A stretch of 64,000 nucleotides of DNA from positions 62,001 to 126,000 of the forward strand of contig JABMLG010000002.1 of assembly GCA_013204985.1 (NCBI GenBank), in the 5' to 3' direction. The notes below the pieces were generated by a model. That model worked only from the letters and a program-made list of their open reading frames with translations, was not told where the DNA came from and did not search any database. The DNA comes from Microbacteriaceae bacterium VKM Ac-2855. GTDB lineage: Bacteria > Actinomycetota > Actinomycetes > Actinomycetales > Microbacteriaceae. A program made the translations under genes and the position numbers. Position 1 is the first letter of the stretch. Each line of letters starts with the position of its first letter. Below are positions 1 through 64,000 of the stretch, in pieces.

Positions 1-396
1 GGCGACCTCGAGATGAAGAGCGACGAGGACTCGGTGCGCACCTACATGTCCGCCGTGTTCCGCTGGGCGGAGGGGGAGCTCGAGCTGCGCGTGCCGGGCG
101 GCGAGAGCGGAGCCGAGTTCTTCGAGCGCTACGACGCCGTGGTGGCCGAGGCGGAGGCCTCGGGCTACGCGACGGCGGTGATCGTGAGTCACGGCGCCGC
201 GATCCGCTGCTGGACCGGGCTGCGCGGAGCCAATCTCGACTCCGCCTTCGTCGCCGAGCACGCCATCGACAACACCGGTGTCGTGGTGCTCGAAGGCAGC
301 GGCACGGAGTGGACGGTGCTGACCTGGGCCGGCGAGCCGGTCGGCGGTCTCGGCGCGACGTCGCCGTCCGGTCCGGCCGGCGACGTCACCGCCTAG
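1..396 (+). CDS. Histidine phosphatase family protein, C-terminal part
   Basis: The reading frame is open from the first base of the window (GDLEM...), so the N-terminus, including the expected RHG motif, lies outside. The visible 131 residues carry SHGAAIRCW, the second-histidine block of the phosphoglycerate-mutase-like histidine phosphatase fold, preceded by a GGESGAEFFERY segment typical of the family. The substrate cannot be told from this fragment; the family includes broad phosphomonoesterases and phosphoglycerate mutase-like enzymes. The gene converges on xylB with an 10 bp gap and no clear terminator. Confidence 0.8.
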   Translation, partial: GDLEMKSDEDSVRTYMSAVFRWAEGELELRVPGGESGAEFFERYDAVVAEAEASGYATAVIVSHGAAIRCWTGLRGANLDSAFVAEHAIDNTGVVVLEGSGTEWTVLTWAGEPVGGLGATSPSGPAGDVTA

Positions 397-406
397 CGCG
401 GCGCGG

Positions 407-1897
407 TCATCCGGCGTACCGGGCGTACTGCTCGCGGATGAGCGCGCGGGTGTCGGGAGCCGGTTCGGCCACCGTCGTCACCTGCCACGCCGGACGCTCG
501 CCCGTCAGTGCCCACGCGGCCTGCACCGCGGCGCCGTCGGCCACGTACTCGCCCGGCGTCGGTACGACGACCGGTGCGTCGAAGACCTGGGCGGCGATCG
601 CCTGCACCGCCGGGTTCTGCGCCGCGCCGCCGATGAGCAGGATGCGGGTGGCCGAGACTCCGAGCCGACGCACAGCGTCGAGTCCGTCGGCGAGGCCGCA
701 GAGCATGCCCTCGATCGATGCGCGCGCCAGGTTCGGCCGGGTCGTGGCGGCGAGGGTCATGCCGTTCAGGCTGGCGGTCGCGTCGGGCAGGTTCGGCGTG
801 CGCTCGCCTTCGAAGTACGGCACCAGGACGAGTCCGCCCGCACCCGGCTCCGCGTCCAGGGCGAGGCCGCCGAGCTCATCGAAGTCGACACCGAGCAGCG
901 CTGCCGTCGAGGCGATCACTCGAGCCGCGTTCAGCGTCGCGACCAGGGGGAGGAAGCGACCGCTCGCATCCGCGAAACCCGCGACCGTGCCGGAGGCGTC
1001 GCGGACGGAGTCGTCGGTCACCGCGAACACCGTGCCGCTCGTGCCGATGCTGACCACCACGTCGCCGGCTCGAGCACCGAGCCCGAGCGCGGCTCCGGCG
1101 TTGTCGCCGGCGCCGGGGCCGACGACGATGCCGGCCGGGATGGTGTGGAACGAAGGATCGCGGGAGTCGGCACCGGAATTGCCGGGCGTCGATCCGCACG
1201 ATTCCGCGGGTCTGAGCACTCGGGGCAGGAGTGCGATCACGTCGCGTCCTTCGTTTCGTACACCGGCCCCCGCTGCCTCGCGCGCCGGCCGTCCGAGCGC
1301 GCGCTCGAAGAGCTCGAGGTCGTAGCCGTTCTCACCCCAGTAGGACGTGCCGGAGGCGTCGGAGCGATCGGTGGTCAGTGCCTCGAGATCGGGGCCGAGA
1401 ATCGATTCGCCCACCGGGCCGTAGCCGAGCAGACGCCAGCTCAACCAATCGTGGGGAAGGGCCACGGCGGCGACGCGCGCCGCGTTCTCGGGCTCGGCGT
1501 CGCGCAGCCAGCGCAGCTTCGTCGCAGTGAACGAAGCGACCGGCACCGTGGCGGTGCGCCGCGCCCACTCCTCGGCCCCGAGTTCGTCGACGAGATCTCG
1601 CGCCGCCTGGGCGCTACGCGTGTCGTTCCAGAGCAGGGCCGGGCGGATGACCCGTCCTTCGGCGTCGAGCACGACCATGCCGTGCTGCTGCCCGCCGACC
1701 GAGATCGCGGCGACGTCCTCGAGGCCGCCCGCATCCGTGATCGCCGCATCGAGCGCCTGCCACCATGCGGCGGGGTCGACCTCGGTGCCGTCCGGATGCG
1801 CGCCGCGCCCCGTGCGCACGATCGCGCCGGTGTCGAGGTCGCGCACGACCACCTTGCAGCTCTGCGTCGACGAGTCGACTCCTGCGACGAGCGTCAT
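407..1897 (-). CDS. xylB: Xylulokinase
   Basis: Phosphorylates D-xylulose to xylulose 5-phosphate in the cytoplasm, the second step of xylose catabolism. It is a 496-residue FGGY-family kinase. The N-terminal nucleotide/sugar domain starts [10 protein letters not shown] (Asp8), a WNDTR motif lies near residue 90, and the catalytic-base region GAGDNAG (Asp265) opens the C-terminal ATPase domain, which has SIGTSGTVF and [14 protein letters not shown]. The start at 1897 is chosen because it gives the family N-terminus and follows GAGAGGAC-like Shine-Dalgarno sequence; an upstream in-frame extension would run through the hairpin and into xylA. It lies 76 nt downstream of xylA in the same operon. 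Confidence 0.95.
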
Positions 1898-1919
1898 CGC
1901 TGCGTCCTCTCGAATGTGC

Positions 1920-1960
1920 GAGACGTTGCAGGAGTGGGCGACCCACTCCTGCAACGTCTC
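1920..1960. repeat. Perfect 19-bp inverted repeat between xylA and xylB (TGCAGGAG family)
   Basis: Arms 1920–1938 and 1942–1960 are perfectly complementary, with a 3-nt centre. The core TGCAGGAGTGGG recurs in hairpins at 32986–33012, 47672–47711 and 51298–51376. It sits between two co-transcribed genes, 13 nt beyond the xylA stop and 22 nt before the xylB start, and has no T-run. It is more likely an mRNA stability or attenuation element than a simple terminator; that role is inference. Confidence 0.85.
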
Positions 1961-1973
1961 GGAAGGGGGTGGG

Positions 1974-3164
1974 TCAGCGCGCGCCGAGCAGGTGCTCGGT
2001 GGCGAGCTGCTGCAGACGGACGAAGCCGAAGCCCTTGCCGCCGAGGTACGCGTCGGAGTCGAACGACTCGTACGCCGTGGTGTCGGCAAGGAGGTCGTCG
2101 TACGACTCGCCCTCGTTCAGCGTCGGCTCGGCGAGTTCGGCCACCTTCGCGGCCGCGAGAGCCTCCTGCACCTCGGGGTCGGCGCGGAAGGCCGCCGCAC
2201 GCTCCTTGAGCAGCAGGTAGGTGCGCATGTTGGCGCTCGCCGAATCCCAGACGCCGGTCTCGTCCTCGGTGCGCGAGGGCTTGTAGTCGAAGTGGCGCGG
2301 GCCGTCGTACGCGGGCACCCCGCCGGGGCCGCCGTTCTCGAGCAGGTCGACCAGCGAGAACGCGTTGTGCAGATCGCCATGGCCGAACACGAGGTCCTGG
2401 TCGTACTTGATTCCGCGCTGGCCGTTGAGGTCGATGTGGAAGAGCTTGCCGTGGTACAGCGCCTGGGCGATGCCGGCGGTGAAGTTCAGCCCGGCCATCT
2501 GCTCGTGGCCGACCTCGGGGTTCACGCCGACCAGTTCGGGGCGCTCGAGCGAGTTGATGAACGCGATCGCGTGACCGAGGGTCGGCAGCAGGATGTCGCC
2601 GCGGGGCTCGTTCGGCTTGGGCTCGATGGCGAAGCGGATGTCGTAGCCCTTGTCGGTGACGTAGTCGCCGAGCAGGTTCACGGCCTCGCGGTAGCGCTCC
2701 AGCGCCGAGCGCACGTCCTTGGCGGAGTCGTACTCCGCGCCCTCGCGTCCGCCCCACATCACGAAGGTCTTCGCGCCGAGCTCGGCGGCGAGGTCGAGGT
2801 TGCGGAGCACCTTGCGCAGCGCGAAGCGGCGAACGGCGCGGTCGTTGGAGGTGAAGCCGCCGTCCTTGAAGACGGGAGCACTGAACAGGTTCGTGGTCAC
2901 CATCGGCACGATCACGCCGGTGTCCGCGAGCACCTGCTTCAGGCGATCGATCTGGGTCTGGCGCTCGGCATCCGTGGAGCCGAAGGCGAACAGGTCGTCG
3001 TCGTGGAAGGTGAGGCCGTAGGCGCCCAGTTCGCTGAGCTTCTCGACGGCGTGGACGACATCGAGGGCGGGGCGCGTCGGACCGCCGAACGGGTCCGTGC
3101 CGTTGTAGCCGATAGTCCAGAGGCCGAAGGAGAACTTGTCGGCGCGGGTGGGGGTGAGGGACAT
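1974..3164 (-). CDS. xylA: Xylose isomerase
   Basis: Interconverts D-xylose and D-xylulose. The 396-residue protein is the short actinobacterial (Streptomyces/Arthrobacter) type. Every metal and catalytic residue known from the Streptomyces enzyme falls at the same number: His54, Asp57, Glu181, Lys183, Glu217, His220, Asp245, Asp255, Asp257 and Asp287. The start at 3164 is preceded by a GGAAAGGA ribosome-binding site. It is first in the xylAB operon and divergent from the phosphatase-family gene at 3285. No xyl transporter or XylR is adjacent; the ABC loci further right may supply xylose-containing oligosaccharides. Confidence 0.98.
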
Positions 3165-3196
3165 GGATCCGGTCCTTTCCGGCGACGTCGCCGAAT

Positions 3197-3213
3197 TGTT
3201 GGTTTACGCAACA
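3197..3213. promoter_or_regulatory. Candidate xylAB operator
   Basis: TGTTG and CAACA form a 5-bp inverted repeat around 7 bp in an AT-richer patch about 33 nt upstream of xylA. Position and form suit a ROK/XylR- or LacI-type repressor site. There is only one copy in the window, so support is weak. Confidence 0.3.
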
Positions 3214-3272
3214 TATGGCAGAATCGACGGATGCGCAAGATGCAAGCCCGAAAGTCGTTCAGCCCGGGGCCG

Positions 3273-3278
3273 TAGCCT
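3273..3278 (+). promoter_or_regulatory. -10 box of a leaderless promoter
   Basis: TAGCCT ends 6 nt before the ATG at 3285, the spacing expected if transcription starts on the initiation codon. No Shine-Dalgarno sequence is present. Confidence 0.45.
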
Positions 3279-3284
3279 GAAGGC

Positions 3285-4079
3285 ATGACGGATGCCCCGC
3301 TGATCGGCCCGCTCCCGCCGCCCGAGCTGCACGTGATGACGTTCAACATCCGCCGCCCCGTTCCGCACCTCTCCCGATCGCATCCCGATCGCTGGTCGAA
3401 TCGGCAGGAGCACGTGCGACGGATGCTCGCTGCGGAACGGCCCGCGATCCTCGGTCTGCAGGAGGCGATGCCGGGGCAGCTCGCGGTGGTGTCGGAGGCT
3501 CTGGGTGGCCGGCGCGCGCTCGGCTACGGCCGCGACGCGGATCTCGGCGGCGAGAGGGTGGCGCTGTTCGTGGACGAGGATCGTCTCGACGTGCTCGCCT
3601 GGGACCAGCTGGCGCTGTCGGCCACGCCGACCGTGCCGGGCTCGCGCAGCTGGGGCGCGCCGTACGCACGGACCGCGGTGATCGCCCGGTTGCGGGATCG
3701 CACCAGCCGCGCCGAGTTCACGGTGGTGAACACGCACCTCGATGTGGTCTCCGCGCGGGCGCGGGTGCAGGGTGCCCGGATGATCGCAGAACTGGTGGCG
3801 GGGGTTCCCGCGATCGTGCTGGGCGACGCCAACGCCGCGATCGGCTCCGCTCCGTTCCGTGCGCTCGCGCCTCTCGAGGACGCCTGGAGCATCGCGGGGG
3901 AGGTGCTGACCGAGGAGTGGGGCACCCGGCCGAGCTACCGCTCGCCGCGGGCGGGTCGACGCATCGACTGGCTGCTGGTCAGCCCCGGGATCCGGGTGCT
4001 GCGCGCCGGGATCAACGCCGCGGCGGCCGCCGCATCCGACCACCTCCCGGTGCAGGCCGCGTTGCGGGTGGCCGCATGA
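3285..4079 (+). CDS. Endonuclease/exonuclease/phosphatase family protein
   Basis: A 264-residue metal-dependent phosphohydrolase of the EEP (DNase I-like) fold. Motifs occur in order: TFNIR (about residue 20), LQEA (metal-binding Glu), NTHLD (about 145), GDANA (about 175), RIDWLLVS and a terminal SDHLPV with the catalytic Asp-His pair. There is no signal peptide or membrane segment, so it is cytoplasmic. Family members act on nucleic acids, inositol phosphates or phospholipids, and the substrate here is unknown. The next gene starts inside its stop codon (ATGA), so the two are translationally coupled. Confidence 0.85.
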   Translation: MTDAPLIGPLPPPELHVMTFNIRRPVPHLSRSHPDRWSNRQEHVRRMLAAERPAILGLQEAMPGQLAVVSEALGGRRALGYGRDADLGGERVALFVDEDRLDVLAWDQLALSATPTVPGSRSWGAPYARTAVIARLRDRTSRAEFTVVNTHLDVVSARARVQGARMIAELVAGVPAIVLGDANAAIGSAPFRALAPLEDAWSIAGEVLTEEWGTRPSYRSPRAGRRIDWLLVSPGIRVLRAGINAAAAAASDHLPVQAALRVAA

Positions 4080-4654
4080 GCGCCGCGTTCCGCCGGGTGC
4101 ACGACGACTTCCTGCGCCCCCCGCGCGGCGCCGCGATGTGGCTCGCCGACGGCGTGCGTCTGCTGGGCGTGCTCAGCATGCTCGCCACGCTGATCTTCTT
4201 CTCGCCGGTCGACGCCGGGATGTTCTCGCTCGCCCTGTTCGGCGTCGTCCTGCCACGGATGCTCGGCGTGCGCGCCGGGCTCGACGCGGCGTTCGGCCTG
4301 AGTGTCCTCGTGGCCGCCTGGAGCAGCGTCTTCGAGCTGTACCTCAGCGTCCGCTGGTGGGATCTGCCGGTGCACTTCGTGCTGAACGGGCTGTCGGCCG
4401 TGATCGGAGTCGCGCTGCTGCAGCGTTTCGGGGCCCTTCCGGAACTGCCGAGGACGGCGCTCGCGGTGCTGACGGCCACCCTGGGCGTGACGATCGGCGT
4501 GATCTGGGAGTGGGGCGAGTGGGCGGGCCACACGTTCCTCGACCCGACGATCTTCGTCGGCTACCGCGACACGCTGGGCGATCTCGCCGTGGGCGGCGCG
4601 GGCTCGCTCCTGGCCGGTCTCGCCGCGCGCTGGCTGCTCGCCGACCGGCGGTGA
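4076..4654 (+). CDS. Multi-pass membrane protein, DUF2238/YjdF-like
   Basis: 192 residues with about five or six hydrophobic segments and no signal peptide. The region from about residue 90 carries a WDLPVHFVLNG segment, a long WEWGEWAG stretch and DTLGDLAVGGAGSLLAG. This pattern of buried Trp/Glu and a DTxGDL signature resembles the DUF2238 (YjdF) integral membrane family, whose role is unknown. The ATGA overlap with the phosphatase-family gene fixes the start. Function is not assigned; the similarity is by motif recall only. Confidence 0.65.
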   Translation: MSAAFRRVHDDFLRPPRGAAMWLADGVRLLGVLSMLATLIFFSPVDAGMFSLALFGVVLPRMLGVRAGLDAAFGLSVLVAAWSSVFELYLSVRWWDLPVHFVLNGLSAVIGVALLQRFGALPELPRTALAVLTATLGVTIGVIWEWGEWAGHTFLDPTIFVGYRDTLGDLAVGGAGSLLAGLAARWLLADRR

Positions 4655-4672
4655 GTCCGGTCGCGCCACCGC

Positions 4673-5479
4673 TCAGGCGACCGACGCCCGCCGGGTGGCC
4701 TGCAGGCGGATGAGCACTGTTGCGACGAGCACGACCACGGCGGCGACGAGGGCGGTGACGCCGGCCGGGGTCGACAGCAGCTCTCCGCCGAGGCGACCGA
4801 CCGCGACCCAGGCCAGGCCCCAGCACAGCGAGAGCATCGGGGCGATCCGACCGCGCCCCGTGATCGCGAGCAGCAGCCCGACCAGACCGGCGACGGCGAG
4901 CACGATCACGGCCCAGACGCCGGCCGCAGGGCCGTCGGCGCTGCCGACACCGGCGCCGACCAGTGCGGCGGTCACGTTGGCCGCGGTCGCGACGCAGACC
5001 CAGCCGAGGTAGAGGCCGACGGTGCCGTCGGTCACGATCGCGTCCACCGCACCGCTCGACGGGGTGCGCACCACGATCACGAAGCATCGTGCGAGCACGG
5101 CGAGCAGCACGGCGATCACGATCACGCTGAGCGTCAGGAATCCGGCCTGCACCACCAGGATCCACGCCGCGTTGAGCAGCAGGCTCGCAGCGACCCAGTA
5201 GCCGAGTCGCCGGTGCCGATCGCGCGTCGCCTGTGCGGGCAGGAACTGCCAGATCGCGTAGGCGACGAGGCCGAGGTAGATCACGCTCCAGATCGAGAAC
5301 GCCGGAGTGTCGGGGGCGATCGGTGTGGACGTGGCGCTGAGGGCGCCTCCCGCCGCGTCCTGGATCTTCGTACCGCCCGCGGCTCCGGAGCCGATGAAGG
5401 ATCCGATGATCGCGAGGACCGCGCTGACGGCGACGACGCTCTGGCGAACACGGTCCGCTCGGGTGGGGGATGCGGTCAT
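4673..5479 (-). CDS. TspO/MBR-related tryptophan-rich membrane protein
   Basis: 268 residues with about seven or eight transmembrane helices. The segment PDTPAFSIWSVIYLGLVAY near residue 60 matches the signature of the TspO/MBR-like group (tryptophan-rich sensory protein). TspO proteins bind tetrapyrroles and sterols, but this longer version is only a distant relative and no ligand is implied. It is convergent with the preceding membrane gene (18 bp gap). A GAGGAGCAG ribosome-binding site precedes the ATG at 5479. Confidence 0.65.
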   Translation of the reverse strand: MTASPTRADRVRQSVVAVSAVLAIIGSFIGSGAAGGTKIQDAAGGALSATSTPIAPDTPAFSIWSVIYLGLVAYAIWQFLPAQATRDRHRRLGYWVAASLLLNAAWILVVQAGFLTLSVIVIAVLLAVLARCFVIVVRTPSSGAVDAIVTDGTVGLYLGWVCVATAANVTAALVGAGVGSADGPAAGVWAVIVLAVAGLVGLLLAITGRGRIAPMLSLCWGLAWVAVGRLGGELLSTPAGVTALVAAVVVLVATVLIRLQATRRASVA

Positions 5480-5564
5480 GGTCTGCTCCTCGATGCTCAG
5501 CTGGCTGAGTAACCAGGTTAGAACAGCGGCACCCGCGCGGCGAGGGCTTGCAATCGGCCGGCGA

Positions 5565-6581
5565 CTACGGCAGTGAGCGGACCGAGTCCCGCTGGATCAC
5601 GGGCATCGGTACGAGACGATGCTCGGGTTCGCCGCCTGACAGCAGGATGTCGACCGCTTCACGGCCCATCTGCTCGTACGGGATGCGCGCCGTCGTCAGT
5701 CCGGGGCGCAGGTAGGCCGCGATCTCGTCGTCGTCGAAGGAGGCGACCGAGACGTCGTCGGGGATGCGCAGACCGCGCTCCTGCAACGCCTGATAGAGGC
5801 CGAAGGCGATGCGGTCGTTGAGGCACAGCACGGCGGTGATCTCGACGCCGCTGTCGAGCATCCGCATTGCCGCCTCGTACGCGGGCGCGGGATCCCAGGG
5901 CAGCACGGGCGTGCGGATCACCGGCTGCACGCCGAATTCGTCGAAGGCGCGCGCGATCCCGGCGAAGCGCAGGGCGACGGTCGCGGAGACGCGCGGGTCG
6001 ACCATCGCCGCGGGCCAATCGCCGAGCACGGCGATGCGGCGATGCCCCGCGTCCAGCAGCACTCGGCCGATCTCGTAGCCGGACGTGTTCTCGTCGGGGA
6101 GCACCGAGGACTCGCCGGTGCTGCTGCTCGCGTTCAGCAGCACGACGGGAACGTCGGAGGACACCGGTGGCACGTCGATCTGCTTCGCGCCCATCAGCCC
6201 GACGATGATGCCGTCGGCGCGCCGATCGAGCATCGCCTCGAGTGCGGGTCTCGTGCGGGCCGCCTCGCGACCCGTCTCGGCGATCAGCACCGTGTGATCC
6301 TGCTGCTCCGCCGTGTCGAGCACCCCGCGGATCATCGCCGAGGCGAACCGGGTGATCGTCACCTCGTCCGAGAGGAAGCCGATCGTGCGGGTCTTTCCCA
6401 TCCGCAGGCTCTGCGCTGCTGGATTGGGCCGATAGTCGAGTTCGGCGGCGGCGGTGCGCACCCGCTCGACGGCATCGGCCGAGAGGCGCGAGCCCGGTCG
6501 CTCGTTGAGGATGAGGCTCACGGCGGTCTTCGAGAGCCCGGCGCGCGCGGCGACATCCGCGAGCGTGGCGCGCTTCGTCAT
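5565..6581 (-). CDS. LacI-family repressor of the fructoside/GH32 operon
   Basis: 338 residues. The N-terminal helix-turn-helix TLADVAARAGLSKTAVSLIL (residues 5–24) is followed by the hinge YRPNPAAQSLRMGKT and a periplasmic-binding-protein-like sensor domain (from about 62), ending in the usual SVASFDDDEIAAYLRPGLTT region. The start at 6581 follows an AAGGGAGAG site; an upstream extension would cross it. It is divergent from the GH32/ABC operon, whose promoter carries the 20-bp palindrome at 6707–6726. By position it controls that operon, probably released by a fructose-containing sugar (inference). Confidence 0.92.
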   Translation of the reverse strand: MTKRATLADVAARAGLSKTAVSLILNERPGSRLSADAVERVRTAAAELDYRPNPAAQSLRMGKTRTIGFLSDEVTITRFASAMIRGVLDTAEQQDHTVLIAETGREAARTRPALEAMLDRRADGIIVGLMGAKQIDVPPVSSDVPVVLLNASSSTGESSVLPDENTSGYEIGRVLLDAGHRRIAVLGDWPAAMVDPRVSATVALRFAGIARAFDEFGVQPVIRTPVLPWDPAPAYEAAMRMLDSGVEITAVLCLNDRIAFGLYQALQERGLRIPDDVSVASFDDDEIAAYLRPGLTTARIPYEQMGREAVDILLSGGEPEHRLVPMPVIQRDSVRSLP

Positions 6582-6673
6582 CCGCTCTCCCTTTCGTCGA
6601 CCCAAGTTTAGGGAGTCCGGCGCGCGAATCCCGGCGCGGACCTGTGGGGGCTGAATCAATTTAGCGGATTCCC

Positions 6674-6702
6674 TTGTCCGGTGTCGCTCCGCGTGTTAGC
6701 TT
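6674..6702 (+). promoter_or_regulatory. Candidate promoter of the GH32/ABC operon
   Basis: TTGTCC (6674–6679), a 17-nt spacer and TAGCTT (6697–6702) form a sigma-70-like promoter. The operator palindrome begins 5 nt downstream, at the expected transcription start. Confidence 0.5.
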
Positions 6703-6706
6703 CAGG

Positions 6707-6726
6707 GCGCTAAAAGCTTTTAGCGC
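6707..6726. promoter_or_regulatory. LacI-type operator, perfect 20-bp palindrome
   Basis: GCGCTAAAAGCTTTTAGCGC is exactly self-complementary and centred on a CG-free AGCT core. It lies on the predicted transcription start of the operon at 6789, where a bound repressor would block initiation or early elongation. A related half-site, TTTAGCG, occurs at 6659–6665. The cognate regulator is presumably the divergent LacI protein. Confidence 0.85.
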
Positions 6727-6788
6727 CGGATCGGAGCCCGATCCACCTCGCACCATGCAGCAGCAGAATCCCGTTCGAAGGAGAACCG

Positions 6789-8102
6789 GTGAACCTCACC
6801 TCCGCCACCACCCGACGCCTCGTCCGCACAGCGATCGCCGTCGCCGCCGTCGGCACCCTCACCCTCGGCCTCTCGGCCTGCTCCTCCGCCGGCGGCGGCG
6901 GAGACGGCCGCGGCGGCCAGCTCACGCTCTGGACCCACAACGCCGGCAACGACACCGAACTGGCCGCGATCCAGCAGATCGTCGACGACTACAACGCGAG
7001 CCAGGACACCAACACGGTGAAGGTCCAGGCCTTTCCGCAGGACTCGTACAACGATTCCGTCGTCGCGGCCGCCGCGGCGGGCAAGCTGCCCTGCATCGTC
7101 GACATCGACGGGCCGAACGTGCCGAACTGGGCCTGGGCGAAGTACCTCACTCCCCTCGAACTGGAGGGAGTCGATCTCGACTCCTTCCTGCCGTCGGTGA
7201 AGGGCACGTGGAACGACGAGATCTACTCGATCGGCTACTACGACGTCGCGCTCACGATGCTGGCGAAGAAGTCGGTCCTCGAGGGCAACGGCATCCGCAT
7301 CCCCACCACGGATGCGCCGTGGACGAAGGACGAGTTCGCCTCCGCCCTCGCCGCACTCAAGGCGACCGGCGAATGGGACTACCCGCTCGATCTCGGCACC
7401 GCAGGCACGGGGGAGTGGCTGCCGTACGCCTACTCGCCGTTCCTGCAGTCGGCGGGAGGCGACCTGATCGACCGCGACGACTACCTCACGGCGGATGGCG
7501 CGCTGAACGGGCCGGATGCGGTCGCCTTCGCGGACTGGTTCCAGGGCCTTATCGCCGACGGCTACGCCGCCAAGAAGAGCGGCGAGGACTCGACGCTCGA
7601 CTTCCAGAACGGCGAGTCGGCGATCCTGTACTCGGGCAGCTGGGCGTACTCCTCCTCGAAGGAGGCCTTCGGCGACGACCTCGTCGCGCTGCCGAGCGTC
7701 GACCTCGGTGACGGCCCGAAGATCGGTGGCGGCTCGTGGCAGTGGGGTGTGACCACGGGCTGCGCCGACACCGCCGCCGCGATGGACTACCTCGCCTTCT
7801 CGCTGAAGCCCGAGAACATCGCCGCCGTGGCCGAAGCCACCGGCACCATCCCCGCCACCTCCGAAGCCGCGGCCCTGGTGCCGGGCTACGAGGAGGGCGG
7901 CGACCTCGCGCAGTTCCGCGAGTACTCCGCGACGTACGCCGAGCTGCGCCCGCAGACGCCGGCCTACCCGTTCATCTCGACGGAGTTCGCCAACGCGATG
8001 TCGGACATCATCGACGGCGGCGACCCGCAGTCGGTGCTCGACACCGCGGTGAAGAACATCGACAACAACATCTCGACCAACGACGGGTACACCCAGAAAT
8101 AG
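6789..8102 (+). CDS. Sugar ABC transporter substrate-binding lipoprotein (CUT1)
   Basis: 437 residues. A Sec signal peptide ends in the lipobox LSAC (Cys about 31), giving a membrane-anchored extracellular binding protein. The mature part shows the family-1 solute-binding fold: QLTLWTHNAGNDTE near the N-terminus, FQNGESAILYSGSWAY and a GGGSWQWGV block in the middle. GTG at 6789 is the start because AAGGAG (6778–6783) precedes it by 5 nt. Two permeases and a GH32 enzyme follow, which suggests fructo-oligosaccharides or sucrose as ligand (inference from context). Confidence 0.93.
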   Translation: MNLTSATTRRLVRTAIAVAAVGTLTLGLSACSSAGGGGDGRGGQLTLWTHNAGNDTELAAIQQIVDDYNASQDTNTVKVQAFPQDSYNDSVVAAAAAGKLPCIVDIDGPNVPNWAWAKYLTPLELEGVDLDSFLPSVKGTWNDEIYSIGYYDVALTMLAKKSVLEGNGIRIPTTDAPWTKDEFASALAALKATGEWDYPLDLGTAGTGEWLPYAYSPFLQSAGGDLIDRDDYLTADGALNGPDAVAFADWFQGLIADGYAAKKSGEDSTLDFQNGESAILYSGSWAYSSSKEAFGDDLVALPSVDLGDGPKIGGGSWQWGVTTGCADTAAAMDYLAFSLKPENIAAVAEATGTIPATSEAAALVPGYEEGGDLAQFREYSATYAELRPQTPAYPFISTEFANAMSDIIDGGDPQSVLDTAVKNIDNNISTNDGYTQK

Positions 8103-8109
8103 TTCGCCC

Positions 8110-8180
8110 GCGAGGGATCCTTCCCCGGTTCGAGGGACCCGCCGAGTGCGGGTCCCTCGAACGCAGAAGGGGTCCCTCGC
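8110..8180. repeat. Nested double inverted repeat between binding-protein and permease genes (GAGGGACCC family)
   Basis: An outer stem (8110–8123 with 8166–8180, one bulge or mismatch) encloses an inner perfect 15-bp stem (8128–8142 with 8148–8162). Both contain the word GAGGGACCC or GAGGGATCC. It starts 7 nt after the binding-protein stop and ends 16 nt before the permease start. Position suggests partial termination or 3'-end protection, leaving more binding protein than permease; this is inference. Confidence 0.85.
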
Positions 8181-8196
8181 AGAGAGCTAGGAGACG

Positions 8197-9171
8197 ATGA
8201 TGACTTCGACCCAGTCCCCGACGATCGCGCCCCTCGAGGGCGTCGCCGTCGAGACCCTCGCCCGGCTGCCGCATCGGCCGCACCGCCGACACGACCGCAG
8301 CTACCGTCAGGAGCGCCTCGCCGGGCTCGCGATGGTGGCCCCCGCCCTCATCCTGCTCGCGATGTTCGTGCTCGTGCCGGCGGTACTCGCCTTCGGCCTG
8401 GCGTTCACGAACGCGCGGCTGATCTCGCCCTACCCGGCCGAGTTCTCGGGGCTGGACAACTTCATCCGACTGTTCCAGGACGCCTCCTTCGGTCGCGCAC
8501 TGCTGAACGTCGCGTACTTCGCGATCGTCGTGGTGCCGCTGCAAGCCGGGCTCGCGCTCGTGATGGCGATCCTGATCAACACGAAGATCCGCGGCACCAC
8601 CTTCTTCCGCACCGTCTACTTCCTGCCCGTCGTCACGTCGATGGTCGTGGTCTCGCTGCTCTGGGCTTTTATGTATCAGCAGGACGGCCTGCTGAACGTG
8701 ATCATCCGCAACGTCACCTTCGGTCTCGTGCAGGGTCCGGACTGGCTCGGTGACACGGCGACCTCGATGCCGGCGATCATCCTGATGTCGGTCTGGCAGG
8801 GCGTGGGCTTCCACATGATCATCTGGCTCTCGGGCCTGCAGACCATCTCGGCCGAGCTGTACGAAGCGGCCGACATCGACGGAACCTCCGCGTGGCAGAA
8901 GTTCCGGTACATCACCTGGCCGGGGCTGGCCGCGACGCGCAGCCTGATCCTGGTCACCATCACGATCGCCGCGCTCGGCCTGTTCACCCAGGTCAGCGTG
9001 ATGACCCAGGGCGGCCCGCTCGACTCGACCACCACCGTCGTCTACCAGGCCGTCGAATCCGGATTCCGTCAGCAGGAGACCGGCTACGCCTCCGCTATCT
9101 CGCTCGTCTTCTTCGCGATCGTCCTCGTGATCTCCGGCGTGCAGCGCTACCTGACCCGAGAGAAGGCATAG
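8197..9171 (+). CDS. Sugar ABC transporter permease, MalF-type
   Basis: 324 residues with an about 45-residue cytoplasmic N-terminal tail and six predicted transmembrane helices. The ATPase-docking EAA loop reads EAADIDGTSAWQKFRYITWP at about residue 230. It forms the membrane channel with the product of 9175–10116. The start is preceded by a GAGACGATG-type site in the stretch after the long hairpin. No ATPase is encoded in the operon. Confidence 0.95.
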   Translation: MMTSTQSPTIAPLEGVAVETLARLPHRPHRRHDRSYRQERLAGLAMVAPALILLAMFVLVPAVLAFGLAFTNARLISPYPAEFSGLDNFIRLFQDASFGRALLNVAYFAIVVVPLQAGLALVMAILINTKIRGTTFFRTVYFLPVVTSMVVVSLLWAFMYQQDGLLNVIIRNVTFGLVQGPDWLGDTATSMPAIILMSVWQGVGFHMIIWLSGLQTISAELYEAADIDGTSAWQKFRYITWPGLAATRSLILVTITIAALGLFTQVSVMTQGGPLDSTTTVVYQAVESGFRQQETGYASAISLVFFAIVLVISGVQRYLTREKA

Positions 9172-9174
9172 ACC

Positions 9175-10116
9175 ATGGCCACCGTTCCCGTCGCCACCCG
9201 CCCCCGCGCCGCCGGCGCCGCGAAGGCCCCCCGTGCCGCGAAGTCTCCTCGAAACCGCATCGGCTGGTACGGCTGGGCCGGGCGCATCGCGCTCGCCGTC
9301 GTCTTCATCTTCCCGCTGCTGTTCATGGTGGTCTCGTCATTGAAACCCGACCGCCAGATCTTCGGCGACCTGGGCTCGATCGCGGCCTTCCTGCCCGTGG
9401 GCAACCTCTCGTTCGACAACTACGGCGCCGTGTTCGATCGGGTCCCGGCGGCGCGGTTCCTGATCAACTCGATCGGCGTGTCCGCGGTCACCGTGATCTT
9501 CGGCGTGGTCGTGAACAGCCTCGCCGCGTTCGCCCTGTCGCGGATGCGCGTGCCCGGTAAGGGCATCATCCTCACGGTGATCATCGCGACACTGATCATC
9601 CCGTTCGAGACCCTCGCCCTTCCCCTGGTGTGGTGGGTGAATCAGTTGCCGAACTTCGGCATCGACCAGTTCGGCGTGTTCTTCTCGAAGGGTTGGCTCG
9701 ACACCTATCAGGTGCAGATCGTGCCGTTCATCGTGAACGCGTTCTCGATCTACCTCTTCCACCAGTACTTCGAGTCGATCCCGAAGGAGCTCGACGAGGC
9801 CGCGCGGATGGACGGCGCCGGCTGGTTCACGATCTACCGCAAGGTCGTGATGCCGCTCGCCGGCCCCGCGGTCGCGACGGTGGCCATCCTGACCTTCCTG
9901 CCCGCGTGGAACTCGTACCTCTGGCCGCTGATGGTGATCCAGACCGAGGAGCTGCGCCCGGTGATGCTCGGCGTGCAGTACTTCTTCCAGCTGAACACCT
10001 CGTGGGGCCAGATCATGGCCTACTGCTCGATGATCACTCTGCCCGTCGTCGCCCTGTTCATCGCCTTCCAGCGCTCGTTCGTCAACTCGATCGCCTCCAC
10101 GGGTGTGAAGGGATGA
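9175..10116 (+). CDS. Sugar ABC transporter permease, MalG-type
   Basis: 313 residues, six transmembrane helices, with the EAA loop EAARMDGAGWFTIYRKVVMP at about residue 207. It begins 3 nt after the preceding permease stop and its own stop overlaps the GH32 start (ATGA at 10113), so the last three genes are translationally coupled. The N-terminal 30 residues are Ala/Arg/Pro-rich and cytoplasmic. Confidence 0.95.
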   Translation: MATVPVATRPRAAGAAKAPRAAKSPRNRIGWYGWAGRIALAVVFIFPLLFMVVSSLKPDRQIFGDLGSIAAFLPVGNLSFDNYGAVFDRVPAARFLINSIGVSAVTVIFGVVVNSLAAFALSRMRVPGKGIILTVIIATLIIPFETLALPLVWWVNQLPNFGIDQFGVFFSKGWLDTYQVQIVPFIVNAFSIYLFHQYFESIPKELDEAARMDGAGWFTIYRKVVMPLAGPAVATVAILTFLPAWNSYLWPLMVIQTEELRPVMLGVQYFFQLNTSWGQIMAYCSMITLPVVALFIAFQRSFVNSIASTGVKG

Positions 10117-11453
10117 CGGCCCGCCCGCGCCTGCACTTCACGCCCGAGCGCAACTGGCTGAACGACCCGAACGGCCTCGTGCATTTCGGCGGCCGCTACC
10201 ACCTGTACTTCCAGCACAACCCGAACGGTATCGATTGGGGCGACATGAGCTGGGGCCATGCCTCCAGCGTCGACCTGGTGCACTGGGACGAGCATCCGGT
10301 GGCCCTGCTGCACGGCGAGGACGAGGGAATCTTCTCCGGGTCGGTCGTGGTCGACGTCGACGGCACGGCGGGCTTCGGCGCCGGGGTGCTGGTGGCGCTG
10401 TACACGGTCGCGTCGTCCCGTGGCCAGGCGCAGGCGCTGGCCTGGAGCCGCGACGGCTACGTCTGGACCAAATGCGGCATCGTGCTCGACCGAGGCACCC
10501 GGGACTTCCGCGACCCGAAGGTCTTCCGGCACGGCGACCGCTGGGTGCTCGCCGCGGTGGAGGCGCACGAGCGCGAGGTGCACCTGTTCTCGTCGCCCGA
10601 TCTGCGCACCTGGACCGCGCTCTCGGTCTTCGGGCCGGCCGGCGCGGAAGAGGGCATCTGGGAGTGCCCGGACCTGTTCGAGCTCGACGGCCACTGGGTG
10701 CTGACGGTCTCGACCAACCCCGGCGGGCCGGCGGGCGGGTCCGGTCAGCAGTACTTCGTCGGGGCCTTCGATGGGGAACGGTTCACGGCGGAATCCTGGG
10801 ACTGGCTCGACTACGGCCGCGACTTCTACGCCGGTGTGACCTTCGACTCCGCACCCCGCGGCGAGCGGATCATGATCGGCTGGATGAGCAACTGGGACTA
10901 CGCGGCGCAGGTACCGACGGCGCCGTGGCGGGGGAGCATGGCGCTGCCCCGGGTTCTCACGCTGCGCGCGGGGAAGCTCCGGCAGGCGATCGCGGGCGGG
11001 CCGTGGCGGGGGCCTGTGCTCACCGAGATCGCGGCGACGGCGCTCACCGAGCTGCGCTTGCCGGATGCGGGAGGCTGCTTCCGGATCGAGGCGCGACTTC
11101 GCCTCGGCTCGGCGCAGCGACTGGTTCTGGTGCTGCGCGGCGGGACCGTGGTCACGTGGGACGGCGACGAGCTCTCGGTCGACCGCACGGCCTCGGGCGA
11201 GGTCGACTTCTCGCCGCTGTTCGCCTCGGTGTCGCGGGCACGAGCCGGGGCGGGCGATCTTCTGACGCTCGATGTGTGGGTCGATGCCGGTTCGGTGGAG
11301 ATCTTCGCCGACGATGGCGGCGTGATGCTGACGGAGCAGATCTTCCCGGCGGAGGAGCAGCGGGGCGCCGAGCTGTTCGCCGTCGGCGGGGACGCGATGA
11401 TCGAGTCGCTGCGGCTGACGGCCCTCGGCGGATGCCGAGTCACGGAGGCCTAG
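10113..11453 (+). CDS. Glycoside hydrolase family 32 enzyme (beta-fructosidase)
   Basis: 446 residues, no signal peptide, so it hydrolyses imported beta-fructosides inside the cell. The three GH32 catalytic blocks are present: WLNDPNG with the nucleophile Asp18, FRDPKVF with the transition-state-stabilising Asp134, and WECPDLF with the acid/base Glu184. A five-bladed propeller is followed by a C-terminal beta-sandwich ending near WVDAGSVEIFADDGG, typical of invertases, levanases and sucrose-6-phosphate hydrolases. Because uptake is by an ABC system rather than a PTS, unphosphorylated sucrose or fructo-oligosaccharides are the likely substrates. The start overlaps the permease stop. Confidence 0.93.
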   Translation: MTARPRLHFTPERNWLNDPNGLVHFGGRYHLYFQHNPNGIDWGDMSWGHASSVDLVHWDEHPVALLHGEDEGIFSGSVVVDVDGTAGFGAGVLVALYTVASSRGQAQALAWSRDGYVWTKCGIVLDRGTRDFRDPKVFRHGDRWVLAAVEAHEREVHLFSSPDLRTWTALSVFGPAGAEEGIWECPDLFELDGHWVLTVSTNPGGPAGGSGQQYFVGAFDGERFTAESWDWLDYGRDFYAGVTFDSAPRGERIMIGWMSNWDYAAQVPTAPWRGSMALPRVLTLRAGKLRQAIAGGPWRGPVLTEIAATALTELRLPDAGGCFRIEARLRLGSAQRLVLVLRGGTVVTWDGDELSVDRTASGEVDFSPLFASVSRARAGAGDLLTLDVWVDAGSVEIFADDGGVMLTEQIFPAEEQRGAELFAVGGDAMIESLRLTALGGCRVTEA

Positions 11454-11456
11454 GCT
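11451..11456 (+). promoter_or_regulatory. -10 box overlapping the GH32 stop codon
   Basis: TAGGCT includes the TAG stop of the preceding gene and lies 6 nt before the ATG at 11463. This spacing predicts a leaderless transcript independent of the sugar operon. Confidence 0.4.
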
Positions 11457-11462
11457 GACGCC

Positions 11463-13049
11463 ATGGCTCTGCGCGGAACCCGGACGCTGCTCGTACTGCT
11501 GCGGCGGCTGAGCCGGGTGCCCGAACCGGTGCGCCGGGTGGACAAGGCCGTGGGGCGGCGGATCAACCGTCGTGCCGTGCATCCGTCGATCGACGGGTTC
11601 TTCGTGGGATTGACACGGTTCGCCGACCGCGGGGTGCTCTGGTTCGTGCTGGCCGCGCTGCTGGTGCTCGCGGGCAGGCCCCGCGAGGCGGCGCGCGGCC
11701 TCGGCTCGCTGATGGTCGCGAGCACGGCCGCGAACCTCATCGGCAAGCGGCTGTTCGGGGGCACGCGCCCGCTGACGGTCGGCGTTCCGGTGGGTCGGCG
11801 GCTCGCGCACGTGCCGACGTCGCCGACTTTTCCGTCCGGCCACTCGGCCAGCGCCGCGGCGTTCGTCACCGGCGTCGCACTGGAGTCGCCGCGCGTCGGC
11901 GCCGTGCTGGCGCCGGTGGCCCTCGGGGTCGGCTACTCGCGTCTGCACGTCGGGGTGCACTGGCTGTCGGATGTGCTCGGCGGCGCCGCCGTGGGCGCCG
12001 GCGTCGCGGTGGCGGGGCGGATGCTCGTGCCCGCCCGACCCCGCGTCGCCGCGGTCGAGGAACGCGCCTCGAGGGCGCCAGCCGAGCCTGCTCCCCTCGA
12101 CCGCGGCGCGGGCCTCTTCGTGATCGTCAACCCGAACGCGGGTCGCGACTCGCATCGACCCGATCCGCTGCCGATCCTCGCGGCCGAACTGCCGGAGGCC
12201 GCTGTGCATCCGCTCGCGGAGGGCGACGACCTCACTGCCCTCGTGTCGGCGGCGCTCGCGGGCTCGCATCCGCCGACCGCTCTGGGGATCTACGCCGGCG
12301 ATGGCACGACCGCGCGGGTGGCCGGAATCGCGCGTTCGCACGGGCTCGACCTCGTGGTCTTCCCGGGCGGCACGATGAATCACTTCGCCAAAGCACTCGG
12401 ACTTCCGGCGGTGGAGGACGCGATCGCGGCGGTGCGTCGCGGCGTCCGCCGCGATGTCGACGTCGCCGAACTCGTCGTCGGCGACCAGACGATCACCGTG
12501 CTGAACACCGTCTCGATCGGGGTGTATCCCGAGTTCGTCGAGCGTCGTGAACGGCGGGAGGGTCGGATCGGCAAGCCTCTCGCCGCGGTCGTCTCGGCGA
12601 TCGAGGCGGTCCGCGGCAGCGAGCCGGTCGACCTCGAGTTCGAGGGACGGCGGATCCGCGTCTGGTCGTACTTCGTCGGTGTGGGGCGCGAGCATCCTCA
12701 CTCGGCGACGCCGTTGGCTCGGCGTCGGCTGGACGGCGGATTGCTGGAGGTGCGCATCCTGCACGCGAACCGGCAGCCGCGCACCCGCGGGGCCGTCTCT
12801 CTCGTGCTGGGCCGCTTCGCGACGCCGGTGGTGTCGCGCCTGCCCGGCTGGGGCGACGCGCCGGTCGTGGAGTCCGCCGAGACCGCGGAGCAGAGCATCC
12901 GCGTGCGTGGTGCCGACGGCGGCGACCCGGGCTTCGCGCACGACGGCGAGGCGGCGGAGGCGATTCCGGGAGCACCGGACGCGGACGGCTTCCGAGCCGT
13001 CACCGTGCGCGTGGTGCCGGCGGGCCTGCGCGTGTACAGCGCGGACTGA
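11463..13049 (+). CDS. PAP2 phosphatase / diacylglycerol kinase fusion
   Basis: 528 residues. The N-terminal half is a PAP2-type membrane phosphatase with GKRLFGGTRPLTVG (about 94), PSGHSAS (about 124) and SRLHVGVHWLSD (about 159), the three classic blocks including the catalytic histidines. The C-terminal half (from about 213) is a DAGK catalytic domain with VIVNPNAGRDSHRP, GDGTTARVAGIA and FPGGTMNHFAKALG. The nucleotide loop reads YAGDGT where GGDGT is usual. The fusion suggests coupled dephosphorylation and phosphorylation of a lipid such as undecaprenyl phosphate or diacylglycerol; which lipid is not known. Confidence 0.9.
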   Translation: MALRGTRTLLVLLRRLSRVPEPVRRVDKAVGRRINRRAVHPSIDGFFVGLTRFADRGVLWFVLAALLVLAGRPREAARGLGSLMVASTAANLIGKRLFGGTRPLTVGVPVGRRLAHVPTSPTFPSGHSASAAAFVTGVALESPRVGAVLAPVALGVGYSRLHVGVHWLSDVLGGAAVGAGVAVAGRMLVPARPRVAAVEERASRAPAEPAPLDRGAGLFVIVNPNAGRDSHRPDPLPILAAELPEAAVHPLAEGDDLTALVSAALAGSHPPTALGIYAGDGTTARVAGIARSHGLDLVVFPGGTMNHFAKALGLPAVEDAIAAVRRGVRRDVDVAELVVGDQTITVLNTVSIGVYPEFVERRERREGRIGKPLAAVVSAIEAVRGSEPVDLEFEGRRIRVWSYFVGVGREHPHSATPLARRRLDGGLLEVRILHANRQPRTRGAVSLVLGRFATPVVSRLPGWGDAPVVESAETAEQSIRVRGADGGDPGFAHDGEAAEAIPGAPDADGFRAVTVRVVPAGLRVYSAD

Positions 13050-13098
13050 CCGCCGCGGGCTCGCCCTCCCGGATTTGTCGTTCGTTCGAACAAAAGAC

Positions 13099-13128
13099 TT
13101 GCGGAAGCGCTTCGACGCGACGTAGTGT
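13099..13128 (+). promoter_or_regulatory. Candidate promoter with operator in the spacer
   Basis: TTGCGG (13099–13104) and TAGTGT (13123–13128) are 18 nt apart. The palindrome GAAGCGCTTC at 13104–13113 lies between them, suggesting autorepression of the LacI gene. Confidence 0.45.
13104..13113. promoter_or_regulatory. LacI-type operator (upstream copy)
   Basis: GAAGCGCTTC is a perfect 10-bp palindrome with the central CG typical of LacI-family sites. It is one of three copies around the regulator gene. Confidence 0.7.
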
Positions 13129-13144
13129 GCTCAGCACCAGGTGG

Positions 13145-13158
13145 TCGAAGCGCTTCGA
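13145..13158. promoter_or_regulatory. LacI-type operator (downstream copy)
   Basis: TCGAAGCGCTTCGA is a perfect 14-bp palindrome 41 bp from the first copy, just upstream of the LacI start. Two sites about four helical turns apart could be bridged by one tetramer. Confidence 0.75.
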
Positions 13159-13203
13159 AGGCGCATCGCCCATCACGACGAGGATGTCCGGAAGGAGCGC
13201 GAG

Positions 13204-14214
13204 ATGGCCACGATCACCGACGTCGCCCGCGTCGCCGGCGTCTCCATCAGCACCGTCTCGTACGCGCTCTCCGGCAAGCGCTCGATCGCCGCGAGCACGC
13301 GGCAGCGGGTCGACGCGGCGGTCCGCGAACTCGGCTATCGGCCCAATGCGGGCGCACGGATGCTCGCCGGCACCCGCTCCCACATCCTCGCCCTCTCGGC
13401 CCCGATGCGCGGCGAGCTGCACCTTCCCACGCACATGCGCTTCGTGACCGCCGTGCTCGAGGCCGCCCGCACGGCCGACTACGACGTGCTTCTGCTCGTC
13501 ACCGACGACTCCTCCAGCGGCATCGCCCGCGTCGCCTCCAGCTCACTGGTCGACGGTGTTGTGCTGATGGGGGTCGAGCACGATGACGTCCGCGCCGAAC
13601 AGATCCGGGAGCTCGGGCTGCCGGCCACCTTCATCGGTGTGCCGGGGGACGACCTCGGTCTCAGCTGCGTCGACCTCGACTTCGCCGCAGCGGCGCGCGA
13701 CGCCGTGCGTCGTCTCGCCGCCGAGGGCCACCGCACCATCGGGGTCGTCGGCCATCCGCAGTCGTACAGCGACCGCGACGCCGGCTTCGTGCATCGCTTC
13801 AGCACGGCGTTCGTCGATGAGTGCGCACGCTCGGGCGTCCGCACGGCCGAGGTGAATCCGCACATCTCCCGCAGCAGCGTCGCCGCCGACGTCGACACCC
13901 TGCTCGACACGCTGCCCGGCATGACGGCCGTCGTGCTGCACTGCAACGAGCCCGTCGCGGAGGCGGTGCTCGGCCGTCTTCGCGAGCGCGGGCTGCGCAT
14001 CCCCACCGATCTCTCCGTCCTGGCCGCGTGTGCGAGCTATGAGACCGAGAACCTCGAAACGCCGCTCAGTGCCATCCCGCTCCCGTTCGTCGACATGTGT
14101 CGCAGCGCGGTCGAGATGACGCTCAGCCAGATCGACGGCAGCCCCCGTGTCGGCGTCGATCTCCTCCCGCCCGAGTTCATCGACCGCGGCAGCCTCGCCG
14201 TCGCGCCGCACTGA
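13204..14214 (+). CDS. LacI-family regulator of the alpha-xyloside locus
   Basis: 336 residues. The helix-turn-helix ATITDVARVAGVSISTVSYA starts at residue 2, followed by the hinge YRPNAGARMLAGTRS and a sugar-sensor domain. ATG at 13204 is preceded by GGAAGGAG. Its gene is flanked by three identical-core palindromes (13104, 13145 and 14248), the last in front of the ABC/GH31 operon. It therefore probably represses both itself and that operon, with an alpha-xyloside or other oligosaccharide as inducer (inference). Confidence 0.92.
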   Translation: MATITDVARVAGVSISTVSYALSGKRSIAASTRQRVDAAVRELGYRPNAGARMLAGTRSHILALSAPMRGELHLPTHMRFVTAVLEAARTADYDVLLLVTDDSSSGIARVASSSLVDGVVLMGVEHDDVRAEQIRELGLPATFIGVPGDDLGLSCVDLDFAAAARDAVRRLAAEGHRTIGVVGHPQSYSDRDAGFVHRFSTAFVDECARSGVRTAEVNPHISRSSVAADVDTLLDTLPGMTAVVLHCNEPVAEAVLGRLRERGLRIPTDLSVLAACASYETENLETPLSAIPLPFVDMCRSAVEMTLSQIDGSPRVGVDLLPPEFIDRGSLAVAPH

Positions 14215-14247
14215 GCCGCGGCCGGCACCCATTTCGCCCGCCCATCA

Positions 14248-14261
14248 TCGAAGCGCTTCGA
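14248..14261. promoter_or_regulatory. LacI-type operator of the GH31/ABC operon
   Basis: TCGAAGCGCTTCGA is identical to the copy at 13145. It lies 67 nt before the binding-protein start, in the 113-bp gap after the LacI gene. Confidence 0.75.
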
Positions 14262-14327
14262 CTATCGGAGAGAGCGCTCCACCACCCCTCCACCGCAGCA
14301 CACCCATCCCACCAAGGAGAAGAAGTA

Positions 14328-15695
14328 ATGTCGCTTCGCACCTCGTCCGCCTTCCACCGAGTCCTTCCCTCCGCCGCCGTGAGCCGGCGCGGCCTGCTCG
14401 CGGGAGGCATCGGCATCAGCGCGATGTTCGCCCTCGCCGCCTGCGCCGGCGGCTCGGACGCCGGATCCCAGCCGCTCTCGACCGATGTCGACGGCGCCGG
14501 CCGCACGCTCACCATGTGGGACTTCGAGACCCCCGACTCCGATCGCGGCATCGCCTGGCTCGCCGCCCGCGACATCTTCACCAAGGAGACCGGCGCCGAG
14601 ATCGCCTACGAGTTCAAGGCCTTCGAGCAGCTGCGCACCGGCGCCAGCCAGATCTTCAACTCGAACTCAGCGCCCGACGTCGTCGAATACAACAAGGGCA
14701 ACGCGACCAGCGGCCTGCTCTCGAGCCAGGGCCTGCTCACCAACCTCGACGAGGCCGTCGCGCTCTACGGCTGGGACAAGCTCGTGCCCGGCGCGCTGCA
14801 GGTGACCGCGAAGTACGACGAGGACGGCGTGATGGGCTCCGGCTCGTGGTACGGCATCCCCAACTACGGCGAGTTCACCTTCGTCTACTACAACAAGGAC
14901 GTCTTCGCGGCTCAGGGGATCGAGATCCCCACCTCGTACGACGAGTTCATCGCCGTGCTGGATGCGTTCGTCGCGAAGGGCATCACCCCGCTGGCGGAGG
15001 CGGGTGGCGAGTACCCGATCCAGCAGCTCTTCTACCAGCTCGCGCTGTTGAAGGCCGATCGCCAGTGGATCACGGACTACCAGACCTACACCGCGCCCGC
15101 CGATTTCACTGACGACGTCTGGACGTACGGCGCCGACCAGCTGCAGGAGTTCGCCGACAAGGGCTACTTCGGAAAGGACGTCTCGGGTCTCAAGGCGGAG
15201 GACGCCGGCACCGCGTTCATCGCGGGCGAGTTCCCGATCTTCTTCTCCGGGTCCTGGTGGTTCGGTCGCTTCAAGTCCGAGATCACCGGCTTCGAGTGGG
15301 GCACCTTCCTCTTCCCGGGTGCGGAGTTCACGATGGGCTCGGCCGGCAACCACTGGGTGGTGCCGGAGACGGCCGAGAACAAGGACCTCGCCTACAAGTG
15401 GATCGACATCACGATGCGTCCCGAGATCCAGAACCTCATCGGCAACAACGGCGGCATCCCGCTGGTCGTCGACGAGACCGCGATCGTCGACGAGAAGAGC
15501 AAGGAGCTGCTGACGCAGTGGAAAGAGGTCGTCGACAAGGACGAACTCTCCTTCTACCCGGACTGGACCACCGCGACGTTCTACGACGACCTCGTCGCCG
15601 CGACGCAGGAGCTGATCAACGGCTCGATCGACACCAGCGGGATGCTCGACGAGCTGCAGAAGAAGTACGACGACGGCGTCGCCGACATCAAGTAG
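14328..15695 (+). CDS. Sugar ABC transporter substrate-binding lipoprotein, Tat type
   Basis: 455 residues. The signal region contains a twin-arginine motif SRRGLLAGG followed by a hydrophobic stretch and the lipobox LAAC, suggesting export folded by Tat and lipid anchoring. The mature part has TLTMWDFETPDSDRGI, YYNKDVFAAQGI and the FFSGSWWFGRF block of family-1 solute-binding proteins. AAGGAGAAG precedes the ATG at 14328. It is the first gene of an operon with two permeases and a GH31 enzyme. Confidence 0.93.
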   Translation: MSLRTSSAFHRVLPSAAVSRRGLLAGGIGISAMFALAACAGGSDAGSQPLSTDVDGAGRTLTMWDFETPDSDRGIAWLAARDIFTKETGAEIAYEFKAFEQLRTGASQIFNSNSAPDVVEYNKGNATSGLLSSQGLLTNLDEAVALYGWDKLVPGALQVTAKYDEDGVMGSGSWYGIPNYGEFTFVYYNKDVFAAQGIEIPTSYDEFIAVLDAFVAKGITPLAEAGGEYPIQQLFYQLALLKADRQWITDYQTYTAPADFTDDVWTYGADQLQEFADKGYFGKDVSGLKAEDAGTAFIAGEFPIFFSGSWWFGRFKSEITGFEWGTFLFPGAEFTMGSAGNHWVVPETAENKDLAYKWIDITMRPEIQNLIGNNGGIPLVVDETAIVDEKSKELLTQWKEVVDKDELSFYPDWTTATFYDDLVAATQELINGSIDTSGMLDELQKKYDDGVADIK

Positions 15696-15723
15696 GCCGG
15701 ACTCTTCAGGAAGGAAGGCCGCC

Positions 15724-16683
15724 ATGACAGCGCTGTCCACCAAGCCCCCCGGCGAGACGCGTCCCAGCGCCGCGTCTCGCGCATCCACCCGCTCCCGTGG
15801 GTACTGGCTCTATCTCATCCCCGGGTTCGTGCTCTTCGTCCTGATCGTGCTGATCCCGCTCGTGTGGAACGTCTACATCAGCTTCACGTCGTGGCGCGGC
15901 ATCAAGCCGCCCATCTTCATCGGTCTCGACAACTGGGTCGAGCTGATGGGCGACGAGCAGTTCTGGACGAGCTTCCTCAACTCGATCTACATGATCGTCG
16001 CGATGGTGATCGTGCCGACGCTGCTCGGCCTCATCCTCGCGGCGATCCTGTTCGACCTGGTCGGCAAGAAGTTCGGCGGCAAGCTCGCATCGTTCCTGCG
16101 AGCGACGTACTACCTGCCGCAGATCCTGCCCACGGTCATCGCCGCGATCGTGATCGGATGGGTGCTCCGGCCCGACCGGGGTGCGCTGAACATCATCCTC
16201 GAGTCGGTCGGACTCGGTGGCTTCGCGCACGACTGGCTCGGCAAGCCCGACACGGCGATGCTCTCGATCATGGTCGTGATGGTCTGGGTGCAGCTGGGCT
16301 ATCCGGTGGTCATCTTCATGGCGGCCCTCTCCCGGGTCGATCCGGAGCTCTACGAGGCGGCCGAACTGGACGGTGCGAACTGGTTCCAGCGCTTCCGTTG
16401 GATCACGGTGTCGATCATCCGCCCCGAGGTGTTCGTCGTCACGCTCACCTGCACCATCGCGGCACTCAAGGTCTTCGGGCCGATCTACGCGCTCACGCGA
16501 GGTGGGCCGGGCGACTCGACGATCGTGCCGTCGTACTACTCCTACACGGAGTTCTTCCAGAAGCAGCAGGTGGGCTACGGCGCCACCATCGCGACCGCGC
16601 TGACGATCGTGATCGCGGTACTCGCGATCCTGTTCATCCGGGCGCAGGAACGCGTCGAACGCAGTGAGGAGGCGCGCTCATGA
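15724..16683 (+). CDS. Sugar ABC transporter permease, MalF-type
   Basis: 319 residues, six transmembrane helices after a short basic tail. The EAA loop EAAELDGANWFQRFRWITV lies at about residue 219. It starts 28 nt after the binding-protein stop behind GGAAGGAAGG; unlike the other two sugar loci there is no hairpin in this junction. Its stop overlaps the next permease start. Confidence 0.95.
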   Translation: MTALSTKPPGETRPSAASRASTRSRGYWLYLIPGFVLFVLIVLIPLVWNVYISFTSWRGIKPPIFIGLDNWVELMGDEQFWTSFLNSIYMIVAMVIVPTLLGLILAAILFDLVGKKFGGKLASFLRATYYLPQILPTVIAAIVIGWVLRPDRGALNIILESVGLGGFAHDWLGKPDTAMLSIMVVMVWVQLGYPVVIFMAALSRVDPELYEAAELDGANWFQRFRWITVSIIRPEVFVVTLTCTIAALKVFGPIYALTRGGPGDSTIVPSYYSYTEFFQKQQVGYGATIATALTIVIAVLAILFIRAQERVERSEEARS

Positions 16684-17594
16684 CCGCAGTCGAGGCGCTG
16701 CCGCTGACCCAGACCGGCACCACGGATGCGGATCTCCGACGCACCCCGAAGGGCAAGAAGGACGGCGGAGGCAAGAAGACCGTGAGCGACTGGGTGATCC
16801 TCGTGGTCGCCGTCGTGATCGGTCTGGTCATCATCAGCCCCGTGCTGCTGATCCTGCTGAACTCGTTCAAATCACCGAGCGACTACTCGCAGAACGGCCC
16901 GCTCAGCGTGCCGACCGGGTTGTACTTCGATGGGCTCTCGACGTTCTGGAACCGGGTGAACTTCCCCGAGAAGCTGTGGAACTCGATCCTGATCTCGGGA
17001 TCGGTCTCCATCCTCGCGGTCGCGCTCTCGGTGCTGAACGCGTACGCGATCGGTATCGGCCGGGTGAAGGGGCGCAGCTGGATCATCATCCTGTTCCTGC
17101 TGGCGAACATGCTGCCGCAGGAGGCGCTGCTCTACCCGCTCTATTACATGTTCAAGTCGGTCGGCATCTACGACACCCAGCTCTCGGTGATCATCATCTT
17201 CACCGTCATCCAGTCGGCGTTCGGCACGTATCTCCTCTCGAGCGTCTACGGCACCTTCCCGAAGGAGATCCTCGAGGCCGCGGCGCTGGACGGTGCATCG
17301 AAGTGGCAGACGCTGTGGAAGGTGATCGTGCCGATCTCGCGCTCGACCCTCTCGGTGCTGATGATCTTCTTCTTCATCTGGACCTGGAACGAGTTCCTCA
17401 TCCCGCTGGTGTTCCTGGTCAGCGACGCGACGCAGACGGTACCGATCGCGATCTCGAGCCTGCAGGGCGACAAGATCATGGATGTCACCACGACCAGCGC
17501 CTCGGCGCTCCTGGGCCTGCTGCCGACCCTGATCTTCTTCCTGATCTTCCAGCGCACCCTGACCCGCGGCATCACGGCCGGCGCCGTCAAGTAA
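16680..17594 (+). CDS. Sugar ABC transporter permease, MalG-type
   Basis: 304 residues, six transmembrane helices, with the EAA loop EAAALDGASKWQTLWKVIVP at about residue 199. It begins with an ATGA overlap on the preceding gene. The N-terminal 35 residues are Lys/Gly-rich and cytoplasmic. Confidence 0.95.
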   Translation: MTAVEALPLTQTGTTDADLRRTPKGKKDGGGKKTVSDWVILVVAVVIGLVIISPVLLILLNSFKSPSDYSQNGPLSVPTGLYFDGLSTFWNRVNFPEKLWNSILISGSVSILAVALSVLNAYAIGIGRVKGRSWIIILFLLANMLPQEALLYPLYYMFKSVGIYDTQLSVIIIFTVIQSAFGTYLLSSVYGTFPKEILEAAALDGASKWQTLWKVIVPISRSTLSVLMIFFFIWTWNEFLIPLVFLVSDATQTVPIAISSLQGDKIMDVTTTSASALLGLLPTLIFFLIFQRTLTRGITAGAVK

Positions 17595-17606
17595 CTCCCC
17601 CTCCTT

Positions 17607-17671
17607 CCCGCGAGATGCCTCTTATGCACGCCCTGCACGGCGTGTCGCGTGCAGAAGAGGCATCTCGCGGG
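17607..17671. repeat. Long hairpin between permease and GH31 genes
   Basis: A perfect 17-bp outer stem (17607–17623 with 17655–17671) surrounds a smaller GCACG/CGTGC stem (17626–17630 with 17648–17652). It begins 12 nt after the permease stop and ends 22 nt before the alpha-xylosidase start, again inside an operon. Confidence 0.85.
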
Positions 17672-17693
17672 GAACGACGAAAGGCAGCACCAC

Positions 17694-19910
17694 ATGAAGT
17701 TCACCGACGGGTTCTGGCAGACCAGGCCGGGCTACACGGCGCTGTTCGCGCAGGAGGCCTACGACATCGTCGCCACCGACGCGACGCTGGAGGTGATCGC
17801 CCCGACCAAGGTGATCGAATCCCGCGGCGACGTGCTCAACCGCGCGGTGCTCACCGTGACCGTCTCGTCGCCGGCCGAAGGCGTGGCGAAGGTGCGGATC
17901 GAGCACTTCCAGGGCGCGCGGACCCGCGGCGGATTCGCACTCGACGAGTCCGTATCCGGTGCCGCGACGCTGACGGAGGCGGGAGGCACCCTGCGCACCG
18001 GTGAACTCGAGGTGCGCATCGAGAAGGGCGCGCCGTGGAGCCTCGAGTTCTGGGACGCGAACACGAACACACGCCTGACCGGGTCCGGCCACAAGGCGCA
18101 GGGCTACGTCACCGGGCCCGATGCGACCACCGGGCTCGCCACGAACTACATCCACGAGCAGCTCGACCTCGGCGTCGGCGAGCTGATCTACGGCCTCGGC
18201 GAGCGCTTCGGGCCCTTCGTCAAGAACGGCCAGACCGTCGACATCTGGAACGCGGACGGCGGCACTTCCTCCGAGCAGGCGTACAAGAACGTCCCGTTCT
18301 ACGTGTCGAGCCGCGGTTACGGCGTGCTCGTGAACGACCCCGGCCTGGTCTCGTTCGAGGTCGGTTCGGAGGCGGTCGAGCGGGTGCAGTTCTCGGTGGG
18401 CGGCGAGGCGCTGGAGTACCTCGTGATCCTCGGCCCCACCAAGAAGGATGTGCTGCGCCGCTACACGGGCCTCGCGGGGCGCCCGGCGCTCGTGCCGGCC
18501 TGGTCGTACGGGCTCTGGCTGACCACGTCGTTCACGACCTCGTACGACGAGGAGACGGTCAACGGCTTCATCGACGGCTTCGCCGAGCGCGAGCTGCCGC
18601 TGTCGGCGTTCCACTTCGACTGCTTCTGGATGCGGGAGTTCCAGTGGACCGACCTGCAATGGGATCCGGCGACCTTCCCCGATCCGGAGGGGATGCTCGC
18701 GCGGCTGCACGAGCGCGGCCTGCACACCTGCGCGTGGATCAATCCCTACATCGCTCAGCGCTCTGTCCTGTTCGCGGAGGGGCGCGAGAAGGGCTACCTG
18801 CTGAAGACCGTGTCGGGCGACGTCTGGCAGTGGGACAAGTGGGTCGCTGGGATGGCGCTCGTCGACTTCACGAATCCGGATGCGACGGCCTGGTTCCAGG
18901 AGAAGCTGCGCGGCATCGTGCGCCAGGGCATCGACTCGTTCAAGACCGACTTCGGCGAGCGCATCCCCTCCGACGGCGTGGCGTGGTTCGACGGATCCGA
19001 CCCCGAGGGCATGCACAACTGGTACACCCAGCTCTACAACGAAGCCGTGTACCAGGTGCTGGTGGAGGAACTCGGGGAGGGCAAGGCGACTCTGTTCGCC
19101 CGCTCCGCGACGGTCGGCGGCCAGGCGTTGCCGGTGCACTGGGGCGGCGACAACACCTCCTCGCACGTGTCGATGGCCGAGACCCTGCGCGGTGGCCTCT
19201 CGCTCGCCATGGGTGGCTTCGGCTTCTGGGCGCACGACATCGGCGGCTTCGAGGGCACCCCCGACCCGGCGGTGTTCAAGCGCTGGCTGGCGTTCGGCCT
19301 GCTCTCCTCGCACTCGCGACTGCACGGATCCGCTTCGGTGCGCGTGCCGTGGGCGTTCGACGAGGAGGCCGTGGACGTCACGCGCGCCTTCACCCGGTTG
19401 AAGCTGCAGTTGATGCCGTACCTCTACCAGGCGGGCGTCGAAGCGCACGAGAGCGGGACCCCGGTGATGCGGCCGATGGCGCTGGAGTTCGAGGGCGACC
19501 GCACCGTGGGATACCTCGACACGCAGTACATGCTGGGCTCGTCGCTGCTGGTCGCACCCGTGTTCAGCCCCGATGGCGTCGTCGAGTTCTACCTCCCCGC
19601 TGGTACCTGGACGAACTGGTGGACCGGCGAGCGCGTCGTTTCGCATGGCCAGTGGATCACCGAGACGCACGGCTTCGACACCCTGCCGCTCTACGTGCGG
19701 GAGGGGGCGGTGATCCCGATCGGCGCCCGCTCGGACATCGCCGACTACGACTTCCTCGACGGGCTCGTGCTTCGGGTGTACCCGGGAGCGGACGGCGACA
19801 CCGCCGTCACCGTGACCGACCACGATTCGGGCGAGGCGACGGTGTTCACGGTGACGCGCGCCGGTGACTCCGTCACGCTCACGCCCGAGATCGCGTTCGA
19901 GCGCGCCTGA
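17694..19910 (+). CDS. yicI: Alpha-xylosidase, glycoside hydrolase family 31 (YicI-like)
   Basis: 738 residues, no signal peptide. It should remove alpha-linked xylose from imported oligosaccharides such as isoprimeverose. The catalytic nucleophile is Asp419 in FKTDFGERIP and the acid/base is Asp486 in VHWGGDN, aligning with Asp416 and Asp482 of E. coli YicI. The blocks ARSATVGGQALPVHW, GFGFWAHDIGGFEGT and LLSSHSRLHGS also match YicI closely. ATG at 17694 gives the YicI-type N-terminus MKFTDGFW and follows an AAAGGCAG site. Released xylose could enter the xylAB pathway at the left end of the window. A general alpha-glucosidase role cannot be excluded. Confidence 0.9.
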   Translation: MKFTDGFWQTRPGYTALFAQEAYDIVATDATLEVIAPTKVIESRGDVLNRAVLTVTVSSPAEGVAKVRIEHFQGARTRGGFALDESVSGAATLTEAGGTLRTGELEVRIEKGAPWSLEFWDANTNTRLTGSGHKAQGYVTGPDATTGLATNYIHEQLDLGVGELIYGLGERFGPFVKNGQTVDIWNADGGTSSEQAYKNVPFYVSSRGYGVLVNDPGLVSFEVGSEAVERVQFSVGGEALEYLVILGPTKKDVLRRYTGLAGRPALVPAWSYGLWLTTSFTTSYDEETVNGFIDGFAERELPLSAFHFDCFWMREFQWTDLQWDPATFPDPEGMLARLHERGLHTCAWINPYIAQRSVLFAEGREKGYLLKTVSGDVWQWDKWVAGMALVDFTNPDATAWFQEKLRGIVRQGIDSFKTDFGERIPSDGVAWFDGSDPEGMHNWYTQLYNEAVYQVLVEELGEGKATLFARSATVGGQALPVHWGGDNTSSHVSMAETLRGGLSLAMGGFGFWAHDIGGFEGTPDPAVFKRWLAFGLLSSHSRLHGSASVRVPWAFDEEAVDVTRAFTRLKLQLMPYLYQAGVEAHESGTPVMRPMALEFEGDRTVGYLDTQYMLGSSLLVAPVFSPDGVVEFYLPAGTWTNWWTGERVVSHGQWITETHGFDTLPLYVREGAVIPIGARSDIADYDFLDGLVLRVYPGADGDTAVTVTDHDSGEATVFTVTRAGDSVTLTPEIAFERA

Positions 19911-19962
19911 CCGCGCTCGATGAATCGACCGCGCTCGACGAATCGACCGCGCTCGATGAATC
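19909..19962. repeat. 18-bp tandem repeat, three copies, starting in the GH31 stop codon
   Basis: Units 19909–19926, 19927–19944 and 19945–19962 read GACCGCGCTCGATGAATC with one difference in the middle copy. The first unit begins with the last two bases of the TGA stop codon. A decayed fourth copy follows before the hairpin at 19994. Confidence 0.85.
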
Positions 19963-19993
19963 GGCAGCGTTCGAGCACGTCGACCGCGCTGAC

Positions 19994-20045
19994 GCGGGTT
20001 GTCGCTCCGTCCCTCCGCCTCGCGCGGGACGGAGGGACAACCCGC
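19994..20045. repeat. 20-bp inverted repeat before the ROK gene
   Basis: Arms 19994–20013 and 20026–20045 pair with a single mismatch around a 12-nt loop. Placed about 85 nt after the GH31 stop, it is the likely end of that operon's transcript. A TAGGGT box (20052–20057) just downstream may start the ROK gene transcript. Confidence 0.75.
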
Positions 20046-20077
20046 TTTCGGTAGGGTGAGGCGACGAGAGGGCGGCA

Positions 20078-21253
20078 ATGGTCGAGGCGAATCGCGGCAG
20101 CAATCTCGACCGTGTGCGGCGCGGCAATCTCGCCACCGTCCTCCGGCTGGTGCACGAAGGCGGGGCGCAATCGCGCTCGCAGCTGACGCGATCGACCGGG
20201 CTCAACCGCTCCACCATCGCGGCGCTCGTGGGAGAGCTCGGCGAGCTCGGACTCGTCCGGGAGCGTGATCCGGACGCGTCGAACCAGGTCGGGCGGCCGA
20301 GCCCGATCGTATCGCCCGATCCGCGGGTCGTCGCCTTCGCCGTGAATCCCGAGATCGACGCCGTCGTGGTAGCGGTCGTCGGGCTCGACGGGGTCGTGCA
20401 GCAGCGGATGCGGCACGAGACGGACGGGATCCCGACGGCCGCCGAGGCCGCCTCGATCGCCGCCACGCTCATCCGTCGTCTGCGTTCGGAGCTGCCGACG
20501 GATGCGCGGGTGGTCGGCATCGGCGCCGCGGTGCCCGGCCTGGTGCGCGACTCGGACGGTCTGGTGCGCGTCGCTCCGCACCTGGAGTGGGACGACGAGC
20601 CCTTCGCCGAACTGCTCGCGGCGCAGACCGGGATGCCCGTGCTCGCCGCGAACGACGCCAACCTCGGCGCGAACGCCGAGTCGCTGCTCGGTGCGGGTCG
20701 AGCCGTGAGCGATCTCGTGTACCTCAACGGCGGCGCGAGCGGTATCGGTGCGGGTGTGATCGTGGGCGGACGCCTGCTGCACGGCATCGACGGCTACGCG
20801 GGTGAGATCGGCCACACTCTGGTCAACAACTCGGGTGTGGCGTGCCACTGCGGCGCGGCCGGATGCCTGGAGACGGAGGTGCACCGGGCGGCGCTGCTGG
20901 ACGTGCTCGGTGCCGACTCGGCCGAGGGGCTCGAGAGGGCGCTCGCCGCATCCGACGATCCGCGCGTCGCGGCCGAGATCGAGCGGCAGCTCGGGTTCCT
21001 CGCGGTCGCGCTGCGCAACGTGATCAACATTTTCAACCCCGAACTCGTGGTGCTCGGCGGCTTCCTCGGCGCTCTCTACGGCGTCGCGGGGGAGCGCTTG
21101 GAGCGGCTTGTCGATGCGGGCCCGTTCCGGGTCTCGCGCGCATCCGTGCGGATCGTGCGCACCGAGCTCGGCGCCGACCTGCTGATGCTCGGCGCCGCCG
21201 AACTGGCCTTCGGCACCCTCCTCGCCGACCCGGCCGCCCCCGCCTCGCCCTGA
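20078..21253 (+). CDS. ROK-family transcriptional regulator
   Basis: 391 residues. An N-terminal winged helix (SRSQLTRSTGLNRSTIAALV, about 31–50) is followed by an actin-like sugar-kinase fold. The zinc-binding segment CHCGAAGCLE near residue 265 and the GIGAGVIVGGRLLHG and YAGEIGHT motifs are typical of ROK repressors and kinases. With a DNA-binding domain it should act as a regulator sensing a free or phosphorylated sugar. It might control xylAB or the GH31 operon, but no matching operator is evident. Confidence 0.9.
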   Translation: MVEANRGSNLDRVRRGNLATVLRLVHEGGAQSRSQLTRSTGLNRSTIAALVGELGELGLVRERDPDASNQVGRPSPIVSPDPRVVAFAVNPEIDAVVVAVVGLDGVVQQRMRHETDGIPTAAEAASIAATLIRRLRSELPTDARVVGIGAAVPGLVRDSDGLVRVAPHLEWDDEPFAELLAAQTGMPVLAANDANLGANAESLLGAGRAVSDLVYLNGGASGIGAGVIVGGRLLHGIDGYAGEIGHTLVNNSGVACHCGAAGCLETEVHRAALLDVLGADSAEGLERALAASDDPRVAAEIERQLGFLAVALRNVINIFNPELVVLGGFLGALYGVAGERLERLVDAGPFRVSRASVRIVRTELGADLLMLGAAELAFGTLLADPAAPASP

Positions 21254-21254
21254 C

Positions 21255-21299
21255 CCCCTCCTCCCGCAACCCCTCCTCCCGCAACCCCTCCTCCCGCAA
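21255..21299. repeat. 15-bp tandem repeat, three perfect copies, after the ROK stop
   Basis: CCCCTCCTCCCGCAA repeats at 21255, 21270 and 21285 without change, starting 2 nt after the TGA. A partial fourth copy (from 21300) merges into the left arm of the hairpin at 21309. Confidence 0.9.
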
Positions 21300-21308
21300 C
21301 CCCTCCTT

Positions 21309-21379
21309 GCGAGGGACCCCTCCTGTGCGCCTGGGACCCTCCCAGGGCGGGTCCGTCGCGCACAGGAGGGGTCCCTCGC
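21309..21379. repeat. Perfect 22-bp inverted repeat (GAGGGACCC family)
   Basis: Arms 21309–21330 and 21358–21379 are perfectly complementary. The arm begins GCGAGGGACCCCTCCTGTG, identical to the outer half of the hairpin at 38067–38143, 17 kb away. It is likely the transcription end of the ROK gene. Confidence 0.9.
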
Positions 21380-21380
21380 G

Positions 21381-21647
21381 GGGTGGTGGCGGGGTGGCGG
21401 CATGGTGGGCGGCGGGGCCGGCGGAGGGGGTCATCGGCGAGCGCAATGAACGCATTGTCGAATTGATTCGATCGAGGGGAATACAGGGCGGTGCTCGGAC
21501 GCTACCGTTGGTAGATATTCGTGACGGGGGAGTCGCGCCGACCGCCGTCACGGGGGATCGGTGCGGCCGTATCCTCCGCCCCTCCGCACTCGTCCCACCG
21601 CACGCTCCTGCACGCCGTCGCCCTGTCGACGGAGGAAGGCCACCTCT
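21381..21647. other. Non-coding gap before the MFS gene
   Basis: The first half is very G-rich. From 21450 the composition becomes AT-richer (TTGTCGAATTGATTCG), with a small hairpin or dyad CTACC-GTT-GGTAG at 21502–21514 and TAGATATTCG beside it, which probably mark the promoter region of the MFS gene. A direct repeat of GTCACGGGGG-like words follows at about 21520–21557. I see no protein-coding gene here. Confidence 0.5.
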
Positions 21648-22913
21648 GTGACCGCAGTCGATTCCACTCCCGGAACCGCCGCCAACCCGGTGATCCACCA
21701 CCCCGGAGACGCGCTCTCGCGCCGTCAGCGACTGGTCTACGTGATCATCCTCGGCGCTCTCACCGCGCTCGGTCCCTTCACGATCGACCTCTACCTGCCG
21801 GCTTTCCCCGTGCTGCAGAGCGAGCTGAACGTCTCGGCCGCGGCCATTCAGCTGACCCTGACCGGTACCACGGTCGGCTTCGCGATCGGCCAGCTCGTGA
21901 TCGGACCGTGGAGCGACAAGGTCGGCCGCCGTCTGCCGATCCTGATCGCCACCGGCGTGCACTTCATCGCTTGCATCGGTGCCGCGTTCGCTCCCGAGAT
22001 CATCTCGCTCGGTGTGTTCCGCCTGCTGATGGGGGCGGGCGCCGCCGCATCCGGAGTCGTCGCGATGGCGATGGTGCGCGACCTCTTCGGCGGTCGTCCG
22101 CTGGTGAAGATGCTCTCGCGCCTCGCGCTGGTCTCCGGCCTCGCTCCCGTGCTCGCACCGGTCATCGGTTCGCAGCTGCTGCTCTTCATGGACTGGCGCG
22201 GCATCTTCCTCTTCCTCGCCGGCTACGGCCTGCTCATCGGGGCGGCGGTGTTCTTCTGGATAGTGGAGACGCGACCGGCCTCGCGCGCGAACGACGCCGA
22301 GCACGACACGCTGCGCGCTCGGTACAAGGCGGTGCTGAGCGACCGCATCTTCGTCGGCATCGCTCTGATCGGCGGCATGACGTTCACCGGGCTCTTCGCG
22401 TACCTGTCGACCTCGTCGTTCCTCTTCCAAGACGTCTACGGTTTCGACGCGCAGCAGTACGGCCTGCTCTTCGCGGTCAACTCGCTCGGCGTGGTGGTCG
22501 GTGTGCAGCTGTCCTCCCGCCTGACGAAAATCATCGGTCCGCAGTGGATCCTCGCGATCACCACGATCGTGATGCTGACCATGGCCCTGCTGATCGCAGT
22601 GTTCGACCTGCTCGGCGTCGGCCTGTGGGGCACGCTCGTGCCGCTGTGGTTCTTCATCGCCGCCTGCGGATTCAGCTTCCCGTGCATCCAGGTGCTCGGC
22701 CTGATCAACCACGGCAAGGAGGCCGGAACCGCCGCGTCGCTGATGGGAGCGGTGAACTTCGGCCTCGCCGGTCTGCTCTCGCCGATCGTCGGCCTGCTCG
22801 GCGTCTCCACCGCCGTTCCGATGGCGGGGATGATGGCGTGCACCTCGATCGCATCGATCCTGCTGCTCTGGCTCGTGGTGCGTCCGCGAAAGGTTCCGGC
22901 CCTCTCGAACTGA
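21648..22913 (+). CDS. Bcr/CflA-family multidrug efflux MFS transporter
   Basis: 421 residues with 12 predicted transmembrane helices. FTIDLYLPAFPVLQ in helix 1 and GPWSDKVGRRLPIL (the MFS loop 2-3 motif) at about residue 95 are characteristic of the 12-TM drug/proton antiporters of the Bcr/CflA group. GTG at 21648 is chosen because GGAGGAAGG precedes it and the sequence upstream is not protein-like. No regulator is adjacent. Confidence 0.9.
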   Translation: MTAVDSTPGTAANPVIHHPGDALSRRQRLVYVIILGALTALGPFTIDLYLPAFPVLQSELNVSAAAIQLTLTGTTVGFAIGQLVIGPWSDKVGRRLPILIATGVHFIACIGAAFAPEIISLGVFRLLMGAGAAASGVVAMAMVRDLFGGRPLVKMLSRLALVSGLAPVLAPVIGSQLLLFMDWRGIFLFLAGYGLLIGAAVFFWIVETRPASRANDAEHDTLRARYKAVLSDRIFVGIALIGGMTFTGLFAYLSTSSFLFQDVYGFDAQQYGLLFAVNSLGVVVGVQLSSRLTKIIGPQWILAITTIVMLTMALLIAVFDLLGVGLWGTLVPLWFFIAACGFSFPCIQVLGLINHGKEAGTAASLMGAVNFGLAGLLSPIVGLLGVSTAVPMAGMMACTSIASILLLWLVVRPRKVPALSN

Positions 22914-22959
22914 CCGCAAGCCCCGGCGCGAGTTTCGTGCGACGCGGCAGGATGTACGG

Positions 22960-23679
22960 ATGACCGATCCCACCCGTTCTCCGGATCCCACAGCGCCGAC
23001 GGACCCCGCAGAGAAGCTCGCGGCGACCGTCGCACCGAAGGCGTCGCGGCGGTGGCCGCTGGTGTCGGGGATCGTGGCGATCGTGCTCGTCGCATCACTC
23101 GCCGCCATCATCGCGACGCGCCCCGGTGCCGCGTTCTCGTTCGACGTCGAGTGGATGGACGAGATCGTCGAGCACCGTTCGCCGGGCTGGGAGGTGCCGG
23201 CGCTGATCATGAACTCGCTCGGCGGGGGCATCCTCGGCACCTACATCATCCCCGTCGCGATCATCGTGGTGCTGCTGCTGTTCCGCCGCCGATGGGCGGC
23301 GCTGTACTACACGGTCGCGGTCCTGGCGAGCGTGGGGCTGACCCAGTTGCTCAAAGAGATGGTCGGCCGGGCTCGTCCGGAGGACATGCTGGTGCACAGC
23401 GACTTCGGCTCGTTCCCCTCGGGGCACACCGCTAACGCCGCGACCACGATGATGGCGTTCGCGTTCATTTTTCCGCTGCTCTGGGTCTGGATCGCCGGAT
23501 TCCTGTACACGGTCGCGATGGCGTTGAGCCGCACGTATCTCGGTGCCCACTGGATCAGCGACACCGTGGGTGGTGCGATCCTCGGGGTCGGCGTGGCCGT
23601 CATCGTCTGGGCGCCCTTCGCGGTGAAGCTGCGCGCGGAGGCGCGGCTCGCGCGTCCCCCGGTCTGGGTGCGGCGCTGA
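22960..23679 (+). CDS. PAP2-family membrane phosphatase
   Basis: 239 residues, about five or six transmembrane helices. The PAP2 blocks are KEMVGRARP (about 129), FPSGHTANA (about 149) and SRTYLGAHWISD (about 189), with all catalytic residues. It probably dephosphorylates a lipid pyrophosphate at the outer membrane face, for example undecaprenyl pyrophosphate. CAGGAT ends 6 nt before the ATG, so the transcript may be leaderless. The stop codon lies within the first copy of a 17-bp tandem repeat. Confidence 0.9.
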   Translation: MTDPTRSPDPTAPTDPAEKLAATVAPKASRRWPLVSGIVAIVLVASLAAIIATRPGAAFSFDVEWMDEIVEHRSPGWEVPALIMNSLGGGILGTYIIPVAIIVVLLLFRRRWAALYYTVAVLASVGLTQLLKEMVGRARPEDMLVHSDFGSFPSGHTANAATTMMAFAFIFPLLWVWIAGFLYTVAMALSRTYLGAHWISDTVGGAILGVGVAVIVWAPFAVKLRAEARLARPPVWVRR

Positions 23680-23750
23680 CGCGGGTGCGGCGCTGACGCG
23701 GGTGCGGCGCTGACGCGGGTGCGGCGCTGACTCGAGTGGGGCGCTGACGC
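23666..23750. repeat. 17-bp tandem repeat, five copies, spanning a stop codon
   Basis: GGGTGCGGCGCTGACGC repeats at 23666, 23683 and 23700 exactly, at 23717 with one change, and at 23734 in diverged form. The TGA of the PAP2 gene (23677–23679) is inside copy 1, so the coding 3' end itself has been multiplied. The last copy runs into the hairpin at 23746. Confidence 0.92.
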
Positions 23751-23817
23751 AACCTCGGCTGAGAGCCGTCGTCAGCCGCGATCGGGGCTGACGCCGCGTC
23801 TCAGCCGAGGTTGCGTC
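23746..23817. repeat. Perfect 19-bp inverted repeat after the PAP2 gene
   Basis: Arms 23746–23764 and 23799–23817 are fully complementary. The 34-nt interior holds a second stem, GTCAGCC/GGCTGAC (23771–23777 with 23786–23792). It probably ends PAP2 transcription ahead of the next LacI gene. Confidence 0.85.
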
Positions 23818-23843
23818 GCGTCCCGTGCGCCGCGCGCATCTCT

Positions 23844-23855
23844 GCAACGTTGTAA
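23844..23855. promoter_or_regulatory. Operator-like site in front of the arabinofuranoside LacI gene
   Basis: GCAACGTTGTAA shares the CAACGTTG palindrome of the operators at 24997–25024. Its place 58 nt before the regulator start suggests autoregulation. Confidence 0.6.
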
Positions 23856-23912
23856 AGTGCGGATACGCGTCCCGCTCGCTAGCGTGGGGCCACGAATCGG
23901 CGGAGGAGGGGC

Positions 23913-24932
23913 ATGGCCGTCACGCTGCACGACGTCGCCCGGCTCTCCGGCGTCTCGATCAAGACCGTCTCGAACGTCATCAACGACTACCCGCACATCC
24001 GGCCGACGACGCGCGAGAAAGTCGAGGCCGCGATCGCGGAGCTCGGCTACAGCCCGAACCTCACGGCGCGCAGTCTGCGCAGCGGCCGCACCGGGGTCAT
24101 CGGTCTCGCGCTGCCCGAGTTGAGCCTCGCCTACTTCGCCGAACTCGCCGACATGGTCATGCAAGCTGCGGAGGATCGCGGACTCACCGTTCTCATCGAG
24201 CAGACCCGCGGTGAGCGCGACCGTGAGATCCAGACTCTGAGCAGTCGCACGCGGGCCCTGACCGATGGGCTGATCTTCAGCCCGCTCGGCATGGGGCAGG
24301 AGGATGCGGCGGCGCTCGACGTCGATTTCCCCCTGGTGACCCTCGGCGAGCGGATCTTCGGCGGGCCGGCCGATCACGTCACCATGCAGAACGTCGAGGC
24401 GGCACGAGCGGCGACGGAGTACTTGATCGGCATCGGCCGGCGCCGGATCGTTGTGCTCGGGGCGCACCCGGGTGAGGAGATCGGCTCGGCGGGGCTGCGA
24501 CTGCGTGGTTATCGTGAGGCGCTCGAGGCAGCGGGAATTCCCTACGACGACGGCTTGATCGGCTATTCCGGCCCCTGGCACCGCGAGAACGGAGCCGTCT
24601 CGATGCGTGCGGTGCTCGAATCGGGCGTGCCGTTCGACGCCGTCTTCGGTTTGAACGATGCCCTCGCGCTGGGTGGGCTGCGCGTGCTGCAACAGGCCGG
24701 ACTCCGCGTGCCGGAGGATGTCGCCGTGATGGGCTTCGACAACATCGACGAGACGCAGTACGCGTTGCCCTCGCTCTCGACCGTGGAGCCGGGTCGGCTG
24801 GAGATCGCGCGAACCGCCGTCGCGGCGCTGATCGAGCGGATCGCGGAGCGCGCGACGGGTGTCGAACCGGCCGCGCCGCGCGAGATCGCCGCGGCCTTCG
24901 AGGTCATCGGCCGGGAGTCCACGGTTTCGTAG
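23913..24932 (+). CDS. LacI-family regulator of the arabinofuranoside locus
   Basis: 339 residues. The helix-turn-helix TLHDVARLSGVSIKTVSNVI is at residues 4–23, followed by the hinge YSPNLTARSLRSGRTG and a sensor domain ending VMGFDNIDETQYALPSLSTV. GGAGGAGGGG precedes the ATG. CAACGTTG palindromes lie upstream of this gene and upstream of the adjacent ABC/GH51 operon. It therefore probably represses both in the absence of arabinose or arabino-oligosaccharides (inference). Confidence 0.92.
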   Translation: MAVTLHDVARLSGVSIKTVSNVINDYPHIRPTTREKVEAAIAELGYSPNLTARSLRSGRTGVIGLALPELSLAYFAELADMVMQAAEDRGLTVLIEQTRGERDREIQTLSSRTRALTDGLIFSPLGMGQEDAAALDVDFPLVTLGERIFGGPADHVTMQNVEAARAATEYLIGIGRRRIVVLGAHPGEEIGSAGLRLRGYREALEAAGIPYDDGLIGYSGPWHRENGAVSMRAVLESGVPFDAVFGLNDALALGGLRVLQQAGLRVPEDVAVMGFDNIDETQYALPSLSTVEPGRLEIARTAVAALIERIAERATGVEPAAPREIAAAFEVIGRESTVS

Positions 24933-24963
24933 CCACCTGGTGCAGGAGTGGCCGAACTGTTAC

Positions 24964-24969
24964 TTGACA
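24964..24969 (+). promoter_or_regulatory. -35 element of the GH51/ABC operon promoter
   Basis: A consensus TTGACA. The -10 is less clear, about CATCAT or TCATTA at 24987–24994. The twin operators lie immediately downstream. Confidence 0.5.
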
Positions 24970-24996
24970 GGCCCCGGCGTCATCCGCATCATTACT

Positions 24997-25024
24997 TCTA
25001 CAACGTTTACTTACAACGTTGTAA
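24997..25024. promoter_or_regulatory. Twin LacI-type operators of the GH51/ABC operon
   Basis: TTACAACGTTGTAA (25011–25024) is a perfect 14-bp palindrome. TCTACAACGTTTAC just upstream is an imperfect copy 14 bp away. Together they cover the predicted start of transcription. Confidence 0.8.
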
Positions 25025-25122
25025 AAACGAACCAGAACTTCCCCCCGCTCCCCGGCGCCCACAGCAGGACCCGCCGCGGAGTACGTCGACAAGGGTGTCT
25101 TCGCACCGGAAACGGAACCATC

Positions 25123-26439
25123 ATGAAACGGCTCATCGCCGCTGCAGGCGCAGCTGCCGTCGTCGCTCTCTCCCTCACGGGATGCTCGGGCGACAGCGGA
25201 GCGGCCACCTGCGAGAACAAGATCGTCAACCCCGACGCCACTCAGGTCACGATGTGGGCCTGGTACCCGGAGTTCGAAGGGGTCGTCGACCTTTTCAACA
25301 ACAGCCACGACGACATCCAGATCTGCTGGACCAACGCCGGCGCCGGCAACGACGAGTACACGAAGTTCTCGACCGCCGTGCAGGCCGGATCGGGTGCGCC
25401 CGACGTGATCATGCTCGAGTCGGAGGTGGTGCAGTCGTACATCCCGCAGGATGCGCTGGTCGACCTCACCGAGTACGGCGCGGGAGACGTGCAGAGCAAC
25501 TACTCCGAGGGTGCGTGGTCCGACGTCTCGAGCGGCGACGGCACCTACGCGATCCCCGTGGACGGTGGCCCGGTGGGCATGCTGTACCGCCAGGACATCC
25601 TCGATAAGTACAACATCCCCGTCCCCACCACGTGGGAGGAGTACGCAGCCGCGGCCCAGGCGCTGAAGGACGCGGGCTCGACCACACTCCTCACCGACTT
25701 CCCCGGTAACGGCCGCGCTTTCCAGCAGGCGCTCTTCGCGCAGGCCGGTTCGGTGCCCTACACCGTCGATGGCACCGACGTCTCCGTCGATCTCGACGAC
25801 GCCGCCTCGAACAAGGTCCTCTCCTACTGGGAGGACCTGGTGAAGAAGGGCCTGGTCGGCACGGAGGACTCCTCCACCACCGACTACAACACGCACCTGG
25901 TGGACGGCACCTACGCCTCCGTCGTGGCCGCCGCGTGGCTTCCCGGCTACCTGCAGGGCTTCGAGGGAGCCGACTCCGACGCCGTCTGGCGCGCCGCTCC
26001 GGTGCCGCAGTGGGCGGGCGCCGAGCCGACGCAGATCAACATCGGCGGATCCGCGTTCTCGGTGACCAGCCAGGCCAAGGACAAGGAAGCGGCGGCGACC
26101 GTCGCCAAGGAGATCTTCGGCACCGAAGAGGCGTGGAAGATCGGCATCGAGAAGGGCGCGCTCTTCCCGCTGTGGAAGCCGATCCTCGAGTCCGACTACT
26201 TCAAGAACCTCGAGTACCCCTTCTTCGGCGGGCAGATGATCAACAACGACGTCTTCCTCACCGCCGCCACGGAGTACAAGGGCTTCCAGGTCAGCCCGTT
26301 CCAGAACTTCGCCTACGACAAGCTCACCGAGGCCATCAACGCGGTGAACGCGGGCGAGACGTCCGTTTCGGATGCACTGGCCACCTACCAGAAGTCGGTC
26401 TCGGAGTACGCGACCAGCCAGGGCTACACGCTCAAGTAG
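25123..26439 (+). CDS. Sugar ABC transporter substrate-binding lipoprotein (CUT1)
   Basis: 438 residues. A short Sec signal with lipobox LTGC (Cys about 20) is followed by a family-1 solute-binding protein showing VTMWAWYPEFEGVVDLFN, YAIPVDGGPVGMLYRQDILD and a conserved GGSAFSVT stretch. The start at 25123 gives the best signal peptide, although the ribosome-binding site is weak (GGAAACGGAA). The 5' leader is about 100 nt. With GH51 in the operon, arabino-oligosaccharides or arabinoxylan fragments are the likely ligand. Confidence 0.92.
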   Translation: MKRLIAAAGAAAVVALSLTGCSGDSGAATCENKIVNPDATQVTMWAWYPEFEGVVDLFNNSHDDIQICWTNAGAGNDEYTKFSTAVQAGSGAPDVIMLESEVVQSYIPQDALVDLTEYGAGDVQSNYSEGAWSDVSSGDGTYAIPVDGGPVGMLYRQDILDKYNIPVPTTWEEYAAAAQALKDAGSTTLLTDFPGNGRAFQQALFAQAGSVPYTVDGTDVSVDLDDAASNKVLSYWEDLVKKGLVGTEDSSTTDYNTHLVDGTYASVVAAAWLPGYLQGFEGADSDAVWRAAPVPQWAGAEPTQINIGGSAFSVTSQAKDKEAAATVAKEIFGTEEAWKIGIEKGALFPLWKPILESDYFKNLEYPFFGGQMINNDVFLTAATEYKGFQVSPFQNFAYDKLTEAINAVNAGETSVSDALATYQKSVSEYATSQGYTLK

Positions 26440-26444
26440 CGAAC

Positions 26445-26487
26445 GGGTCGTCACGTCGTCGGGTGCTGCTCGACGACGTGACGACCC
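26445..26487. repeat. Perfect 17-bp hairpin between binding-protein and permease genes
   Basis: Arms 26445–26461 and 26471–26487 pair perfectly around a 9-nt loop. It starts 5 nt after the binding-protein stop and ends 34 nt before the permease start, the same position as the unrelated hairpin at 8110–8180. Confidence 0.88.
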
Positions 26488-26521
26488 TCTCCTCCACCGA
26501 CACACTCGCAAAGGAGCACTC

Positions 26522-27487
26522 GTGTCCGACATCACCCTGACGACGCCCGGCGCCGCGCCGCGGCTCGTCAGTCCGCCACCCGGCAAGCCCGGCAAGACAC
26601 GCATCGGCGTGGTCGCTGCGCGCCGTGCCCGCTGGGGCTGGCTGTTCGTCGCCCCCTTCGGCGTCTTCCTCGTCGTCTTCCTGCTCGCTCCGCTGGTCTA
26701 CTCGTTCATCCTGAGCCTGCAGAACAAGACCGTTGCGACCGGCACCCAGTGGGTCTGGTTCGACAACTACGCCAAGGCGTTCTCGGACCCGCTCTTCCTC
26801 GAGGGTGTCTGGCTGGTGGTGCGTTTCTCGATCCTGCTCATCCCCATCCAGATGCTGGTGTCGCTCGTCGCGGCCCTGATGCTGGATGCGCTCACGAGTC
26901 GTTTCTCGCGCTTCTCGCGGCTGATGATCTTCGTGCCGTACGCGGTTCCGGCCGTGATCGGTGCGCTGATGTGGGGCTTCCTCTACAGCCCGTCGTTCGG
27001 CCCCGCCTCCGAGATCTTCGGCTGGTTCGGGCTCGAGGCGCCGAACCTTCTCGGCAAGAACGAGATCTTCGGCTCGCTGATCAACGTGGTGACCTGGCAA
27101 TGGGCGGGTTACTACATGATCATCATCTACGCCGCGCTGCAGGGCATCGATCCCGCCGTCTACGAGGCCGCGCGTCTCGACGGCGCGAACGCGATCCAGA
27201 CCGCCATCCGGATCAAGATCCCGATGATCTCGTCGTCGTTGGTGCTCATCCTCGTGTTCGCGTTGATCGGCACGCTGCAGTTCTTCACCGAACCGCAGAT
27301 CATGCGCTCGCTCGCCTCCGGATCCATCGACGCGTCGTACACGCCGAACATCTACGCGTACACGCTCGCGTTCTCGTATTCGCAGTTCAACTACGCCTCC
27401 GCGATCTCGTTCGCGCTCGGTCTCGTCGTCTTCGTCGGCTCGTACCTCTTCCTGTACCTCACTCGCAAGCGGAGCGGATTGAACTGA
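26522..27487 (+). CDS. Sugar ABC transporter permease, MalF-type
   Basis: 321 residues, six transmembrane helices, with the EAA loop EAARLDGANAIQTAIRIKIP at about residue 218. GTG at 26522 is preferred since AAGGAG lies 5 nt upstream; the upstream frame extension lies inside the hairpin and the binding-protein gene. Its stop shares one base with the next start (TGATG). Confidence 0.93.
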   Translation: MSDITLTTPGAAPRLVSPPPGKPGKTRIGVVAARRARWGWLFVAPFGVFLVVFLLAPLVYSFILSLQNKTVATGTQWVWFDNYAKAFSDPLFLEGVWLVVRFSILLIPIQMLVSLVAALMLDALTSRFSRFSRLMIFVPYAVPAVIGALMWGFLYSPSFGPASEIFGWFGLEAPNLLGKNEIFGSLINVVTWQWAGYYMIIIYAALQGIDPAVYEAARLDGANAIQTAIRIKIPMISSSLVLILVFALIGTLQFFTEPQIMRSLASGSIDASYTPNIYAYTLAFSYSQFNYASAISFALGLVVFVGSYLFLYLTRKRSGLN

Positions 27488-28413
27488 TGACCGCACTCGA
27501 CTCCCAGCCCCTGGCCGGCAAGGCCCTGAACCTGAAGCCGCGTGCCGGTGCGGCACGCTCCCTCCGCGGCGGGCGCCAGCTCGTGCCGCACGTGATCCTG
27601 CTCGCCTTCGTCGTCTACTTCGCGCTGCCGTTCTGGTGGCTGCTGGTCGCCTCGACGAAGGACCAGGTCGGTCTGTTCTCGGGCGAGACCAGCCCGCTCT
27701 GGTTCGGCAGCGACTTCCACTTCTTCGACAACATCGCATCGCTGTTCACCTACTCGAACGGCCTGTACTGGAAGTGGCTCGGCAACTCCTTCCTCTACGC
27801 CTTCGCGGGCGGTATCGGAGCGACGATCCTCTCGGTGCTCGCCGGCTACGGCTTCGCGATCTACAACTTCAAGGGCCGCAACGGCGTCTTCGCGCTGGTG
27901 CTCGGCTCCGTGATGGTGCCGGCGACGGCGCTGGTGATCCCGCTGTTCGTGATGTTCAGCGCGGCGCACCTGACCAACACGATGTGGGCGGTCATCCTGC
28001 CGTCCATGCTGAACCCGTTCGCCGTCTACTTGATGCGCGTCTACACGCAAGATGCGGTGCCGGAGGAGATGCTCGACGCCGCGCGGATGGACGGGGCGGG
28101 CGAGATCACGGTCTTCTTCCGCGTCGCTCTGCCGCTGCTGCGTCCCGCGCTGGTGACGGTGCTGCTGCTCAGCGTCGTCGGCACCTGGAACAACTACTTC
28201 CTGCCGCTGGTGATGCTGTCGAACTCGCAGCTGTTCCCGGTGACCGTCGGGCTCGGCTCCTGGCAGACCCAGGCCAGCGTCAACACCGGCGGGCAATCGC
28301 TCTGGAACCTCGTCATCGTCGGCGCGCTGATCTCCGTCATCCCGCTGATCATCTCCTTCCTCTCCCTGCAGAAGTACTGGCAGGGCGGGCTCTCCATCGG
28401 CTCCGTCAAATGA
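27487..28413 (+). CDS. Sugar ABC transporter permease, MalG-type
   Basis: 308 residues, six transmembrane helices, with the EAA loop DAARMDGAGEITVFFRVALP at about residue 200. It starts at 27487 by a one-base overlap with the preceding stop. A possible ATG for the next gene overlaps its stop (28410), but the GTG at 28440 has a better ribosome-binding site. Confidence 0.94.
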   Translation: MTALDSQPLAGKALNLKPRAGAARSLRGGRQLVPHVILLAFVVYFALPFWWLLVASTKDQVGLFSGETSPLWFGSDFHFFDNIASLFTYSNGLYWKWLGNSFLYAFAGGIGATILSVLAGYGFAIYNFKGRNGVFALVLGSVMVPATALVIPLFVMFSAAHLTNTMWAVILPSMLNPFAVYLMRVYTQDAVPEEMLDAARMDGAGEITVFFRVALPLLRPALVTVLLLSVVGTWNNYFLPLVMLSNSQLFPVTVGLGSWQTQASVNTGGQSLWNLVIVGALISVIPLIISFLSLQKYWQGGLSIGSVK

Positions 28414-28439
28414 CCGCACACTCTGAAAGGGCAACTCCT

Positions 28440-29966
28440 GTGACTTCGGCCACTGTCTCCGTCGACCGCACTGCGATCGTCGCTCCCGTCAATCCGCGCC
28501 TATTCGGCTCCTTCGTGGAGCACCTGGGCCGCTGCGTGTACGACGGCATCTACGAACCCGGACACCCCACCGCGAACGAGGACGGCTTCCGCCTCGACGT
28601 GGTCGAGCTCGTCAAGGAGCTCGGCTCGACCGCGATCCGCTACCCGGGCGGCAACTTCGTCTCGGGCTATCGCTGGGAGGACGGCGTCGGCCCGCGCTCG
28701 GAGCGGCCGAAGCGCCGCGACCTCGCGTGGCACTCGCTCGAGACCAACGAGGTGGGGCTGGACGAGTTCGCCCGCTGGGCGAAGCTGACCGGCAGCGAGA
28801 TCATGTACGCGGTCAACCTCGGCACCCGCGGTGTGCTCGAAGCGCTCGACGTGCTGGAGTACGCGAACGGCGCGGCGGGTACGGCGTTGGCCGATCAGCG
28901 CATCGCGAACGGCGGGGTCGAGCCCTACGGCATCCGGATGTGGTGTCTCGGCAACGAGATGGACGGCCCGTGGCAGGTCGGTCACATGAACGCGGAGGAC
29001 TACGGCAAGCTCGCCTCGCGCACGGCGAAGGCGATGAAGATCGCCGACCCGGGCCTCGAGCTGGTGATCTGCGGATCATCGGGCTCGGCGATGCCGACGT
29101 TCGGCGAGTGGGAGCGGGTGGTGCTCGAGCACGCGTACGACGACGTCGAGTACGTCTCGTGCCACGCGTACTACCAGGAGTACGACAAGGATCTCGACTC
29201 GTTCCTCGCCTCGTCGCTCGACATGGAGTACTTCATCGCGACGGTCGTCGCGACCGCGGATCACGTAAAGCACAAGCTGCGCAAGAAGAAGGACATCATG
29301 CTGTCCTTCGACGAGTGGAACATCTGGTACCTCAAGGAGCACCAGGAGGAGGAATCGGCCCTCGCCGAGCAGGACACCGACGGCACCCGCGACTGGCCCT
29401 ACGCGCCGCGGCTGCTCGAGGACGTCTACACCGTCGCGGATGCGGTCGTGCTGGGCAACCTGATGATCACGCTGCTGAAGAACAGCGATCGCGTCACCTC
29501 GGCGTCGCTCGCTCAGCTGGTGAATGTCATCGCGCCGATCATGACCGAGCCCGGCGGAGCGGCGTGGCGCCAGACCACGTTCTTCCCGTTCTCCGTCACC
29601 GCCCGTCTGGCGACGGGTGTGGTGCTCAAGCCGCGCGTCGAGGTCGCCTCGTACGACACGGCGCGGCACGGCAGTGCCCCGCTGGTGGACTCGGTCGCGA
29701 CGTACGACGAGGCGGCCGGGACCGCATCCGTGTTCTTGGTGAACCGCTCGCAGACCGAGTCGCTGACCGTGACCGTCGACGTCGCGTCGCTCGGGGTCAC
29801 CTCGGTGGTCGAGGCCGTGGCCGTGCACGATGAGGACCCGTACGCGCAGAACACGCTCGCCGACCAGAACCGGGTCGGGCTCCGCCCGGCGGATGCGGGT
29901 CTCGCCGACGGCATCGTCACCGTGACGCTGCCGCCCGTCTCCTGGACGGCGGTCGCCCTGGCGTAG
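28440..29966 (+). CDS. abfA: Alpha-L-arabinofuranosidase, glycoside hydrolase family 51
   Basis: 508 residues, no signal peptide, so it acts on imported arabinofuranosides. A TIM barrel carries the acid/base Glu173 in CLGNEMDG and the nucleophile Glu292 in SFDEWNIW, close to Glu175/Glu294 of the Geobacillus enzyme; a C-terminal beta-sandwich follows. The N-terminal block NPRLFGSFVEHLGRCVYDGI is typical. GTG at 28440 follows GAAAGG; an ATG at 28410, overlapping the permease stop, would add ten residues. L-arabinose catabolic genes are not in the window. Confidence 0.94.
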   Translation: MTSATVSVDRTAIVAPVNPRLFGSFVEHLGRCVYDGIYEPGHPTANEDGFRLDVVELVKELGSTAIRYPGGNFVSGYRWEDGVGPRSERPKRRDLAWHSLETNEVGLDEFARWAKLTGSEIMYAVNLGTRGVLEALDVLEYANGAAGTALADQRIANGGVEPYGIRMWCLGNEMDGPWQVGHMNAEDYGKLASRTAKAMKIADPGLELVICGSSGSAMPTFGEWERVVLEHAYDDVEYVSCHAYYQEYDKDLDSFLASSLDMEYFIATVVATADHVKHKLRKKKDIMLSFDEWNIWYLKEHQEEESALAEQDTDGTRDWPYAPRLLEDVYTVADAVVLGNLMITLLKNSDRVTSASLAQLVNVIAPIMTEPGGAAWRQTTFFPFSVTARLATGVVLKPRVEVASYDTARHGSAPLVDSVATYDEAAGTASVFLVNRSQTESLTVTVDVASLGVTSVVEAVAVHDEDPYAQNTLADQNRVGLRPADAGLADGIVTVTLPPVSWTAVALA

Positions 29967-29977
29967 CGCGGCCTCGC

Positions 29978-30033
29978 GAAGGGGGTCGTCACTCCGTCCC
30001 ACGTTTTCGCGGGGCGGAGTGGCGACCCCCTTC
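29978..30033. terminator. Bidirectional 23-bp hairpin between convergent genes
   Basis: Arms 29978–30000 and 30011–30033 pair over 23 positions with two T/G wobbles around a 10-nt loop. It lies 11 nt from each of the two converging stop codons (29966 and 30045). Position indicates a shared terminator; there is no long T-run. Confidence 0.75.
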
Positions 30034-30044
30034 TGCGCTACCGC

Positions 30045-30743
30045 TCACTCCAGGCGTTGCAGGGCGCCGGTGAGCACTCCGTCCGCACCGAGGTGCAGCC
30101 GGGTGAGGGCTTGAACATAACCGATGATCACGCCGCCGTTGCGGATCGCTCGCTCGCCGGTGCTGTTCACGTCCACGCCCGCCACGAGGAACACATCGGA
30201 GGGCACGCAGCTCGAGGCCACGGAGTCGTCCATGTATTCGACGAGGAGGCACACCTCCGTTCCGCCACGACGCGCGAGCAGGTAGCGGGCATCGCCTCGG
30301 CTCGGGAAGGGGGAGGTGTAGAGCGGCGCCCCGTCGGCGATGGCCGCGGCGCCGGGACTCGGGCGGGTCGCGAGGGTCCAGTTCTGCACGATGGTCTCGA
30401 ACGCCTCGTCGGCCGTGCCGACGCTGGCGGCGGTGCTCGCGGTGGCGGATGCTGCCCTCGGCTCGGGCGCTGCGAGCAACGCGGTGACGGCGAGGGTGGC
30501 GACGACGCCCAGCGCCCCGGCGGCGGCGGCCACGATGAGCGGGGCGAGCGTGCGGCGTCGGCGCGGCGGGGTCGCGGGCGGCGCCTGCACCGGGTCCGGG
30601 TCCGGGTCCGGCTCCGTTTCCGGTTCCGTCGGGGCGGTGTCGGTGTCGAGCATCCGCCGTGCCGCGTCGACCTCGGCGGGCGCGAACACGCCCGGTCGCG
30701 CGAAGACGATAGCCGCGAGCCGCCGGCGTTCCTGCTCGTTCAT
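30045..30743 (-). CDS. Single-pass membrane protein of unknown function, paralogue B
   Basis: 232 residues. A polar N-terminus (EQERRRLAAIVFARPGVFAPAE) is followed by an acidic Pro-rich linker, an Arg cluster, one transmembrane helix (about residues 66–92) and an extracytoplasmic domain of about 140 residues with two cysteines, in EVCLLVEYMDD and ASSCVPSD. It shares this architecture and motifs (FARP, AFETIVQNW, EVCLLV, VDVNSTGERAI) with the upstream neighbour at about one-third identity. ATGA overlap with that gene fixes the start. No known function recognised. Confidence 0.75.
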   Translation of the reverse strand: MNEQERRRLAAIVFARPGVFAPAEVDAARRMLDTDTAPTEPETEPDPDPDPVQAPPATPPRRRRTLAPLIVAAAAGALGVVATLAVTALLAAPEPRAASATASTAASVGTADEAFETIVQNWTLATRPSPGAAAIADGAPLYTSPFPSRGDARYLLARRGGTEVCLLVEYMDDSVASSCVPSDVFLVAGVDVNSTGERAIRNGGVIIGYVQALTRLHLGADGVLTGALQRLE

Positions 30744-31501
30744 CCGCCCGCCAGCGGCGTCACGGTCTCGGTGATCGAACCGGTCGGGCCGACGTTCACG
30801 CGCGTCAGCGCGGCCTGCGCGGGCTGCAACCTCTGCCCCTCGACGGTCGAGCTCGCCGGCGCCGGCGTGGAGCGCATCCCCGTGCTGTCGATCGAGACGC
30901 CGGCGACAACGAACTCGTCGCCGGTGACGCAGCTGCCGGCGACGGTGGTGTCGGGGTAGGTGACCAGAACGCACACCTCCTCGGAGCCGGTGAGGGCGAG
31001 CGCCACCTGGAAGCCGTCGCTGTCGGGCAGGGGATTCACGAACACGGGCGCCTGCGCGGCGATGGCGGCCTGCGCGGGTGTCGGCTCGACACGGGTCCAG
31101 TTCGCGACGATCGTGGCGAAGACGGCATCGAGCGGATCGGGCACGGGCGTCGGGGTCGCGGACGCCGCATTCACGGCGAGCGTCGTGTTCGGCGTGTGGG
31201 CGATCGCCCAGCCGCCCAGGGCGCCGAGGAGGAGGGCGCCGAGCGCGAGCGCGACGGCGGCGCGGCGCCGGCGGGGCGGCGCCGGGGTGGGTTCGGGCGG
31301 CTCGGGCAGCCCGCGCGGAGGGGCTTCGGTCTCGCCGCGGGTCGGTGTCGAGACCGAGGCCGGTGTCGGAGCCGCATCGAGGGCGCCGAGTCGTTCGCGC
31401 GCATCCCGTTGTTCCGCGGCGGCGGCCGGATCGCGCGCAGGCCGGGCGAAGGCGACGGCTTCGAGCCGGCGCCGCTCCGCATCCGTCGCGTTCGAGGCCA
31501 T
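30740..31501 (-). CDS. Single-pass membrane protein of unknown function, paralogue A
   Basis: 253 residues: N-terminal DAERRRLEAVAFARPARDPA, a linker rich in Pro and Thr, an Arg cluster, one transmembrane helix (about 88–108) and an external domain with VFATIVANW, EEVCVLVTYPD, GSCVTGDEFVVAGVSIDSTG. The two cysteines could form a disulphide. It is the first gene of a two-gene operon with its own duplicate. An upstream ATG at 31570 exists, but 31501 gives an N-terminus matching the paralogue. Topology (basic side in) places the domain outside the cell. Confidence 0.75.
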   Translation of the reverse strand: MASNATDAERRRLEAVAFARPARDPAAAAEQRDARERLGALDAAPTPASVSTPTRGETEAPPRGLPEPPEPTPAPPRRRRAAVALALGALLLGALGGWAIAHTPNTTLAVNAASATPTPVPDPLDAVFATIVANWTRVEPTPAQAAIAAQAPVFVNPLPDSDGFQVALALTGSEEVCVLVTYPDTTVAGSCVTGDEFVVAGVSIDSTGMRSTPAPASSTVEGQRLQPAQAALTRVNVGPTGSITETVTPLAGG

Positions 31502-31680
31502 GGCTGCATTCTGCTGCCGATCGCTCGCGGATGCACGGGGTGGCGTTCGCGCGTGCGGATCAGGCGCCATCGGAGCAGTACCGACGCAGGTGATGACGCT
31601 CGAGACGAATTCCGTGCTTGCGAGCCGTGTTCTCGTGCGAATCCGCAGAATCCGGGCTGGTTCGCCGACGAAAACGTCGG

Positions 31681-31686
31681 TACGGT
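31681..31686 (+). promoter_or_regulatory. -10 box of a leaderless promoter with adjacent dyad
   Basis: TACGGT ends 6 nt before the ATG at 31693. A dyad CCGACG-AAAA-CGTCGG (31665–31680) abuts it and could be an operator. Confidence 0.5.
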
Positions 31687-31692
31687 TGGCGC

Positions 31693-32970
31693 ATGAGGAT
31701 TCTGCTTGTCGGCGCCGGTGGCGTCGGCGACGCGATCGCGAAGATCGCTGCCCGCCGTTCGTTCTTCGAGACCATCGTGGTGAGTGATTACGACCTCGCC
31801 CGCGCCGAGCGGACGGTCGCGTGGATCGCTGCGAAGCACGGCGACGACGCGGTCGAGGGTCGCTTCGTCGCCGCCCGCATCGACGCGTCGGATCCGGAGA
31901 GTGTGACCACCGTCGCTCGGGCGCACCGGGCGACGCACGTGATGAACGCCGTCGAGCCCAAGTTCGTGCCGAGCATCTTCGCCGGCGCGCTCGCCGCCGA
32001 CGCCGATTACCTCGACATGGCGATGAGCCTGTCGGAGCCGCATCCGCTCGAGCCCTACGCCGAGACCGGCATCAAACTCGGTGACGACCAGTTCCAGCAG
32101 GCGGCCGACTGGGAGACCGCCGGCCGGCTCGCCCTCGTCGGCATGGGCGTGGAGCCCGGGCTCTCGGACGTGTTCGCGCGCTACGCCTCCGACCACCTGT
32201 TCGACGAGATCGACGAGCTGGGCACCCGCGACGGCGCGAATCTGGTGGTGCGCGACGAGGCGGGCAACGAGATCTTCGCGCCGTCGTTCTCGATCTGGAC
32301 CACGATCGAGGAGTGCCTGAATCCGCCCGTCATCTTCGAGAAGGAGCGCGGCTGGTACACGACCGAGCCGTTCTCGGAGCCCGAGGTCTTCGTGTTCCCC
32401 GAGGGAATCGGGCCGGTGGAGTGCGTGAACGTGGAACACGAAGAGGTGCTGCTGATGCCGCGCTGGTTGGATGCGAAGCGCGTCACCTTCAAGTACGGGC
32501 TCGGCAACGAGTTCATCGGCATCCTGAAGACCCTGCACCAGCTCGGGCTCGACAAGAAGACGCCGATCCGCGTGCGCTCCGCGGCCGGTCCGGTCGAGGT
32601 GGCGCCGCGCGATGTGGTCGCTGCCGGTCTGCCCGACCCGGCGAGCCTCGGCCCGCGGATGACGGGCAAGACCTGTGCCGGACTCTGGGCGACCGGCTCG
32701 TTCAACGGTGAGCCCCGCGAGGTGTACCTCTACCACGTGAGCGACAACGAGTGGACGATGGCCGAGTACGAGGCGCAGTGCGTCGTGTGGCAGACGGCGC
32801 TGAACCCCGTGATCGCGCTCGAGCTGCTCGCGGCCGGTGTGTGGGCGGGCAGTGGTGTGCGCGGGCCCGAAGCGTTCGACGCGGTGCCGTTCTTGAACCT
32901 GATGGCGGCGCCCGAGTCCGAGGGCGGTTACGGGCAGGCCTGGGGTATGGAGGACCGTCCTGTCGTCTGA
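31693..32970 (+). CDS. Saccharopine dehydrogenase-like NAD(P)-binding protein
   Basis: 425 residues. The N-terminal Rossmann domain begins MRILLVGAGGVGDAIAKIA and continues with the family block HVMNAVEPKFVPSIFAGALAADADYLDMAMS. The C-terminal part has KTCAGLWATG. Relatives include saccharopine dehydrogenase/reductase and carboxynorspermidine or lysine-related enzymes, so an amine or amino acid oxidoreductase is likely but the substrate is unknown. The start is leaderless (TACGGT 6 nt upstream). A hairpin follows the stop. Confidence 0.85.
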   Translation: MRILLVGAGGVGDAIAKIAARRSFFETIVVSDYDLARAERTVAWIAAKHGDDAVEGRFVAARIDASDPESVTTVARAHRATHVMNAVEPKFVPSIFAGALAADADYLDMAMSLSEPHPLEPYAETGIKLGDDQFQQAADWETAGRLALVGMGVEPGLSDVFARYASDHLFDEIDELGTRDGANLVVRDEAGNEIFAPSFSIWTTIEECLNPPVIFEKERGWYTTEPFSEPEVFVFPEGIGPVECVNVEHEEVLLMPRWLDAKRVTFKYGLGNEFIGILKTLHQLGLDKKTPIRVRSAAGPVEVAPRDVVAAGLPDPASLGPRMTGKTCAGLWATGSFNGEPREVYLYHVSDNEWTMAEYEAQCVVWQTALNPVIALELLAAGVWAGSGVRGPEAFDAVPFLNLMAAPESEGGYGQAWGMEDRPVV

Positions 32971-32985
32971 CCGCTTCCGAAATGG

Positions 32986-33012
32986 TGCAGGAGTGGGCGG
33001 CCCACTCCTGCA
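32986..33012. repeat. 13-bp inverted repeat (TGCAGGAG family)
   Basis: Arms TGCAGGAGTGGGC (32986–32998) and its complement (33000–33012) flank one base. It is nearly identical to the xylA-xylB hairpin. It lies 15 nt after the dehydrogenase stop and 12 nt before the next start. Confidence 0.85.
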
Positions 33013-33024
33013 ACTCCTCGGGGG

Positions 33025-33420
33025 ATGAGCGTGCCGCGCGAGCTCGCAGCGTGGCTGCGAGCGCGACCCGACGGTCTCAGCCTCGGCGACGACCGGGTGT
33101 GCGAGCTCGAGGTCGCCGGGCTGCCGGGCCAGACGATCGACGTCGCCGAGCTGTACGGGGCGGAGGCCGCCGCGGCGGCGACCCGGGAGTACGCCGGCGA
33201 GCTCGATCTGTTGGACGAGGTGCACGTGATCGGGGAGGACGGCACCGGCAACCTGTTCATCCTCGACGACCCCGACGTCTTCTACTGGGACCGCGCTCGA
33301 CTGCACGCCTTCGACGACGACCGCATCCCGACCCTCGACTCGGCGGGCGGCGAGTTGTACGCGCTGGGTGACTTCGAAGAGTTCGTCTTCCGCGTGATCG
33401 GGGCCATCCGCCGGGCGTGA
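33025..33420 (+). CDS. SMI1/KNR4 (SUKH)-like small protein
   Basis: 131 residues, acidic, soluble. The segment IGEDGTGNLFILDDPDVFYWD in the second half resembles the SUKH/SMI1-KNR4 core, where such G-x-G-x-x-F/Y stretches precede a W/D motif. SUKH proteins are often immunity proteins to polymorphic toxins, but no toxin gene is adjacent, so a housekeeping or orphan role is possible. The last six codons are the first copy of a 19-bp tandem repeat. The assignment is moderate, from motif resemblance. Confidence 0.55.
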   Translation: MSVPRELAAWLRARPDGLSLGDDRVCELEVAGLPGQTIDVAELYGAEAAAAATREYAGELDLLDEVHVIGEDGTGNLFILDDPDVFYWDRARLHAFDDDRIPTLDSAGGELYALGDFEEFVFRVIGAIRRA

Positions 33421-33459
33421 TGCCATCCGCCGCGCGTGACGCCGTCCGCCGGGCGTGAC
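33403..33459. repeat. 19-bp tandem repeat, three copies, spanning a stop codon
   Basis: Units start at 33403, 33422 and 33441; the first is GCCATCCGCCGGGCGTGAT, with one to three changes in the others. The TGA stop of the SUKH-like gene (33418–33420) is in copy 1. The third copy abuts the promoter and start of the next gene. Confidence 0.88.
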
Positions 33460-33462
33460 AAT
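33457..33462 (+). promoter_or_regulatory. -10 box at the repeat edge
   Basis: GACAAT, 7 nt before the ATG at 33470, would give a leaderless transcript. It overlaps the end of the third tandem-repeat copy. Confidence 0.35.
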
Positions 33463-33469
33463 GGATGGC

Positions 33470-34219
33470 ATGACCCCGTGGGAACAGGCCGCAACCGCGC
33501 AGGAGCGGGCCCAGGTGCGCGTATCCGTCGCCGATTTCGACGATCTGCGCGAGCTGATCACCGTCTTCGAACAGACCTGGGGCGTCGGCTACAGCCCCGA
33601 CGAGGGCCTGCTGCACGCACTCGGCCACGCGGGCAACACCGTTCTGATCGCGCGCGATCGGCACGGCACGGCCGTCGGTGGTGCGCTCGGCTTCCTCGGC
33701 TGGAGCGACGGACTGCACCTGCACTCGCACATGGCCGCGGTGTCGCGCGAGCATCGGGCCGGCGGCGTGGGCGCCGCGCTGAAGATCACCCAGCGGGCGA
33801 TCTGTCTCGACCACGGAGTGACCGAGATGCGCTGGACCTTCGACCCGCTGATCCGACGCAACGCCTACTTCAACCTGGTGAAGCTGGGTGCGGTGTTCGC
33901 CGCCTTCCACCTCGATTTCTACGGGCAGCTCGACGACCTGGTCAGCGGCGGCGATCAGAGCGACCGTGCGGAAGTGAGCTGGCGACTCGATTCGCCGCGG
34001 GTGCTGCGAGCGCTCGCAGGCGAGGCGGCGCCGGAGTGGACGGGGCGGGGTTTCGCGCTGCTGCCGGACTTCGAGTCCTCGCGGTCGGCGGATCCCGCGG
34101 CGATCGCGCCGCTGCGCCGGGCATCCCGCATCGCGTTCACGCAGGCGTTCGCCGCCGGGCTGCGTCCCGAGCTCGACCGCGACCGCGACTACGTGTTCAC
34201 CGCTGAGCCCGCCGACTGA
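33470..34219 (+). CDS. GNAT acyltransferase, probable amino-acid N-succinyltransferase partner of NSAR
   Basis: 249 residues. The N-terminal half fits the GNAT fold, with VLIARDRHGTAVGGALGF and the acetyl-CoA loop segment VSREHRAGGVGAALKITQRA (about 88–107), then MRWTFDPLIRRNAYFNLVKLGA. Proteins of this type are encoded beside N-succinylamino-acid racemase in Geobacillus, Deinococcus and actinobacteria, where the pair converts D- to L-amino acids through N-succinyl intermediates. The next gene is that racemase, which supports the role. ATG at 33470 is chosen over 33461 and GTG 33455 because of the -10 spacing. Confidence 0.75.
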   Translation: MTPWEQAATAQERAQVRVSVADFDDLRELITVFEQTWGVGYSPDEGLLHALGHAGNTVLIARDRHGTAVGGALGFLGWSDGLHLHSHMAAVSREHRAGGVGAALKITQRAICLDHGVTEMRWTFDPLIRRNAYFNLVKLGAVFAAFHLDFYGQLDDLVSGGDQSDRAEVSWRLDSPRVLRALAGEAAPEWTGRGFALLPDFESSRSADPAAIAPLRRASRIAFTQAFAAGLRPELDRDRDYVFTAEPAD

Positions 34220-34241
34220 CGGATCGCACCGCCGCCGCGCG

Positions 34242-34247
34242 TACCCT
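34242..34247 (+). promoter_or_regulatory. -10 box of a leaderless promoter
   Basis: TACCCT ends 7 nt before the ATG at 34255. Confidence 0.4.
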
Positions 34248-34254
34248 CGACTCC

Positions 34255-35361
34255 ATGCGTATCGAAGCCGTGAGCCTGCACCGGATCGGGATGCCGCTCG
34301 TGCGTCCCTTCGAGACCAGTTTCGGCCGGCAGGATCACCGAGAGGTGCTGCTCGTGCACGTGCGCACGGAGGCAGCCGACGGCTGGGCCGAGTGCGTCGC
34401 GATGGAGGATCCGCTGTACTCGTCCGAGTACGTCGACGGCGCGCAGCAGGTGCTCGAGCGCTACCTCATCCCGGCGCTGATGCGTGCCGGCGAGTTCACG
34501 GCGACGGATGTACCGCACCTGCTGAAATTCGTCGTCGGCCACCGGATGGCGAAGGCCGCGCTCGAGGCGGCCGTGCTGGATGCCGAGCTGCGCGCATCCG
34601 GGATCTCGTTCGGCAGCTACCTCGGCGCCGTTCGCGACGCGGTCGATTGCGGCGTGAGCGTGGGCATCTCGACCTCGATCGACGAGCTCCTGGAGGAGGT
34701 CGCCGGTTACGTCGCCGAGGGGTATCGGCGGATCAAGCTGAAGATCAAGCCGGGCTGGGACCTCGAACCGGTCGCCCGGGTGCGCGAGCTGATCGGCGCG
34801 CTGCCGCTGCAGGTCGACGCGAACACGGCGTACACGCTCGCCGACGTCGATCACCTGCGCGGGCTCGACGCCTACGATCTGCTGCTGATCGAGCAGCCTT
34901 TCGTCGAGGAGGACATCGCCGCGCACGTCGTGCTGTCGAACGCCATCGAGACACCGGTGTGCCTGGACGAATCGATCCTCGACACGGGCGTCGCGATCGA
35001 CGCCATCGAACGCGGCGCGACGACGATCATCAACGTCAAGCCGGGTCGTGTCGGTGGTTAACTGGAGTCGGTGCGGATCCACGACGCGTGCCGCGAGCGC
35101 GGTGTGCCGCTCTGGTGCGGCGGGATGCTCGAGACCGGGATCGGCCGCGCCGCGAACGTGGCGCTCGCCGCGCTGCCCGGATTCACGCTTCCGGGTGACA
35201 CCTCGGCCTCGCGGCGCTACTACGCCGAAGACGTCACGGAACCGTTCGAGCTGGTCGACGGTCGCATCGCCGTTCCGACCGGCGCGGGCATCGGCGTGAC
35301 GGTCCGCGAGGACCTCGTCGCCGCGTGGGCCACCCGCCCGCCGGTCACGCTCCGCCCCTGA
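34255..35361 (+). pseudogene. menC: o-Succinylbenzoate synthase / N-succinylamino-acid racemase with in-frame stop
   Basis: Enolase-superfamily enzyme of the MenC/NSAR group, 368 codons long. The barrel carries the KxK motif in RRIKLKIKPGWD (about 163), metal ligands in QVDANTAY, IEQPF and CLDESI, and the second catalytic Lys in NVKPGRVGG. Codon 269 (35059–35061) is TAA where relatives have Tyr in GGYLE. The frame then continues without any shift as LESVRIHDACRERGVPLWCGGMLETGIGRAAN to 35361. One base change explains it. The truncated 268-residue product keeps both lysines but loses the last barrel strand and the C-terminal cap. A sequencing error or readthrough remains possible. Confidence 0.88.
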
Positions 35362-35365
35362 CCCC

Positions 35366-35438
35366 TGCGAGGGACCCCTCCTCGGTTCGAGGGCGCCCCG
35401 CTCGGGGACGCCCTCGAACCGAGCGCGGGTCCCTCGCA
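35366..35438. repeat. Nested inverted repeat (GAGGGACCC family)
   Basis: An outer 12-bp stem (35366–35377 with 35427–35438) and an inner perfect 15-bp stem (35381–35395 with 35409–35423). It begins 5 nt after the racemase stop. The arms share GCGAGGGACCCCTCC with the hairpins at 21309 and 38067, and the inner GGTTCGAGGG with 8128. Confidence 0.88.
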
Positions 35439-35446
35439 AGCATCAG

Positions 35447-35452
35447 TAGGCT
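35447..35452 (+). promoter_or_regulatory. -10 box of a leaderless promoter
   Basis: TAGGCT ends 6 nt before the ATG at 35459, directly after the hairpin. Confidence 0.45.
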
Positions 35453-35458
35453 CGGGGT

Positions 35459-37435
35459 ATGACGCAGAACGAGGATGTTTCGGCAGCTCAGCAGGCGGCA
35501 CGGGCGGCGCTGGCGGCCGCGCAGAAGGCCCAGGCCGAGGCCGCCGCGGCGCTCGAGCGCGCGGAGGCTGCGGCGGCGGCGCTCGGCGCGGTCGGCGGAC
35601 CGGACGAGGCGCGTGCGGTCGTAGCGGATGCGGCGCTCGTCGAGGCGGCTCACGAGGCGGCGCCGCTCGCACCCGAGGCTGCGCCGACGTCACCCGAGGC
35701 GGTCGGGGCCGCGCCGCTCGCGCCCGAGGCGGCGCCGCTCGCCCCGATGCCGGCCCCGCCCGCCGCGCGCGCAACCACCGCTGCGTCCACACCACCCGGC
35801 CCGCTCTCACCCGCCGCGGTCGACAGGATCCGCGCCGGCTACGCCTTCGCCGGCGCCGCGCTCGAGATGGGCGCGCTGGTCAACGGCGACGCGCTCGCCG
35901 ACGTGCCCGTGCGCATCCCGTTGGCGATGACGAACCGCCACGGCCTGGTCGCCGGGGCGACCGGTACGGGCAAGACGAAGACACTGCAGGTGCTCGCCGA
36001 GCAGCTCTCGGCCAACGGCGTCGCGGTCTTCGCCGCCGACATCAAGGGCGACCTCTCGGGCATCGCGACCCCGGGCACGCCGAACGACAAGCTCCTCGAG
36101 CGCACCCGTGGCATCGGCCAGGACTGGCAGGCCGTCGCGGCGCCGACGGAGTTCTTCGCCCTCGGCGGCATGGGCACGGGCATCCCGGTCCGCGCGACCG
36201 TGACCGGCTTCGGTCCGCTGCTGCTGTCGAAGGTCCTCGGGCTCAACGAGACGCAGGAGTCGAGCCTCGGTCTGGTGTTCCACTACGCGGAATCGGCCGG
36301 ACTCCCGCTCGTCGATCTGCCCGACCTGCGTGCGGTGCTGAGCTACCTCACGAGCGACGACGGCAAGGGCGAGCTCGCCACGCTCGGCGGCCTGTCGAAG
36401 TCGACGGCCGGGGTGATCCTGCGTGAGCTGATCACCTTCTCCGATCAGGGCGCCGACGTCTTCTTCGGCGAACCCGAGATCGACACGGCCGACTTCATCC
36501 GGCACGCTGCGGATGGTCGCGGCATCGTCAGCCTGCTCGAGGTGCCCGGCGTCGCCGACAAGCCCGCTCTCTTCTCCACTTTCCTGATGTGGCTGCTCGC
36601 GGATCTCTTCAACGATCTGCCCGAGGTCGGCGACGCCGACAAGCCGAAGCTGGTGTTCTTCTTCGACGAGGCGCACCTGCTGTTCCGCGACGCGTCGAAG
36701 GACTTCCTCGCCTCGATCACCCAGACCGTGCGGCTCATCCGCTCGAAGGGGGTGGGCATCTTCTTCGTCACGCAGACCCCGAAGGATGTACCGAACGACG
36801 TGCTCGCCCAGCTCGGTTCACGTGTGCAGCACCAGCTGCGAGCACACACGCCCGACGATGCGAAGGCGCTGCGGGCGACCGTGTCGACGTACCCCACCAG
36901 CGAGTACGAACTCGGCGAGGTGCTGCAGTCGCTCGCGATCGGTGAGGCGATCGTGACCGTGATGAACGAGAAGGGCGCGCCCACGCCCGTCGCCTGGACG
37001 CGGCTGCGCGCGCCGCAGGGCTCGATGTCGCCGACTCCCGCCGAGCGGATCGCGGCCACCGTGCAGGCGTCGCCGCTGCTGCCGAAGTACGGCACCGCTC
37101 TCGACCGGGATTCGGCCCGCGAGATCCTCGGCCGCAAGCTCGACGCGGCCGCCGCAGCTCAGACCGCTCGGGTCGACGCCGAGCGCCGTGCCGACGAGCA
37201 GGCCGACGCCGCGAAGCAGCAGGCCCGTCTCGAGAAGGAGCGTGCCGCAGCGCAGAAGAAGGCGGATGCGGAGTACGAGCGGATGCGCAAGCAGATGGAA
37301 CCGAAGACGACGACGCGCCGCACGTCGACCCGCCCTCAGAAGACGGTGATCGAGGAGGTGCTCGGCTCGAGCGTCGGCAAATCGGTGATCCGCGAGGTGA
37401 TCAAGGGCATCTTCGGCACGGCACGGCGACGGTGA
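35459..37435 (+). CDS. HerA-like/DUF853 P-loop ATPase
   Basis: 658 residues. An Ala/Glu-rich helical N-terminus (to about 110) precedes an FtsK/HerA-type ATPase: Walker A GATGTGKTKT (about 163), Walker B LVFFFDEAH (about 400), and the VRLIRSKGVGIFFVTQTPKDVP sensor region. A charged coiled-coil tail runs from about 560. DUF853 proteins are widespread helicase-like ATPases without an established role; DNA or protein translocation is inferred from HerA. The GNAT gene downstream overlaps its stop (GTGA). Confidence 0.88.
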   Translation: MTQNEDVSAAQQAARAALAAAQKAQAEAAAALERAEAAAAALGAVGGPDEARAVVADAALVEAAHEAAPLAPEAAPTSPEAVGAAPLAPEAAPLAPMPAPPAARATTAASTPPGPLSPAAVDRIRAGYAFAGAALEMGALVNGDALADVPVRIPLAMTNRHGLVAGATGTGKTKTLQVLAEQLSANGVAVFAADIKGDLSGIATPGTPNDKLLERTRGIGQDWQAVAAPTEFFALGGMGTGIPVRATVTGFGPLLLSKVLGLNETQESSLGLVFHYAESAGLPLVDLPDLRAVLSYLTSDDGKGELATLGGLSKSTAGVILRELITFSDQGADVFFGEPEIDTADFIRHAADGRGIVSLLEVPGVADKPALFSTFLMWLLADLFNDLPEVGDADKPKLVFFFDEAHLLFRDASKDFLASITQTVRLIRSKGVGIFFVTQTPKDVPNDVLAQLGSRVQHQLRAHTPDDAKALRATVSTYPTSEYELGEVLQSLAIGEAIVTVMNEKGAPTPVAWTRLRAPQGSMSPTPAERIAATVQASPLLPKYGTALDRDSAREILGRKLDAAAAAQTARVDAERRADEQADAAKQQARLEKERAAAQKKADAEYERMRKQMEPKTTTRRTSTRPQKTVIEEVLGSSVGKSVIREVIKGIFGTARRR

Positions 37436-38037
37436 CCGGCGACGGCATCCGCGGCTACCGGCAGGCAGACCGCGAGGCCCTCTACGACGTGTGCGTGCGC
37501 ACCGGCGCGGCGGGGGCGGACGCGCGTGGTCGCTACTCCGACGACAGCCTGCTCGCCGACGTCTACTGCGGCCCGTACCTCGAACTCGAGCCGGCGCTCG
37601 CCTTCGTCGTCGAGCACGCCGGCCGAGCCGCAGGCTACGTGATCGGCACGGCGGACACCCGCGACTACGTCGAGCGGTACCGGCGCGCTTGGTTGCCGGC
37701 TTTCGCGCGGCGCTGGAGCGGCGACGGCGTGGACGTGATCGGCGTGGCGGATGAGCCGGTGGTTCGAGCGGGCTTGCATCCGGAGGACATGCTGATCGAC
37801 GAGCTCGACGAGTACCCGGCGCACCTGCACATCGATCTGCTGCCCGAGATGCAGGGCAGCGGATCCGGCCGCCGACTCATCGAGGCGTTCTGCGACGCCG
37901 TTCGCGCGCGTGGCGCAGCCGGCGTGCACCTCGGCGTGGATGCCGCGAACACGAACGCGGTCGCCTTCTACCGCCACCTCGGCTTCGCCGAGCTGCCGTC
38001 GAGCGGCGACGCCCTGCACCTCGGCCTCCGCCTCTAG
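37432..38037 (+). CDS. GNAT N-acetyltransferase
   Basis: 201 residues. A GNAT domain with ALAFVVEHAGRAAGYVIGTAD in the first half and the acetyl-CoA-binding stretch LLPEMQGSGSGRRLIEAFCD (about 140–160), followed by GVHLGVDAANTNAVAFYRHLGF. The HLHIDLLPE segment resembles the O-GlcNAcase-associated acetyltransferase group, but the substrate is unknown. GTG at 37432 overlaps the ATPase stop by four bases. Confidence 0.85.
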   Translation: MTGDGIRGYRQADREALYDVCVRTGAAGADARGRYSDDSLLADVYCGPYLELEPALAFVVEHAGRAAGYVIGTADTRDYVERYRRAWLPAFARRWSGDGVDVIGVADEPVVRAGLHPEDMLIDELDEYPAHLHIDLLPEMQGSGSGRRLIEAFCDAVRARGAAGVHLGVDAANTNAVAFYRHLGFAELPSSGDALHLGLRL

Positions 38038-38066
38038 CTTTCTGCCGGCGACGAGTCGCCCGCCTT

Positions 38067-38143
38067 CCTGCGAGGGACCCCTCCTGTGCGCGTCGGACCC
38101 GCCCTGAGGGGGTCCGACGCGCACAGGACGGGTCCCTCGCAGG
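38067..38143. terminator. 34-bp hairpin between convergent genes (GAGGGACCC family)
   Basis: Arms 38067–38100 and 38110–38143 are complementary over 34 bp with one mismatch around a 9-nt loop. It lies 29 nt and 13 nt from the two converging stop codons, so it probably terminates both. Its outer 22 bp are almost the same as the arms at 21309–21379. Confidence 0.85.
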
Positions 38144-38156
38144 AGGGGGTGGCGGG

Positions 38157-38915
38157 CTACGCGACGCCGCCGTTCGCGTAGAGGGTCTGGCCGTTGATCC
38201 AGCGGCCGGGGCCGGCGAGGAAGAAGACGATCTCGGCGATGTCGGCGGGCTCGCCGAGGCGTTCGAACGGGTTCAGCTTCGCGATGTTCGCGATGAGCTC
38301 GTCGCTCTTCCCGTCGAGGAAGAGCTCGGTGGCGACAGGGCCCGGCGCGACGGCGTTGACCGTGATGTCGCGGCCGCGCAGCTCCTGACCGATGATTCGG
38401 CTCATCGCGTCGACCGCGCCCTTGGTCGCCGAATAGGCGGAGTAGCCCGGTCCGCCGATCTTCGGCACGCTCGAGGAGAAGTTGATGATCGCGCCGCCGG
38501 GCCGCACGCGCCGCGCGGCCTGCTGGTCGACCACGAACGTGCCGCGCACGTTCGTGCGCAGCTGAGCATCGAAGGCGTCGAGGTCGAAATCGACGAGCGG
38601 CTGCAGCGTCATCACGCCGGCGGAGTGCACCACTACGTCGACGCCGCCGAATTCGGCCTCGGCGCGGTCGAAGAGCGCGGTCATCTCGGCTTCGTCGGCG
38701 ACGTCGCCCGCCACGGCGACGGCGCGGCCGCCGGATGCGATGATCGCCGCGACGGTCTGCTCGGCGGCGGTCGTGTTGCCGGCATAGCCGACGATGACGG
38801 CGAGGCCATCGGCTGCGAGGCGCTCGGCGACGGCGCGGCCGATACCGCGGGATGCGCCGGTGACGACGGCGACGCGAGTGGACGGTGTGGCTGGGTTCTC
38901 GATCAAAGTGTTCAT
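38157..38915 (-). CDS. SDR-family oxidoreductase
   Basis: 252 residues. A classical short-chain dehydrogenase: cofactor motif TGASRGIGRAV (about 19), VVHSAG near 93, catalytic Ser in NFSSSVP, and YSAYSATKG with the Tyr-Lys pair (about 160). Arg in the TGASRGIG region suggests NADP(H) use. It is divergent from the TetR gene at 38984 and shares repeated GATAAC words with its promoter, so it is probably the TetR target. The substrate is unknown. Confidence 0.92.
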   Translation of the reverse strand: MNTLIENPATPSTRVAVVTGASRGIGRAVAERLAADGLAVIVGYAGNTTAAEQTVAAIIASGGRAVAVAGDVADEAEMTALFDRAEAEFGGVDVVVHSAGVMTLQPLVDFDLDAFDAQLRTNVRGTFVVDQQAARRVRPGGAIINFSSSVPKIGGPGYSAYSATKGAVDAMSRIIGQELRGRDITVNAVAPGPVATELFLDGKSDELIANIAKLNPFERLGEPADIAEIVFFLAGPGRWINGQTLYANGGVA

Positions 38916-38918
38916 GTC

Positions 38919-38974
38919 GATAACGAAAACACGTTTGCACTGCTACGTCAAGTTGATAACGCTCAGATGTTATC
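38919..38974. promoter_or_regulatory. Candidate TetR operators between the SDR and TetR genes
   Basis: GATAAC occurs at 38919–38924 and 38955–38960, and its complement GTTATC at 38969–38974; the last two form an inverted repeat over 20 bp. One half-site overlaps the TetR -10 box TATCGT (38971–38976). On the other strand a TTGACG -35-like element serves the SDR gene. Confidence 0.65.
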
Positions 38975-38983
38975 GTCGGTAGC

Positions 38984-39673
38984 GTGAACGAGCCGATGAC
39001 CCCCCGCGAGCGCATTCTCGACGCCGCCTCCGCTCTGCTGAACGACGGCGGCCTCGAGGCGGTCTCGACCCGCGCGGTGAGTGCCGCGGCGAGTGTGCAG
39101 GCGCCGACGATCTACCGGACCTTCGGCGACATGCGCGGGCTGCTCGACGCCGTCGCGACCGCGGGCTTCGCCGACTACCTCGCAGTGAAGGCGGGCCGCG
39201 AGCCCAGTGGCGATCCGGTCGAGGATCTGCGCGCCGGCTGGGACCTGCACATCGGGTTCGGCCTCGCGCATCCGCACGTCTACGCCCTGATCTACGGCGG
39301 GCCCGACCGCGACGGCGACGAGCCCGAGGCGGCTCGCGCGGCGGCCGCCATCCTGCGCGGTCTCGTCGAGCGCGTGGCGGAGGCGGGTCGGTTGACCGTG
39401 GACGTCGGGCGCGCCGTGCAGGTCGTGCATGCAGCGGGGATGGGGGTGACGCTGGCGCTGATCGGCACCCCGGCGGATGCGCGCGATCCGGAACTCTCCG
39501 CGCACACCCGTGACGCGATCCTCGGCTCGATCACCACCGCATCCGCTTCGGCCGACCCCGCCGAGCGTGCATTAGTGGCGCACGCCGTGGCGCTCGCGAG
39601 CGCCGAGCTGCCCCAGCTCACGAGCGCCGAGCGGATGCTGCTGGGGGAGTGGCTGGCCCGCGTCGCCCGCTGA
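38984..39673 (+). CDS. TetR-family regulator
   Basis: 229 residues. The N-terminal helix-turn-helix reads AVSAAASVQAPTIYRTFGDM (about 28–47), with the usual GLEAVSTRAV before it. The C-terminal ligand domain resembles the TetR_C group with PHVYALIYGG. GTG at 38984 is 7 nt after TATCGT, so the transcript is probably leaderless and autorepressed. It likely controls the divergent SDR gene. Confidence 0.9.
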   Translation: MNEPMTPRERILDAASALLNDGGLEAVSTRAVSAAASVQAPTIYRTFGDMRGLLDAVATAGFADYLAVKAGREPSGDPVEDLRAGWDLHIGFGLAHPHVYALIYGGPDRDGDEPEAARAAAAILRGLVERVAEAGRLTVDVGRAVQVVHAAGMGVTLALIGTPADARDPELSAHTRDAILGSITTASASADPAERALVAHAVALASAELPQLTSAERMLLGEWLARVAR

Positions 39674-39705
39674 GGTCAGGCGTGATCCGGATGGCGCCCG
39701 GGCAA

Positions 39706-39747
39706 CGAAAAACGGTGCCCGTGCTGGCGAGAGCAACGGACACCGTT
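39706..39747 (-). terminator. Rho-independent terminator of tRNA-Ser
   Basis: On the minus strand, ACGGTGTCCGT (39746–39736) pairs with ACGGGCACCGT (39722–39712) and is followed by TTTTTCG. This is the only classical stem-plus-T-run terminator I see in the window. Confidence 0.85.
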
Positions 39748-39749
39748 CG

Positions 39750-39834
39750 CGGAGAATGGGGGATTCGAACCCCCGAGGGCTTGCACCCAACACGCTTTCC
39801 AAGCGTGCGCCATAGGCCACTAGGCGAATTCTCC
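39750..39834 (-). tRNA. tRNA-Ser (anticodon GGA)
   Basis: Acceptor stem GGAGAAT/ATTCTCC, discriminator G, anticodon stem CACGC/GCGTG around TTGGAAA giving GGA, a long variable arm typical of serine tRNAs (TTGGGTGCAAGCCCTC region), and a T arm with GGGTTCGAATCCC. The 3' CCA is not encoded. It reads UCC and UCU codons. Confidence 0.97.
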
Positions 39835-39863
39835 AGTGCGCAACCGCGGTCGCGACCTCAGAG

Positions 39864-39869
39864 ATACTA
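39864..39869 (-). promoter_or_regulatory. -10 box of tRNA-Ser
   Basis: TAGTAT on the minus strand, 29 nt upstream of the mature tRNA 5' end. The -35 is not clear. Confidence 0.4.
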
Positions 39870-39928
39870 CCCGGAAACGAAGCCCTCCGCTGACCAGCCC
39901 CCGGAACGCATCGCTCGCGGGTTCGGGC

Positions 39929-39934
39929 TACACT
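39929..39934 (+). promoter_or_regulatory. -10 box of the SRP RNA gene
   Basis: TACACT, 6 nt before the predicted RNA start at about 39941. Confidence 0.45.
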
Positions 39935-39940
39935 GTTCTT

Positions 39941-40030
39941 CGGCTCCTCGCGTGGCGCCATCCAGGCCAACTCCCCCAGGACGGAAACGTAGCAAGGGTA
40001 ACCGGGCTCTGGCGGGTGCGCGAGGGGTCA
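39941..40030 (+). ncRNA. ffs: Bacterial small SRP RNA (4.5S RNA)
   Basis: The conserved SRP domain is clear: CCAACTCCCCCAGGACGGAA with the GGAA tetraloop region, followed by ACGTAGCAAGGGTAA. The ends pair as a long hairpin, GGCTCCTCGCG (from 39942) with CGCGAGGGGTC (to about 40029). With Ffh and FtsY it targets membrane proteins. Ends are approximate. Confidence 0.93.
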
Positions 40031-40133
40031 TTTCTCGTTTACGAGCACGGCGATCTCAATAACGAGCACGGCGAGCGCGCAGCTCTTCACGCCGAGCACG
40101 CCGACCACTCAGCCTCGGCAGCCCCGGCCTCGA

Positions 40134-40139
40134 TACAGT
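40134..40139 (+). promoter_or_regulatory. -10 box of a leaderless pta promoter
   Basis: TACAGT ends 7 nt before the ATG at 40147; there is no ribosome-binding site. Direct repeats of ACGAGCACGGCGA at 40041 and 40062 lie upstream. Confidence 0.5.
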
Positions 40140-40146
40140 GGTCACG

Positions 40147-42306
40147 ATGGTCCAGAGCATCTACATCACGTCGGCCGAAGGTCATTCGGGCAAGTCCACG
40201 ATCGCACTGGGAGTGCTCGACGCTCTCGGTCGCCAGATCCAGCGCGTCGGCGTGTTCCGCCCGATCGCGCGCAGCACCTCGGAGCGCGACTACGTGCTCG
40301 AGATGCTGCTGCAGCAGACGGACTCCGCGAAGCCGGGCGAGGGACTCGCCTACGACGACTGCATCGGTGTGACGTACGACGACGTGCACGCGGACGGCGA
40401 CGCCGCGCTCTCGCGGATCGTCGAACGCTACAAGCACGTCGAGGCGCAGTGCGACGCCGTGGTGATCCTCGGCTCCGACTACACCGATGTCGGCAGCCCC
40501 ACCGAGCTCGGCTACAACGCGCGCATCGCCGCGAACCTCGGCGCACCCGTTCTGCTGGTGCTCACCGGCCGCGATCCTTCCGGCAGCGAGCAGCTGGGCC
40601 AGGCGCCCGCGCGCACCCCGGAGGAGATGCGGCAGATCACCGAGCTGGCCCTCGTCGAGCTCAAGAGCGCGCACGCCGGTCTGATCGGCGTGATCGCCAA
40701 CCGGGCCGATCCGCAGACCAAGCCCGCCACGATCGCGGCGATCGAGGCCGCACTTCCCGTTCCGGTGCCGGTCTGGGCCATCGCCGAGGACCCGTTCCTC
40801 GTGGCCCCGAGCTTCTCCACCCTCGTGGAGGCCGTCGACGGCGTGGTCGTCGCGGGCGATCCTGAGCTGTTGGGCCGCGAGGCCATGGGCGTCGTCGTCG
40901 CCGGAATGTCGATGGTGAACGTGCTGCCGCGCCTGATGGAGGGCGGCGTGATCGTTGTTCCCGGCGACCGGCCCGATGTGGTGCTCGCCGTGCTGATGGC
41001 GAACGCCTCCGGCAACTTCCCCTCGCTCACCGGCATCATCCTCAACGGCGGATTCGAGCTGGCGGAGCCGATCGTGCGCCTCATCGAGGGCATCGGCAAC
41101 ACCCTGCCGATCGTGATGACCGATTTCGGCACCTACGAAACGGCGGTGCGGATCACCGGGACGCGCGGTCGGCTGGCCGCGGACTCGCAGCGCAAGTACG
41201 ACACCTCTCTGGCGCTCTTCGAGCAGGAGATCGACGCCGTCGAGCTGCTGACGCTGATGAACGTGGGCCGCTCCGAGGTGGTCACCCCGCTGATGTTCGA
41301 GTACGGACTCATCGAGCGCGCCCGGGTGGCCGGCCAGCACATCGTGCTGCCCGAAGGTTCGGACGACCGCATCCTGCGAGCGGCCGCCACCGTTCTCAAG
41401 CGCGGCATCGCCCGCGTCACGATCCTGGGCGAGGACGCGGATGTGCGGGCGCGCGCCTCCACGCTCGGCGTCGACATCGAGGCCGCGACGGTGCTCAGCC
41501 CGTTCGATCCGGTGCTCCGCGACCGATTCGCGACGGAGTACGCGAGCATCCGTGCGCACAAGGGCATCACCTACGACATGGCCTTCGACACCGTCACGGA
41601 CGTGTCGTACTTCGGCACCATGATGGTGCAGCTCGGGCTCGCCGACGGCATGGTATCGGGCGCGGCGCACACCACGGCGCACACGATCCGGCCGGGCTTC
41701 GAGATCATCAAGACCCGGCCCGGCGTCTCGGTCGTCTCGAGCGTCTTCCTGATGGCGCTCGCCGACCGCGTGCTGGTCTACGGCGACTGCGCCGTGAATC
41801 CGGACCCGACCGTCGAGCAGCTCGCCGATATCGCGATCTCCTCGGCCGAGACCGCGGAGCAGTTCGGAATCGACGTGCGGATCGCGATGCTCTCGTACTC
41901 CACCGGGGCCTCGGGCGCCGGTGCCGATGTCGAGAAGGTGCGTGCCGCGACCGAGATCGTGCGCGAGCGTCGCCCCGATCTTCTCGTCGAGGGTCCGATC
42001 CAGTACGACGCGGCGGCGGATGCGGCGGTCGGCGCGTCGAAGATGCCCGGCTCGCAGGTGGCGGGCCGCGCGACGGTCTTCATCTTCCCCGACCTGAACA
42101 CCGGCAACAACACCTACAAGGCCGTACAACGATCGGCCGGTGCGGTGGCCGTCGGGCCGGTGCTGCAGGGTCTGCGCAAGCCGGTCAACGACCTCTCCCG
42201 CGGTGCTCTCGTGCAGGACATCGTGAACACCATCGCGATCACAGCCATCCAGGCGGCGACCCAGACCCCGGTGCCGCCGACCTCCGCGATCCCCGTCATC
42301 CGCTAG
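40147..42306 (+). CDS. pta: Phosphate acetyltransferase, long (DRTGG-containing) form
   Basis: 719 residues. Converts acetyl-CoA and phosphate to acetyl phosphate and CoA. The N-terminal P-loop-like domain (YITSAEGHSGKSTIALG, about 5–21) and the middle DRTGG-type domain precede the C-terminal catalytic PTA domain (from about 395: IVLPEGSDDRILRAA, ending with FPDLNTGNNTYKAVQRSAG). This is the E. coli-like long enzyme. ATG at 40147 is preferred to GTG 40138 because it matches the -10 spacing. ackA follows after 96 nt. Confidence 0.95.
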   Translation: MVQSIYITSAEGHSGKSTIALGVLDALGRQIQRVGVFRPIARSTSERDYVLEMLLQQTDSAKPGEGLAYDDCIGVTYDDVHADGDAALSRIVERYKHVEAQCDAVVILGSDYTDVGSPTELGYNARIAANLGAPVLLVLTGRDPSGSEQLGQAPARTPEEMRQITELALVELKSAHAGLIGVIANRADPQTKPATIAAIEAALPVPVPVWAIAEDPFLVAPSFSTLVEAVDGVVVAGDPELLGREAMGVVVAGMSMVNVLPRLMEGGVIVVPGDRPDVVLAVLMANASGNFPSLTGIILNGGFELAEPIVRLIEGIGNTLPIVMTDFGTYETAVRITGTRGRLAADSQRKYDTSLALFEQEIDAVELLTLMNVGRSEVVTPLMFEYGLIERARVAGQHIVLPEGSDDRILRAAATVLKRGIARVTILGEDADVRARASTLGVDIEAATVLSPFDPVLRDRFATEYASIRAHKGITYDMAFDTVTDVSYFGTMMVQLGLADGMVSGAAHTTAHTIRPGFEIIKTRPGVSVVSSVFLMALADRVLVYGDCAVNPDPTVEQLADIAISSAETAEQFGIDVRIAMLSYSTGASGAGADVEKVRAATEIVRERRPDLLVEGPIQYDAAADAAVGASKMPGSQVAGRATVFIFPDLNTGNNTYKAVQRSAGAVAVGPVLQGLRKPVNDLSRGALVQDIVNTIAITAIQAATQTPVPPTSAIPVIR

Positions 42307-42313
42307 TCCCGCT

Positions 42314-42359
42314 TCGTTCGTTCCGCCTGCCTCGTTCGTTCTGCCTCGTTCGTCCCGCC
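42314..42359. repeat. 14-bp tandem repeat, three copies, between pta and ackA
   Basis: Units TCGTTCGTTCCGCC (42314), TCGTTCGTTCTGCC (42332) and TCGTTCGTCCCGCC (42346), the first separated by four extra bases. The block begins 7 nt after the pta stop. Confidence 0.75.
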
Positions 42360-42402
42360 TTCTTCCGGCATCGCCCGTCCCTCATCATCTGGAGTACCCA
42401 CC

Positions 42403-43590
42403 GTGTCCGTCGTCCTCGTCGTCAACAGCGGCTCGTCCTCGTTCAAGTACCAGCTCATCGAGATGACCACGGAGGAGACCCTCGCCAGCGGCCTCGTCGA
42501 GCGGATCGGCGAATCGGTCGGCCGCACCAAGCACTCCCGCGACGGCGAGAGCTTCGAGAGCGAGATCGAGATCGCCGACCACACGGCGGGCTTCGCGGCG
42601 ATGATCGCAGCCTTCGGCGAGCACGGCCCCTCGCTCGACGAGTTCCCGCCCGTCGCCGTGGGGCACCGGGTGGTGCACGGCGGCAAGCGATTCTTCGAGC
42701 CCACCCTCATCACCGACCTGGTGAAGATCAACATCGAGGACCTCGCCGACCTCGCACCGCTGCACAACCCGGCGAACCTCGAGGGCATCACCGCCGCGCA
42801 GAAGGCCTTCCCCGATGTACCGCACGTGGCGGTCTTCGACACGGCCTTCCATCACACGCTCGCCCCGGCGGCCTACCGCTACGCGATCGACGCCGACCTC
42901 GCCGAGAAGCACCGCATCCGCCGTTACGGCTTCCACGGCACCTCCCACAAGTTCGTCTCGGAGGCGGCCGCCGCCTTCCTCGGCCGCCGCCGTGCCGACG
43001 TGAAGTCGATCGTGCTGCACCTCGGCAACGGCGCCTCCGCGACCGCTGTCGACGGCGGCCGCTCGGTGGAGACCTCGATGGGTCTGACTCCGTTGGAGGG
43101 GTTGGTGATGGGGACGCGCTCGGGCGATCTGGACCCGGCCGTACTCGTCCATCTGCACCGCAAGGCCGGCCTCGGTTTCGATGAGATCGACACCCTGCTC
43201 AACCGCCGAAGCGGCCTCCTCGGTCTCTCGGGCCGCGGCGACATGCGCGACGTGCAGGAGGCGGCGGAGGCGGGCGACGAGGTCGCGATCGAAGCGCTCG
43301 AGGTGTACTACCACCGGCTGCGGCACTACGTGGGCGCGTACTACGCGCAGCTCGGCTCGGTCGACGCGATCGTGTTCACCGCGGGCGTCGGTGAGAACGT
43401 GGCCGCGGTGCGCGCAGGAGCGCTGGCGGGGCTCGAGGGCCTGGGCATCGTGCTCGACCCCGAGCGCAACGCCTCGCCCTCGCGCGAGGCGCGACGCATC
43501 TCGACGGACGACTCGAAGGTCGCCGTGCTGGTCATCCCGACGAACGAGGAGCTGGAGATCGCCCGGCAGTCGTTGTCGGTCGTGGCCTGA
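42403..43590 (+). CDS. ackA: Acetate kinase
   Basis: 395 residues. Makes ATP and acetate from acetyl phosphate, the partner of Pta. The ASKHA-fold motifs are NSGSSSFKYQL (residues 8–18), GHRVVHGG (Arg about 90), FDTAFHHTL (catalytic Asp about 147) and YGFHGTSHKF (His about 180). GTG at 42403 follows CTGGAGT. Pta-AckA here is the overflow/acetate pathway and may also scavenge acetyl groups from sugar use. Confidence 0.97.
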   Translation: MSVVLVVNSGSSSFKYQLIEMTTEETLASGLVERIGESVGRTKHSRDGESFESEIEIADHTAGFAAMIAAFGEHGPSLDEFPPVAVGHRVVHGGKRFFEPTLITDLVKINIEDLADLAPLHNPANLEGITAAQKAFPDVPHVAVFDTAFHHTLAPAAYRYAIDADLAEKHRIRRYGFHGTSHKFVSEAAAAFLGRRRADVKSIVLHLGNGASATAVDGGRSVETSMGLTPLEGLVMGTRSGDLDPAVLVHLHRKAGLGFDEIDTLLNRRSGLLGLSGRGDMRDVQEAAEAGDEVAIEALEVYYHRLRHYVGAYYAQLGSVDAIVFTAGVGENVAAVRAGALAGLEGLGIVLDPERNASPSREARRISTDDSKVAVLVIPTNEELEIARQSLSVVA

Positions 43591-43613
43591 GGCGTCGGTC
43601 CTGGTGCCCGTGG

Positions 43614-43649
43614 GATCGCGCCGGCTTTCTCGATCGCGCCGGGGGCTTC
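43614..43649. repeat. 18-bp imperfect tandem duplication after ackA
   Basis: GATCGCGCCGG followed by seven bases repeats at 43614 and 43632, starting 23 nt after the ackA stop. Confidence 0.55.
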
Positions 43650-43664
43650 GAGCCGCAGCTCTCG

Positions 43665-43907
43665 TCAGAGCGCTGCCGGAGGCAACGGCGGGTCGTCGTC
43701 GGGGGCTCCGTTGATCGCGGCGAGCGGGACGCCGAGCGTGGGCATCCGGTTGCGATCTTCGAGACGGGGCGCGGGCGCTTCTTCCGTGTCGAGCGTCTCG
43801 CGCACGCGGGCCCGCACCGAATCCGCGAGGCCGGGATGGATCCCGCCCGGTTCATCCAGTGCGGCGAGGATTTCACGCAGAACGGCCGCGTTATCGTTCT
43901 CGGCCAT
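43665..43907 (-). CDS. Small hypothetical protein, 80 residues
   Basis: An acidic soluble protein with a helical first half (AENDNAAVLREILAALDEPG) and a Pro/Asp-rich tail. No known family recognised. It is supported as real by a -10 box TAGGGT on the minus strand (43920–43915) exactly 7 nt before the ATG, the leaderless pattern seen elsewhere. It is convergent with ackA and divergent from the GNAT gene. Confidence 0.6.
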   Translation of the reverse strand: MAENDNAAVLREILAALDEPGGIHPGLADSVRARVRETLDTEEAPAPRLEDRNRMPTLGVPLAAINGAPDDDPPLPPAAL

Positions 43908-44000
43908 GCGGGAAACCCTATCGACGCGTCAAGAGGGTCGATGAACCGATTTCGGGGGGCTGGCCAGGACGGCCGTGCCCTACTAAAGGGGGTGTCGTCG

Positions 44001-44522
44001 GTGACGGAAATCGTGATCCGACCCGGTGGGCCCGCCGATGTCGCGGGCGCGCGCGCCATCGAACGCTCGGCGGATGAGCGCTTCCCGCCGGGCACGCTGC
44101 CCAGCGTGGAGGTGACGGATCCGTCGGCCTTCGCCGGCGCACTGTTCCTCATCGCTGAGCGAGACGGGCGGACCGTGGGCTTCGCGCTCGCGTTCGAGAT
44201 CGGAGACGCGACGCATCTGGAGCAGCTCTCCGTGTCCGCGCACGCGGGGCGGGCCGGAGTCGGCACCGCACTGCTCGCGGCGGTCGTCGACGACGCATCG
44301 GCCCGCGATTGCACCGCGGTGACGCTGACCACGTTCCGGTCCTTCCCGTGGAATGCGCCGTTCTATCAGCGGCGCGGATTCATCGAGCCGCGGACTCTGC
44401 CCTCTCACCTGGTCGAGATGCTCGCCGACGAAGCCCGGATGGGCTTCGACCCCGACGATCGCGTCGGGCTACTGCTGCCGTTGGGCCGAGCTCAGAGGCC
44501 GAGGCGCTCCTCGCCCGCGTAG
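44001..44522 (+). CDS. GNAT N-acetyltransferase
   Basis: 173 residues. VRPGG-type N-terminus (TEIVIRPGGPADVAGARAIE), then ALFLIAERDGRTVGFALA and the acetyl-CoA loop LSVSAHAGRAGVGTALLAAVVDDA (about 78–101), and FRSFPWNAPFYQRRGFIE. GTG at 44001 is chosen because AAAGGGGG lies 8 nt upstream; a longer open frame exists but lacks family similarity. The 3' end overlaps the converging fdhD by 31 bp. Confidence 0.85.
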   Translation: MTEIVIRPGGPADVAGARAIERSADERFPPGTLPSVEVTDPSAFAGALFLIAERDGRTVGFALAFEIGDATHLEQLSVSAHAGRAGVGTALLAAVVDDASARDCTAVTLTTFRSFPWNAPFYQRRGFIEPRTLPSHLVEMLADEARMGFDPDDRVGLLLPLGRAQRPRRSSPA

Positions 44523-45319
44523 ACGTTGAAGCCGCCGCCGCGGCTGAAGCCGACGAGAGTGAGGCTCGAGCGGCGGGCGAGGTCGACCGCGAGCGAGGAC
44601 GGTGCCGACACGGCGGCGAGGGCCGGGATCCCCGCCATCACGGCCTTCTGCACCAACTCGAAGGAAGCGCGACCGGAGACCTGCAGGATGCTCCGGCGCA
44701 GCGGCAGCCGGCCCTCGCGCAGCGCCCAGCCGATCACTTTGTCGACGGCGTTGTGCCGGCCGACGTCCTCGCGCAGGCACAGCAGCGTGCCGTCGGCGTC
44801 GAAGAGACCGGCCGCGTGCGCTCCGCCGGTTCGGTCGAAGAGCCCCTGCGCCTCACGGAGCCGGTCGGGCAGGGAGACGATGAGCTCGGGGGAGATCACG
44901 ATGTCGTCGTCGGCGACGCTCCAGGCCGATTCCGTCGCGACGGCGTCGATCGACGCCAGGCCGCAGACGCCGCACGAACTCGAGGTGAAGACCGCACGCT
45001 CCCGGTCGAGCAGCAGCGCCGCCCGCCCCCCGCGGACGGTGGCGTCGACCACGTTGTAGAGATTCTCCCCGGTGGGCGATTCGTTCGCGCAATGCCGCAT
45101 CGCCGCGAGCTGATCGGCAGCCGTCAGCACACCCTCCGACACGAGGAACCCGGCGACCAGGTCGAAGTCGTCGCCCGGGGTGCGCATCGTGACGCTGAAG
45201 CGCCGGCCGCCGACCCGGATCTCGAGCGGCTCCTCCGCGGCCAGAACGTCTTCTCTGCGCCGCACCGGCTCGCCCGCACGCACGATGGTGATCCGGGAGC
45301 GCGCGAGGTTGCGGGGCAT
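44492..45319 (-). CDS. fdhD: Formate dehydrogenase accessory sulfurtransferase
   Basis: 275 residues. FdhD passes sulphur from a cysteine desulphurase to the molybdenum cofactor before insertion into formate dehydrogenase. The reactive CxxC is Cys116/Cys119 in SSSCGVCG, and the cofactor-binding EDVGRHNAVDKVIG and RASFELVQKA blocks are present. It is divergent from the FdhF-like gene at 45365, its presumed client. Confidence 0.95.
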   Translation of the reverse strand: MPRNLARSRITIVRAGEPVRRREDVLAAEEPLEIRVGGRRFSVTMRTPGDDFDLVAGFLVSEGVLTAADQLAAMRHCANESPTGENLYNVVDATVRGGRAALLLDRERAVFTSSSCGVCGLASIDAVATESAWSVADDDIVISPELIVSLPDRLREAQGLFDRTGGAHAAGLFDADGTLLCLREDVGRHNAVDKVIGWALREGRLPLRRSILQVSGRASFELVQKAVMAGIPALAAVSAPSSLAVDLARRSSLTLVGFSRGGGFNVYAGEERLGL

Positions 45320-45353
45320 GCCTCATCCTCGCACCTGACCCGGCGACCGGACG

Positions 45354-45359
45354 TACCAT
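45354..45359 (+). promoter_or_regulatory. -10 box of a leaderless promoter
   Basis: TACCAT ends 5 nt before the ATG at 45365. Confidence 0.4.
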
Positions 45360-45364
45360 GAGGC

Positions 45365-47668
45365 ATGGCCCACGACGAGTCCACGCCCCGTACCGAGAAC
45401 ATCGACGAGGCACGACTGAAGGTCGGCGCCCGCAAACGCAAGGCGGTCGGTGTGCCGGCGGTGCTGCACTCGCTGCAGATCTCGTTCGAGCAGATGGGTC
45501 CTCTGCGCAGCGCCGAGACGCTGCTGAGGGTCAACCAGAAGACCGGGTTCGATTGCCCCGGATGCGCGTGGCCCGAGGCCGACAAGCGGCACGTCGCCGA
45601 GTTCTGCGAGAACGGGGCGAAGGCCGTCGCCGAAGAGGCGACGCTCCGCACCGTTCCGCCCGCGTTCTTCGCCGCGCACTCCGTCGCCGAGCTGAGCGCG
45701 TGGGACGACTACGCGCTCGGCCAGCAGGGCCGGCTCACGCATCCGCTTCTTCTCGACGCCGACGGCACGCACTACCGACCGGTGAGCTGGGACGAGGCGT
45801 TCGACGTGATCGCGGAGGAATTGCTGGCCTGCGCGAGCCCGGACGAGGCGATCTTCTACACCTCCGGCCGCACCTCCAACGAGGCGGCGTTCGTCTACCA
45901 GCTCTTCGTACGCGGCTTCGGCACGAACAATCTGCCCGACTGTTCGAACATGTGCCACGAGTCGAGCGGGTCCGCGCTCACCGAGACCATCGGGATCGGC
46001 AAGGGTTCTGTGTCGCTGCGCGACGTCGAACGGGCCTCTCTACTGATCGTGGCGGGGCAGAACCCGGGCACGAACCATCCGCGGATGCTCACCTCGCTCG
46101 AACGCGCCAAGCGCGCGGGCGCCACCATCGTGGCCGTGAACCCGCTGCCCGAGGCGGGGCTGCTGCGATTCGAGAACCCGCAGACCGTGCGCGGTGTGAT
46201 CGGTGACGGCACGGCTCTGGCCGATCACTTCCTGCAGGTGCGGCTCGGTGGCGATCAGGCGTTGTTCCAGGGGCTGGGCAAGGCACTCCTCGAGGGCGAA
46301 GAGGCGCGCGGCGGGATCTTCGACCACGCGTTCATCCGTGAGCACACCGACGGAGTCGATGCGTACCTCGACGAGCTGCGAGGCGTCGAGTGGAGCGAGA
46401 TCGTCGCCGGCTCCGGGATCGACGAGGCACGCATCCGAGAGATCGCCGCGCTCATCGCCGCGTCGCCCGGCACGATCGTCTGCTGGGCGATGGGGCTGAC
46501 GCAGCACAAGCACTCGGTCGCCACGCTGCGCGATGTGGTGAACGTGCTGCTGCTCACCGGGAACATCGGCAAGCCCGGCGCCGGCGTCTGCCCGGTTCGT
46601 GGACACTCGAACGTGCAGGGCGACCGCACGATGGGGATCTTCGAGCGGATGCCCGACACCTTCCACGACGCGCTCGATGCGGAATTCGGCTTCGCCTCGC
46701 CGCGGGAGCACGGCTACGACACCGTCGCCGCGATCGGCGCGATGCACGAGGGCCGTGCGCGGGTGTTCATGGGGATGGGCGGCAACTTCGTGCGGGCGAC
46801 TCCCGACTCCGATCTCACCGAGGCCGCGATGCGTTCGCTCGAGCTCACGGTGCAGGTCTCGACCAAGCTGAACCGGTCGCACCTCGTCACCGGGCGCCGC
46901 GCCCTGATCCTGCCGGCACTCGGCCGCACCGACCGCGACCTGCAGAGCGGAGTGGAGCAGAGCGTGACGGTCGAGGACTCGATGAGCGCCGTGCACGCCT
47001 CCCGCGGCCGGCTCTCGCCCCCCGGCCCGGAGGTGAGATCCGAGGTCGCGATCATCACCGAGATCGCCGAGCGGGTGCTCACCGGCCGGGCGAATGCGCC
47101 GCGCGTCGACTGGGCGGCGCTGCGGGGCGACTACCGGCGCATCCGCGGGCACATCGCGCGCGTGGTGCCGGGGTTCGAGGACTTCGACCGGAGGGCGGCG
47201 AAGCCGGGTGGATTCGTGCTGCCGCACCCGCCGCGGGACGCGCGCGAATTCCGCACCGCGACGGGCCGGGCCCGGTTCACCGCGAATCCGCTCGAGTATC
47301 CGCGCGTGCCGGAGGGGCGGTTGCTGCTACAGACGTTGCGCTCGCACGACCAGTTCAACACGACCATCTACGGCAAGGACGACCGCTACCGCGGCGTCTA
47401 CGGCGGACGCCGGGTGGTGTTCGTGCACCGCGACGATCTCGCCGAACGCGGGCTCGCCGACGGCGCGATGGTCGACCTCGTGTCGGAGTGGTCGGACGGC
47501 GAGCGCCGCGCGCCCTCGTTCCGCGTCGTCGCGTACGACACCCCGCGCGGCTGCGTCGCCGCCTACTACCCCGAGACCAACGTGCTGGTGCCGCTCACCT
47601 CGACGGCCGACGTCTCGGGCACCCCGACCTCCAAGTCGGTCGTGGTGCGCCTCGACCCCGCCTCCTAG
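45365..47668 (+). CDS. FdhF/YdeP-family molybdopterin oxidoreductase
   Basis: 767 residues, cytoplasmic (no Tat signal). Alpha subunit type of the formate dehydrogenase group with bis-molybdopterin guanine dinucleotide. Cys64 and Cys67 in FDCPGCAWP and Cys81 could bind an Fe-S cluster; the block SNMCHESSGSALTETIGIGKG (Cys197) marks the molybdenum site; GQNPGTNHPRML and a C-terminal molydopterin-binding domain (from about 650) follow. YdeP-like proteins are putative formate or acid-stress oxidoreductases with unproven substrate. Adjacent fdhD, moeA and mobA-type genes and formaldehyde dehydrogenase favour formate oxidation. Confidence 0.9.
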   Translation: MAHDESTPRTENIDEARLKVGARKRKAVGVPAVLHSLQISFEQMGPLRSAETLLRVNQKTGFDCPGCAWPEADKRHVAEFCENGAKAVAEEATLRTVPPAFFAAHSVAELSAWDDYALGQQGRLTHPLLLDADGTHYRPVSWDEAFDVIAEELLACASPDEAIFYTSGRTSNEAAFVYQLFVRGFGTNNLPDCSNMCHESSGSALTETIGIGKGSVSLRDVERASLLIVAGQNPGTNHPRMLTSLERAKRAGATIVAVNPLPEAGLLRFENPQTVRGVIGDGTALADHFLQVRLGGDQALFQGLGKALLEGEEARGGIFDHAFIREHTDGVDAYLDELRGVEWSEIVAGSGIDEARIREIAALIAASPGTIVCWAMGLTQHKHSVATLRDVVNVLLLTGNIGKPGAGVCPVRGHSNVQGDRTMGIFERMPDTFHDALDAEFGFASPREHGYDTVAAIGAMHEGRARVFMGMGGNFVRATPDSDLTEAAMRSLELTVQVSTKLNRSHLVTGRRALILPALGRTDRDLQSGVEQSVTVEDSMSAVHASRGRLSPPGPEVRSEVAIITEIAERVLTGRANAPRVDWAALRGDYRRIRGHIARVVPGFEDFDRRAAKPGGFVLPHPPRDAREFRTATGRARFTANPLEYPRVPEGRLLLQTLRSHDQFNTTIYGKDDRYRGVYGGRRVVFVHRDDLAERGLADGAMVDLVSEWSDGERRAPSFRVVAYDTPRGCVAAYYPETNVLVPLTSTADVSGTPTSKSVVVRLDPAS

Positions 47669-47671
47669 CCG

Positions 47672-47711
47672 GAAAAATGCAGGAGTCGAGGCCCGACTCC
47701 TGCAACTTTTC
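47672..47711. terminator. Bidirectional hairpin (TGCAGGAG family) between convergent genes
   Basis: Core arms TGCAGGAGTCG (47678–47688) and CGACTCCTGCA (47694–47704). Two mismatches further out the stem continues as GGAAAA/TTTTC, leaving an A-tract and T-tract on either side that suit termination both ways. It lies 3 and 8 nt from the converging stops of the FdhF-like gene and moeA. Confidence 0.8.
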
Positions 47712-47719
47712 GGAGGGGG

Positions 47720-48793
47720 TCACCAGGGCAGAGGCAGCAGGCGCACCGCGGAGCCGCCCGACGCCGGCACCACGGCGACGGCGTCGGCCGCGGCGAGTCC
47801 GGTGAGCATGTGCGAGCGGATGCCCGCGGCCGGCACCCAACCGTGCGGCGTCCGCCGAGCCGGAACGAGCGTGGTGCGCGGCGCGGCGTCGGCCGGTTCT
47901 GCGAGGGCCGCTGATTCGAGCGGATCGGCGCCCAGCGCCGCGGGCAGGAACGACAGCGCGGCCAGCACGGCGGCGAGCGGATTGCCGGGCAGACCGATCA
48001 GGAGGCGGCCATCGGCGAGGCGTGCGGCGAGCGTGGGGTGACCGGGCCGCATCCGCACGCTCTCGAACAGCAGCGGTCCGTCGATCGCGCGGCGCAGCAC
48101 GTCGGCGTCCGAGCGTCCGGTGCCACCGGTGGTCAGGATGATCGGGGCGGTCGTCGCGCGCAGGGCGGCCGCCAACGCCTCGGCGTCGTCGCCCTGTCGA
48201 GCCATCGAGGCGACACGCCCGCCGGTGCCGTGCACGAGCGCCGGCAGGATCGGGGTGAAGGCATCCCGCACCCGGCCGGGAGCGGGCATGCCGGCCGCAT
48301 CGATCTCGTCGCCGGTGAAGACGAGCGCCACGTCGATCCGCGGATGCACGGGCACGGCGTCGAAGCCGGCGATGGCGAGCAGAGCTAGACGCGCGGGGGT
48401 GAGTCGGTCGCCGCCGGCCACGAGCACGGCGTCAGCGCTCTGCTCGTCGCCCGCGCGGCGGATGTGTCGACCGGGGCGCGGCTCGGCCGCGTGCACGCAT
48501 CCGTCGACCACCGTCGCCTGCTCGACCGGGATCACGGCGGCCGTGCCGGGCGGCACCAGAGCGCCCGTGACGATCGGCGACGCGGCGTCGCCGATGCGCC
48601 AGGGCCCTGCACCGCGGACGGCCCAGCCGTCCATCGCGGAGGAGTCGTAATGGGGGAGCGGCCGCGAGGAGCGCAGCTCGTCGGCCGCGCGCAGCCCGAC
48701 CGCGTCGAGCAGGGGCACGTGCAGGGTGGTCGGCCGTGGGGCGGCGGCGGCGAGGATCGCGCGCGCCTCATCCCAGTCGACCTCGGTGCTCAT
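47720..48793 (-). CDS. moeA: Molybdopterin molybdenumtransferase
   Basis: 357 residues. Inserts molybdenum into adenylylated molybdopterin. MoeA blocks are LPHYDSSAMDGWAV (about 47), HIRRAGDE (about 108), ALVFTGDEI (about 158), TTGGTGRSDADV (about 220) and LIGLPGNPLAAV (about 290). ATG at 48793 has CAGAAT 6 nt upstream, so a leaderless start is likely. It follows fdhA in the same direction, separated by a long hairpin. Confidence 0.95.
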   Translation of the reverse strand: MSTEVDWDEARAILAAAAPRPTTLHVPLLDAVGLRAADELRSSRPLPHYDSSAMDGWAVRGAGPWRIGDAASPIVTGALVPPGTAAVIPVEQATVVDGCVHAAEPRPGRHIRRAGDEQSADAVLVAGGDRLTPARLALLAIAGFDAVPVHPRIDVALVFTGDEIDAAGMPAPGRVRDAFTPILPALVHGTGGRVASMARQGDDAEALAAALRATTAPIILTTGGTGRSDADVLRRAIDGPLLFESVRMRPGHPTLAARLADGRLLIGLPGNPLAAVLAALSFLPAALGADPLESAALAEPADAAPRTTLVPARRTPHGWVPAAGIRSHMLTGLAAADAVAVVPASGGSAVRLLPLPW

Positions 48794-48821
48794 CCGTTCA
48801 TTCTGGCGCCTGCCCCCGGCT

Positions 48822-48883
48822 GCGCTGTCGTTTTCACCGCGCGCGGGCGGCATGCCGGGCGCGCGCGGTGAAAACGAAAGCGC
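48822..48883. repeat. 24-bp hairpin after fdhA (GTCGTTTTC family)
   Basis: Arms 48822–48845 and 48860–48883 pair with one mismatch around the 14-nt loop GGCGGCATGCCGGG. It lies 4 nt beyond the formaldehyde dehydrogenase stop. An almost identical hairpin, including the loop, is at 50286–50347 on the other side of the same gene. Confidence 0.9.
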
Positions 48884-48887
48884 GGGT

Positions 48888-50102
48888 TCAACCGAGGTAG
48901 CCGTTCGGGTTGAGCACGAACTTCTTCGCCGCGCCCTTGTCGAAGTCCGCGTAACCCTGGGGCGCATCCTCGAGCGAGATCGCGGTGGCGTCGACGGCCT
49001 TCGCGATGTGCACCTTGTCGTGCAGGATCGCCATCATCAGCTGACGGTTGTACTTCATCACCGGGCACTGGCCGGTGGTGAACGACAGCGACTTCGCCCA
49101 GCCGAGGCCGAGGCGGATGGAGAGCGAGCCCTCCTTCGCGGCGTCGTCGATCCCGCCCGGGTCGCCCGTGACGTACAGGCCCGGGATGCCCAGCGCACCG
49201 CCCGCCGCCGTGACCGTCATCAGCGAGTTCAGTACCGTAGCGGGAGCTTCCCGACCTGAGTCCGCTCCGTTGCCGTGCGCCTCGAATCCGACCGCGTCGA
49301 TGCCGGCGTCGACTTCGGGCACGCCGAGGATCTGCTCGATCTGCTCTCCCGGGTCGCCCTTCGAGACGTCGACCGTCTCGCAGCCGAACGACCGCGCCTG
49401 GGCGAGTCGCTCCTCGTTGAGGTCGGCCACGATGACCACGGCCGCGCCGAGAAGTTGCGCGCCGACGGCGGCGGCGAGGCCGACCGGGCCGGCACCCGCG
49501 ACGTACACCGTCGACCCGACGCCCACACCCGCGGTGACGGCACCGTGGAAGCCGGTCGGGAAGATGTCGGACAGCATGGTCAGATCGAGGATCTTCTCGA
49601 GCGCCTGGTCGCGGTCGGGGAACTTCAGCAGATTCCAGTCGGCGTACGGCACCAGCACGTACTCGGCCTGCCCGCCGACCCAACCGCCCATGTCGACGTA
49701 GCCGTAGGCGCTGCCCGGTCGATCAGGATTCACGTTGAGACAGATGCCGGTCTTGCGCTCCTTGCAGTTGCGGCAGCGCCCGCAGGCGATGTTGAACGGC
49801 ACCGAGACGATGTCGCCGACCTTGATGAACTCGACATCGGGACCGACCTCCACCACCTCGCCGGTGATCTCGTGGCCGAGCACGAGATCGGCCGGAGCCG
49901 TCGTGCGGCCGCGGACCATGTGCTGGTCGGAGCCGCAGATGTTGGTGGAAACTGTGCGCAGAATGGCGCCGTGGGGGATCTTGCGGCCGATGTTCGCCGG
50001 GTTGACGCCGGGCCCGTCCTTCAGCTCGAAGCTCGGGTAGTCGATGTCGATGACCTCGACGACGCCGGGCGATTTGTAGGCGACGGCTCTGTTGCCTGAC
50101 AT
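48888..50102 (-). CDS. fdhA: Glutathione-independent formaldehyde dehydrogenase
   Basis: 404 residues, zinc-dependent medium-chain dehydrogenase. Catalytic zinc ligands are Cys56 (STNICGSDQH) and His77 (LGHE); the structural zinc is held by Cys107, Cys110, Cys113 and Cys121. The NAD site is VAGAGPVGLAAA. The long insert and GSAYGYVDMGGW match Pseudomonas putida formaldehyde dehydrogenase, which uses bound NAD without glutathione. ATG at 50102 follows AGGAGAG. Formate produced could feed the FdhF-like enzyme 1.2 kb away. Another aldehyde or alcohol substrate is possible. Confidence 0.92.
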   Translation of the reverse strand: MSGNRAVAYKSPGVVEVIDIDYPSFELKDGPGVNPANIGRKIPHGAILRTVSTNICGSDQHMVRGRTTAPADLVLGHEITGEVVEVGPDVEFIKVGDIVSVPFNIACGRCRNCKERKTGICLNVNPDRPGSAYGYVDMGGWVGGQAEYVLVPYADWNLLKFPDRDQALEKILDLTMLSDIFPTGFHGAVTAGVGVGSTVYVAGAGPVGLAAAVGAQLLGAAVVIVADLNEERLAQARSFGCETVDVSKGDPGEQIEQILGVPEVDAGIDAVGFEAHGNGADSGREAPATVLNSLMTVTAAGGALGIPGLYVTGDPGGIDDAAKEGSLSIRLGLGWAKSLSFTTGQCPVMKYNRQLMMAILHDKVHIAKAVDATAISLEDAPQGYADFDKGAAKKFVLNPNGYLG

Positions 50103-50285
50103 GTTCTCTCCTGTCGTTGACCGGCGGGCGCGAACGCGCTCGCCCGAGTCCCTCCGGGACATCGACAGGCTCCGACGGTGGAGCTTCGAGCCCGGATGAG
50201 GGGCTCGCGAGAACGATATGTCGCGGATCTGCACGGTGGCGGAGCCCGGGCGAGTAGCGTGAGAAGACTGGCCGGTCTTCGCCCC

Positions 50286-50347
50286 GCGCTGTCGTTTTCG
50301 CCTCGCGCGGGTGGCATGCCGGGCGCGCGCGGCGAAAACGACAGCGC
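50286..50347. repeat. 24-bp hairpin upstream of fdhA (GTCGTTTTC family)
   Basis: Arms 50286–50309 and 50324–50347 pair with one mismatch around the loop GGTGGCATGCCGGG, differing from the 48822 hairpin by only a few bases. It lies 4 nt beyond the stop of the small gene at 50352. Confidence 0.9.
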
Positions 50348-50351
50348 AGTG

Positions 50352-50612
50352 TCAGGTGCGGGCGCGGGCGGCCGCCGTGGCGGTCTCGGATGCGCGGGTG
50401 AGCGCATCCGCACCACCGCCGGCGAGCCCCGCGGCGTAGCCGACGAGGAACGTCGTGAGCGGCGCGGCCGGCCGGACGACCGCGTGCGCCGCGACGCCGG
50501 CGAGACCGAGGAGGGCATCACGCTCGATCGGGACCTCACCGAGGCCCAGCGCGGCTGTCAGCTCGGCCCACCAGGCGTCGAGGGTGGCGGTGGTCTCGTC
50601 GTCGGTGCTCAT
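50352..50612 (-). CDS. DUF6457-type small protein, molybdopterin-associated
   Basis: 86 residues: LDAWWAELTAALGL, then a hydrophobic helical middle (LLGLAGVAAHAVVRPAAPLTTF) and an Ala-rich tail. Small proteins of this form are encoded beside mobA in actinobacteria and are annotated DUF6457; function unknown. CACAAT on the minus strand 6 nt before the ATG suggests a leaderless start. The 28-nt gap to mobA holds a tandem repeat. Confidence 0.7.
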   Translation of the reverse strand: MSTDDETTATLDAWWAELTAALGLGEVPIERDALLGLAGVAAHAVVRPAAPLTTFLVGYAAGLAGGGADALTRASETATAAARART

Positions 50613-50633
50613 GTCTCCATTGTGGGCCCGGGC

Positions 50634-50667
50634 AGCAGCGTCACGCGGGCGGCAGCGTCACGCGGGC
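50634..50667. repeat. 17-bp tandem repeat, two copies, at the mobA stop codon
   Basis: GGCAGCGTCACGCGGGC at 50651–50667 repeats at 50634–50650 with one change. Read on the minus strand, the mobA stop codon (50643–50641) lies in the downstream copy. Confidence 0.85.
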
Positions 50668-51225
50668 GGCGAGCGCGTCCTCGGGTGTGTCCACGTCGCG
50701 AGCGGCACCGGGCTCGACGCGAACTGCGCGCAGCCGCATCCCACGGATGAGCGTGCGTACGGATGCACCGTCGACCGTCGGCAACGCGGCCAGCGCCGAA
50801 CGGATGCGGTCGCTGCGGTAGACCGCGAGCAGGTACTGGCCGCGATCGTTCTCGTCGACGGCGATGACCCCGTCGATGACGTCGGCCGCGCTTTCGGTGG
50901 CGGCGAGCACGGCGGCGATGGCGGTGGTGGGGTCGACGTGGTCGGCGGCGAGCACGAGGGTCCACGGTGCGGGCTCAGTCGCCGCCGCGCATCCGGCCGC
51001 GATCGCCGCCACCGGTCCGCCGAAAGGCGGATCCTCGCGCACGAGCGTCGCCGCCCCCGCGTGCAGCGCCAGTTCCGGCGGACCGACGACCACGACCCGC
51101 GCCCCGCTGCACGCCGCGATGGCCCGGCCGAGCAACGTGCGGCCGTCGATGACTCCCAGCACCTTCGCCGCCCCGCCGACGCGCGAGCCGCGCCCGCCCG
51201 CCACCACGATCGCGTCGTACTCCAT
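50641..51225 (-). CDS. mobA: MobA-like molybdenum cofactor guanylyltransferase
   Basis: 194 residues. Nucleotidyltransferase fold with the N-terminal AIVVAGGRGSRVGGAAKVLG (residues 5–24), DPPFGGPVAAIAAG and VLAADHVDPTT; it would attach GMP to molybdopterin for bis-MGD enzymes such as the FdhF-like protein. MobA normally has LAGGxxxRxGGxDK; here the lysine is retained as AAKVL. TACAGT lies 6 nt before the ATG at 51225, so the start is leaderless. Confidence 0.85.
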   Translation of the reverse strand: MEYDAIVVAGGRGSRVGGAAKVLGVIDGRTLLGRAIAACSGARVVVVGPPELALHAGAATLVREDPPFGGPVAAIAAGCAAATEPAPWTLVLAADHVDPTTAIAAVLAATESAADVIDGVIAVDENDRGQYLLAVYRSDRIRSALAALPTVDGASVRTLIRGMRLRAVRVEPGAARDVDTPEDALAARVTLPPA

Positions 51226-51297
51226 GCGTCGACTGTAGGCCGCTGCGGCGCCGCCGATCCATACCGGCCCGGAGCGGTCCCACATCGCGGCGGATCG

Positions 51298-51376
51298 GGA
51301 AATGCAGGAGATTGCTGGATGTGCGGCGAATCCATGCGGATGCGCACGGTCACGTTCCGAGATCTCCTGCATTTCC
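51298..51376. repeat. Long-loop inverted repeat upstream of dnaX (TGCAGGAG family)
   Basis: GGAAATGCAGGAGAT (51298–51312) and its exact complement (51362–51376) are separated by 49 nt that contain a second imperfect stem. It lies in the 217-bp divergent gap between mobA and dnaX. Unlike its relatives it is near no stop codon. Confidence 0.8.
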
Positions 51377-51430
51377 GTCATGCGGGGCGGACAGAGGGGG
51401 CTACCTCCACTGCGTGTCGGAGGTCGCCGT

Positions 51431-51436
51431 TACTCT
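51431..51436 (+). promoter_or_regulatory. -10 box of a leaderless dnaX promoter
   Basis: TACTCT ends 6 nt before the GTG at 51443, which gives the conserved DnaX N-terminus. Confidence 0.5.
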
Positions 51437-51442
51437 TATCCG

Positions 51443-53701
51443 GTGGTTGCAGCCCTCTATCGCCGATACCGGCCCGAGACGTTCGCCGAGATGATCGGCC
51501 AGTCTCAGGTGACCGATCCCCTCATGACCGCTCTGCGGACGAACCGGGTCAACCACGCCTATCTGTTCAGCGGCCCGCGCGGCTGCGGCAAAACGACGTC
51601 GGCACGCATCCTGGCGCGCTGCCTGAACTGCGCGGAGGGACCGACCGACACCCCGTGCGGCGTCTGCCCGAGCTGCGTCGAGCTGAGCCGCGACGGCAAC
51701 GGCTCGCTCGACGTGGTCGAGATCGACGCGGCGAGCCACGGTGGCGTCGACGACGCGCGCGACCTGCGCGAGCGCGCGATCTTCGCTCCGGCGCGCGACC
51801 GCTACAAGATCTTCATCATCGACGAGGCGCACATGGTCACGCCGGGCGGCTTCAACGCCCTGCTGAAGATCGTGGAAGAGCCGCCGGAGCACATCAAATT
51901 CATCTTCGCGACGACCGAGCCCGACAAGGTCATCGGCACGATCCGCTCGCGCACCCACCACTACCCTTTCCGCCTCATCCCTCCCGCCCAGATGCTCGAC
52001 TACGTCGGCACGCTCTGCGAGAGCGAGGGCGTCACGGTCGCGGCCGGTGTGCTTCCGCTCGTGGTTCGCGCGGGCGGAGGCTCGGCGCGCGACACGCTGT
52101 CGCTGCTCGATCAGCTCATGGCGGGCTCCGAGAACGAGACCGTCGACTACGAGCGCGCCGTCGCGCTGCTGGGCTACACCCACGGCGCGCTGCTGAACGA
52201 CGTGATCGACGCCCTCGCCGAGCGCGACTCCGCCGAGGCGTTCGGCGCCGTCGACCGCGTGGTGCAGACCGGTCAGGATCCACGTCGCTTCGTCGAGGAT
52301 CTCCTCGAGCGCCTCCGTGACCTCATCGTCGTCGCGGCGACCGGCGGCGGTGCATCCGCTGTGCTGCGCGGCCTCTCGCAGGACGAACTCGACCACATGG
52401 CGGTCCAATCGCGCACACTCGGGATGTCCGAACTCTCCCGCGTCGCCGACATCGTGAACGCGGCCCTCACCGAGATGACGGGCGCCACCTCACCGCGACT
52501 GCACCTCGAATTGATGATCGCGCGAGCACTCGTGCACGGCACGGGCGGATCCGCGGCGCCGGTGCGCGAGGCTGCTCCCGTCCGCGACGCCGCACCGGTG
52601 CGCGAGGCCGTCCGCGTCGCGCCGCTGCCGACCGTGGCGCCACCCGCGGCAGAGCCGGTGCGAGCGCCGGCCGCGGCCGCTGGAGCCCCCGCTCCGGAAC
52701 GCGAGCCCGAGGCGGCACCGGTTGCCGCCCCGGCACCGTCCGCGCCAGAACCCGTCGTGGCCGCTGCGCCCGCATCCGCCGCGCCCGTTGCCGCCGCGCC
52801 GCCTGCCGCCGCAGCGTCCGCATCCGCAGCGCCCGCATCCGCAGCGCCGACGCCGGCCGCTGACCCGAACGCCCCGATCACCCTGCAACGGATGAAGGAT
52901 GCGTGGCCCGAGATCCTCGAAGTCGTGCAGAAGACCAAGATGACGGCGTGGCTGATCGCCTACACCGCGCAGGTCCGCGCGCTTAAGGACGACGTGCTGA
53001 CGCTGTCGTTCCCGAGCCAGAACGACGTCGACTCGTTCAAGATGACCGGGCAGGCCGGCCAGCCCGGGGTGAGCGAATACCTGCGCCAGGCGATCCAGCA
53101 GGTGCTCGGCCTGCGGGTGAAGTACATCGCCCGCGTCGACACCGGTCGACCGCCGGAGGAGACGGTCGCGACGAGCGCGCCCGCACCCGCCCCGGTCGCG
53201 GAGCCCGTCCAGACGACGACCCCGCCGCCGAGTACCGACGGCTGGGCGACCGTCGCCATCCCGGGCGCAGGTTCGGCGGCCGACGCCGTCCCCGTGCCCG
53301 AGTCCTCGCCCGAGCCCGCACCGCTGTCCGCCGTGCTCCAAGCCGCACCGGCGGCCGCGATCGCGGAGGCTCCGTCGGCGCGTGCAGCCGCGCCCGCCCC
53401 CGCCGACGACGAGCCGCCCTTCGACGACGTCCCGCCGGACGACGAGTTCCCGCCCTACGAGTCGGCGCCGACGAACGAGTGGGCCGCGGCCGCTCCGACC
53501 CCCGAGCCCGCTCCCGCAGCGGCCCCGGTCGCGCCGCCCGCCCCGGCCCCACGCGCCGCGCCGCGTCCGGTCACGCGGACCACCCGCTCCGAGACCGCTG
53601 ACGGTCGCCAGCGCTACGGTGAGGCGGTCGTCCGCGAGATCCTGGGCGCCCAATTCATCGAGGAGCAGCCGCACGAGCCGCGCGGCCCGCGCATCTCCTG
53701 A
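51443..53701 (+). CDS. dnaX: DNA polymerase III subunit gamma/tau
   Basis: 752 residues. Clamp-loader ATPase of the replisome. N-terminal [16 protein letters not shown], Walker A in [11 protein letters not shown] (about 41), a zinc site CLNC...CGVCPSC, Walker B IIDEAHM (about 125) and the [12 protein letters not shown] sensor region (about 213). From about 370 the protein is a long Ala/Pro-rich linker, with a folded tau-like segment at about 475–560 and an acidic [19 protein letters not shown] stretch near the end. There is no obvious slippery frameshift site for a short gamma form. Confidence 0.96.
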
Positions 53702-53744
53702 CTCCCACCGAACACGACCCCCAACGAAAGGAGGCGGTGAGCAC

Positions 53745-54344
53745 ATGTACGAAGGCATCGTCCAAGAACTGATCGACGAGCTCGGCCGCCTACCGGGCAT
53801 CGGTCCGAAGTCGGCTCAGCGCATCGCGTTCCACATCCTGCAGACCGAGTCGTTCGACGTGACGCACCTCGCCGAGATCCTGCTCGAGCTGCGCACCCGG
53901 GTGCACTTCTGCGACATCTGCGGCAACGTCGCCGAGGAGGCGACGTGCTCGATCTGCCGCGACCCCAGGCGCAACCGCACGACCATCTGCGTGGTCGAGG
54001 AGGCGAAGGACGTTCCCGCGATCGAGCGCACCCGCGAATTCCGCGGCCTGTACCACGTGCTCGGCGGAGCGATCAGCCCGATCGACGGCATCGGCCCCGA
54101 CCAGTTGCGCATCCGCCAGCTGCTGCAGCGTCTCGCAGACGGCGAGGTGCAGGAGGTCATCATCGCGACCGACCCCAACCTCGAGGGTGAGGCGACTGCG
54201 ACGTACCTCTCGCGCATCCTGGTCACGCTCGGCATCCGCATCACCCGCCTCGCCAGCGGCCTCCCCGTCGGCGGCGACCTGGAGTACGCCGACGAGATCA
54301 CCCTGGGTCGCGCCTTCGAAGGCCGCCGCCTGGTCGAGAACTGA
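53745..54344 (+). CDS. recR: Recombination mediator protein
   Basis: 199 residues. Helix-hairpin-helix [20 protein letters not shown] (about 14–33), four-cysteine zinc site CDICGN...CSIC (about 57–75), and a Toprim domain (about 80–175) with VVEEAKDV and [11 protein letters not shown]. It works with RecO and RecF in loading RecA. It lies 43 nt after dnaX, the common bacterial arrangement, with AAAGGAGG 10 nt before the ATG. No YbaB/EbfC gene intervenes. Confidence 0.97.
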
Positions 54345-54388
54345 CCCCGACCGGACGGATCGTCGGGTAACCCGGCCGTCGAGTGCTC

Positions 54389-55501
54389 TCAGGCCATCAC
54401 GACCGGTGCCTCGTAGGTCGCCATCAGCGGCATCACCTTCTCGGCGAACCGACGCACATCCGTGGTGTAGTCGGCGAAGGTGAGCACAGCGCTGCCGACA
54501 CCGGCCTCGGTGTCGACGGCGTCGAGGTAGGCCGCGATGCGCTCGTACGAGCCGACGATGACGGGGGAGTACCAGCAGGAGCCCTGCAAGAACGCTGCGC
54601 GCTCGGGGTGCTCGAACACGATCTCGGGAACCGCTCCGCGCTGACGTTCCAACCCCACGCCTGCGGCGGTACCGGTGCGGTCGTTGCTCGCGGCAGCGAG
54701 GATCCCGGCTTGCGCGCCCAGATCGACGCCCTCCATGTAGAACCGGGCCTGCGCGATCGCTTCTTCGTCCGTCTCGGCCATGATCACGCCGATCAGCACG
54801 GCGCTCTCGCACTCCCGCCCTGTCAGCGCGAGCTGCTCCTCGAGCCCGCGGCGAGCAGCGGCGAGCTCGGGCAGCGGGCCGAGGATGAAGTTGACATCGG
54901 CACTCGCGGCGGCGGTCGCCAGGCTCGCTGTCGACTGGCCGGGTACGATGACGGTGATCGGGTGCGTGGGTGTCGGCTGCACGATGCAGTCGTCCAGTTG
55001 ATAGAACCGTCCGTCGTAGGTGAGTCGGCCGGTCGCCCAGAGACCGCGCATCACGTCGATGAACTCGGCGGTGCACGCGTAACGGTCGCGGTAGTAATCC
55101 TCCGACGGCCACATGCCCATCTGCTCGTACTCGTAGCGATTCCAACCGCCCACGATGTTCACCCCGAAGCGGCCGCCCGAGGCGTCGTCCAGCGTCGCCA
55201 CGGTGCGCGCGATCATGGCCGGATTCGCGGACGGCACGCCGACCGATGCCCAGAGCTTGATGGTGCTGGTCGCCTCGACCAGCGCGGCCATCACCGCGGT
55301 CGACTCCACGGCCCAGTTCCAGAAGTCCGTCTCGCCGCCGAAACCGCGATACTTCACCATCGACAAGGAGAAGTCGTAGCCGCACTCTTCGGCGGTCTGG
55401 GTGATCTGCTTCTGCAGCGCGTAGCCGGGCATGTACTGAGGCGAGTTCACCGAGTAGATGTAACCGTTGTTGGTGGTCGGGAGGAAGACGCCGCACTTCA
55501 T
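54389..55501 (-). CDS. RutA-like LLM flavin-dependent monooxygenase
   Basis: 370 residues, TIM-barrel luciferase-like monooxygenase. It follows E. coli RutA (pyrimidine monooxygenase) closely: GVFLPTTNNGYIYSVNSPQYMP at the N-terminus, DFSLSMVKYRGFGGETDFW, GGRFGVNIVGGWNRYEYEQMGMWP and VLTFADYTTDVRRFAEKVMPLM. RutA opens the uracil ring via a flavin-N5-peroxide. The residue after VNIV is Gly where RutA, as I recall, has Thr (VNLVTGW), so the substrate may differ. It is last in the operon, overlapping the GntR gene by 4 bases. No rutB/C/E/F genes are present. Confidence 0.88.
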   Translation of the reverse strand: MKCGVFLPTTNNGYIYSVNSPQYMPGYALQKQITQTAEECGYDFSLSMVKYRGFGGETDFWNWAVESTAVMAALVEATSTIKLWASVGVPSANPAMIARTVATLDDASGGRFGVNIVGGWNRYEYEQMGMWPSEDYYRDRYACTAEFIDVMRGLWATGRLTYDGRFYQLDDCIVQPTPTHPITVIVPGQSTASLATAAASADVNFILGPLPELAAARRGLEEQLALTGRECESAVLIGVIMAETDEEAIAQARFYMEGVDLGAQAGILAAASNDRTGTAAGVGLERQRGAVPEIVFEHPERAAFLQGSCWYSPVIVGSYERIAAYLDAVDTEAGVGSAVLTFADYTTDVRRFAEKVMPLMATYEAPVVMA

Positions 55502-56247
55502 GGTTGCTCCTGTGATGTCGGGGTGTCGCCGGGCATCCGGAAGGAGACCCGGTCGGCGCGGTAATGGTCGAACACGATCTGGATCGGGGTGCCGTCGGCG
55601 GCCACGAACACCTGGTGTCGCGTGAGTACGGGCGCACCGGCATCAATGTGGAGCAGATGACTGGTGGTCTCGTCCGCGATCGTCGAGCCGATCTCCGTCG
55701 CGGCGATGCGCAGTTCGTCCGTGGCGAACACCTGCCGCCCGACCTCCCGCATGGTGATCGGGCCGGCGAGGCCTCGAGAGGTGTACCGCCGCGAGAAGTA
55801 GGCGGTGCGTACGCCGATGACGAGTCCATCGTGCAGGAAGAGGTTCTCCATCATCCGCACCCGGCTCTCGTCGGTGGCGAGCAGCTGATGGATGAGGGGG
55901 AAGGTGTCGACCTCGCGCTGCGCGATGATGTCGAGCGAGAACCGCTCCGGCTCCCCATCGACCACATCCCGCACATCGAGGCTGATGCCGCGATACGCGG
56001 GGAACGTGCCCATCCGTGGCTTGCGGATCATCACGCCCTGTTCGGCGAGCGCCTGCAGCGCCCGTCGTACCGCGCTCCGGCTGGCGCTGAGGGAGGTCAC
56101 CAGGGTGTCCTCGGCGAGGGTCTCGTGCTCGGGGTAGATTCCGGCGCGGATCGACGCGTGCACCAGGTCGCGCACCCGGCGCGACGAGGTCTGCCGCCCG
56201 TGCGCGCTGCCGGGCACGGCCCGCGGATGCTCCTCCGGCGCTGACAT
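55498..56247 (-). CDS. GntR-family regulator with UTRA-type sensor
   Basis: 249 residues. A winged helix with SRRVRDLVHASIRAGIYPEHETL and LVTSLSASRSAVRRALQALAEQG (about 48–70), followed by a UTRA-like ligand domain containing VMENLFLHDGLVIGVRTAYFS-type sequence and a C-terminal HQVFVAADGTPIQIVFDHYRAD signature. It is embedded in the operon (TGATG overlap upstream, ATGA downstream), so it is probably an autoregulator controlling the whole unit in response to the substrate. Confidence 0.9.
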   Translation of the reverse strand: MSAPEEHPRAVPGSAHGRQTSSRRVRDLVHASIRAGIYPEHETLAEDTLVTSLSASRSAVRRALQALAEQGVMIRKPRMGTFPAYRGISLDVRDVVDGEPERFSLDIIAQREVDTFPLIHQLLATDESRVRMMENLFLHDGLVIGVRTAYFSRRYTSRGLAGPITMREVGRQVFATDELRIAATEIGSTIADETTSHLLHIDAGAPVLTRHQVFVAADGTPIQIVFDHYRADRVSFRMPGDTPTSQEQP

Positions 56248-57581
56248 CAGAACTCGAGCAGGTGCTCGCGCAGTGTCGATCCGGAGTAGCCGTCGCGGAT
56301 CAGACCGCGTCGGCGCAGGGCCGCAGCCAAACCGTCGGCGACCTCGGCCATGTTGCGTCGGGTGGTGGGCAGATAGAGCAGGAACCCGTCGCCGCCGACC
56401 TCCTCCATGATCTCGCCCATCTTCCCCGCGACGGTGTCGGGGCTGCCGACCAGGCCGAGGTCGGTGATCTGGTGCGCCGAGGCGACGACCTCGCGCAGGG
56501 TCTTGCCCTCCGAGTCCTGGAAGAGGTTCGCGATCGAACTCATCTCGCCGTTCTGTCGGGTCAGGTCGATGTCCGAGACCCGCAGATCGGGGTCGATCGC
56601 GCCGAAGTCGATGCGGCCGCCGGAGGTGTACGACATGTTCCAGAGGTTGTACTCGATCGCCGCGTCGCTCGAGCGGGCGAGCGCCATCGCGGCGGCCTTC
56701 GCCCGCGCCTCCTCATCGGTGTCGGCGATCACGGGCGTGACCAGGAAGAGGAACTTGACCTTCGACGGGTCGCGGCCCTGCATCCGAAGCCGGAGGTGCA
56801 TGTCTTCGCGGTACGCCTTCATGTCGTCGACGGTCTTGCACATCGACATCATCGTGTCGTCGACTTCTGCGGCGAAGGCGCGGCCGGCTGGAGAGCCGCC
56901 GGCCGAGGCGATCGGCACCACGCCCTGCGGGCCGGGGATGGTGTTGAGCGGGCCCCGCGAAGAGAAGTACTTTCCTCGGAAATCGATCGGATGCACGCGC
57001 GATGCATCCGCGTAGACGCCGTTCGCGAGATCCGCGAGCACCGCTTCCGGCTCCCACGACGTCTGGAGCGCCTTCACGATCTCGACCCACTCGGAGGCCA
57101 TCGCGTAGCGCTCGTCGTGCTCGAAGTGCTGCTCGTAGCCGTAATTCTGAGCGACGCGGTCGGTGACCGACGTGACGACGTTCATCGCGATCCGACCCTC
57201 GGTGAGGTGGTCGAGGGTCGTGAACAGACGCGCCGCCATGTACGGGTGGTACTGGATCACCGAAGCCGTCGCTGCGATGCCGATGTGCTTGGTCGCGCGG
57301 GTCATCAGCGGAATGAGCGGCATCGGGTCGTTCTTCGGCGCCATGAACCCGCGGCGTAGCGAGGTCTCGGCGGAACCGTTGTAGCTGTCCTCCACCATCG
57401 CGGTGTCCTCGATCAGGATGTAGTCGAAGCCCGCCCGCTCCATCGAGGTGGTGAGGTCGATGTAGATGTCGGGCTTCATCCAGTCGTGGGCGTTCGCGCC
57501 CACCCATGGGCCGTCGCCGTTGACCTGATCCCAGGCCTGGATGCCGAAGCCGTTCCCGAGGAACCAGCCGAGATGGAACAT
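56247..57581 (-). CDS. NtaA/DszA-family LLM flavin-dependent monooxygenase
   Basis: 444 residues. Signature blocks of the nitrilotriacetate/EDTA/dibenzothiophene-sulphone monooxygenase subgroup: LGWFLGNG at the N-terminus, FDYILIEDTAMV (about 52), EGRIAMNVVTSVTDRVAQNYG (about 125–145), EHDERYAMASEWVEIV, and the nucleotide-phosphate loop ASAGGSPAGRAFAA. It needs reduced FMN from a separate reductase, not found in the window. AGGAGAT precedes the ATG. The 86-nt gap upstream carries the tandem repeat at 57610. Confidence 0.9.
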   Translation of the reverse strand: MFHLGWFLGNGFGIQAWDQVNGDGPWVGANAHDWMKPDIYIDLTTSMERAGFDYILIEDTAMVEDSYNGSAETSLRRGFMAPKNDPMPLIPLMTRATKHIGIAATASVIQYHPYMAARLFTTLDHLTEGRIAMNVVTSVTDRVAQNYGYEQHFEHDERYAMASEWVEIVKALQTSWEPEAVLADLANGVYADASRVHPIDFRGKYFSSRGPLNTIPGPQGVVPIASAGGSPAGRAFAAEVDDTMMSMCKTVDDMKAYREDMHLRLRMQGRDPSKVKFLFLVTPVIADTDEEARAKAAAMALARSSDAAIEYNLWNMSYTSGGRIDFGAIDPDLRVSDIDLTRQNGEMSSIANLFQDSEGKTLREVVASAHQITDLGLVGSPDTVAGKMGEIMEEVGGDGFLLYLPTTRRNMAEVADGLAAALRRRGLIRDGYSGSTLREHLLEF

Positions 57582-57609
57582 AAGAGATCTCCTGTCGAAG
57601 AGTTGTCGA

Positions 57610-57659
57610 GAGAGGGCGTCAGCGCCGAGAGGGCGTCAGCGGGTAGGGCGTCAGCGAAG
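57610..57659. repeat. 17-bp tandem repeat, three copies, between two LLM genes
   Basis: GAGAGGGCGTCAGCGCC (57610), GAGAGGGCGTCAGCGGG (57627) and TAGGGCGTCAGCGAAG (57644). On the minus strand it begins 8 nt after the stop of the upstream LLM gene and ends before the ribosome-binding site of the next. Confidence 0.82.
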
Positions 57660-57667
57660 TCGGAACG

Positions 57668-58936
57668 TCATCGCAGTGCGAGGCGGTCGCGGAAGGTGCC
57701 CGGGGCGTAGTCGCGCTGCGCCAGCCCGCGACGCTGCAGCTCGGGCACGAGGCCGTCGAGCACCTCGTCGAGGTAGCGCCGTGTGATCAGGCCTCCACCA
57801 CCGTGGAAGAGCAGGAAACCGTCGCCGCCGACCTCGGCCATCGCTTCCTCCATGCGGTCCGCGACCGTGGCCGGCGTGCCGACCAGTTCGAGCGCGGTGG
57901 ACTCGCCGGTCGAGCCGAGGACGGCGCGCAGCGATGATCCGGCGGTCAGCCGCTTCATCGTGTCGAGGATGGACTGTGCACCGTTCGTCGTGGCATCCGC
58001 CGGAATCGGGGCATCGAGGTCGTACTGGGCGAAGTCGATCTCGGACACGTTCGAGAGCTGCACGATGCGGCGGAGGAAATTGTCGCCGGACGCCGCGTAC
58101 ATCCGCTGCTTCTTGGCGTGCGCCTCGGCGTCGGTCTCTCCGAGGATCGGCGTGATCATGTAGAGCACGCGGCAGCGATCCGGGTCGCCCCCTTCGGCTT
58201 CGATCCGCGAGCGGATCCCGGCCCGGTACGCCGTCATCGCGGGGATGCCGACGGGCGCAGAGACGATCAGGTCCGCCCAATCGGCCGCGAAGTCCATGCC
58301 GGCCTTCGACCCGCCGGCCTGGCAGAACACCGGGCGCTGCTGCGACGGCATCGGTACAGGCGGGGCGTCGACGCCGTAGAACTCGCCGGCCAGCTGTACT
58401 CGGGCATCCGCCGACCAGAGAGCCGAGACCGTTCGCAGGTACTCGTCGGCTCGGCGATAGCGTTCGTCGTGCTCCCAGAGCCGGTCGAGCCCGACCTGCT
58501 GCGCCGCGAGGTCCTCGAAGGACGTGACGATGTTCCAGCCCGCGCGGCCGTCCGTGAGTTCGGCGAGGGTCGATTGCAGCCGAGCGATCCGTTCGGGCGG
58601 ATACAGGCTTGTCGACATGGTCGTGACGACGCCGAGTCGTTCGGTTGCCTGCGAGATCGCGGCGGCGAGCGGGAGCGGATCGTGTTTGGGCGCCTTCACC
58701 GTGGCCATGAACTCGGCCACCATGTCGCCGCCGAAGTTCTCGGGCACCACGCTCGAATCCTCGAGCATGATGAAGTCGATACCGCTGCGTTCGAGCGCCC
58801 TCGCCATGTCGATGTAGAACTGGCCGTCGAGCCACTCGCGCGGGTCGGGCCCGGCCCACGGACGGTTCCACGCCGTCGGCATGTAGTTGACGAACCAGCC
58901 GAGCGTCATCCGGCCGGAGGGCGTGTGGGCCATCAT
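57668..58936 (-). CDS. NtaA/DszA-family LLM flavin-dependent monooxygenase
   Basis: 422 residues. LGWFVNYMPTAWNRPWAGPDPREW, then IDFIMLEDSSVVPENFGG, GRAGWNIVTSFEDLAAQQVGL, EHDERYRRADEY and FCQAGGSKAGMDFAA, the full set of NtaA-type blocks. The start at 58936 gives an ATGA overlap with the short homologue upstream; the next codon is also ATG. It is about one-third to 40 % identical by eye to the homologues at 56247 and 60641, so the three are related but diverged enough to have separate substrates or steps. Confidence 0.9.
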   Translation of the reverse strand: MMAHTPSGRMTLGWFVNYMPTAWNRPWAGPDPREWLDGQFYIDMARALERSGIDFIMLEDSSVVPENFGGDMVAEFMATVKAPKHDPLPLAAAISQATERLGVVTTMSTSLYPPERIARLQSTLAELTDGRAGWNIVTSFEDLAAQQVGLDRLWEHDERYRRADEYLRTVSALWSADARVQLAGEFYGVDAPPVPMPSQQRPVFCQAGGSKAGMDFAADWADLIVSAPVGIPAMTAYRAGIRSRIEAEGGDPDRCRVLYMITPILGETDAEAHAKKQRMYAASGDNFLRRIVQLSNVSEIDFAQYDLDAPIPADATTNGAQSILDTMKRLTAGSSLRAVLGSTGESTALELVGTPATVADRMEEAMAEVGGDGFLLFHGGGGLITRRYLDEVLDGLVPELQRRGLAQRDYAPGTFRDRLALR

Positions 58937-59829
58937 CGGGGGTCCCCTTCGAGGATCAGGTCGTCCAGCGTCGGTGCGAGCACGAAGGCGAACGACTCCT
59001 CGGGGAGGGCGAATCGCTCGCGGAGCAGCCCGGCGCGCGGTGCGGCTCCGTCGAGTAGCTCCGGGATGACGCCGTGCAGCACCGCGCCGTAGCGGGGGCC
59101 GCGCGAGATCCCGGCGAACGCGTAGCCGTCGCCTGCGGTCGGCGGTGGGGCGAGCACCGCGTCGCCGTCGAGGCGCAGCAGCACCCGGCTGCCGGCCGCG
59201 CGAGCGGCGTCCACCTCTGTCTCGGACGACACGATCAGCACATCCGCGCACTCGGTCACGGGCCCCTCGGCGAAACGCACGGGCCGGCCCTGCGGACCCC
59301 GCGGCGCGTTCAGCGGGCCGCGCGCGGCGTAGTACTCACCGCGGTAGTGCGGTACGTGGACCCGGTCGGCATCCACGTAGCGCCCGGAGGCGACGTCGGC
59401 GATCAAAGAGTCGGGCTCCCAAGAGTTCCAGAGGGCGGCGGTGGCCGCAAGGTAGTCGGCGAGGGCGTCGACCCGTTCTGCAGCGGATGCGCGGTGGGCG
59501 AACCAGCGGCCGGAATCGTCGCTGCCACCGCCGTCCAGGGGGCGCTCGTCGACGAACCATCCGGCCCGGCCGCTGCTGAGCGCGTCCAAGGTGTTGAGCG
59601 CGCGCGCCGTGTGGAACGGCGGTTGCGACCAGGGCGAGAGGGCGGGCACGAGGCCGATCCGTGGGGCGCGCCGGGTCGCCGCGGAGGCGAGCAGCAGCGC
59701 ATCCGCCGCACCATCGGCCTCGCCGGGCAGGATCACCGCGTCGACCCCGGCGGCGTCGAGTTCGGTGATCGTGGTCAGGGTGTCGCGAGCGGATGCGGGC
59801 TCCGCCAACCACACGATGAGCGGGATCAC
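58933..59829 (-). CDS. Shortened, degenerate LLM-family protein
   Basis: 298 residues against about 430 for neighbours. It keeps the barrel start (ELDAAGVDAVILPGEAD), LNTLDALSSGRAGWFVDE where others have NVVTS, the RYVDADRVHVPHYRGEYYAARGPLNAPRGPQGRPV block, and ADVLIVSS. It lacks the QAGGS-x-x-G loop and the C-terminal GTPxxVA...VGGDGFL region. Flavin binding is therefore doubtful. It overlaps both neighbours by 4 bases, so it is expressed with them and may be a structural partner subunit. Confidence 0.75.
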   Translation of the reverse strand: MIPLIVWLAEPASARDTLTTITELDAAGVDAVILPGEADGAADALLLASAATRRAPRIGLVPALSPWSQPPFHTARALNTLDALSSGRAGWFVDERPLDGGGSDDSGRWFAHRASAAERVDALADYLAATAALWNSWEPDSLIADVASGRYVDADRVHVPHYRGEYYAARGPLNAPRGPQGRPVRFAEGPVTECADVLIVSSETEVDAARAAGSRVLLRLDGDAVLAPPPTAGDGYAFAGISRGPRYGAVLHGVIPELLDGAAPRAGLLRERFALPEESFAFVLAPTLDDLILEGDPR

Positions 59830-60641
59830 GCGGCCTCACCGGCGATCGGATGGGCGGCGAGGAAATCCAGCAGCGGCGCGACGACTGCGGCCGGCTCCTG
59901 GTCGAGCACGTACGCGCCGGCGTCGAGCTCGACGGAGGTGATGCCGTCTCGGGCGGCGAGCGTGCTGGCCACGTACGGATACAGGACATCCGCGGTGCCG
60001 CAGATCAGCAACGCCGGCGCAGTGCTGCTCGCGAGAAGAGCGCGCACATCCGTGCGGAACACGGTCAGGTACGCCTCGTGCCACCGGCTGCCGGCGCGCA
60101 GCTTGTCGACGGTCTCGCGCTGGCGCAGCGCGAGCGACGGCGGGTAGGCGTTCGGGTCGCCGTCGATGTTCGCCACCTGCCACCAGGCGGTGGAGAGGTG
60201 CGCTCCGGAGTCGGCGAGCTGCATCCCGACCACACCGGCCTCCCAGCGGGCGCGCTCGGCGTCCGGCAGAACGGTGGCGCCGATCATGGTGAGGCTCGCG
60301 ATCCGCTCCGCGGCCCGCGCGGCCATCGCCACCGCGATCGAGGCACCCGTGTGGTGACCGAGCACGTGCATCGGGCCCTCGACCGCGGCGAGGAGGTCGT
60401 CCGCCCAATCGCCGAGGTCGTAGGGATCCTCCGGCGTGAACGACATCCCGAATCCCGGGGTGTCGACGGCGATCAGGGTGTATTTCGCGGATTCCGCGGC
60501 TAGGAACTCGGCGGCGAAGGCCTCGTACATCGCCGACGAGGCGGCGGTCTGGTGCAGCAGCAGCACCGTTTCGGGGCCGTGGCCCGCGCGGCGCAGGTGC
60601 ACCTGCCCGCGCGGGGTGTCCGCGTAGGAGCGACGCATCAT
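59826..60641 (-). CDS. Alpha/beta-hydrolase fold protein with atypical triad
   Basis: 271 residues. The fold is clear: LLLHQTAASSAMYEAF (oxyanion strand), VDTPGFGMS, and the nucleophile elbow at 92–100. However, the elbow reads LGHHTGAS, putting His97 where Ser, Cys or Asp is expected. The acid Asp218 is present in CGTADVLYP, but the usual terminal GxGH is AGAY (Tyr244). It may be non-hydrolytic, cofactor-free, or use another mechanism. In the Rut pathway the analogous protein RutD is also an alpha/beta-hydrolase. It overlaps the LLM genes on both sides. Confidence 0.85.
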   Translation of the reverse strand: MMRRSYADTPRGQVHLRRAGHGPETVLLLHQTAASSAMYEAFAAEFLAAESAKYTLIAVDTPGFGMSFTPEDPYDLGDWADDLLAAVEGPMHVLGHHTGASIAVAMAARAAERIASLTMIGATVLPDAERARWEAGVVGMQLADSGAHLSTAWWQVANIDGDPNAYPPSLALRQRETVDKLRAGSRWHEAYLTVFRTDVRALLASSTAPALLICGTADVLYPYVASTLAARDGITSVELDAGAYVLDQEPAAVVAPLLDFLAAHPIAGEAA

Positions 60642-61954
60642 CAGACGAACGAGCGCAGGTTCTCGCGCAGGGTGTCGTGCGCGTAGTCGGTGCGCAGCAG
60701 GCCGCGGCGCTGCAGCGCCGGTGCGACGCCGTCGGTCATCTCGGCGATCGACTGGCGCGAGATCGGCTGTCCGTAGATCAAGAAGCCGTCGCCGCCCACC
60801 TCCTGCATGAACTCGTCCATCTGCGCCGCGATGGCGTCGGGGGTGCCGACCATCTCGGTCGTCTGCACGCGCATGCCGCTGAAGCCCTCGCGGATCGTCT
60901 TACCGTTGAGCTGCTTGCGCCACTCGACGAGCTGGCTCTGGTGGCCGTTCGTGGTGAGATCGTCCGGGATGGGCGCGTCGAGGTCGAACTGCGACATGTC
61001 CAGCTCCATCGTCGCCGCCATGTGGGTCATCTGCACCTCGAAGTTGTGCTGCTTGCGGGCGTACCAGGCCTTGTTCTTCTCCTCCGCTTCGCGCTGGGTC
61101 TCGCCGACGATCGGGTAGACCACCGGGAACACCTTGAGATCGTCCGGGTTGCGGCCGAACTTCACGGCGCGCTCGCGCATATCGGCGCGGTACTTCTTGG
61201 CGCCCTCGACGCCGGCGGGGATCGTCAACACGATGTCGGAGTGCTCCGCCGCGAAATCCCGACCGCGGGGGGAGCCGCCGGCCTGGCAGATCACCGGCTG
61301 GCCGTGCGGCCCGGGCGGCAGGTTCAGCGGGCCGCGCGAGCGGAAGAACTCGCCGTCGTGGAAGATCGGCTTCACCTTGGTGTGGTCCGTGTAGTAGCCC
61401 GACTCGGGGTCGGCCAGGATCGCGCCGTCCTCCCACGATCCCCAGAGCTTCTTCGCGACGTCCATGAACTCCTCCGCCATGTCGTAGCGGCGGTCGTGCT
61501 CGGGCAGGTTGTCGAGGCCGAAGTTCTGCGCGGCGCGGTCCTCGGAAGACGTGACCACGTTCCAGCCGATGCGTCCGCCCGTGATGTGGTTCAGCGTCGC
61601 CATCTGCCGCGCCAGTTGGTACGGGTGGTAGAAGGTCGTCGACGCGGTGCAGACGATGCCGATCTTCTCGGTGACCGCGGCGAGCATCCCGGCGGCGGCG
61701 ATCGGGTCCATCTTGGGGGCGTAACGGGCGTGCTTCAGTTCGATCTCGGCGGTGCCCTGGTAGATGTCGCTGACCATGAGGGAGTCCTCGATCATCAGGA
61801 AATCGAAGCCGGCGCGCTCCATGTTGCGGATCATGTCCTGGTAGAAGCGCAGGTTGAAATAGTTGGTGGTCGCGTCGTTGCCGCTGTAGGGCGACTTCCA
61901 TTCGGGGGCGGCGAGGTTGCCGAACCAGCCGAGGCGGAACGGATCTGCAGACAT
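60641..61954 (-). CDS. NtaA/DszA-family LLM flavin-dependent monooxygenase
   Basis: 437 residues. FRLGWFGNLAAPEWKSPYSGND, FDFLMIEDSLMVSDIYQG, GGRIGWNVVTSSEDRAAQNFGL, EHDRRYDMAEEFMDV and ICQAGGSPRGRDFAA mark the same subgroup as 56247 and 57668, and the C-terminal GTPDAIAAQMDEFMQEVGGDGFLI is intact. It is the first enzyme gene after the transporter genes (59-nt gap) and overlaps the hydrolase start by one base. Confidence 0.9.
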   Translation of the reverse strand: MSADPFRLGWFGNLAAPEWKSPYSGNDATTNYFNLRFYQDMIRNMERAGFDFLMIEDSLMVSDIYQGTAEIELKHARYAPKMDPIAAAGMLAAVTEKIGIVCTASTTFYHPYQLARQMATLNHITGGRIGWNVVTSSEDRAAQNFGLDNLPEHDRRYDMAEEFMDVAKKLWGSWEDGAILADPESGYYTDHTKVKPIFHDGEFFRSRGPLNLPPGPHGQPVICQAGGSPRGRDFAAEHSDIVLTIPAGVEGAKKYRADMRERAVKFGRNPDDLKVFPVVYPIVGETQREAEEKNKAWYARKQHNFEVQMTHMAATMELDMSQFDLDAPIPDDLTTNGHQSQLVEWRKQLNGKTIREGFSGMRVQTTEMVGTPDAIAAQMDEFMQEVGGDGFLIYGQPISRQSIAEMTDGVAPALQRRGLLRTDYAHDTLRENLRSFV

Positions 61955-62013
61955 GGTGCTTCCTTACGTGTGGGGGAGGGATGCCGGTGCGTGCTGTCGC
62001 TTCCGCGACGGAG

Positions 62014-63561
62014 TCAGGCGGCGAAGGTCTCGACCTCGGCGGGCGAGGACTCGCACGCTTCGAGGAGGGCATGCTCGGTCAGCGCGTCGCCGGCGAGCTC
62101 GGCGATCAGGCTGCCGTGGTGCAGAACGAGCACGCGGTTGCACACGGCCGCGAGCATCTCGTGCTCGCCGGAGAAGACGACCACGGCGCTGCCGTCGGCC
62201 GCGGTCTTCGCGGCGGCGGCCAGCAACTCCTTCGCCGATCCCGGGTCGACGCCTTGGGTCGGTTCGTCCAGCAGCAGCACCCCCGGCTCCTTCTGCAGCC
62301 ATTTCGCGAAGACCACCTTCTGCTGATTGCCGCCCGAGAAGGCGGCCATCGGGTAGTCGGGGCGATTCGGATGCACGCGCACCTGAGCCATCAGCTCGGC
62401 CGCTCGCGCCCGTACGTCCTTCTGCCGCACACCGAAGAGTCCTGAGAAGCGTCCGAGCACAGGAAGGACCACGTTCTCCTCCGCGGTGCCGGCGATCCAG
62501 ATGCCGTCGCGGAGCCGGTTGCCCGGCACCAGGGCGACGCCCGCCGCGATCGCCGCGGCCGGCGTGCGCAGCGTGGTGGCGGAGCCGTCGATCGCCACCG
62601 TGCCGGCACGCGCCTTCTGCGCGCCCGACAGCAGGAACGGCAGCTCCTCCTGGCCCATCCCGGCAAGACCCGTCACTCCGACGACCTCGCCGGCGCGCAC
62701 GGCGAACGACACCTCGTCCACCCGCTCCCCGGTGATGCCGTCGACCGCGAGCCGAATCGGGCCGGGCACCCCCGACGGCGGGGCCGGGTAGAAGTCGTCG
62801 AGGCGGCGTCCGAGCATGTGCGCGACGAGATCGGCACGAGTCGTGTCGGCGATGGCGACCTCGACCACATCGCGGCCGGCGCGCATCACGGTGGCCCGGT
62901 CGCAGACCTCCATCACTTCGGCGAGGCGGTGACTGATGAACACGACGGCCGAACCACGGTCGGCGACCGTGCGCATCAACGCCAGCAGTCGCGCGGCCTC
63001 GGGGCGCGAAAGCGCGGCGGTCGGCTCGTCCAGGATGAACAGCTGCGAGTCGGTCTCACCCTCCATCAACCGCAGCGCGCGGACGACGGCGAGCAGGGCC
63101 CGTTCGGCGGGGCTGAGGGTCGAGACGAGCGCGTCGAGCGGGAACTGGAAGCCGAGCCCGTGCATCAACTCGGTGTAGATCGCCCGCTCCTGCTTCACAT
63201 CGACGGGGGCGAGCAGACGCGCGCCGTAGCGGGCGTTCGCACCGAGGTTCTCGAGCACCGTCATGTCCTCGACGAGGCCGATGTCTTGGTGGATCACCGC
63301 GATGCCCCGGGTGTGCGGGTCGCTGAGAGGCATCTCGAGTGCGGATCCGTAGACCTCGACGCTGCCGCTGTCGGGCGTGATCACCCCGGTGAGCGACTTG
63401 ACCAGGGTCGACTTGCCGCAGCCGTTCTGCCCGAGCAGGGCGTGCACCTCACCGGCGCGAACGGTGAGGCTCGTGTCGTCGAGGGCGATCGCGCCGCCGT
63501 AGGTTTTGCGCAGGTTCGCCACGTGCAAGGCGATGCGCGGCTGGGCGGGCGGGGTGCTCAT
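62014..63561 (-). CDS. Ribose-type ABC importer ATPase (two ABC domains)
   Basis: 515 residues, RbsA/MglA architecture. Domain 1: Walker A GQNGCGKSTL (about 44), Walker B LFILDEPTAAL (about 172), with a poor signature LSPAERALLAVVRAL. Domain 2 (from about 260): the degenerate Walker A GLAGMGQEEL usual in this class, signature FSGGNQQKVVFAKWL, Walker B LLLDEPTQGVD. Such CUT2 systems import ribose, nucleosides, autoinducer-2 and other small sugars or polar compounds. It overlaps the permease stop (ATGA). Confidence 0.93.
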   Translation of the reverse strand: MSTPPAQPRIALHVANLRKTYGGAIALDDTSLTVRAGEVHALLGQNGCGKSTLVKSLTGVITPDSGSVEVYGSALEMPLSDPHTRGIAVIHQDIGLVEDMTVLENLGANARYGARLLAPVDVKQERAIYTELMHGLGFQFPLDALVSTLSPAERALLAVVRALRLMEGETDSQLFILDEPTAALSRPEAARLLALMRTVADRGSAVVFISHRLAEVMEVCDRATVMRAGRDVVEVAIADTTRADLVAHMLGRRLDDFYPAPPSGVPGPIRLAVDGITGERVDEVSFAVRAGEVVGVTGLAGMGQEELPFLLSGAQKARAGTVAIDGSATTLRTPAAAIAAGVALVPGNRLRDGIWIAGTAEENVVLPVLGRFSGLFGVRQKDVRARAAELMAQVRVHPNRPDYPMAAFSGGNQQKVVFAKWLQKEPGVLLLDEPTQGVDPGSAKELLAAAAKTAADGSAVVVFSGEHEMLAAVCNRVLVLHHGSLIAELAGDALTEHALLEACESSPAEVETFAA

Positions 63562-64000
63562 ACGCTTCCTCCGGCGCGACGGCGGCCGGCGATCTTCGCG
63601 GCGGTGACCGAGATCATCAGGGCCAGGCCGTAGAAGAGGTTCGTCACCCAGGTCTCGGCGCCGAGAAGCTGCAGGGCCGTGATACCCACCGTGAGCAGGT
63701 AGAGCGCGGTGATCGTGCCCCAGGCGTTGAAGCGCCCGACGGTGATGGCCGTGGCGCCGAGGAAGGCGGCGGCGAAGGGCTGCAGCATGTACTGTCCGCC
63801 GACGGAGGGGTCGACCGCTCCGAAGTACCCGACGAAGCAGACTCCGACGAACGACGCGAGCAGGCCCGAAACCACGTAGGCGCCGGTGCGGATGGGGTTC
63901 ACGGCGATGCCGGCCAGGCGTGCGGCGTTGCGGTTGCCGCCGATGAAGACCGTATAGCGGCCCAGCGGCGTGCGCTGGTAGACGTACCAGAGCACCACGA
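63558..64000 (-). CDS. Ribose-type ABC permease, C-terminal part
   Basis: The frame is open to the right edge, so the N-terminus is outside the window. The visible 147 residues carry the RbsC-family block YTVFIGGNRNAARLAGIAVNPIRTGAYVVSG and about four transmembrane helices, including FLGATAITVGRFNAWGT. It pairs with the two-domain ATPase. A second permease, a binding protein and a flavin reductase could lie further right. Confidence 0.88.
   Translation of the reverse strand, partial: VVLWYVYQRTPLGRYTVFIGGNRNAARLAGIAVNPIRTGAYVVSGLLASFVGVCFVGYFGAVDPSVGGQYMLQPFAAAFLGATAITVGRFNAWGTITALYLLTVGITALQLLGAETWVTNLFYGLALMISVTAAKIAGRRRAGGSV

Follow-up and report, generated by a model that had tools for sequence, protein, structure and literature searches.

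A conserved importer-linked operon of Microbacteriaceae bacterium VKM Ac-2855 with several flavin monooxygenase homologues and a probable split enzyme

The window analysed here is a stretch of 64,000 nucleotides from the genome of Microbacteriaceae bacterium VKM Ac-2855. A sequence-only reading of this DNA had described nine minus-strand genes with mostly overlapping ends, running from beyond the right edge of the window to position 54389. All nine open reading frames were present on that strand (Table 1), and six of the eight junctions between them overlapped by 1 or 4 bases, the gene coordinates leaving gaps of 86 and 59 bases at the other two. The Pfam and NCBIfam matches agreed with the gene families and the gene order that had been proposed. 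Taking the window together with the sequence to its right, the full operon comprised 11 genes between recR and ask, the latter lying on the plus strand beyond the second GntR-UTRA gene, outside the window. Promoter and terminator scans of the locus gave no signal exceeding that of shuffled controls.

Table 1. Genes of the operon, listed from its last gene upstream; positions are those of the window, and L031 coordinates are added for genes that reach or lie beyond its edge.
Gene	Position	Strand	Length	Remarks
RutA-like LLM monooxygenase	54389..55501	minus	370 aa	last operon gene; TIGR03612 327.3 bits
GntR1, GntR-family regulator with UTRA domain	55498..56247	minus	249 aa	Pfam GntR 42 bits, UTRA 34.9 bits
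LLM_C, full NtaA/DmoA-type FMN monooxygenase	56247..57581	minus	444 aa	TIGR03860 349.8 bits
LLM_B, probable catalytic subunit (NtfO2-like)	57668..58936	minus	422 aa	TIGR03860 297.0 bits
Short LLM, probable non-catalytic subunit (NtfO1-like)	58933..59829	minus	298 aa	lid lost, side loop kept
Alpha/beta-hydrolase, GHHTG group	59826..60641	minus	271 aa	Pfam Abhydrolase
LLM_A, full NtaA/DmoA-type FMN monooxygenase	60641..61954	minus	437 aa	TIGR03860 440.1 bits
ABC ATPase, ribose/CUT2 type	62014..63561	minus	515 aa	two nucleotide-binding domains; Pfam ABC_tran, 2 stretches
ABC permease, ribose/CUT2 type	63558..64000, cut by window edge (full gene L031:3559-4581)	minus	340 aa (full)	BPD_transp_2 116 bits (full gene, Pfam)
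Binding protein	64679-65815 (L031:4680-5816), outside window			directly upstream of permease; Peripla_BP_4 76.8 bits, scored on the VKM Ac-2854 ortholog
GntR2 (GntR-UTRA 2)	66107-66844 (L031:6108-6845), outside window			upstream of binding protein; GntR + UTRA (Pfam)

The Peripla_BP_4 binding protein, the BPD_transp_2 permease and the tandem ATPase together identified a CUT2 (ribose-type) ABC importer by Pfam, as had been suggested from the permease and ATPase genes. The best NCBIfam models for the ATPase were AraG, XylG, YtfR and RbsA, all 25 matches listed scoring below their own cut-offs, and the binding protein of strain VKM Ac-2854 matched one distinct PDB sequence at E values up to 1e-5 (4yv7, 9.8e-9). 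It had been proposed to extend the window to the right in search of a binding protein and a flavin reductase. The former was found, but no flavin reductase was present among the 11 operon genes; two PF01613 reductases are encoded in the genome, both on other contigs. Upstream of the binding protein gene a block, GCGCAATA...TTAA...GATA, was common to three genomes and too weak to be named as an operator.

When the gene order was searched for elsewhere, strain VKM Ac-2854 (L072) proved to carry all 11 genes at this very position, and a Cryobacterium MAG (L073) showed the operon's order for eight: binding protein, permease, ATPase, LLM_A, hydrolase, short LLM, LLM_B and LLM_C. The GntR protein of this MAG matched GntR2 (52.3%) and not GntR1 (31.7%). 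In the other genomes of the genus recR adjoins ask (13 of 13). The dN/dS values against VKM Ac-2854 ranged from 0.03 to 0.18 across all 11 genes, with 0.15 for the short LLM and 0.18 for the hydrolase. Values against the Cryobacterium MAG (0.21-0.46, and 0.73 for GntR1, measured against a non-ortholog) were set aside because synonymous distances were high (0.59-1.11). The recurrence of all 11 genes in VKM Ac-2854, the eight-gene order shared with the Cryobacterium MAG and the low dN/dS confirmed that the operon is real and above chance.

LLM_A, LLM_B and LLM_C, which share 39-44% pairwise identity, all exceeded the curated TIGR03860 cut-off of 279.7 bits. The best PDB match was YtnJ/CmoJ for LLM_A (E 4.7e-80) and DmoA for LLM_C (E 9.3e-65). 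The FMN/oxygen-pocket residues were retained in both, being Thr, Asn, His and Tyr in LLM_A. All three are like the other members of this family (CmoJ, DmoA, DszA, HcbA1, RcaE and EmoA) in score and in pocket residues, although no characterised enzyme is near enough to any of them to give a substrate. Riboflavin catabolism was considered since RcaE, the riboflavin lyase, belongs to the LLM enzymes; it was rejected, as RcaE was a weaker match than YtnJ for LLM_A, NtfO2 for LLM_B and DmoA for LLM_C.

The short LLM gene and LLM_B adjoin each other, the start codon of LLM_B overlapping the stop of the short LLM. The short protein scored 113 bits with TIGR03860, below the cut-off, and in alignment columns its lid region was 14% occupied and its side loop 100%, whereas in LLM_B the side loop was 20% and the lid 100% occupied. 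The pocket positions T/N/H/Y were intact in LLM_B and read A/F/A/V in the short LLM. With a structural model of the short LLM, the top Foldseek PDB match was NtfO1 (7e36_A, E 1.2e-19, 30% identity in that alignment), which was the second-best PDB match by sequence; the best PDB match of LLM_B was NtfO2 (7e36_B, E 4.7e-53). As described in the accessible part of the NtfO study (PMC8027225), the chains of the NtfO1-NtfO2 heterodimer (PDB 7E36) differ in the same manner, NtfO2 having the lid and no side loop and NtfO1 the reverse; NgnO1 alone and NgnO2 alone are both inactive, and the substitutions T101A, T133A and H151A in NtfO2 nearly abolish activity. In our alignments these three residues were conserved in LLM_B and absent from the short LLM. 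The loss of the lid in the short LLM and of the side loop in LLM_B was also seen in VKM Ac-2854 and the Cryobacterium MAG. The short LLM was ruled out as a pseudogene, since its reading frame is open in three genomes and its dN/dS against VKM Ac-2854 is low.

Lid and side loop were scored in 35 proteins: 23 NtaA-type proteins and four set aside from this genome, and eight from VKM Ac-2854 and the Cryobacterium MAG. The proteins scored from this genome were those called in the fetched loci, a part of its PF00296 genes. Both elements were present in 19 of the 23, two lacked the lid and two had a depleted side loop, and each lidless protein directly overlapped a loop-poor one. Shuffling of labels, which had been set after the pattern was seen, reproduced this adjacency in 681 of 200000 trials. 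The four set aside as not NtaA-type (one each in loci L001, L003 and L006, plus the RutA-like one in L029) also had few side-loop columns (0.16-0.20), with lid columns of 0.47-0.73.

These comparisons suggest that the short LLM and LLM_B probably form an NtfO1-NtfO2-like heterodimer and are not two enzymes. The pair shares with NtfO1-NtfO2, StmO1-StmO2 and NgnO1-NgnO2 the adjacent genes for a lidless short and a loop-poor long chain; in the pair described here, FMN-site residues are confined to the long chain. The NtfO-type pairs belong to a macrolide cluster, whereas this one is accompanied by three more LLM genes in an operon linked to an importer. The earlier count of five LLM homologues stood, but probably not as five enzymes: the short LLM has no FMN/oxygen-pocket residues and most likely pairs with LLM_B, so that the flavin monooxygenase activities encoded here most likely number four, one of them heterodimeric.

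The RutA-like LLM had RutA as its best PDB match (E 8.5e-80) and about 41% identity to plasmid-borne rutA genes among the matches listed (20 of 65 records); its TIGR03612 score was below the equivalog cut-off of 498.3 bits. The accessible parts of two papers name Leu65, Thr105, Asn134 and Val136 as oxygen-pocket residues of RutA (PMC10005588, PMC7662398). At the RutA pocket positions, for which the RutA alignment implied a numbering shift of 19, the operon protein had L, S (for T, a conservative change), N, V and W. In combining a RutA-like LLM with an alpha/beta-hydrolase that lacks the usual triad, the operon recalls the Rut pathway of Escherichia coli, but it is set apart by the ABC importer, the three further LLM genes and the short LLM. 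The rutA-rutG gene set was not present: Pfam and NCBIfam revealed none of the RutB-, RutC-, RutE-, RutF- or RutG-type families (isochorismatase-like, Rid, nitroreductase, flavin reductase and uracil permease) among the 11 genes, the binding protein being represented by its VKM Ac-2854 ortholog.

The hydrolase had been described as triad-less, and profile alignments to PDB chains bore this out. His97 occupies the nucleophile elbow (G-x-Nuc-x-G), with no Ser, Cys or Asp there, Ala243 stands at the position of the catalytic His after strand 8, and Asp218 is kept. His97 and Asp218 were unchanged in all eight aligned members of the GHHTG group, the other members having A, I or N at the catalytic His position. 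Foldseek with a model of the protein gave ordinary alpha/beta-hydrolases among the 50 matches listed. In its accessible part, PMC7034887 cites the RutD paper among alpha/beta-hydrolase-fold enzymes with non-canonical triads. No match to the hydrolase was found in plasmids at E values up to 1e-20, and a pattern search of viral contigs yielded no relatives. Within about 9 kb of relatives in other genomes we found HyuA and HyuB (L112), an Asp/Glu/hydantoin racemase with an FMN reductase and a RutA-like LLM (L075), a molybdenum hydroxylase with an amidase (L113), and two LLMs with an M20 enzyme (L087). The relatives in these neighbourhoods are distant.

We consider the locus to be a catabolic operon for one imported compound, likely a nitrogen heterocycle, that is acted upon by four LLM activities, one of them from a heterodimer, and by the hydrolase; to this reading we assign a probability of about 0.55. 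The sequence-only reading had left the compound as N- or S-containing. The hydrolase relatives, with hydantoinase, hydantoin-racemase-family, molybdenum-hydroxylase or LLM genes in their vicinity, weakly favour an N-heterocycle and so narrow that proposal somewhat towards nitrogen. They also speak against the strongest alternative, which we nevertheless think unlikely, namely that the imported compound is a thioether, sulfone or sulfonate whose C-S bonds the LLMs break one after another, freeing sulphite or sulphide for growth. The closest solved structures, YtnJ/CmoJ for LLM_A and DmoA and DszA for LLM_C, fit such organosulfur scavenging, as does the action of the related DszA and MsuD on C-S bonds in the literature excerpts available. 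However, a Pfam search of the 11 genes found no sulphur-pathway family, the importer is ribose-type, and the operon includes a RutA-type enzyme, whose known reaction, in the excerpts available, is ring amide cleavage.

Multi-LLM transporter clusters as a type already recur in this genome, which has 44 PF00296 (LLM) matches in 4.7 Mb and, by eye, no fewer than four other LLM clusters with ABC genes next to them. One of these (C4:26-34 kb) holds a second short/long LLM pair, whose short subunit is 31% identical to that of the operon over 156 residues. It resembles the operon in having several NtaA-type LLMs and, by eye, importer genes and a GntR-like regulator, but its ABC genes appear by eye to be oligopeptide-type, another importer class, and it is without a GHHTG-type hydrolase gene, for which the whole genome has one match. 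This abundance would suit LLMs that work in parallel on different related compounds entering by one importer, with no single pathway, and the identity among LLM_A, LLM_B and LLM_C is what might be seen in paralogues whose substrates are related but not the same. Such broad scavenging seems to us improbable, ranking behind organosulfur use: eight genes keep their order across two genera, and the embedding of a hydrolase and of a split enzyme between the LLMs, with overlapping ends, better suits a fixed sequence of steps than a loose assortment. A tailoring or detoxification role, with the NtfO-like pair acting on a natural product or antibiotic and not on a nutrient, is very unlikely. The sole solved split-pair relative found does work in antibiotic biosynthesis, according to the accessible part of PMC8027225, but the operon contained no biosynthetic core enzyme, none was seen by eye among the called neighbour genes, and the presence of an importer with its binding protein, together with UTRA regulators, is consistent with uptake.

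If this is an inducible operon for the uptake and catabolism of one compound, the CUT2-type importer would bring in a polar organic molecule, most likely a nitrogen heterocycle, and the two GntR-UTRA regulators may sense it or a product. Reductases encoded elsewhere would supply FMNH2 to LLM_A, LLM_C, the RutA-like enzyme and the putative heterodimer, in which LLM_B would be catalytic and the short LLM, lacking an FMN site, structural. These activities would oxidise and open the compound stepwise, and the alpha/beta-fold enzyme with His for its nucleophile would process the ring-opened product. A bolder version, in which a plant N-heterocycle passes through four serial flavin monooxygenase activities, including the split NtfO-type heterodimer, and then a His-elbow enzyme whose activity is that of a lyase or decarboxylase rather than a hydrolase, is a speculation we rate as improbable. 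Both carriers, VKM Ac-2855 and VKM Ac-2854, come from Myosotis; since Boraginaceae make pyrrolizidine alkaloids, one candidate substrate is an alkaloid of this class or the corresponding N-oxide. Searches by topic of the open-licence PMC literature listed no degradation operon of this kind for pyrrolizidine alkaloids and, in line with the sequence-only reading, which knew of none, no named pathway with this gene set, subscription papers being outside the scope of the search.

Should the proposed pathway be true, the operon would form a testable system of small size in which one compound is dismantled by a number of flavin monooxygenases, a split enzyme among them, and the range of the NtfO-type heterodimer would reach beyond antibiotic synthesis into probable catabolism. 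For finding new alpha/beta-hydrolase-fold chemistry, the GHHTG hydrolase group is an obvious place to look.

All nine minus-strand genes described in the sequence-only reading were found in the window, and the families assigned to them were borne out by Pfam and NCBIfam. Neighboring genes overlapped by 1 or 4 bases at six of eight junctions, and by the gene coordinates the two remaining gaps were 86 and 59 bases. The same reading had suggested extending the sequence to the right for a binding protein and a flavin reductase. The sequence beyond the edge completed the permease and contained, after a gap of 98 bases, a binding-protein gene; flavin reductases of the PF01613 family were detected only elsewhere, two genes on contigs other than that of the operon. 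A second GntR-UTRA regulator, GntR2, was also found there, and since about 290 bases separate it from the binding-protein gene, it may form a separate unit. In VKM Ac-2854, the corresponding interval contains a perfect inverted repeat, a 15-base piece of which was present in 2 of 115 loci, L072 and L078, both of one genome. The operon is flanked by plus-strand genes that, from their translations, we take to be recR and dnaX at the left end and ask and asd after GntR2. The window spans C12:62001-126000 of the source genome; the G+C content of its operon part was 0.689, compared with 0.696 in the remainder.

Coordinates of individual features (L031, source-genome locus reaching past the right window edge; L072, VKM Ac-2854 locus; G000, source genome, with contigs C1, C4, C12 and C25)
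Feature	Coordinates	Basis	Remark
Binding protein	L031:4680-5816		outside window
Second GntR-UTRA regulator (GntR2)	L031:6108-6845	Pfam	outside window
Perfect 22-base inverted repeat	L072:4429-4479		T-rich end; between gntR2 and binding-protein gene
Second short/long LLM pair	G000:C4:29516-31540 (L034:9289-11540)		similar complementary losses
NtaA-type LLM with side loop and lid	G000:C1:794989-796119 (L039:16816-18228)		Ala/Phe at FMN-phosphate His/Tyr positions
Further LLM clusters beside ABC genes	C4:26-34 kb; C12:207-227 kb; C25:96 kb and 118-131 kb	by eye	

The sequence-only reading had proposed a search for the operon order in other actinobacteria, and the order was indeed observed in two further loci. 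A scan of 84,980 species with six exact peptide patterns of the hydrolase, which recover close relatives only, resulted in four loci. In VKM Ac-2854 the full set of 11 genes occupies the equivalent position, with recR on one side and ask on the other. An 11.8 kb contig of a Cryobacterium MAG (L073) showed the binding protein, permease, ATPase, LLM_A, hydrolase, short LLM, LLM_B and LLM_C in the same order, and the GntR gene after LLM_C matched GntR2 (52.3%). The other two loci, L074 and L075, belong to Pseudomonas and hold the hydrolase in a different gene setting. Among 249 genomes of the family (own included, VKM Ac-2854 outside the sample), the source genome alone had a match to the hydrolase at E values up to 1e-25. 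The short LLM was matched in 244 of 349 family genomes (own included, E up to 1e-10), and the foreign matches, among those listed, were all partial with identity of at most 44%. Within the genus, 2 of 15 genomes carry the operon, those of VKM Ac-2855 (26 contigs, 4,707,732 bases, about 4.7 Mb) and VKM Ac-2854, the latter recognized by contig position; both were isolated from Myosotis according to the genome announcement (PMC7498432). In all 13 remaining genomes recR and ask are adjacent, separated by 106-121 bases in 10 genomes and by 219 in another; the gaps in the last two, L097 and L100, are 934 and 816 bases, respectively. Synonymous distances between the source genome and VKM Ac-2854 were 0.25-0.63 for the operon genes, resembling those of recR (0.38) and ask (0.27), and the lineage therefore most likely already carried the operon before the two strains diverged.

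The structure model of the hydrolase (mean pLDDT 76, below 50 for residues 148-185) and Foldseek showed an ordinary alpha/beta-hydrolase fold. The elbow reads G-H-H-T-G, with His97 occupying the nucleophile position, and profile alignments placed Ala243 at the position of the catalytic His, while Asp218 is kept. In the eight aligned members (the window, L072, L073, L074, L075, L112, L087 and L113), His97, Thr98, Gly99 and Asp218 were invariant and the catalytic His was absent throughout; the elbow was GHHTG in seven and GNHTG in L113. A search of 396 genomes of the phylum (E up to 1e-45) detected members in two, the own genome among them, and a search of 229 genomes from the class to which L074 belongs (E up to 1e-35) detected members in three, including that of L074.

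LLM_A, LLM_B and LLM_C share 39-44% pairwise identity, and the RutA-like LLM is 23-27% identical to them. The nearest PDB structures were YtnJ/CmoJ and LadA for LLM_A, DmoA and DszA for LLM_C, and RutA for the RutA-like LLM, which scored 327 bits against the RutA cut-off of 498; these similarities do not name the substrate. At the oxygen-pocket positions of RutA, taken from the literature, the RutA-like LLM has L, S (for T), N and V, together with W at Trp139, which makes flavin-N5 chemistry plausible. It is mainly the gene settings of the hydrolase relatives, four being a small number, that make us lean towards a nitrogen heterocycle as the substrate class. In L112, HyuA and HyuB occur together with a SnoaL-like protein and an FAD-binding oxidase. 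L075 has a RutA-like LLM 42% identical to that of the operon, and the locus also encodes an Asp/Glu/hydantoin racemase, a methyltransferase, an FMN reductase and an NADH:flavin oxidoreductase, with a similar second one by eye. In L113 a molybdenum-hydroxylase large subunit is encoded on the opposite strand at a distance of about 1.5 kb, and an amidase at about 8 kb. In L087, branched-chain-type ABC genes (assigned by eye) separate the hydrolase from two LLMs and an M20 enzyme. Both Pseudomonas loci showed a cluster of NADH:flavin oxidoreductases, an FAD oxidase (by eye), the GHHTG hydrolase, a methyltransferase, an FMN reductase and a RutA-like LLM, the families having been tested in L075 only.

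From the gene families we infer that the compound would be imported via the CUT2-type transporter and that the GntR-UTRA proteins would regulate the operon. Four monooxygenase activities would act in steps with FMNH2 supplied by reductases encoded elsewhere in the genome, and the His-elbow enzyme would act on a ring-opened product. The source genome contains 44 luciferase-like (PF00296) matches, two of them rows in one frame, and only two genes of PF01613, the one reductase family searched, so the flavin reductases are probably shared among the LLMs.

The second short/long LLM pair is part of a cluster of NtaA-type LLMs next to ABC genes that, by eye, are of the oligopeptide type. Among the genomes searched (E up to 1e-35), G116, of the same genus, encodes a counterpart of the short chain with 70% identity, and no counterpart was detected in the remaining 197. 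Topical searches confined to open-licence PMC papers listed no operon of this kind. Given the number of PF00296 matches and the other LLM/ABC clusters, multi-LLM operons are a recurring feature of this organism, and what is distinctive here is the combination of a ribose-type importer, a probable split enzyme and a triad-less hydrolase in one conserved unit.
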